20,396 bases of DNA from a virus. Positions 1 through 20,396 of this stretch are shown in pieces (positions within the stretch are counted from its first letter, which is position 1; each line of letters opens with the position of its first letter). The notes under the pieces are model-generated. The model did no database searches, was not told the origin of the DNA, and saw nothing but the letters and a program-made list of their open reading frames with translations. The stretch covers positions 1 through 20,396 of the IMG/VR virus record IMGVR_UViG_3300028384_000067. One strand, given 5' to 3'. The position numbers were made by a program, and so were the translations under genes.

Positions 1-1
1 T

Positions 2-232
2 GCCCACAGATTCCCTAAGAAATTCCATGCTCACATTGCTATGCTGTTGGAATATGACCACATAGATACAAGCACAAAATATATGAATGTGTGCGACATG
101 AAGGGTTATGCATGGGATAAAATCAAAGCAGAGATTGACAAGTGTAGGGTATTGTGCAAACCTTGTCACACTAAGCACACAGGTAATCAGAACCGAAAGG
201 AATTTAATGATGAATGTTTTATCACTGTTTGA
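2..232 (+). CDS. HNH endonuclease, C-terminal part (5' end outside window)
   Basis: The reading frame is open from the left edge, so only the last 76 residues are seen. They contain YDHIDT, the first metal-binding His of an HNH (beta-beta-alpha metal) nuclease, and later CRVLCKPCHTKHT, the Cys/His-rich end of the domain with the pattern C-x3-C-x2-C-H. This arrangement is typical of small phage HNH endonucleases, which nick or cut DNA using one metal ion. The N-terminal part, usually holding another Cys pair, lies outside the window. An internal ATG at 41 would remove part of the domain, so I do not take it as the start. The 3' end overlaps the following methyltransferase start by 26 bases, which suggests coupled translation. 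It could be a free-standing homing-type enzyme or a partner of the methyltransferase. Confidence 0.7.
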   Translation, partial: AHRFPKKFHAHIAMLLEYDHIDTSTKYMNVCDMKGYAWDKIKAEIDKCRVLCKPCHTKHTGNQNRKEFNDECFITV

Positions 233-1121
233 TGGTATGTCATGTGGGCAAATTGCCCTAGACAAACTAGGTATCAAGGTTGACAACTACTATGCGTCAG
301 AGATTGACAAGTATGCAATCCAAGTGGCGAAGGCTAACTATCCTGACATGGTACATCTTGGTGATGTGCTTGATGTGAAGGCAGATGACCTACCACAGAT
401 TGACCTATTGATTGGTGGCTCACCTTGTCAGGGTTTCTCATTCGCAGGTAAGCAGTTAAACTTTGATGACCCCAGAAGCAAACTGTTTTGGGAGTTTGTG
501 CGACTACTCAAAGAGTTAAAGCCCAAGTATTTCTTGCTTGAGAATGTAAGAATGAAGAAGCAATCAATGGACGTAATCACTGAGGCACTAGGTGTTGAAC
601 CTATCTTTATCAACAGCAACCTAGTATCGGCACAGAATAGACAGCGTTATTACTGGACAAACATACCTGTCGATGAGTTGCCAGAGGACAAAGGTATAAT
701 GCTCAAAGATATACTAGAGGATGGCTATGTGGACAGAGACAAGGCACACTGTATTGATGCAAACTACTTCAAGGGTGGCAATCTCAAGTCATACTTTGAG
801 AAGCATCGTAGGCAGTTAGTGTTCAGCAAAGATGGGCTATGTCATGTAGGTGATGCCGACATCAGTGGTAACCAAACAGTCAAGCGAGTGTACCATCCCG
901 AAGGTAAAGCCCCATGCTTGACAACGATGGGTGGTGGACATCGTGAACCCAAGACGTTGACATCAGATACGACATGGCGTAAACTCACCCCATTAGAATG
1001 TGAGAGACTACAAACTGTGCCAGAAGGTTATACATCCAGTGTCAGCAACACACAGCGTTATCGGATGCTAGGCAATGGATGGACAGTAGATGTAATCACA
1101 CACATTATGAAAGGAATGTAG
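207..1121 (+). CDS. DNA (cytosine-5) methyltransferase
   Basis: Transfers a methyl group from S-adenosylmethionine to carbon 5 of cytosine in DNA. The start at 207 (ATG ATG) follows AAAGG at 196-200 and places the family N-terminus NVLSLFDGMSCGQIAL (SAM-binding motif I) at the beginning; an upstream ATG at 108 would add residues without family character. From 207 the protein has 304 residues. Motif IV GGSPCQGFSF gives catalytic Cys74, motif VI is LLENV (Glu112), motif VIII is QNRQR (143-147), and the C-terminal motifs are RKLTPLECERLQ and RYRMLGNGW. The target-recognition region between motifs VIII and IX is short. No methylation-sensitive restriction enzyme is visible apart from the overlapping HNH gene. 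Phages commonly use solitary enzymes of this kind to protect their DNA from host restriction; that role is inference. Confidence 0.93.
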   Translation: MMNVLSLFDGMSCGQIALDKLGIKVDNYYASEIDKYAIQVAKANYPDMVHLGDVLDVKADDLPQIDLLIGGSPCQGFSFAGKQLNFDDPRSKLFWEFVRLLKELKPKYFLLENVRMKKQSMDVITEALGVEPIFINSNLVSAQNRQRYYWTNIPVDELPEDKGIMLKDILEDGYVDRDKAHCIDANYFKGGNLKSYFEKHRRQLVFSKDGLCHVGDADISGNQTVKRVYHPEGKAPCLTTMGGGHREPKTLTSDTTWRKLTPLECERLQTVPEGYTSSVSNTQRYRMLGNGWTVDVITHIMKGM

Positions 1122-1123
1122 CA

Positions 1124-1279
1124 ATGGATGAGAATGAAATCTTAGAATTTATATATGAGCATGATTGGAATGATACAAGTTTGATTGGTGTACTAGATGA
1201 AGATGACCTAGTAAAACTAGATGGAGAAACAAATGAGTTTGGAAGCGAGGATAATGACAGGAGCAATGATGATGAGTAA
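1124..1279 (+). CDS. small acidic hypothetical protein (51 aa)
   Basis: Not recognised. The ATG at 1124 follows AAAGGA at 1110-1115, two bases after the methyltransferase stop. The 51-residue product is very acidic, rich in Asp and Glu, with no Cys, no signal peptide and no membrane segment. Its 3' end overlaps the next gene by 8 bases. Small, highly acidic phage proteins of this type often act as inhibitors or DNA mimics, but nothing here proves that. Confidence 0.6.
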   Translation: MDENEILEFIYEHDWNDTSLIGVLDEDDLVKLDGETNEFGSEDNDRSNDDE

Positions 1280-1610
1280 AGTACTGAAAATAAATAAGGC
1301 AGCCTTCCCAGAAGAAAACATGAGTATGCTGGCTGAATCGCTAGGTCTTATCCCTATGTGGGTGTCTGAGTTTAACATTCTAGGTGAGACAAACCTTAAA
1401 CAATTTATAGAAGAACGATATGGATACAGCCTGTATAAATTTGAAGGTGAGGTATTGACTGATGGCTCGTATCGTAGTAAGTATGAGGACGATGAGGATT
1501 TACCATTCATTGGTAAGATGAAAACAAGAGAAGGTGATGTGTATATGTATCAGTATGCAATCACAGCCATCCCAACAAAAGATGGTTACTTTATTACACG
1601 ACTAGATTAA
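1272..1610 (+). CDS. conserved-looking phage protein of unknown function (112 aa)
   Basis: Not recognised with confidence. AGGAG at 1259-1263 lies in front of three consecutive ATGs at 1266, 1269 and 1272; the last gives the best spacing. An ATG at 1221 would run deep into the preceding gene and is less likely. The 112-residue soluble protein has an alpha-helical N-terminal half and a C-terminal half rich in Tyr and Gly, with predicted beta strands (EGEVLTDGSYR, YMYQYAITAI, YFITRLD). No catalytic motif, Cys cluster or membrane segment is visible. It lies between small acidic proteins in the probable early accessory region. Confidence 0.65.
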   Translation: MSKVLKINKAAFPEENMSMLAESLGLIPMWVSEFNILGETNLKQFIEERYGYSLYKFEGEVLTDGSYRSKYEDDEDLPFIGKMKTREGDVYMYQYAITAIPTKDGYFITRLD

Positions 1611-1623
1611 AGGAGATATAGCA

Positions 1624-2163
1624 ATGCCTAATTGGTGTCAGAACATACTTACTATTTCACATGAAGATGCAGAGGTAATGTCACGCCTCATGGCGCAAGT
1701 CAAAGAAGGTGATGGTGACCTATTCAAATACATCAAGCCGATGCCAGATGATACCTTTCATGGTAATCTTGGAGATGCTGAGCGTAAGATGTGTGAAGAA
1801 AAAGGTATCCCTAACTGGTATGATTGGTGCAATAGTAATTGGGGAACTAAGTGGGATGCTGCCAACATGGGTTACAGCCAACATGATGAACACAGTGTAT
1901 CATTCGAATTTGATACAGCCTGGTCTCCACCACTTCCTGTCTATGAAGAACTAGCAAAGCAGGGTTTTGAAGTGGAAGCATACTATGTAGAGTTTGGCAT
2001 GGACTATGGTGGTGAATGGCACTTTGCTGGGGGTTTTGCCCACCACATTCCAGTTGATTCACTTGATGGTTATATACCACCAGAACTAGATGAAGCATTT
2101 GATATTACTAATACGCTCGAAGAGTGGGCGAGAGAGAATGAGGAGAACATGGATGATGAGTAA
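1624..2163 (+). CDS. Api92-like / DUF1281-type ferredoxin-fold protein
   Basis: The ATG at 1624 follows AAAGGAG with good spacing and begins MPNWCQNILTI, the signature start of the Api92/YubB-like family, which carries a ferredoxin-like alpha/beta domain and is common on phages and plasmids. Further family features are NWGTKWDA near residues 72-79 and the Trp/Pro-rich segment FDTAWSPPLPVYEELA near 96-111. A Gly- and Tyr-rich strand region follows, ending in an acidic tail. The 179-residue size is normal for the family. The biochemical function is not known; despite the fold name there are no iron-sulfur Cys clusters. The 3' end overlaps the next gene by 11 bases. Confidence 0.8.
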   Translation: MPNWCQNILTISHEDAEVMSRLMAQVKEGDGDLFKYIKPMPDDTFHGNLGDAERKMCEEKGIPNWYDWCNSNWGTKWDAANMGYSQHDEHSVSFEFDTAWSPPLPVYEELAKQGFEVEAYYVEFGMDYGGEWHFAGGFAHHIPVDSLDGYIPPELDEAFDITNTLEEWARENEENMDDE

Positions 2164-2407
2164 GAAAATTGTTATTGAATTGGATGGTTGGGAAGTAGAA
2201 CGTATGCGTAACATCGTTAATGCCCTAAAGAATTTTAACAGGACTACGGATGACAAGGCTGACATCTCGTATGACCTTATCTGTGAACTTGATGACGCTG
2301 ACCGCTTCATTGCCAATCAAATTGGGCTGGAACAAATCCGTTCTGAACATGGTCACATGAATTTGTATGTGGATTATACATGGACTGAGGAGAATGAAGA
2401 TGACTAA
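2153..2407 (+). CDS. hypothetical protein (84 aa)
   Basis: Not recognised. GAGGAG at 2140-2145 precedes adjacent ATGs at 2153 and 2156, inside the end of the preceding gene. The 84-residue product starts MMSKKIVIELDGWEVERM and looks like one strand followed by helices. It is soluble and acidic, without Cys-based motifs except one Cys. An ATG at 2090 in the same frame lacks a ribosome binding site and would overlap much more of the upstream gene. The 3' end overlaps the next gene by 8 bases, so translation is probably coupled. Confidence 0.6.
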   Translation: MMSKKIVIELDGWEVERMRNIVNALKNFNRTTDDKADISYDLICELDDADRFIANQIGLEQIRSEHGHMNLYVDYTWTEENEDD

Positions 2408-2621
2408 GTTTGACCCAAACAAATCATACAGCATAGGTGTATGGGATATGACCTTTTATGTGGTTGATGAAAACGGCAACCATGTACTCAATGAACAAGG
2501 TGAGATTGCTGTATTTCATGCACCAAACATTGACTACTCATACATGGCTGATGGCCTTGATAATTGGGAAGTCATTTACTACAGCGCAGTAGTTATGTAT
2601 CCAAAACCAGAGGAGAACTGA
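2400..2621 (+). CDS. hypothetical protein (73 aa)
   Basis: Not recognised. The start at ATG 2400 is chosen because GAGGAG at 2387-2392 is 7 bases away; ATG 2394 in the same frame is possible but too close. The 73-residue product begins MTKFDPNKSYSIGVWDM and is rich in aromatic residues and likely beta strands. It is acidic and soluble, with no membrane segment. It lies one base upstream of the next gene in a chain of closely packed small genes. Confidence 0.6.
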   Translation: MTKFDPNKSYSIGVWDMTFYVVDENGNHVLNEQGEIAVFHAPNIDYSYMADGLDNWEVIYYSAVVMYPKPEEN

Positions 2622-2622
2622 G

Positions 2623-3135
2623 ATGAATAGATTTATTATTGAGAACAGTGTGACAGAAATTGCTAAGTCACTATGTGACCAACACATTGTCAAGATGCCG
2701 TTGGAAGAAGCGCAGATGCTATGCACTAGCGTATGGCATCATGCCCCAACATTTGCAGAGGAGCGAGGCTTATATAAACCAGTGCATCAGAAACATCCAT
2801 GCACACTATGGGCAATGGAGTGCCGCAAGAACTATGATTATGCTATTCGATTATATGATGCCATGCTGAATGAATACACAGAGCGATATGGTAAAGTACA
2901 TGGTGCAGGTAAGCATCGCCAGTCATTGATTGAGGCAAGCGATTACATACCAGATACTACAAACTTTATGACCCCACATCCTCAGTGTTTCAGTGGGCAT
3001 GACAGCCTAAAGAACAATGACCCCTGGCCCATCAAAGCATATCGTGCCTTTTACAAGGTTGACAAACTACGATTTGCTAGATATAACAAAGGACGCAGTA
3101 TGCCACAATGGATGATGGAAGGAGTTGCAGTATAA
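2623..3135 (+). CDS. phage conserved protein resembling pyrimidine-dimer DNA glycosylase family
   Basis: A 170-residue protein with GAGGAG just before the ATG. Its N-terminus carries CDQHIVKMPLEEAQML (residues 18-33), followed by YKPVHQKHPCTLWAMEC (51-67) and an aromatic helix NYDYAIRLYDAML. From memory, proteins with this CDxHxVKM...HPC..W pattern are widespread in marine phages and are annotated as pyrimidine-dimer DNA glycosylase-like; T4 endonuclease V has a related DQH segment near its N-terminus. That enzyme removes UV-induced thymine dimers, which would suit a phage in sunlit water. The similarity is by pattern only: T4 endonuclease V uses the amino group of an N-terminal Thr, and here residue 2 is Asn, so activity is unproven. 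The stop overlaps the next start as TAATG. Confidence 0.55.
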   Translation: MNRFIIENSVTEIAKSLCDQHIVKMPLEEAQMLCTSVWHHAPTFAEERGLYKPVHQKHPCTLWAMECRKNYDYAIRLYDAMLNEYTERYGKVHGAGKHRQSLIEASDYIPDTTNFMTPHPQCFSGHDSLKNNDPWPIKAYRAFYKVDKLRFARYNKGRSMPQWMMEGVAV

Positions 3136-3311
3136 TGCCAACAGCAGTTAGGTTTGAAGCCAATACAGAAGAAGAAATACACAAACATATAAAGACTTAT
3201 ATGTATCACTATCCGTATGCAGGATACATGACAACACTGGACACACTGTACTTTGATTCAGAGAGACAGACTTGGGTAGCCAAGATGTCTAGATTAAAGT
3301 CCTGTGATTGA
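3135..3311 (+). CDS. hypothetical protein (58 aa)
   Basis: Not recognised. The ATG at 3135 shares a base with the TAA stop of the preceding gene (TAATG), indicating coupled translation; GGAG lies upstream at 3121-3124. The 58-residue product begins MPTAVRFEANTEEEIHKHI and is rich in Tyr, with no membrane segment or metal motif. It is the last gene before the only sizeable gap in the left half of the window, so it may close the accessory operon. Confidence 0.55.
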   Translation: MPTAVRFEANTEEEIHKHIKTYMYHYPYAGYMTTLDTLYFDSERQTWVAKMSRLKSCD

Positions 3312-3337
3312 TGTTAGAATATGTTCTTATTTATATG
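3308..3337 (+). promoter_or_regulatory. weak candidate promoter upstream of the recombinase gene
   Basis: The 61-base gap 3312-3372 is the longest untranslated stretch in the rightward region and is very A+T-rich. TTGATG at 3308-3313 could be a -35 element, with TTATAT at 3331-3336 (17-base spacer) or TATATG one base later as -10. The match is partial and such sequences arise easily in A+T-rich DNA. A separate AGGGAG ribosome binding site precedes the ATG at 3373. I see no tRNA-like sequence or obvious terminator in the gap. Confidence 0.2.
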
Positions 3338-3372
3338 TGGATTGTAATTATATATCATCTAGGGAGTAGGCT

Positions 3373-4245
3373 ATGAGCAAACTAGAAGAACTAATCAATG
3401 ACTACAAACAATCATTAGATTACAATAACTTACGCACCGAAACTAAAGCACAGTATGCATATCATCTAAGTATATTGCAGGATGAGTTTGGTAAGGCGCG
3501 GCTAAAAAGTATCACGCCTTTGAAAGTAAACAAGGCGTATGACAAATGGTGTAAGCGTGGTGTTTCTTTTGCTAACCACATTGTCGCTGTTGCTAGAGTG
3601 CTATTTAATCATGGTGTACGCATGGAGATTGCAGAGGTCAACCCCTTTGACAAGGTTCGCAGACGAACAACTAAGCCTAGACGCACAGTGTGGAAGAAGG
3701 AACAGGTTATAGACTTCTTGACTGTTGCATATAGCAATCCTGACACACGGAACATAGGTTTGATTGCACAGATGGCGTATGAATGGGGGCAAAGATTGGG
3801 TGATATGCGTATGCTAACTTGGGACAGTATAGATTTTGATGAGCAGAAGGTGGAGATACAGCAGTCGAAGCGTAGGGCAGAAGTATCCTTGCCAATATCG
3901 GATGAACTATTTGATATGCTAAAGGAACAGGAAGAATACTACGGCTTCCAACCTTTTGTTGCACCTAGACCACAGCCAATGCGTGGTAGGTATGAGCCAT
4001 ATACTATATACAAACTACCATTACACGCTAAGAAAATCATGAGGGCTGCGAATATACCAGAAGATTATCGACTGTCTGATATGAGAAGGACAGCAACAAC
4101 AGAAATGTTACAGGCAGGTGTCGGTATGGGACAAATCATGTCGGTTACAGGACACGCTAACCCACAAAGTGTTAAGCCATACATGAAAGCAACATATGAT
4201 AGTGCAAATTATGCATTGACACAACGTAAAAATCATGGTAAATGA
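3373..4245 (+). CDS. int: tyrosine recombinase (phage integrase family)
   Basis: A 290-residue protein with a SAM-like N-terminal DNA-binding domain (about 1-100) and a catalytic domain (about 105-290). Visible active-site positions are box I Arg141 (EWGQRLGDMRMLTW), a probable beta-hairpin Lys near 166 (QQSKRRAEVSLPI), box II Arg238, His261 (TGHAN) and nucleophile Tyr270, nine residues after His261 as usual. Box II reads SDMR rather than HxxR, so the first His is replaced by Ser235. The enzyme should join or exchange DNA strands through a 3'-phosphotyrosyl link. The start has AGGGAG upstream. It precedes the primase gene by 33 bases. Integration of the phage is the usual role, but no attachment site, repressor or excisionase is seen nearby; dimer resolution or a residual role is possible. 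Confidence 0.9.
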   Translation: MSKLEELINDYKQSLDYNNLRTETKAQYAYHLSILQDEFGKARLKSITPLKVNKAYDKWCKRGVSFANHIVAVARVLFNHGVRMEIAEVNPFDKVRRRTTKPRRTVWKKEQVIDFLTVAYSNPDTRNIGLIAQMAYEWGQRLGDMRMLTWDSIDFDEQKVEIQQSKRRAEVSLPISDELFDMLKEQEEYYGFQPFVAPRPQPMRGRYEPYTIYKLPLHAKKIMRAANIPEDYRLSDMRRTATTEMLQAGVGMGQIMSVTGHANPQSVKPYMKATYDSANYALTQRKNHGK

Positions 4246-4278
4246 GTATTAGATGCCGAACAGAAAGGAGTATATAAT

Positions 4279-5028
4279 ATGTATAATATAATAAATGATA
4301 TACATATAGATGTAGGACATTCCAAAAGAATGAACTGCCCTTTCTGTAAAGGCTATAATACTTTTACAATTACAAATCAGATGGGCAGCATTAAATGGAA
4401 CTGTTACAAAGCATCATGTAATGCAAAGGGTAACAAGCGTGTAGGCTTAACTGCCCAGGATATTCGTAATATGACTGGTGAAACTAAGAAAGAAACAACA
4501 TTCATAATGCCAGAATATATTGTACCTCATGGTAATCGTGCAGATTTAATTAGGTATGCAAATTCTTTTGGCTTGACACTGCAAGCACTTGGTGCTATGT
4601 ATGATGTTAAGGAAAAGCGCATCGTGTTTCCTATTAAACATGGTGGTAAGATTGTTGACGCTACAGGACGAGCGTTAGCAAAGCGACATCCGAAGTGGAA
4701 AAGGTATGGGTCTTCCAGTCTCCCCTATACTTTTGGCTCTGGAGATGTCGCAGTCGTTGTTGAGGACTGTGTTAGTGCTGCTGTTGTAGGTAGTGTTAAT
4801 AATCTAGTCGGGGTTGCATTGCTTGGTACAACGTTGCTTGATGAGCATAAGCAGTATCTCTCACAGTTCTCAACAGTCATGGTAGCACTTGACCCTGATG
4901 CCTTGACAAAGACAATGCAGTATGTTAAAGACCTACGCAGTGTAGTAAAGAATGTAAAAGGAATTAAGTTGGTTGATGATATTAAGTATCGTAACCCAGA
5001 TGATATGCAAAAGTTAGGAGACATATAA
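4279..5028 (+). CDS. DNA primase (zinc-binding and TOPRIM, T7 gp4-like N-terminal half)
   Basis: Makes short RNA primers for lagging-strand synthesis. The 249-residue protein has a zinc-binding domain with Cys20, Cys23, Cys42 and Cys47 (spacing CxxC...Cx4C), used by gp4-type primases to read the template. A linker follows, then a TOPRIM fold: Glu162 in AVVVEDCVSAA and the DxD pair Asp205/Asp207 in VMVALDPDA, with Asp233/234 further on. This matches the primase half of T7 gene 4 protein; the helicase half is a separate gene 0.8 kb downstream. The start follows AAAGGAG. The TAA overlaps the next start as TAATG, so the PP-loop ATPase is translationally coupled to it. Confidence 0.88.
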   Translation: MYNIINDIHIDVGHSKRMNCPFCKGYNTFTITNQMGSIKWNCYKASCNAKGNKRVGLTAQDIRNMTGETKKETTFIMPEYIVPHGNRADLIRYANSFGLTLQALGAMYDVKEKRIVFPIKHGGKIVDATGRALAKRHPKWKRYGSSSLPYTFGSGDVAVVVEDCVSAAVVGSVNNLVGVALLGTTLLDEHKQYLSQFSTVMVALDPDALTKTMQYVKDLRSVVKNVKGIKLVDDIKYRNPDDMQKLGDI

Positions 5029-5810
5029 TGATTATTTCTTGGTGGTCAGCAGGTGTTACCAGTGCAGTAGCAACAAAACTTGCTATAGATAAATACGGCA
5101 AAGATAATGTACAGCCTATTTATTTTCATATTGATTCAGCACATGATGATAACAAAAGATTTATTGATGAGTGCCAAGAGTGGTATGGTAAAGAGATTAC
5201 CATCACAAAAGCAGAGAAGTACAACAATCAATTTGATGTAATACTAAAAGATAAATATGTTAATGGACCAGGCGGCGCAAGATGTACTCTTGTATTAAAG
5301 AAAAAGGTAAGACAAAAGATTGAGTCTAACACAGAATATGATGGTCAAGTGTTTGGCTTTGAGTATTCAAAAAAAGAAATCAATCGTGCTATTAGATTTA
5401 AAGAACAATACCCTAGTGCAAAACCTTTGTTCCCTTTGATTGATAACAAGATGACAAAGCCAGAGTGTTTATATTACCTTGAGAAGAACGGCATTAAACG
5501 CCCTACTATGTACGAGTTAGGGTATGGCAATAATAATTGTATAGGTTGTGTGAAGGGTGGTAAAGGGTACTGGAATAAAATTCGTATTGACTTTCCAGAA
5601 GTCTTTGATAAGATGGCAGAAGCAGAACGAGTTGTAGGTAACTCTTGTTTGCGTGGTGTTTTTCTTGATGAACTGAATCCAGAAGAAGGACGAAAGCAAA
5701 AGCATATCATGCCCGATTGTGGTAACTTTTGTGACATTGAGTTTGAAGACATACTACACAAAGATGTGGAGAAAATATATAAAGACCCCGAACAGTTACA
5801 ACTTATATAG
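5028..5810 (+). CDS. PP-loop ATPase, phosphoadenosine phosphosulfate reductase-like (DndC-like) phage protein
   Basis: A 260-residue protein of the adenine-nucleotide alpha-hydrolase superfamily. The N-terminus SWWSAGVTSAVATKLAI aligns with the PP-loop SGGxDS, but the second Gly and the Asp are changed (SAGVTS). Next come the strand YFHIDSAHDDNKRF, GGARCTLVLKKK with Cys86, and NNNCIGCVKGGKGYWNKIR with Cys171 and Cys174; later Cys are 207, 231 and 235. PAPS reductases use such folds on sulfonucleotides, while relatives such as DndC and TtcA use Cys-bound iron-sulfur clusters to put sulfur into nucleic acids. A set like Cys86/171/174 plus 231 or 235 would suit a cluster. The gene lies between primase and helicase, overlapping the former by one base, suggesting a role connected with DNA. 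Assimilatory sulfate reduction is unlikely because no other such gene is present; true substrate unknown. Confidence 0.8.
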   Translation: MIISWWSAGVTSAVATKLAIDKYGKDNVQPIYFHIDSAHDDNKRFIDECQEWYGKEITITKAEKYNNQFDVILKDKYVNGPGGARCTLVLKKKVRQKIESNTEYDGQVFGFEYSKKEINRAIRFKEQYPSAKPLFPLIDNKMTKPECLYYLEKNGIKRPTMYELGYGNNNCIGCVKGGKGYWNKIRIDFPEVFDKMAEAERVVGNSCLRGVFLDELNPEEGRKQKHIMPDCGNFCDIEFEDILHKDVEKIYKDPEQLQLI

Positions 5811-5820
5811 GAGACATAAT

Positions 5821-7044
5821 ATGGAACTAGGATTAATTAGAAGTTTGATGGATAAAGATTTCTACGATGGACATCGTGGAGATAGATGCCCAGATAAACT
5901 ATTTAGCAAGGATGTACAGAAAGTAAAGAGACACATTGACCAGATGATGCAACAGTATCGTAGGTCAATCAATCCTCAAGAGGTTGAGGCATCCTTTATG
6001 TCAAGCAACCCAACGTTAACCACTGCGCAGAAGCAAACATACTCAGAGTTGTTCCATCAGATTAGGAATGAGAGAGCGATAGGGGACGATGTAGCATCAG
6101 ATGTACTTGCACGGCTGTTTCAGCAGTCTGTGGGGGCAGAGATTGCAGAGTTGGGGTTTGACTACGTTAATGGAGATGAGGCCACCCTAGAGCCTCTGAG
6201 AGAGATTCTTACAAAGTATAATGATGACTTCACACCTAACCTAAATCTTGAGTGGGAAGCGATTGATATTGATTCACTGCTTGCAGGACACACAGAGGAA
6301 AGTAAATGGAGTTTCAACATTGCAACACTAGCACGTTGTGTATCTGGTGTTAACTCAGGACACCTCATTGAGATTGGTGCAAGACCTAACACAGGTAAGA
6401 CATCATTCCATGCTAGTATGATTGCAGGTCCAGGTGGGTTTGCGCATCAGGGTGCTAAGTGTGTAGTGCTTTGTAATGAAGAGAAGGCAGGGCGTGTAGC
6501 CAATCGTTACCTAACTGCCGCAACAGGAATGACTATGGAAGAGGTAGATAGTAACAAATCGAAAGCAAACTATCTCTATTCACCAGTCAAAGATAACATT
6601 TGGTTATATGATTCATCTGGCAAAGACATGGCTTGGGTGGAAAGTGTAGCAAAAAGTTATCGTCCAGACATTTTAGTGCTTGACATGGGCGATAAATTTG
6701 CTAAGATGTCTGGGTACTCACGGCCTGATGAAGCATTGAAAGCCAATGTTATTCATGCTCGTGAGATTGGGAAGCAGTATGGTTGTGCTGTGTTCTATAT
6801 GTCTCAGTTATCAGCAGAGGCAGAGGGCAGGACAGTTCTCAATCAAAGTATGATGGAAGGTTCTAAGACAGGCAAAGCAGCCGAAGCCGACTTGATGATT
6901 TTGATTGGGGCTAACCCAATGATTGAGGGTCAGACCGAACAGGATACACAAAGGCATTTGAATATTGCCAAGAATAAGTTGACTGGTTGGCATGGCAAGA
7001 TTGTATGTAACCTTGATTATGTTTATGGGAGATATGTAGTATGA
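5821..7044 (+). CDS. replicative DNA helicase (DnaB / T7 gp4 helicase family)
   Basis: Ring helicase expected to unwind the fork using NTP hydrolysis. The ATG at 5821 is chosen because AGGAG at 5810-5814 is correctly spaced; an ATG at 5719 in this frame would overlap the preceding gene by 92 bases and lacks such a site. The 407-residue protein has a helical N-terminal part (1-150) that may contact the primase, then a RecA-like core: Walker A GARPNTGKT (186-194), a NEE segment with the likely catalytic Glu at 219-220, Walker B ILVLD (Asp288), and the polar strand YMSQL (Gln329). The C-terminal TEADL-like region appears as KAAEADLMILIGA, followed by KNKLTG. It overlaps the next gene by four bases (ATGA). 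Unlike T7, primase and helicase are separate genes. Confidence 0.9.
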   Translation: MELGLIRSLMDKDFYDGHRGDRCPDKLFSKDVQKVKRHIDQMMQQYRRSINPQEVEASFMSSNPTLTTAQKQTYSELFHQIRNERAIGDDVASDVLARLFQQSVGAEIAELGFDYVNGDEATLEPLREILTKYNDDFTPNLNLEWEAIDIDSLLAGHTEESKWSFNIATLARCVSGVNSGHLIEIGARPNTGKTSFHASMIAGPGGFAHQGAKCVVLCNEEKAGRVANRYLTAATGMTMEEVDSNKSKANYLYSPVKDNIWLYDSSGKDMAWVESVAKSYRPDILVLDMGDKFAKMSGYSRPDEALKANVIHAREIGKQYGCAVFYMSQLSAEAEGRTVLNQSMMEGSKTGKAAEADLMILIGANPMIEGQTEQDTQRHLNIAKNKLTGWHGKIVCNLDYVYGRYVV

Positions 7045-7223
7045 GAATAGAGGTTCTTGATGTTAAGGATAATGGTGATGGTACAACATACCTATCCTTC
7101 GAGGCAGATGAAGAAGCATTGCTTGCGTTACTGCAATCAGGCTTACACTCTGCAATCAAGTACTCAGTCGCAGAATGTGATTGCAGTGAAAATGTTGTAC
7201 ACGCAGATGACTTTGAAATTTAA
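7041..7223 (+). CDS. small acidic hypothetical protein (60 aa)
   Basis: Not recognised. The ATG at 7041 overlaps the helicase stop codon in the classic ATGA arrangement, so translation is probably coupled. The 60-residue product starts MRIEVLDVKDNGDGTTYLSF, a beta-hairpin-like segment, followed by an acidic helix and a C-terminal CDC pair. There is no membrane segment. In this position, between helicase and polymerase, it may be a replication accessory factor, but that rests on location only. Confidence 0.55.
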   Translation: MRIEVLDVKDNGDGTTYLSFEADEEALLALLQSGLHSAIKYSVAECDCSENVVHADDFEI

Positions 7224-7243
7224 CCAAGAAAAGGAGATTAGAT

Positions 7244-7339
7244 ATGTTTAGTATTGGAGTAATGTTGCCTATGATTGTAAAGTTTGGTATCTTTGCAGGG
7301 GTAATTGACGCAACTACAACAGCAGCAGGACTGAAGTAA
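7244..7339 (+). CDS. 31-residue hydrophobic micropeptide
   Basis: A short reading frame with a strong AAAAGGAG ribosome binding site (about 7229-7236) starts at ATG 7244. Its TAA shares a base with the ATG of the polymerase gene (TAATG). The product begins MFSIGVMLPMIVKFGIFAGV, a mostly hydrophobic segment with one Lys that could be a short membrane helix, then a Thr/Ala-rich tail. Its main role may be to deliver ribosomes to the polymerase start, which has no good binding site of its own within the correct distance. Function as a peptide is unknown. Confidence 0.5.
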   Translation: MFSIGVMLPMIVKFGIFAGVIDATTTAAGLK

Positions 7340-9381
7340 TGAAACTTACCCTTGATGTCGAAAATACAGTGACAGAAAGGGATGGTAAACTCCACCTTGA
7401 CCCCTTTGAAAAGGATAATACATTGGTCATGGTGGGGTTACTCACTGATACTGGTAAGTGTGAGATTGTAACGCTTGACCACAGTGAGGTAGAGCCAACC
7501 CCCATGTCAGACGCTATCATCCAACAGTACTTGGACGATGCTACTGTGCTTATCATGCACAATGCCGCACACGATTTGCTCTGGCTGTGGGAATCTGGCT
7601 TTACATATGATGGGCCTGTCTTTGACACAATGCTTGGCGAATATGTTCTACAACGTGGTCAAAAAGAACCACTATCATTAGAAGCATGTGCAGAAAGATA
7701 TGACCTTGATACTAAGAAGCAGGATACATTGAAGGAATACTTCAAGAAAGGGTACAGTGTGCGTGACATTCCTCATGCAGAATTATCTGAGTATCTTGTG
7801 GCAGACTTAGAAGCAACACAGCAGTTGGCAGATAAGATTATGTATCGTCTAATGTCTAGCGATTCCTCTAGCCTACTACCAACTGTTGACCTCACAAACC
7901 AGGTTGCCTATTGTTTATCACGTATATATCAGCGTGGTTTCAAGGTTGACCTGTCAGTGCTAGACGAAGTGCGAGTACAGTTTGAGACAGAACGAGAGCA
8001 ACTGAAGCATGACCTGCAAGAGCATGTCCATAAACTCATGGGTGACACACCTATTAATCTCAACAGTCCAGAGCAACTATCGTGGGTAATCTATAGTCGC
8101 AAGCCTAAAGATAAAAACGTTTGGGCAAATGCAATCAACCCTTACATGCGTGAGCGTGAGTTTAAGGATTTGATTCTACGGAATACACAAGTTGTATTCA
8201 AGACAAAGGCAGAACAATGTCCATCATGTGGTGGTACAGGTTATGTGCGTAAGACTAAGAAGGATGGGACACCATTTGCTCGTCCTAACAAATGTATTAC
8301 GTGTGCAGCCTCTGGCTTTATCTACAACAAACTGAATGAAGTTGCTGGCCTACGCTTTAATGCACCCAATGCTAAGTGGGCTAGTGCAAATGGCTTCTCT
8401 ACCAGTAAGGATAATCTGCAAATCCTAAAGAAGATTGCAGTACATAACAAGATGAAGGACGCAGAAGATTTCCTTGAGAAGGTTTCTCGCCTGAGTGCTG
8501 TGGAAACATACCTATCATCCTTTGTTGATGGAATTAAGACACATACAAAGTATGATGGTAAGTTACATGTGCGTTTGTTACAGCATCGCACAGCCACAGG
8601 ACGTTTCTCAGGTGCTGACCCGAACATGCAGAACATGCCAAGAGGTGGTACATTCCCTGTTAAGAAGGTGTTTGTATCTCGTTGGGATGGTGGCAAGGTA
8701 CTAGAAGCAGACTTTGCACAGCTAGAGTTTCGGGCTGCTGCGTTCCTTTCACAGGACGGAGTTGCTATTGAAGAAGTTGCTACAGGATTTGATGTACACT
8801 CATATACCAGTAAGGTTATTAGTGATGCTGGTCAGCCTACGAGTAGACAGGAAGCTAAAGCACACACGTTTGCACCACTCTATGGGGCAACAGGCTATGG
8901 GCGAACACCTGCAGAAGCAGAATATTACACACACTTTACAGACAAGTATCAAGGGATAGGTGATTGGCATGAAGAGTTAGCTACAGAAGCATTAGAGACA
9001 GGCAAGATTACGACACCATCTGGGCGTGAGTTTGCTTTCCCTGATGTACAACGTAAGTCAAGTGGTAAGGTTACTTACTTTACACAGATTAAGAACTACC
9101 CTGTGCAATCATTTGCTACAGCAGACATTGTTCCTATCGCCTTGCTACACATTGACAAACTACTAAAAGATATGAAGTCATGTATCGTTAACACTGTCCA
9201 TGATAGTATTGTTATTGATGTTCACCCTGATGAAGAAGCCGAAGTCATTGAGGTAATTAATCAAACAAACAATGAGTTACCTAATCTAATTAGAGACAGA
9301 TGGCAGGTAACGTTTAATGTTCCTCTATTATTAGAGGCAAAGATTGGCCCGAATTGGCTTGACACGAAAGATGTTGTGTGA
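7339..9381 (+). CDS. polA: family A DNA polymerase with inserted DnaJ-like zinc finger
   Basis: Replicative polymerase of 680 residues. A 3'-5' proofreading domain comes first: exo I DVE (Asp6, Glu8), exo II HNAAHD (Asn75-Asp79) and exo III YLVAD (Tyr152-Asp156). Residues about 290-330 carry CPSCGGTG (Cys294, Cys297) and CITCAASG (Cys319, Cys322), two half-repeats like those of the DnaJ central domain. The polymerase domain follows: HRTATGRFSG (416-425), motif A EADFAQLEFR (Asp458), motif B RQEAKAHTFAPLYG (Arg503, Lys507, Phe511, Tyr515) and motif C VHDS (His621, Asp622). There is no 5'-3' exonuclease domain, as in T7 gp5. Phe511 occupies the position of E. coli Pol I Phe762. The zinc-finger layout is, as I recall, characteristic of HMO-2011-like marine phages. 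All catalytic residues seem intact. The start overlaps the micropeptide stop. Confidence 0.96.
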   Translation: MKLTLDVENTVTERDGKLHLDPFEKDNTLVMVGLLTDTGKCEIVTLDHSEVEPTPMSDAIIQQYLDDATVLIMHNAAHDLLWLWESGFTYDGPVFDTMLGEYVLQRGQKEPLSLEACAERYDLDTKKQDTLKEYFKKGYSVRDIPHAELSEYLVADLEATQQLADKIMYRLMSSDSSSLLPTVDLTNQVAYCLSRIYQRGFKVDLSVLDEVRVQFETEREQLKHDLQEHVHKLMGDTPINLNSPEQLSWVIYSRKPKDKNVWANAINPYMREREFKDLILRNTQVVFKTKAEQCPSCGGTGYVRKTKKDGTPFARPNKCITCAASGFIYNKLNEVAGLRFNAPNAKWASANGFSTSKDNLQILKKIAVHNKMKDAEDFLEKVSRLSAVETYLSSFVDGIKTHTKYDGKLHVRLLQHRTATGRFSGADPNMQNMPRGGTFPVKKVFVSRWDGGKVLEADFAQLEFRAAAFLSQDGVAIEEVATGFDVHSYTSKVISDAGQPTSRQEAKAHTFAPLYGATGYGRTPAEAEYYTHFTDKYQGIGDWHEELATEALETGKITTPSGREFAFPDVQRKSSGKVTYFTQIKNYPVQSFATADIVPIALLHIDKLLKDMKSCIVNTVHDSIVIDVHPDEEAEVIEVINQTNNELPNLIRDRWQVTFNVPLLLEAKIGPNWLDTKDVV

Positions 9382-9419
9382 TATAACTTCGCACCTAACC
9401 TAAAATGAAAGGAGTACAA

Positions 9420-10307
9420 ATGTCCGAACTAACAGTAATTGACCAGAATAATTATGCAGCAATGGCCCAGATGATGGGGGTTGCACATGATACTGGTGGT
9501 GATAAGAAATCAACCATTGCCCGATTGCGCATTAACAAGAAGCCTATCATGGCTGATACAGAACTTAATGGCAAGAAGATTAAGGCAGAGGTTGTTTCAG
9601 CAGGTACATATGCATTGGTTGGTACAGATGGTAACACTATCTATGCTGAGAATGTTACAATGCGTCCGTTCCTACAACGCTTCATGCATCAGAAGTACGA
9701 CAGTGAATCAAAGAAGTACATCAAGACTGTGTTGGCAGACAATCTGAAGATTGATTTGAAAGACACTGTTGGTACATTTAACTGTGGCAGACCTAGTGGG
9801 TTTCATGAGAACTTCAAAGAACTAGACCACGGCACTAAAGAATTAATCCGTTCCGTCAAACGAACACGAGTAATCTTTGGTGTTGTTTCAATGTCTGGTG
9901 TAACTGAAGAGGGTGATGCTCAGGATGTAGTTAATGTACCATGTGTTTGGGAAGTAGATAATAAAGAAGGCTTTAAGAATTTGGGTGGTGTGTTTGCCAA
10001 ACTAAATGTATTGAAGCGTCTACCTCTACAGCATGAATGGAAAATTGCTACAGAAGAGCGTACCATCGACACAGGTGCTAAGTATTATGTACCTGTTGCT
10101 AATGTTGACCTAGAAAACAACGTTGAAATCAATAACGAAGACCAGATGGTGTTCAAAGAGTTCATGTCTTACATCGAAGGGTTCAACCAGTGGGTTCTCA
10201 AAGAGTGGGATTCAAACTACCAGAATGATTTCATTGACCAGGCACCAGAAGATGACAGTGTTGTTGATGGCTTTGTGAATGTTAACATTGATTCGGATGA
10301 GGAATAA
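9420..10307 (+). CDS. putative single-stranded DNA-binding protein
   Basis: The ATG at 9420 follows AAAGGAG at 9408-9414; an ATG at 9405 sits before that site and is rejected. The 295-residue product has no enzymatic motif. It looks beta-rich in the middle and ends with a strongly acidic tail (last residues IDSDEE after an Asp/Glu-rich stretch), which in phage and bacterial SSBs recruits partner proteins. It lies directly between DNA polymerase and the Cas4-like nuclease, where T7-like phages and relatives keep ssDNA-binding proteins (T7 gp2.5 equivalent). I cannot identify a specific OB-fold signature by eye, so the name depends on tail and context. The stop is two bases before the next gene. 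Confidence 0.5.
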   Translation: MSELTVIDQNNYAAMAQMMGVAHDTGGDKKSTIARLRINKKPIMADTELNGKKIKAEVVSAGTYALVGTDGNTIYAENVTMRPFLQRFMHQKYDSESKKYIKTVLADNLKIDLKDTVGTFNCGRPSGFHENFKELDHGTKELIRSVKRTRVIFGVVSMSGVTEEGDAQDVVNVPCVWEVDNKEGFKNLGGVFAKLNVLKRLPLQHEWKIATEERTIDTGAKYYVPVANVDLENNVEINNEDQMVFKEFMSYIEGFNQWVLKEWDSNYQNDFIDQAPEDDSVVDGFVNVNIDSDEE

Positions 10308-10309
10308 GC

Positions 10310-11167
10310 ATGAATCATCCAGCTGAACTAGCACTACATGGCTATCTTGAACGTGTTGTAAATGGCAAGGGTACTATGTCTAAAGAGACAGCCCTACAAA
10401 TTTCACGTGACGTTCAGGAATCAGTCATTCGCCAGTTTGGTTCAGGTAAAAGGGGTGACTTCCGACTTCGCATGTCGAATGTCGGGAGAGCCTACTGCCA
10501 ACTTTGGTACGACAAGAACAAGCCAGAGGAAGCATTACCTAAACCAACTACCTTCATCATGAATATGTTGCTAGGTGACATTGTAGAAGCTGTGTTTAAG
10601 GGGCTACTCAAAGAAGCAGGGGTACGCTACGAAGACTCAGACATGGTTACACTAGACCTTGGTAACGCAAAAGTAAATGGCTCATATGATTTGGCTATTG
10701 ATGGTGCAGTCGATGATGTAAAAAGTGCATCCGACTGGTCATACAAAAACAAGTTTGAATCGTATGAAGTACTCAAGAACAGTGACCCATTCGGTTACGT
10801 AGCACAACTAGCAGGTTACGCAAAGGCATCTGGCTACAAAGCAGGTGGTTGGTGGGTAATCAACAAGGCTACAGGACAGTTCAAGTATGTTCCAGCTGAC
10901 ATTGATGTGGACGAGGAAGTCTCTAAGATTAGGGAAGTCTCAGACAAACTGAAGACCAATAAGTTTGAACGTTGCTTTGAACCAATACCAGAAACATTTC
11001 GTGGTAAAGAAACAGGCAACAAAATTCTTGGTACTGAATGTGGGTTCTGCGATTATCGCAACTCTTGTTGGCCTACACTACAGGAACTACCTGCTGTAAA
11101 GTCACAGGCAAAAGAACCAAAGATTGTTAAGTACGTTGAACTTGTAAGTGAAGGTGATGACGCTTAA
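10310..11167 (+). CDS. PD-(D/E)XK exonuclease with Cas4-like iron-sulfur cysteines
   Basis: A 285-residue nuclease of the Cas4/AddB-RecB type. The nuclease core is seen as GDIVEAVFKGLL (Glu93), VNGSYDLAIDG (Asp127), VDDVKSAS (Asp136-Val-Lys138) and a downstream Gln166 in the QLAGYA helix. Four Cys fit an iron-sulfur staple: Cys63 before the core and Cys244, Cys247 and Cys253 after it (CxxCx5C), as in Cas4. Such enzymes resect DNA ends and, in phages, may replace the T7 gene 6 exonuclease for breaking down host DNA, removing primers or recombination. No Cas1/Cas2 or CRISPR is near, so an adaptation role is not supported. Its stop overlaps the start of the endonuclease I gene (TAATG), tying the two together. 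Confidence 0.82.
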   Translation: MNHPAELALHGYLERVVNGKGTMSKETALQISRDVQESVIRQFGSGKRGDFRLRMSNVGRAYCQLWYDKNKPEEALPKPTTFIMNMLLGDIVEAVFKGLLKEAGVRYEDSDMVTLDLGNAKVNGSYDLAIDGAVDDVKSASDWSYKNKFESYEVLKNSDPFGYVAQLAGYAKASGYKAGGWWVINKATGQFKYVPADIDVDEEVSKIREVSDKLKTNKFERCFEPIPETFRGKETGNKILGTECGFCDYRNSCWPTLQELPAVKSQAKEPKIVKYVELVSEGDDA

Positions 11168-11640
11168 TGTTCAACCAGAAACAATTTAGGGCGGCACGAA
11201 AATATGGGTATAGAAGTGGGTTAGAACTTTCCGTTTCAGAAAAACTAAAGGAACAGAAGATAAACTTTCTGTATGAAGCAGTTAAGATTGAATGGGAAGA
11301 CCTAGCCTACAGAACATACACTCCAGACTTTGTGTTGCCCAATGGAATCATAATAGAAACAAAAGGTATGTTCACTGCTGCTGATAGACGAAAGCATTTA
11401 GCTATTAGCAAACAACATCCAGAGTTGGACATACGTTTTGTCTTTGAGAATAGTAGAAGAAAATTACGCAAGGGGGCAAAGTCAACTTATGCAGAATGGT
11501 GTATTAAGTATGGGTTTAGATACTATGACAGGATTATCCCAGAGGAATGGTTAGGCGAGAAGGGTAAGAACAAACATCCCAACTTCATTAAATTCCCTGG
11601 CACGAAAAAGAAAGGAGTGAGGATTGGCAGAACAAAGTGA
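11167..11640 (+). CDS. endonuclease I, Holliday-junction resolvase (T7 gp3-like)
   Basis: Cuts four-way DNA junctions and branched DNA, and in T7 also helps degrade host DNA and prepare concatemers for packaging. The 157 residues align well with T7 endonuclease I (149 aa): RSGLE with Glu20, YTPDF with Asp54, and ETKG with Glu64 and Lys66 form the PD-(D/E)XK active site. Further matches are KHLAISKQHPELDIRFVF and the C-terminal PEEW segment. All four catalytic residues of the T7 enzyme are kept. It overlaps the upstream nuclease by one base. The 3' end overlaps the next gene by 17 bases. Confidence 0.95.
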   Translation: MFNQKQFRAARKYGYRSGLELSVSEKLKEQKINFLYEAVKIEWEDLAYRTYTPDFVLPNGIIIETKGMFTAADRRKHLAISKQHPELDIRFVFENSRRKLRKGAKSTYAEWCIKYGFRYYDRIIPEEWLGEKGKNKHPNFIKFPGTKKKGVRIGRTK

Positions 11641-11989
11641 TTATATTGAGAGTGAGGATTTTATTATTAGAGTAAGACCTACCTTCTCAAACAAAGGTAC
11701 TTGGACAGGGGATGCAGAAGTTTCCGTACTAACATCTAAAGAAACAGGCTTGACAGACGAAGTATTTAATGGTATGGAGATGTTTGTTATGATGTTACTG
11801 GCTTCCTTACCAGTCATGGATGAGGATGAGTATGTAAGGGAGAGGATATATAATTATGTTAATGAGCATCATGAGGACTATTTTATTTCTCTTGAATCAG
11901 AGTCTGATACAGAAGTTACTGTGGAGAGTAGTGAAACCGATAACATCATACGTTTATCCTTTGCTACAAAAACTAAAGGAGAGGCTTAA
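11624..11989 (+). CDS. hypothetical protein with TTG start (121 aa)
   Basis: Not recognised. The frame has no ATG near its beginning, but TTG at 11624 sits 6 bases after AAAGGAG at 11611-11617, so a TTG start is well supported. The 121-residue product (MAEQSDYIESEDF...) is acidic and soluble, probably alpha/beta, with a hydrophobic helix around FVMMLLASLPVM near residues 54-65. That segment is too short and too flanked by acids to be a confident membrane anchor. It lies between the endonuclease I and DUF3310 genes. Its function is unknown. Confidence 0.6.
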   Translation: MAEQSDYIESEDFIIRVRPTFSNKGTWTGDAEVSVLTSKETGLTDEVFNGMEMFVMMLLASLPVMDEDEYVRERIYNYVNEHHEDYFISLESESDTEVTVESSETDNIIRLSFATKTKGEA

Positions 11990-11990
11990 A

Positions 11991-12269
11991 TTGACAGATT
12001 ACAACAGAATATTTCGAGAGATTGAGGGAAAGCAAAAGGCAGAGAAAGATATGGTCAATAGCCCACCCCATTACAACAAGTCAGGCATTGAGTGTATCGA
12101 AGCTATTGCGGCGGCAACTGAGGATGGCTATGAGTATTACTTGCAGGGTAACATCATGAAATATGTATGGCGTTACCGATATAAAAATGGCACAGAGGAC
12201 TTGAAGAAAGCACAATGGTACTTAGATAAACTCATAACAGAAGTTGAAGGGTGCTATGATGAGAGTTAA
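11991..12269 (+). CDS. DUF3310 family protein
   Basis: A small phage protein of the DUF3310 (SaV-like) family, seen from VNSPPHYNKSGIECIEAI followed by LQGNIMKYVWRYRYKN and EDLKKAQWYLDKLI, the usual three-helix pattern. TTG at 11991, nine bases after AAAGGAG, gives 92 residues; an ATG at 12051 would start just before the domain and is an alternative. Family members commonly occur next to nucleotide-metabolism or replication genes, as here before ribonucleotide reductase, and some resemble small nucleotide kinases' partners by location only. The biochemical role is not established. The 3' end overlaps the next small gene by 14 bases. Confidence 0.8.
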   Translation: MTDYNRIFREIEGKQKAEKDMVNSPPHYNKSGIECIEAIAAATEDGYEYYLQGNIMKYVWRYRYKNGTEDLKKAQWYLDKLITEVEGCYDES

Positions 12270-12417
12270 GATGTACCTCACCTTGAAGATAGACCCTGAT
12301 GAGTATATAATGCCAGCAGATGAAAATCCTTCAGAGGAACTTGAAGACCAATTTGAAGACTTTATTCACGAACTGGATGGGGTTGAACTGAAACACATAA
12401 AGATATTAACGGAGTGA
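12256..12417 (+). CDS. small acidic hypothetical protein (53 aa)
   Basis: A short frame with ATG ATG at 12256/12259, preceded by GAAGGG at 12245-12250 and overlapping the DUF3310 gene. It ends with TGA at 12415-12417, immediately before the reductase ATG at 12418. The 53-residue product (MMRVKMYLTLKIDPDEYIMP...) begins with a beta-strand-like segment and continues into an acidic helix. It fills the otherwise empty space between two genes exactly, which is the main reason to believe it. Not recognised. Confidence 0.55.
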   Translation: MMRVKMYLTLKIDPDEYIMPADENPSEELEDQFEDFIHELDGVELKHIKILTE

Positions 12418-14364
12418 ATGATGCTAAATAATTACCTACCTACAGATTACCAAAACTTCATTGCTCTTTCACGGTATGCCCGATGGAAAGAGGATGAACA
12501 AAGGCGTGAGACATGGACAGAAACAGTCTCTCGTTACTTTGATTACATGCACACCCACTTGTACAAGAAGCACAACTTTGTACTAGATGATATGTTACGT
12601 ACTGAACTAGAGGATGCAGTACTAAACCAAGACATCATGCCTAGCATGAGAGCCTTAATGACATCTGGTCCTGCATTAGACCGATGCCATGTTGGTGGTT
12701 ACAATTGTTCTTATGTGCCTGTGGATAGCCCACGTGCATTTGATGAGACAATGTACATCCTGATGTGTGGCACTGGTGTAGGCTTCTCAGTAGAGCGTCA
12801 TAGCGTAGACAGACTGCCTATTGTTAATGAAGATATGCACAAGACAGACACTGTTATCAAGGTTGGTGACTCACGCCCAGGTTGGGCAAAGTCTTTGCGT
12901 GAACTAATCTCGTTGCTATACGCAGGTCAGATTCCTAAGTGGGATACAACAGAAGTACGTCCTGCTGGCGCACGATTGAAGACATTTGGTGGACGTGCTA
13001 GTGGCCCTGCACCTCTTGAAGAACTGTTTGAGTTTATTGTTGACATCTTTAAGTCAGCAAAGGGCAGACGGTTGTACCCAATCGAATGTCACGACATCAT
13101 GTGTAAGATTGGTGAGGTTGTAGTTGTGGGTGGTGTAAGACGTTCTGCACTAATCTCTCTGTCTAATCTTAACGATGACCAGATGGCACACGCTAAGTCA
13201 GGTCAATGGTGGGAGAACGAAGGTCAACGTGCCTTGGCAAACAACTCTGTAGCATACAAAGAAAAGCCACAGATGGGTACATTCATGCGTGAATGGTTGT
13301 CACTGTACGAATCTAAGTCAGGTGAACGTGGTATCTTTAATCGTCAGTCGGCACAAGTACAGGCCGCCAAGAATGGCAGACGTGATGCAGACCATGACTT
13401 CGGTTGCAACCCATGTAGTGAGATTATCCTACGCCCATATCAGTTCTGTAACCTATCAGAGGTGGTTGTACGTGAAGGTGATACACAGCAAACACTAACT
13501 GAAAAGGTGCGTCTTGCTACAATCCTTGGTACATTCCAGTCAACACTGACTGACTTTAAGTACCTTCGTAAGATTTGGAAAAACAATACAGAAGAAGAAC
13601 GTCTGCTTGGTGTTTCATTGACAGGTATCTTGGATAATGAGATGATGTCTGGCAAATCACATCATCTTGGTAAGAACATTGGTGCAACACTTGAAGCATT
13701 GAAAGAAGAAGCAATCAGTGCTAACAAGGATACTGCAGAACTATTGGGTATCCCACAATCTGCTGCCATCACTTGCGTCAAGCCATCTGGTACTGTGTCA
13801 CAGCTAGTAGATAGTGCATCAGGCATCCACGCTCGTCACAACCCTTACTACATTCGTACTGTACGTGGTGATAACAAAGACCCACTAACACAGTTCATGA
13901 TTGCACAGGGTATTCCATCAGAGCCAGATGTCATGAAGCCAGATTCAACTACAGTGTTTAGCTTCCCAATGAAGTCACCTACTGGTGCAGTAACACGTAC
14001 TGAGATGTCTGCCATTGAGCAACTTGAACTGTGGCTTACATACCAGCGTCATTGGTGTGAACACAAACCATCTGTAACAATCTCTGTTAAAGAAGATGAG
14101 TGGATGGATGTAGGGTCATGGGTGTATGAACACTTCGATGAGGTGTCAGGCATCAGCTTCCTACCATTTAGTGAACACACTTACAAGCAAGCACCTTATC
14201 AGGATTGTACTAAGGAAGAGTATGAAGAGATGTTAGCAAAGATGCCAGCATCAATTGACTGGACTGCGTTACAAGACTTTGAAAAGGAAGATACTACATC
14301 AGGTGGGCGTGAGTTGGCGTGTACTGCAGGTGTATGTGAGATTGTGGACATTGAAGCTGCATGA
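12418..14364 (+). CDS. adenosylcobalamin-dependent (class II) ribonucleoside-triphosphate reductase
   Basis: Reduces ribonucleotides to deoxyribonucleotides with a radical generated from coenzyme B12, needing no oxygen or second subunit. The 648 residues match the monomeric Lactobacillus leichmannii type: Cys97 (NCSYVPVD) and Cys344 form the active-site disulfide pair, NPCSE holds Asn331, the thiyl-radical Cys333 and Glu335, and the C-terminal Cys635/Cys640 (ACTAGVCE) shuttle electrons. The 11-residue gap between Cys333 and Cys344 is as in the Lactobacillus enzyme. The protein is shorter than the roughly 740-residue bacterial form, with less sequence between Cys97 and Cys333. ATGs occur at 12418 and 12421. 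It heads the nucleotide-supply cluster with ThyX and MazG. The host must provide B12. Confidence 0.94.
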   Translation: MMLNNYLPTDYQNFIALSRYARWKEDEQRRETWTETVSRYFDYMHTHLYKKHNFVLDDMLRTELEDAVLNQDIMPSMRALMTSGPALDRCHVGGYNCSYVPVDSPRAFDETMYILMCGTGVGFSVERHSVDRLPIVNEDMHKTDTVIKVGDSRPGWAKSLRELISLLYAGQIPKWDTTEVRPAGARLKTFGGRASGPAPLEELFEFIVDIFKSAKGRRLYPIECHDIMCKIGEVVVVGGVRRSALISLSNLNDDQMAHAKSGQWWENEGQRALANNSVAYKEKPQMGTFMREWLSLYESKSGERGIFNRQSAQVQAAKNGRRDADHDFGCNPCSEIILRPYQFCNLSEVVVREGDTQQTLTEKVRLATILGTFQSTLTDFKYLRKIWKNNTEEERLLGVSLTGILDNEMMSGKSHHLGKNIGATLEALKEEAISANKDTAELLGIPQSAAITCVKPSGTVSQLVDSASGIHARHNPYYIRTVRGDNKDPLTQFMIAQGIPSEPDVMKPDSTTVFSFPMKSPTGAVTRTEMSAIEQLELWLTYQRHWCEHKPSVTISVKEDEWMDVGSWVYEHFDEVSGISFLPFSEHTYKQAPYQDCTKEEYEEMLAKMPASIDWTALQDFEKEDTTSGGRELACTAGVCEIVDIEAA

Positions 14365-14483
14365 TAGAGTGTAGTGGAGTTGACTTACTATGGTGGCAAT
14401 GGTGGATACTCTCTGCCATTTCCATCAATACAATTGTGAATTTAATAGTTTTCTTTAGAGGACGTAAGTATCGAAAGGAGTAA
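14361..14483 (+). CDS. 40-residue predicted membrane peptide
   Basis: The ATG at 14361 overlaps the reductase stop as ATGA. The 40-residue frame holds a very hydrophobic stretch from about residue 9 to 32 (LLWWQWWILSAIS, then INTIVNLIVFF), with four Trp at the start, and a basic tail RGRKYRKE. It is a likely single membrane helix with its basic end in the cytoplasm. The end of the frame encodes the AAAGGAG ribosome binding site of the next gene. No family is recognised. It could be a holin-like or host-envelope-modifying peptide, but location away from lysis genes argues against a classical holin. Confidence 0.5.
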   Translation: MIECSGVDLLWWQWWILSAISINTIVNLIVFFRGRKYRKE

Positions 14484-14485
14484 AT

Positions 14486-14722
14486 ATGAAACGTAAAGTA
14501 ATGGAAACGATGGTAATGAGATTTATTCGTTACCTCATTGACTGGCGTAGGACACGTGGTGTCATTCGTGAGTTGAACATGCTTACTGATAAGCAACTCA
14601 AGGACATTGGAATAAGTCGTGGTGAGATAAACTACCTTGTCTATACGCTTGAACAAGAAGAAGCAAAGGGTTCTAAGTTGTCACCAAAAGAGATGAGGGG
14701 TGGTCAACAGCATGACGGTTGA
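14486..14722 (+). CDS. DUF1127 domain protein
   Basis: A 78-residue basic protein with AAAGGAG just upstream. Residues about 17-52 match the DUF1127 pattern: a Trp (Trp20) followed by RRTR, REL, LTDKQLKDIGISRGEI (Leu33, Asp35, Leu38, Asp40, Ile41, Gly42, Arg45). In alphaproteobacteria these short proteins are abundant, and some have been linked to RNA turnover and to phosphate, carbon or stress adaptation. Finding one here suggests that the phage acquired it from such a host and may use it to adjust host RNA or metabolism. The 26 residues after the domain, rich in Glu, Lys and Gly, are an extension. It overlaps the beginning of ThyX. Confidence 0.85.
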   Translation: MKRKVMETMVMRFIRYLIDWRRTRGVIRELNMLTDKQLKDIGISRGEINYLVYTLEQEEAKGSKLSPKEMRGGQQHDG

Positions 14723-15341
14723 TTTAATTGACCACATGGGTTCTGACCTAACGGTAGTCAATGCAGCGAGGGTATCTTTTGATAAGGTATCCTCGTCTTT
14801 GTCTGAGAAAGATATTAAACTTATTAACTATCTTGCAAAGCACAATCATTGGTCACCATTTAGCCATGCCTACTTACAGTTCCGTATCAAAGCACCTATC
14901 TTTATTGCACGTCAATTGGCAAAGCATCAGGTAGGGCTGTCATGGAACGAAGTATCACGTAGATACGTAGACACAGAACCTGAGTTCTATGAGCCTAAAG
15001 AGTGGCGTGGTAGACCAGACAATGTAAAGCAAGGTAGTGATGGTGTTGTAGAGGTTAATAAACTAAACTACATTCGTATGATGTCAGAGTGTGTGGGGTT
15101 TTATAACGGTTTAATAGGGCAGGGTGTAGCACCTGAGATGGCACGTATGGTATTGCCACAAGCTACAATGACAGAGTGGTACTGGTCAGGTAGTTTATAC
15201 TCATTTGCAAGAGTGTGTCAATTAAGACTTGACAAGACATCACAAATTGAGGTACAAGAGATAGCACGGCAGTTGTCTGCACATTGTAACACACTGTTTC
15301 CACACAGTTGGAACGCATTGATGAAAGGAGAAGAGGATTGA
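14712..15341 (+). CDS. thyX: flavin-dependent thymidylate synthase
   Basis: Makes dTMP from dUMP with methylenetetrahydrofolate, FAD and NADPH. From ATG 14712 it has 209 residues; a GTG at 14700 in frame, seven bases after AAAGAG, would add four residues and is a real alternative. The family opening LIDHMGSDLTVVNAARVSF is followed by HWSPFSHAYLQFRIKAPIF and the ThyX signature region RQLAKHQVGLSWNEVSRRY (67-85). The usual RHRx7S core reads KHQ here with one extra residue before the Ser. C-terminal nucleotide-binding features are LPQATMTEWYWSGSLYSFA and LRLDKTSQIEVQEIA. It follows ribonucleotide reductase and precedes MazG, a dTTP-supply arrangement. The 5' end overlaps the DUF1127 gene. Confidence 0.93.
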   Translation: MTVDLIDHMGSDLTVVNAARVSFDKVSSSLSEKDIKLINYLAKHNHWSPFSHAYLQFRIKAPIFIARQLAKHQVGLSWNEVSRRYVDTEPEFYEPKEWRGRPDNVKQGSDGVVEVNKLNYIRMMSECVGFYNGLIGQGVAPEMARMVLPQATMTEWYWSGSLYSFARVCQLRLDKTSQIEVQEIARQLSAHCNTLFPHSWNALMKGEED

Positions 15342-15871
15342 TAGATACAATATCTAATGACACAGGCTTGAAGTACTGCCCACGTTGTGACACAGAAAAA
15401 CTTACCAAAGATTTTTACCCTGTTCCTGCAAGAAGCGATGGTTTGGACAGTAGGTGCAGAGAGTGTCGCACAGTTAGTAACGACAATAGAATGTACATCA
15501 ATGGCAAGTACATCCCACAGTCACACCCATTGCACAAGCCAGGCAAGTACAAGTCACTGGATGACGCATGGTCACACAACAAGATTGAAAGTACAAAAGA
15601 GGGGGAAGTTTACCTCATAGCCAATGATGCATGGCCTGATTGGGTAAAGGTAGGGAAGGCAGTGGATGCTGAAGATAGATTAAATGGCTATCAAACTTCT
15701 TCACCATTCCGTGATTACTACATCATGGCAAAGATTAGTGTCGAGAACAGACACACGTTTGAGAAATACATGCATCAAGTGTTTGAGTCTCAGGCAAAGG
15801 AGCGTAAGTCAGAGTGGTTTAAAATACCACATGATAGAGCGAGGGAAATTTTAAATGAACATAGAGCGTGA
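15338..15871 (+). CDS. zinc-ribbon plus T5orf172 (GIY-YIG-like) domain protein
   Basis: TTG at 15338, seven bases after AAAGGAG (15324-15330), overlaps the ThyX stop and gives 177 residues. The N-terminal zinc ribbon has Cys14/Cys17 (YCPRCDTEKL) and Cys40/Cys43 (SRCRECR). After a linker, residues 89-165 match the T5orf172 type of GIY-YIG domain: VYLIAND (91-97), VKVGKA (103-108), Arg114 and the helix HTFEKYMHQVF with candidate catalytic Glu142 and His146, then EWFKI. GIY-YIG domains cut DNA, although T5orf172 members are little studied and some may only bind. It may act on host or competing phage DNA. Its 3' end overlaps MazG by 17 bases. Confidence 0.8.
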   Translation: MIDTISNDTGLKYCPRCDTEKLTKDFYPVPARSDGLDSRCRECRTVSNDNRMYINGKYIPQSHPLHKPGKYKSLDDAWSHNKIESTKEGEVYLIANDAWPDWVKVGKAVDAEDRLNGYQTSSPFRDYYIMAKISVENRHTFEKYMHQVFESQAKERKSEWFKIPHDRAREILNEHRA

Positions 15872-16232
15872 AGCTAAAGATTGGTTGGAAAGGAGATACA
15901 AAGGAATGACGTTTGAAGAATACTCAGAGGCAGCTGCAGAGACAGCGATTTACCCTAAGACACATGCCATTTTGTACCCAGCATTGGGTATGGCAGGTGA
16001 GGCAGGTGAAGTAGCCAACAAGGTTAAGAAGATTATCCGTGATGGATTTGATGCTCAACCTGAGACATGGCGAGAGGATTTGTCTAGTGAGATTGGTGAT
16101 GTGCTGTGGTACTGTGCTGCACTAGCAAAAGATTTAAACATTCCACTGTCAGTTATTGCGGCAAAGAACCGTGATAAACTAATGGCACGAAAGAAAGCTG
16201 GAACTATCGGTGGTTCTGGCGACAAACGATAA
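15855..16232 (+). CDS. mazG: MazG-like nucleoside triphosphate pyrophosphohydrolase
   Basis: A 125-residue all-alpha NTP pyrophosphatase. The metal-binding pattern is clear: GMAGEAGEVANKVKK with Glu49 and Glu52, then EIGDVLWY with Glu79 and Asp82, followed by the usual helix VIAAKNRDKLMARK. Family members hydrolyse (d)NTPs to monophosphates and PPi; phage versions are thought to remove unwanted nucleotides, prefer dNTPs of host-like composition, or affect the (p)ppGpp response. The gene closes the rightward cluster with ribonucleotide reductase and ThyX, in line with control of nucleotide pools. It ends 18 bases before the stop of the leftward virion gene. AGGG upstream is a modest ribosome binding site. 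Confidence 0.9.
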   Translation: MNIEREAKDWLERRYKGMTFEEYSEAAAETAIYPKTHAILYPALGMAGEAGEVANKVKKIIRDGFDAQPETWREDLSSEIGDVLWYCAALAKDLNIPLSVIAAKNRDKLMARKKAGTIGGSGDKR

Positions 16233-16234
16233 CC

Positions 16235-16262
16235 AAAAAAAGTGGGGGCTTAATTGCCCCCA
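16235..16262 (-). terminator. intrinsic terminator of the leftward transcript, between convergent genes
   Basis: A seven-base-pair stem, TGGGGGC (16243-16249) with GCCCCCA (16256-16262), closes a six-base loop. Read on the minus strand, the stem is followed after one base by seven T residues (complement of the A run 16235-16241), a good Rho-independent terminator for the leftward genes. The plus-strand side has no T run, so termination of the rightward transcript here would be weaker. The TAA stop of the leftward gene (16250-16252) is in the loop. Confidence 0.85.
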
Positions 16263-19200
16263 TGAATATTATATTCCTCTGCAACAGCTAGTGCAGTTAT
16301 GTAGTCTTTTGTATCACCCAAGTTCTTACCTGTAGCACGGTTATAATACAAGGCTATCAAGTCCCTCTTCTGAGAAGGGATATTAAAATAGTTTGCTTGC
16401 GCAACCCTGCGTTGGTCAGCAACATCTTGGTACTGTTCTATATCTAGTACCCTAGACCGTGCTTCTCCCCTTAATTCATTTAGCTTACTACGTAGTGCGG
16501 CTTTCTTCTCAACAGCAGATTGTAAGCCGTAATACTCTGGGTCATTTATAATGTAGTCTTGGATACCTGTCTCTACATATCTACCCATAATCCCTCGTGC
16601 ATCAGCAGTCAGTTCTGGGTCACCTTTAATCTTACGTGGCGTAATCTGTGTCCACTCTATACCCAACCTATCGAACTCACGCTCTGCCATATTGCGTTGT
16701 TGTTGCTGTGTCAGACCAGTAAGCTGACGCATGAAGGGGTTCATTGTACGTAGACCAGTAGACCGTGTTGGGCTTTGTAGTGCCTTACGCTTGCCACCTA
16801 TACCAGAGTACCCTAAGAAACTACTTTCCTCATCTACTGCCTGTGGGAACGAGCGTGTAGCTTGTTTAAGCACATAGGGCCAGAAATCAATGTCTGTATT
16901 ATCTGCTACAGTTCTAAAGTCTGGGTCTAGTGTAGCTACAACATCCTTTAGTACACCTGCACCTACAGTAAACGTGTTCATGTAGTTGCCTAAGAACTTA
17001 GCACCCATTTCTTCTAGAACAACGTCTAGTTCACCATCATCTACACCCTTTTGCCAAGTGTCAAACAATCCATCTACAATACCCAAGCCAGTAGGACGGA
17101 ACTGACCACCACCTAATGACTTTACAAAGTCTCTAATCTTAGCTGGCTTGTCAATTTTGTCTTGGTTGAAGTAACGATAGATAGCGTCTGCACCAAATGC
17201 GTAGGCAGAAAATGGCCCAAGAGATGCTTGTGCGTCTACAATACCACTACCAAAAGGATTCTTGTATTCAAAAGGTCCAGTCGTTTCATCGCCATGATTT
17301 GCACGTAATGCATACAAAGATGTGAGCATGGCTGCTCCACCTAGTTGCTTACCAATTCTGTCACCATAATCAGATTTGTTTAGAATACCAAAGGCATCTA
17401 CCATACCCAGAACAGGTGCATGTTCATAGAAGAATCGGAATTGATTTACGAGATAACGTGGGAACGGTACAAAGGTTGAGCCAAGAGGTGTCTGCGCAGC
17501 CTTAATAAAGGTATCTGCCACATCATTAAATGTACCCTCTTTGCCTTTAAATCGCCCTGTCTGGTAGGTAAAGTCTAATGCCTTTTCCATTGCGTCACCG
17601 ATGATTTTCTCATCAATGTCCCCAAACCTACCCTTCTTTAGTACACCGTTTAGACCTTCTTCATAACCACCTGCACGAATTGCTTTATCCAATTCACGTG
17701 ACAAGATAGCACGTTTGAACATATTATCTGACTTTGTGTTTAGGTGGTTTAGCTTACGTGCTACATTGAGTAGCATACTATCTGACTTCATGTGATTTGC
17801 AACGTCACCCATATCCATGAACAGTTGCTTTGCCTGTTCAGATTTACCGAAAGTTGGGTTCTGCATTAAACGAGCAAGGGCTGTTGTCTCTTGCGTTGTG
17901 ATAGTCATTAAGTCTTTAAACAAGAACGCATCACGTGCAGTACGCATTTGTGCCACACCTAACTTAACAGCACGTTCTGCTTCAGCTTTAATTTCTGCTT
18001 CAGTAGGGTTGATAGCACCACCCATTGCCAAACGTTTCTTGGCAGCACTAGATGCAAAGTGTTTGTTGTACAGACCTGCGCCAAGGTTATCAAAGGCGTA
18101 TATATAGTTACGCATATAACCGTTTGTTACGTTACGTGCTGTGGTAGCAAGCTGTACTGTCATCAAACCAATACGTGCTTTGTTTACATCCTTCAAAACA
18201 TCATATGATTTTTGTAGTGTGCTATGGCCTAACTGGTCATCTACTTCATCCAATGCTTCACGTGCAGGGTTAGTGATTTGACCTGCCTCAATAAGTGCGG
18301 TGTCAATCTCATCTAACTGCTTTGTTAAATCTTTCTTAGCAGCATTGGATAGCGCACCAATCTTACCCATAAGTGAACCAGCGTTGCTAACTTCTGCCGC
18401 CAGCAATGCGCCAATGTCTTCAAACATAATGCCATGTTCTTTAGTAAGGGCATTTAGTGTGTCGCTATTCATTTGACCACCACGCAATGCACGTACTAGC
18501 TTAGAGGTAAAGGTTTCTACTTCGCCCTCTTTCAACATGCTTGGTGGAAGGTCAGGTACTTGATGTACAATCTTTGCGGCAACTGCTGCAATATTCTGTA
18601 GGTTCTTGTTCTCTACAGTTGCTTCTAGTGGTAGCTTTGGCTTTGGGTCAATAGGTGCATCAACAACTTCCACATCATCTGGCTTGAGTGCTGACTTTAG
18701 CTCTTTACCCTTTTCCAATTCTTCTGGCACTGTCTTAGATAGGGCAGCCTTACGCTGTTTTAGTTCACTTAAAATTTGGTTTGCTGTATCAGACGTTGCT
18801 TCATCTTCAAATACTTTTTTAGTTGTGGTTCGATTAGCAAGGTTTGTAGCACGAGATGCTTGCTTCTCTGTAATCTTCATTACACGTTCAGCAGTGTTCT
18901 CTGCAACAGCACGTTGTACTTGTGAACCAGCACCAAATATTGCGCCAGGCACAGCACCTGCTACTGCACCCAATGCTACAGCACCACCACGAATACCTTC
19001 TTGCATCCCTGTCTCAACACGTGCTTGTTCTTGTGCTGCCACTTGACCTGCACCAATGCCAGCCTCTACTGCGCCAGCACGTACTGCACCCTTTGTGGCC
19101 GCTTGACGCAATGCCTGACCAGCCGCACCTCTCTTGAGTACTTCACGGATACCTAGCTTAACACCTTGCTGTGCAGCCAATGCACCAACCTTTGCACCAC

Positions 19201-19558
19201 CACCAGTAAAGATACCAGCATATGTGGATGGAGCAGATAGTACACCTGCAACATAGTCACCTGCGGCATTTAGTCCTAAGTCACTATCCATCTTGTCATA
19301 TGTGTCCATCAGACGAGCCATACGTTGCTTACCTTCTTCGTCAGCCTCTTGAGCATACAGCATATCATTGATTGCTGTCACCTCGTTGACATTCTGAAAA
19401 CGGAAGTGTTCCATATAGGCATCATAGACATCCTTTTCGGACATCAAGTCTTCTGCATCGTATCCCCCACGTTCAATCAAGAACGCAGTTGCATCATCAA
19501 GGAACTGGTCATTCTTTATTAGACCGTCCTTGTTAATCTCATCCTGTTCATTGTACAT
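16250..19558 (-). CDS. large virion protein, probable internal/ejection protein
   Basis: A 1102-residue protein, the largest in the window, read leftward. After an acidic N-terminal 95 residues comes a long Gly/Ala-rich, weakly hydrophobic stretch (about 99-217, including GGAVALGAVAGAVPGAIFGA), then long mainly helical segments and a C-terminal region rich in Arg. This composition resembles internal virion or DNA-ejection proteins of T7-like and marine podoviruses, which form a conduit through the cell envelope. I see no lysozyme, transglycosylase or protease motif. The ATG at 19556-19558 shares a base with the stop of the upstream gene (TAATG on the minus strand) and lacks a strong ribosome binding site, so it is likely translated by coupling. 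Identification is by size, composition and place. Confidence 0.6.
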   Translation of the reverse strand: MYNEQDEINKDGLIKNDQFLDDATAFLIERGGYDAEDLMSEKDVYDAYMEHFRFQNVNEVTAINDMLYAQEADEEGKQRMARLMDTYDKMDSDLGLNAAGDYVAGVLSAPSTYAGIFTGGGAKVGALAAQQGVKLGIREVLKRGAAGQALRQAATKGAVRAGAVEAGIGAGQVAAQEQARVETGMQEGIRGGAVALGAVAGAVPGAIFGAGSQVQRAVAENTAERVMKITEKQASRATNLANRTTTKKVFEDEATSDTANQILSELKQRKAALSKTVPEELEKGKELKSALKPDDVEVVDAPIDPKPKLPLEATVENKNLQNIAAVAAKIVHQVPDLPPSMLKEGEVETFTSKLVRALRGGQMNSDTLNALTKEHGIMFEDIGALLAAEVSNAGSLMGKIGALSNAAKKDLTKQLDEIDTALIEAGQITNPAREALDEVDDQLGHSTLQKSYDVLKDVNKARIGLMTVQLATTARNVTNGYMRNYIYAFDNLGAGLYNKHFASSAAKKRLAMGGAINPTEAEIKAEAERAVKLGVAQMRTARDAFLFKDLMTITTQETTALARLMQNPTFGKSEQAKQLFMDMGDVANHMKSDSMLLNVARKLNHLNTKSDNMFKRAILSRELDKAIRAGGYEEGLNGVLKKGRFGDIDEKIIGDAMEKALDFTYQTGRFKGKEGTFNDVADTFIKAAQTPLGSTFVPFPRYLVNQFRFFYEHAPVLGMVDAFGILNKSDYGDRIGKQLGGAAMLTSLYALRANHGDETTGPFEYKNPFGSGIVDAQASLGPFSAYAFGADAIYRYFNQDKIDKPAKIRDFVKSLGGGQFRPTGLGIVDGLFDTWQKGVDDGELDVVLEEMGAKFLGNYMNTFTVGAGVLKDVVATLDPDFRTVADNTDIDFWPYVLKQATRSFPQAVDEESSFLGYSGIGGKRKALQSPTRSTGLRTMNPFMRQLTGLTQQQQRNMAEREFDRLGIEWTQITPRKIKGDPELTADARGIMGRYVETGIQDYIINDPEYYGLQSAVEKKAALRSKLNELRGEARSRVLDIEQYQDVADQRRVAQANYFNIPSQKRDLIALYYNRATGKNLGDTKDYITALAVAEEYNIHGGN

Positions 19559-20396
19559 TAGCGTAACTGACTTTCAATATCCGCAGGAATAGAACCCCCA
19601 AGTTTTCTACCAATTTTACTTTTGATAGATAGTTTTGCTGAAGGGGAAGTTGCTTGGTTGTGCTGATTAATAAGTGCTTGAATATCCGATGTTCCATCGC
19701 CTTGTGTTGTGGATGAAGCATCTGTGTTAACAGTAGGCTCAACAACAGGTGGGGCAAAGATACCTTTACCACCCTTAAAGCCACCCTCAATCAAAGGCAT
19801 TGTACTTTCAACAATCATGTAACCACCAATGCCATCTTCTACAACTTTAGGTAGGATGTTATTGTTTGCAGAACTATAAATTTGGCGCATAGCTGTTTGT
19901 GGGTTAATTCCTTTACGGATAGCTTCACCATATATCTCAGACATTGCTGTACCAGCTAGGTTAACCTTGCCTTGGTCACTGGCCTCTTCCCAAGTAGCTT
20001 TAAATCTAAAGCCACCCATACCATCAGGAACGTGTCTCCCCTTAACACCAGAGATAGATTCAATGTGTGAAGAAACCATGTTAGTGAAAGCACGTCCACC
20101 AGCTTCTGTCAAAGGCTTAGTATCTAGAGTGTTGAGCATGTTGCGCATCATGGTTGCTTCAGCCATGTGCTTACGGTAACCTTCGTCATCGTTGTTTTCT
20201 TTAGCAGCAATGGCTAGTCGCACTTGACGATTAGATTCATCCTTCATGTCTGCCATCATACCAAAGTCTTCTGGGTCAAATCCTGTAGCAGTAGGCATAG
20301 CACCCAACTCTGGCACAGAAGCTGTACTTCTACCTAAGTCACTAGAGGCTTGGTCACGTTGTGCTTGTACCTCTTCACCCAAGTCTCTGCCAAGCC
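19558..20396 (-). CDS. probable virion protein, 5' end outside window
   Basis: A leftward frame open to the right edge; 278 residues are visible and the true start lies outside. A TTG at 20382 is in frame, but the preceding residues LGRDLGEEVQ continue naturally with repeats of LGR, so I treat it as incomplete. The sequence is soluble, with a helical part near ATMMRNMLNTL, a Gly-rich middle (VPDGMGGFRFKATW), and a Thr/Ser/Asn-rich C-terminal linker before a basic segment. No family is recognised. Its overlap with the large downstream gene suggests a second internal virion or structural protein from the same operon. Confidence 0.5.
   Translation of the reverse strand, partial: LGRDLGEEVQAQRDQASSDLGRSTASVPELGAMPTATGFDPEDFGMMADMKDESNRQVRLAIAAKENNDDEGYRKHMAEATMMRNMLNTLDTKPLTEAGGRAFTNMVSSHIESISGVKGRHVPDGMGGFRFKATWEEASDQGKVNLAGTAMSEIYGEAIRKGINPQTAMRQIYSSANNNILPKVVEDGIGGYMIVESTMPLIEGGFKGGKGIFAPPVVEPTVNTDASSTTQGDGTSDIQALINQHNQATSPSAKLSIKSKIGRKLGGSIPADIESQLR

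Follow-up and report, generated by a model that had tools for sequence, protein, structure and literature searches.

The window analysed here is a viral metagenome record of 20,396 bases. It contains an intact, stop-free open reading frame (ORF) for a PP-loop protein, located between the genes for a DNA primase and a replicative helicase (Table 1). The record has a relative in Puniceispirillum phage HMO-2011, with 75.8% identity across part of the replication region, and belongs to a marine phage of the HMO-2011 type. The primase and PP-loop genes are translationally coupled, the TAA of the former overlapping the ATG of the latter. An earlier note on this DNA had described this coupling, the helicase as the following gene and a PP-loop that reads SAGVTS instead of SGGxDS: the coordinates (5026-5030 and 5821) and residues 7-12 agree with that description. 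The protein has cysteines at positions 49, 86, 147, 171, 174, 207, 231 and 235 and ends in PDCGNFCDIEF.

Table 1. Features of the PptA-like gene and its flanking sequences in the window.
Feature	Position	Strand	Basis
DNA primase (Toprim); its stop codon overlaps the PptA-like start codon (TAATG, 5026-5030)	4279..5028	+	
Direct repeat TAGGAGACATA, 11 bases, ribosome-binding site region, upstream copy	5015..5025	+	
PptA-like PP-loop protein gene, 260 aa (annotation type 'PAPS reductase', phrog_424)	5028..5810	+	
PP-loop, residues 7-12, S-A-G-V-T-S; family pattern S-x-G-x-x-S, Asp of SGGxDS missing	5046..5063	+	alignment
Cys86, motif CTxxLK, common to SspD and DndC	5283..5285	+	alignment
Cys171-x2-Cys174 (NNNCIGCVKGG), common to SspD and DndC	5538..5549	+	alignment
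Cys231-x3-Cys235 (PDCGNFC), C-terminal; comparable to C-terminal CNIC of SspD	5718..5732	+	alignment
Direct repeat TAGGAGACATA, 11 bases, downstream copy	5808..5818	+	
DnaB-type replicative helicase; start 10 nt past the stop of the PptA-like gene	5821..7044	+	

The window protein matches phrog_424 (E=5.6e-51) and the SspD model of PADLOC. In Pfam, the single match above cut-off is to PF01507 (PAPS_reduct), with an E value of 8e-5 that is barely over the threshold. No NCBIfam model comes near its cut-off for the window protein, and those for CysH/APS reductase do not do so for ten of its relatives either. An AF2 model of the protein (pLDDT 86, pTM 0.86) has its best fold matches among PAPS/APS reductases (Z 11-12.5), followed by GMP synthetase, YcfA, TtuA, NcsA and LarE, in a comparison library that ends on 8 April 2026 and is without PDB entry 21fy (discussed below). 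Fold likeness does not reveal function in this case.

Profile comparisons and phylogeny are more specific. The SspD model of PADLOC matches 27 of 28 family members. Using hhalign, the family aligns with SspD at a probability of 97.7 (E 1e-12), collinearly across the CTxxLK and CxxC motifs, while comparisons with DndC (five sequences), APS reductase, CysH, YbdN and TtcA (E. coli TtcA, probability 1.8) are all not significant; because the alignments behind these profiles are small (1-19 sequences each), we rely on nothing beyond the difference between SspD and the others. In a maximum-likelihood tree, the window protein, PptA of Vibrio phage vB_VhaP_VH-5 and other phage members form one 19-row clade (SH-aLRT 98) that is separate from CysH/APS reductase, SspD and DndC, in a topology with weak deep branches and long rows for YbdN, Huey and two bacterial sequences. 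Among characterised families, SspD, the sulfur-accepting PP-loop subunit of Ssp DNA phosphorothioation, comes closest. DndC was considered for this place and is not supported by the profile comparison, although its CTxxLK and CxxC motifs align. The likeness to DndC or TtcA proposed in the earlier note is thus retained as kinship to the PP-loop proteins of DNA phosphorothioation, but neither of those two proteins is significant by hhalign and the nearest relative is SspD.

The conserved residues were examined in an alignment of the window family with diverse phage members, SspD, DndC, E. coli CysH and YbdN. The phage family shares Cys86 (CTxxLK) and Cys171/Cys174 (CxxC) with SspD and DndC but not with CysH; SspD and nearly every phage member also have the C-terminal pair 231/235, and all five of these cysteines align with SspD cysteines. 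C86, C171, C174, C231 and C235 are invariant across 126 relatives, such that the conservation anticipated for this cysteine set in the earlier note holds. H39, R95, K176 and W182 are likewise invariant in the 126 close relatives. C49 and C207 are nearly invariant: all seven cysteines other than C147, which is variable (85/126 relatives), are kept in 99-100% of the 126 rows. Across the wider set of phages, loss of C49 and C207 is frequent and the other five mostly stay. The PP-loop has the pattern S-x-G-x-x-S throughout the phage family, in contrast to SGGKDS in both SspD and DndC. The Asp of SGGxDS is absent from the whole phage family, which casts doubt on an ATP pyrophosphatase activity like that of SspD and DndC. 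For the two closest relatives, dN is 0.07 against a saturated dS, and the gene is under strong purifying selection.

A PDB sequence search matches residues 3-240 of the window protein to a molecule named 'PptA' in the 2026 entry 21fy (E=4.1e-61). The matched sequence is identical to a 250-aa protein of phage VH-5 (MN497414.1, QGH73774.1), and the 270-aa chain in 21fy therefore fits a 20-residue tag. As the PptA chain is labelled C, the other chains were checked for a cysteine desulfurase: an E. coli IscS query matches a sequence common to 1p3w and 21fy. Entry 21fy thus contains both E. coli IscS, a host cysteine desulfurase, and a phage homologue of the window protein. No PDB chain matched any of a set of small or unknown VH-5 proteins, which were checked as candidates for a further partner in 21fy besides IscS. 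The association with IscS belongs to the VH-5 homologue, as the contents of 21fy, and would extend to the window protein by homology. A literature search on PptA, phage phosphorothioation and IscS found no paper describing PptA. The existence of 21fy shows that work on a member of the family is under way elsewhere.

VH-5 PptA and the window protein are 44.5% identical over 93% of the latter (tblastn). Both are products of stand-alone phage genes and share the S-x-G-x-x-S PP-loop and C49, C86, C171, C174, C231 and C235. Unlike the window protein, VH-5 PptA is without Cys207 and has the C-terminal sequence ECSLVC instead of DCGNFC; its gene is placed after that for an RNA polymerase rather than between primase and helicase. 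The window gene adds a member to the PptA family and represents a variant of the SspD/DndC type.

Relatives of the gene are overwhelmingly viral: 339 viral contigs carry one, compared to one contig among 84,980 prokaryotic species genomes. The patterns were comparable and narrow in both scans, with two peptide patterns in the prokaryotic one, so that cellular members may exist. The contig of that single prokaryotic-scan relative (L085) has a phage-like gene layout. Similar genes adjoin replication or recombination genes in phages of Nitrincola, Pseudoalteromonas, Rhizobium, Synechococcus and others, and an Escherichia phage relative sits between NinB and NinG. Among the relatives with 3 kb of sequence on each side, 32/45 have a replication gene no more than 3 kb away. 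The replication operon is hence not an odd place for such a gene, as the earlier note had considered it to be.

In 57 loci, a window-type helicase and its primase are both in view: these two genes are directly adjacent in 55, and the PptA-like gene lies between them, as in the window, in only two (L001 and L182 [L002 contig]). HMO-2011 itself has no such gene at the primase-helicase junction. At this junction 55 of the 57 relatives lack the gene, and the window copy is predicted to be an insertion. L183, a close relative that does not carry the gene, has a single TAGGAGACATA copy at its empty junction, and the TAGGAGACATA repeats at both ends of the window gene are compatible with a cassette-like insertion; conserved ribosome-binding sites could explain part of these repeats. 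In seven of the 55 loci with adjacent primase and helicase genes, a related gene is found farther upstream, in the six complete cases just before the primase. A sister group (L190, L192, L232, L237 [1464-2243]) has the PptA-like gene just before the primase instead of after it, so that this operon has acquired the gene at two different places.

Known DNA phosphorothioation combines a PAPS-reductase-like protein with an ATPase and a component that recognises or nicks DNA (PMC12707154). Possible partner proteins were sought in 11 phage records (the window record, which is a fragment, VH-5 and nine others), and no Aminotran_5 desulfurase, DndD or SspC was found. The earlier note had likewise seen no dnd partners in the window record. 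For the complete VH-5 genome, PADLOC returns SspD and two polymerase/primase cross-matches and nothing further, with no indication of an sspA/B/C operon. A DndE search carries no information, as no positive control was detected. Clustering of the neighbours at 126 loci did not reveal a constant operon partner: most are replication, recombination or methyltransferase genes, none of them constant. As no partners are recognised, the phage version would be stand-alone or would act with unrelated partners, the host supplying IscS.

We propose that the window gene encodes a PptA-type sulfurtransferase that would move persulfide sulfur from IscS to nucleic acid, most likely phage DNA, and we put the chances of this reading at about even. 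Sulfur insertion, which the earlier note had favoured over sulfate reduction, is supported both by SspD as the nearest family and by the IscS in the homologue's PDB entry. In the two known systems, SspD is the sulfur acceptor from a cysteine desulfurase, with an SspA-SspD complex seen in pulldowns and SspA thought to pass the sulfur on (PMC7188994), while DndC is an IscS/DndA-dependent Fe-S protein to which DndA or IscS gives sulfur (PMC7188994, PMC11662687). The phage family resembles SspD in its collinear fold profile, CTxxLK, CxxC and C-terminal cysteine pair, and DndC in CTxxLK and CxxC. It differs from SspD, which has SGGKDS and the partners SspA, SspB and SspC, in having neither the Asp nor recognised partners, and from DndC in that the latter is about 440-470 aa in length, has SGGKDS and works with DndD/DndE.

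According to this proposal, host IscS would pass persulfide sulfur to one invariant cysteine of the phage protein. The probable role of Cys86, Cys171, Cys174 and either Cys231 or Cys235 is to ligate an Fe-S cluster or to carry the persulfide, and the PP-loop pocket may bind an activated phosphate. The sulfur would end in nucleic acid that the neighbouring replication proteins make. The most likely product is a phosphorothioate in the backbone of phage DNA, the target favoured by the relation to SspD and the replication setting. Such a modification would protect or mark phage DNA, with the phage supplying the PptA-type protein alone and the host supplying IscS. Several points count against the proposal: the family-wide loss of the PP-loop Asp makes ATP cleavage as in SspD uncertain, no ATPase or DNA-recognising/nicking subunit is recognised in VH-5, unlike in known phosphorothioation, and the IscS complex fits tRNA thiolation or IscS inhibition equally. 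That a single phage protein with host IscS sulfur phosphorothioates its own DNA beside the replication fork, dispensing with the Dnd/Ssp ATPase and DNA-recognition subunits, and that most viral 'cysH' genes of this family are then DNA-modification genes, is a tentative suggestion that we consider rather less than probable.

Of the alternatives, a thiolase of tRNA or free nucleotides fed by IscS, altering host or phage tRNA or making a thionucleotide, would account for the desulfurase, since several PP-loop tRNA thiolases are supplied by IscS (general knowledge; PMC7188994); the modelled fold is also like TtuA, NcsA, LarE and YcfA (Z about 9-10). We regard this as unlikely: the TtcA profile comparison is not significant (E. 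coli TtcA has SGGKDS and two CxxC motifs, compared to SAGVTS and one CxxC in the window protein), PAPS_reduct is the sole Pfam match, the window has no tRNA genes, and the family recurs in replication regions. A mimic of SspD/DndC could instead act as a decoy or inhibitor that sequesters IscS (or SspA/DndA), starving either the host's DNA-phosphorothioation defence or its metabolism of sulfur. The complex of the VH-5 homologue with host IscS, the degraded PP-loop and a stand-alone cargo gene that is missing from most relatives at the primase-helicase junction would all suit such a role, and phages do counter Dnd systems (PMC12345140). However, the invariance of the five putative catalytic cysteines and of H39, R95, K176 and W182 in the 126 close relatives goes beyond the needs of a binding surface, and most of those cysteines are kept even across very diverged phages, which makes a decoy quite unlikely.

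The least likely reading, and in our view a very improbable one, is that of a true PAPS/APS reductase, i.e. an auxiliary metabolic gene of sulfate assimilation. It has on its side the PF01507 match, the best matches of the modelled fold and the usual annotation of the relatives. CysH has also lost the PP-loop Asp. In contrast, the catalytic C-terminal ECGLH of CysH is absent from the window protein, as is the CC pair of APS reductase: that enzyme has a CC...CxxC [4Fe-4S] motif together with ECGLH, where the window protein has a single Cys86 (RCT). Neither the NCBIfam models nor hhalign with CysH and APR support a reductase, the phage proteins form a clade of their own, and the PDB entry of the homologue contains IscS. 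Based on these comparisons, the window protein is not predicted to be a PAPS reductase of the CysH type.

Viral cysH/PAPS reductase has been listed with the most widespread auxiliary metabolic genes, and its presence is read as viral sulfate assimilation (PMC9301287). One paper points out that phage homologues of PAPS reductase may act beyond sulfur metabolism and merit study (PMC11437467). If sulfur transfer from IscS to nucleic acid is correct, the sulfate-assimilation reading would be wrong for a large family that is almost exclusively viral in these scans, many viral 'sulfate assimilation' genes would be misnamed, and phages would own a compact sulfur-based modification or counter-defence.

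Other genes in the window include a Dcm-type C5 cytosine methyltransferase (PF00145; 41-1121), which a short HNH-like CxxC ORF (41-232) precedes and overlaps. A related C5-methyltransferase ORF cluster is found near the PptA-like gene at 36 of the 126 loci, a raw count for which we make no claim of co-occurrence because it has no baseline. In the same early region, 2623-3135 has a match to a pyrimidine-dimer DNA glycosylase domain (PF03013, phrog_624) and is a possible DNA-repair gene. Positions 7339-9381 encode a family A DNA polymerase with an internal match to a DnaJ-type CXXCXGXG zinc finger, as annotated in HMO-2011. Finally, an ORF at 15308-15871 that overlaps a ThyX-like gene has an endonuclease VII/Lar-like zinc finger and a domain from homing-endonuclease PHROGs.
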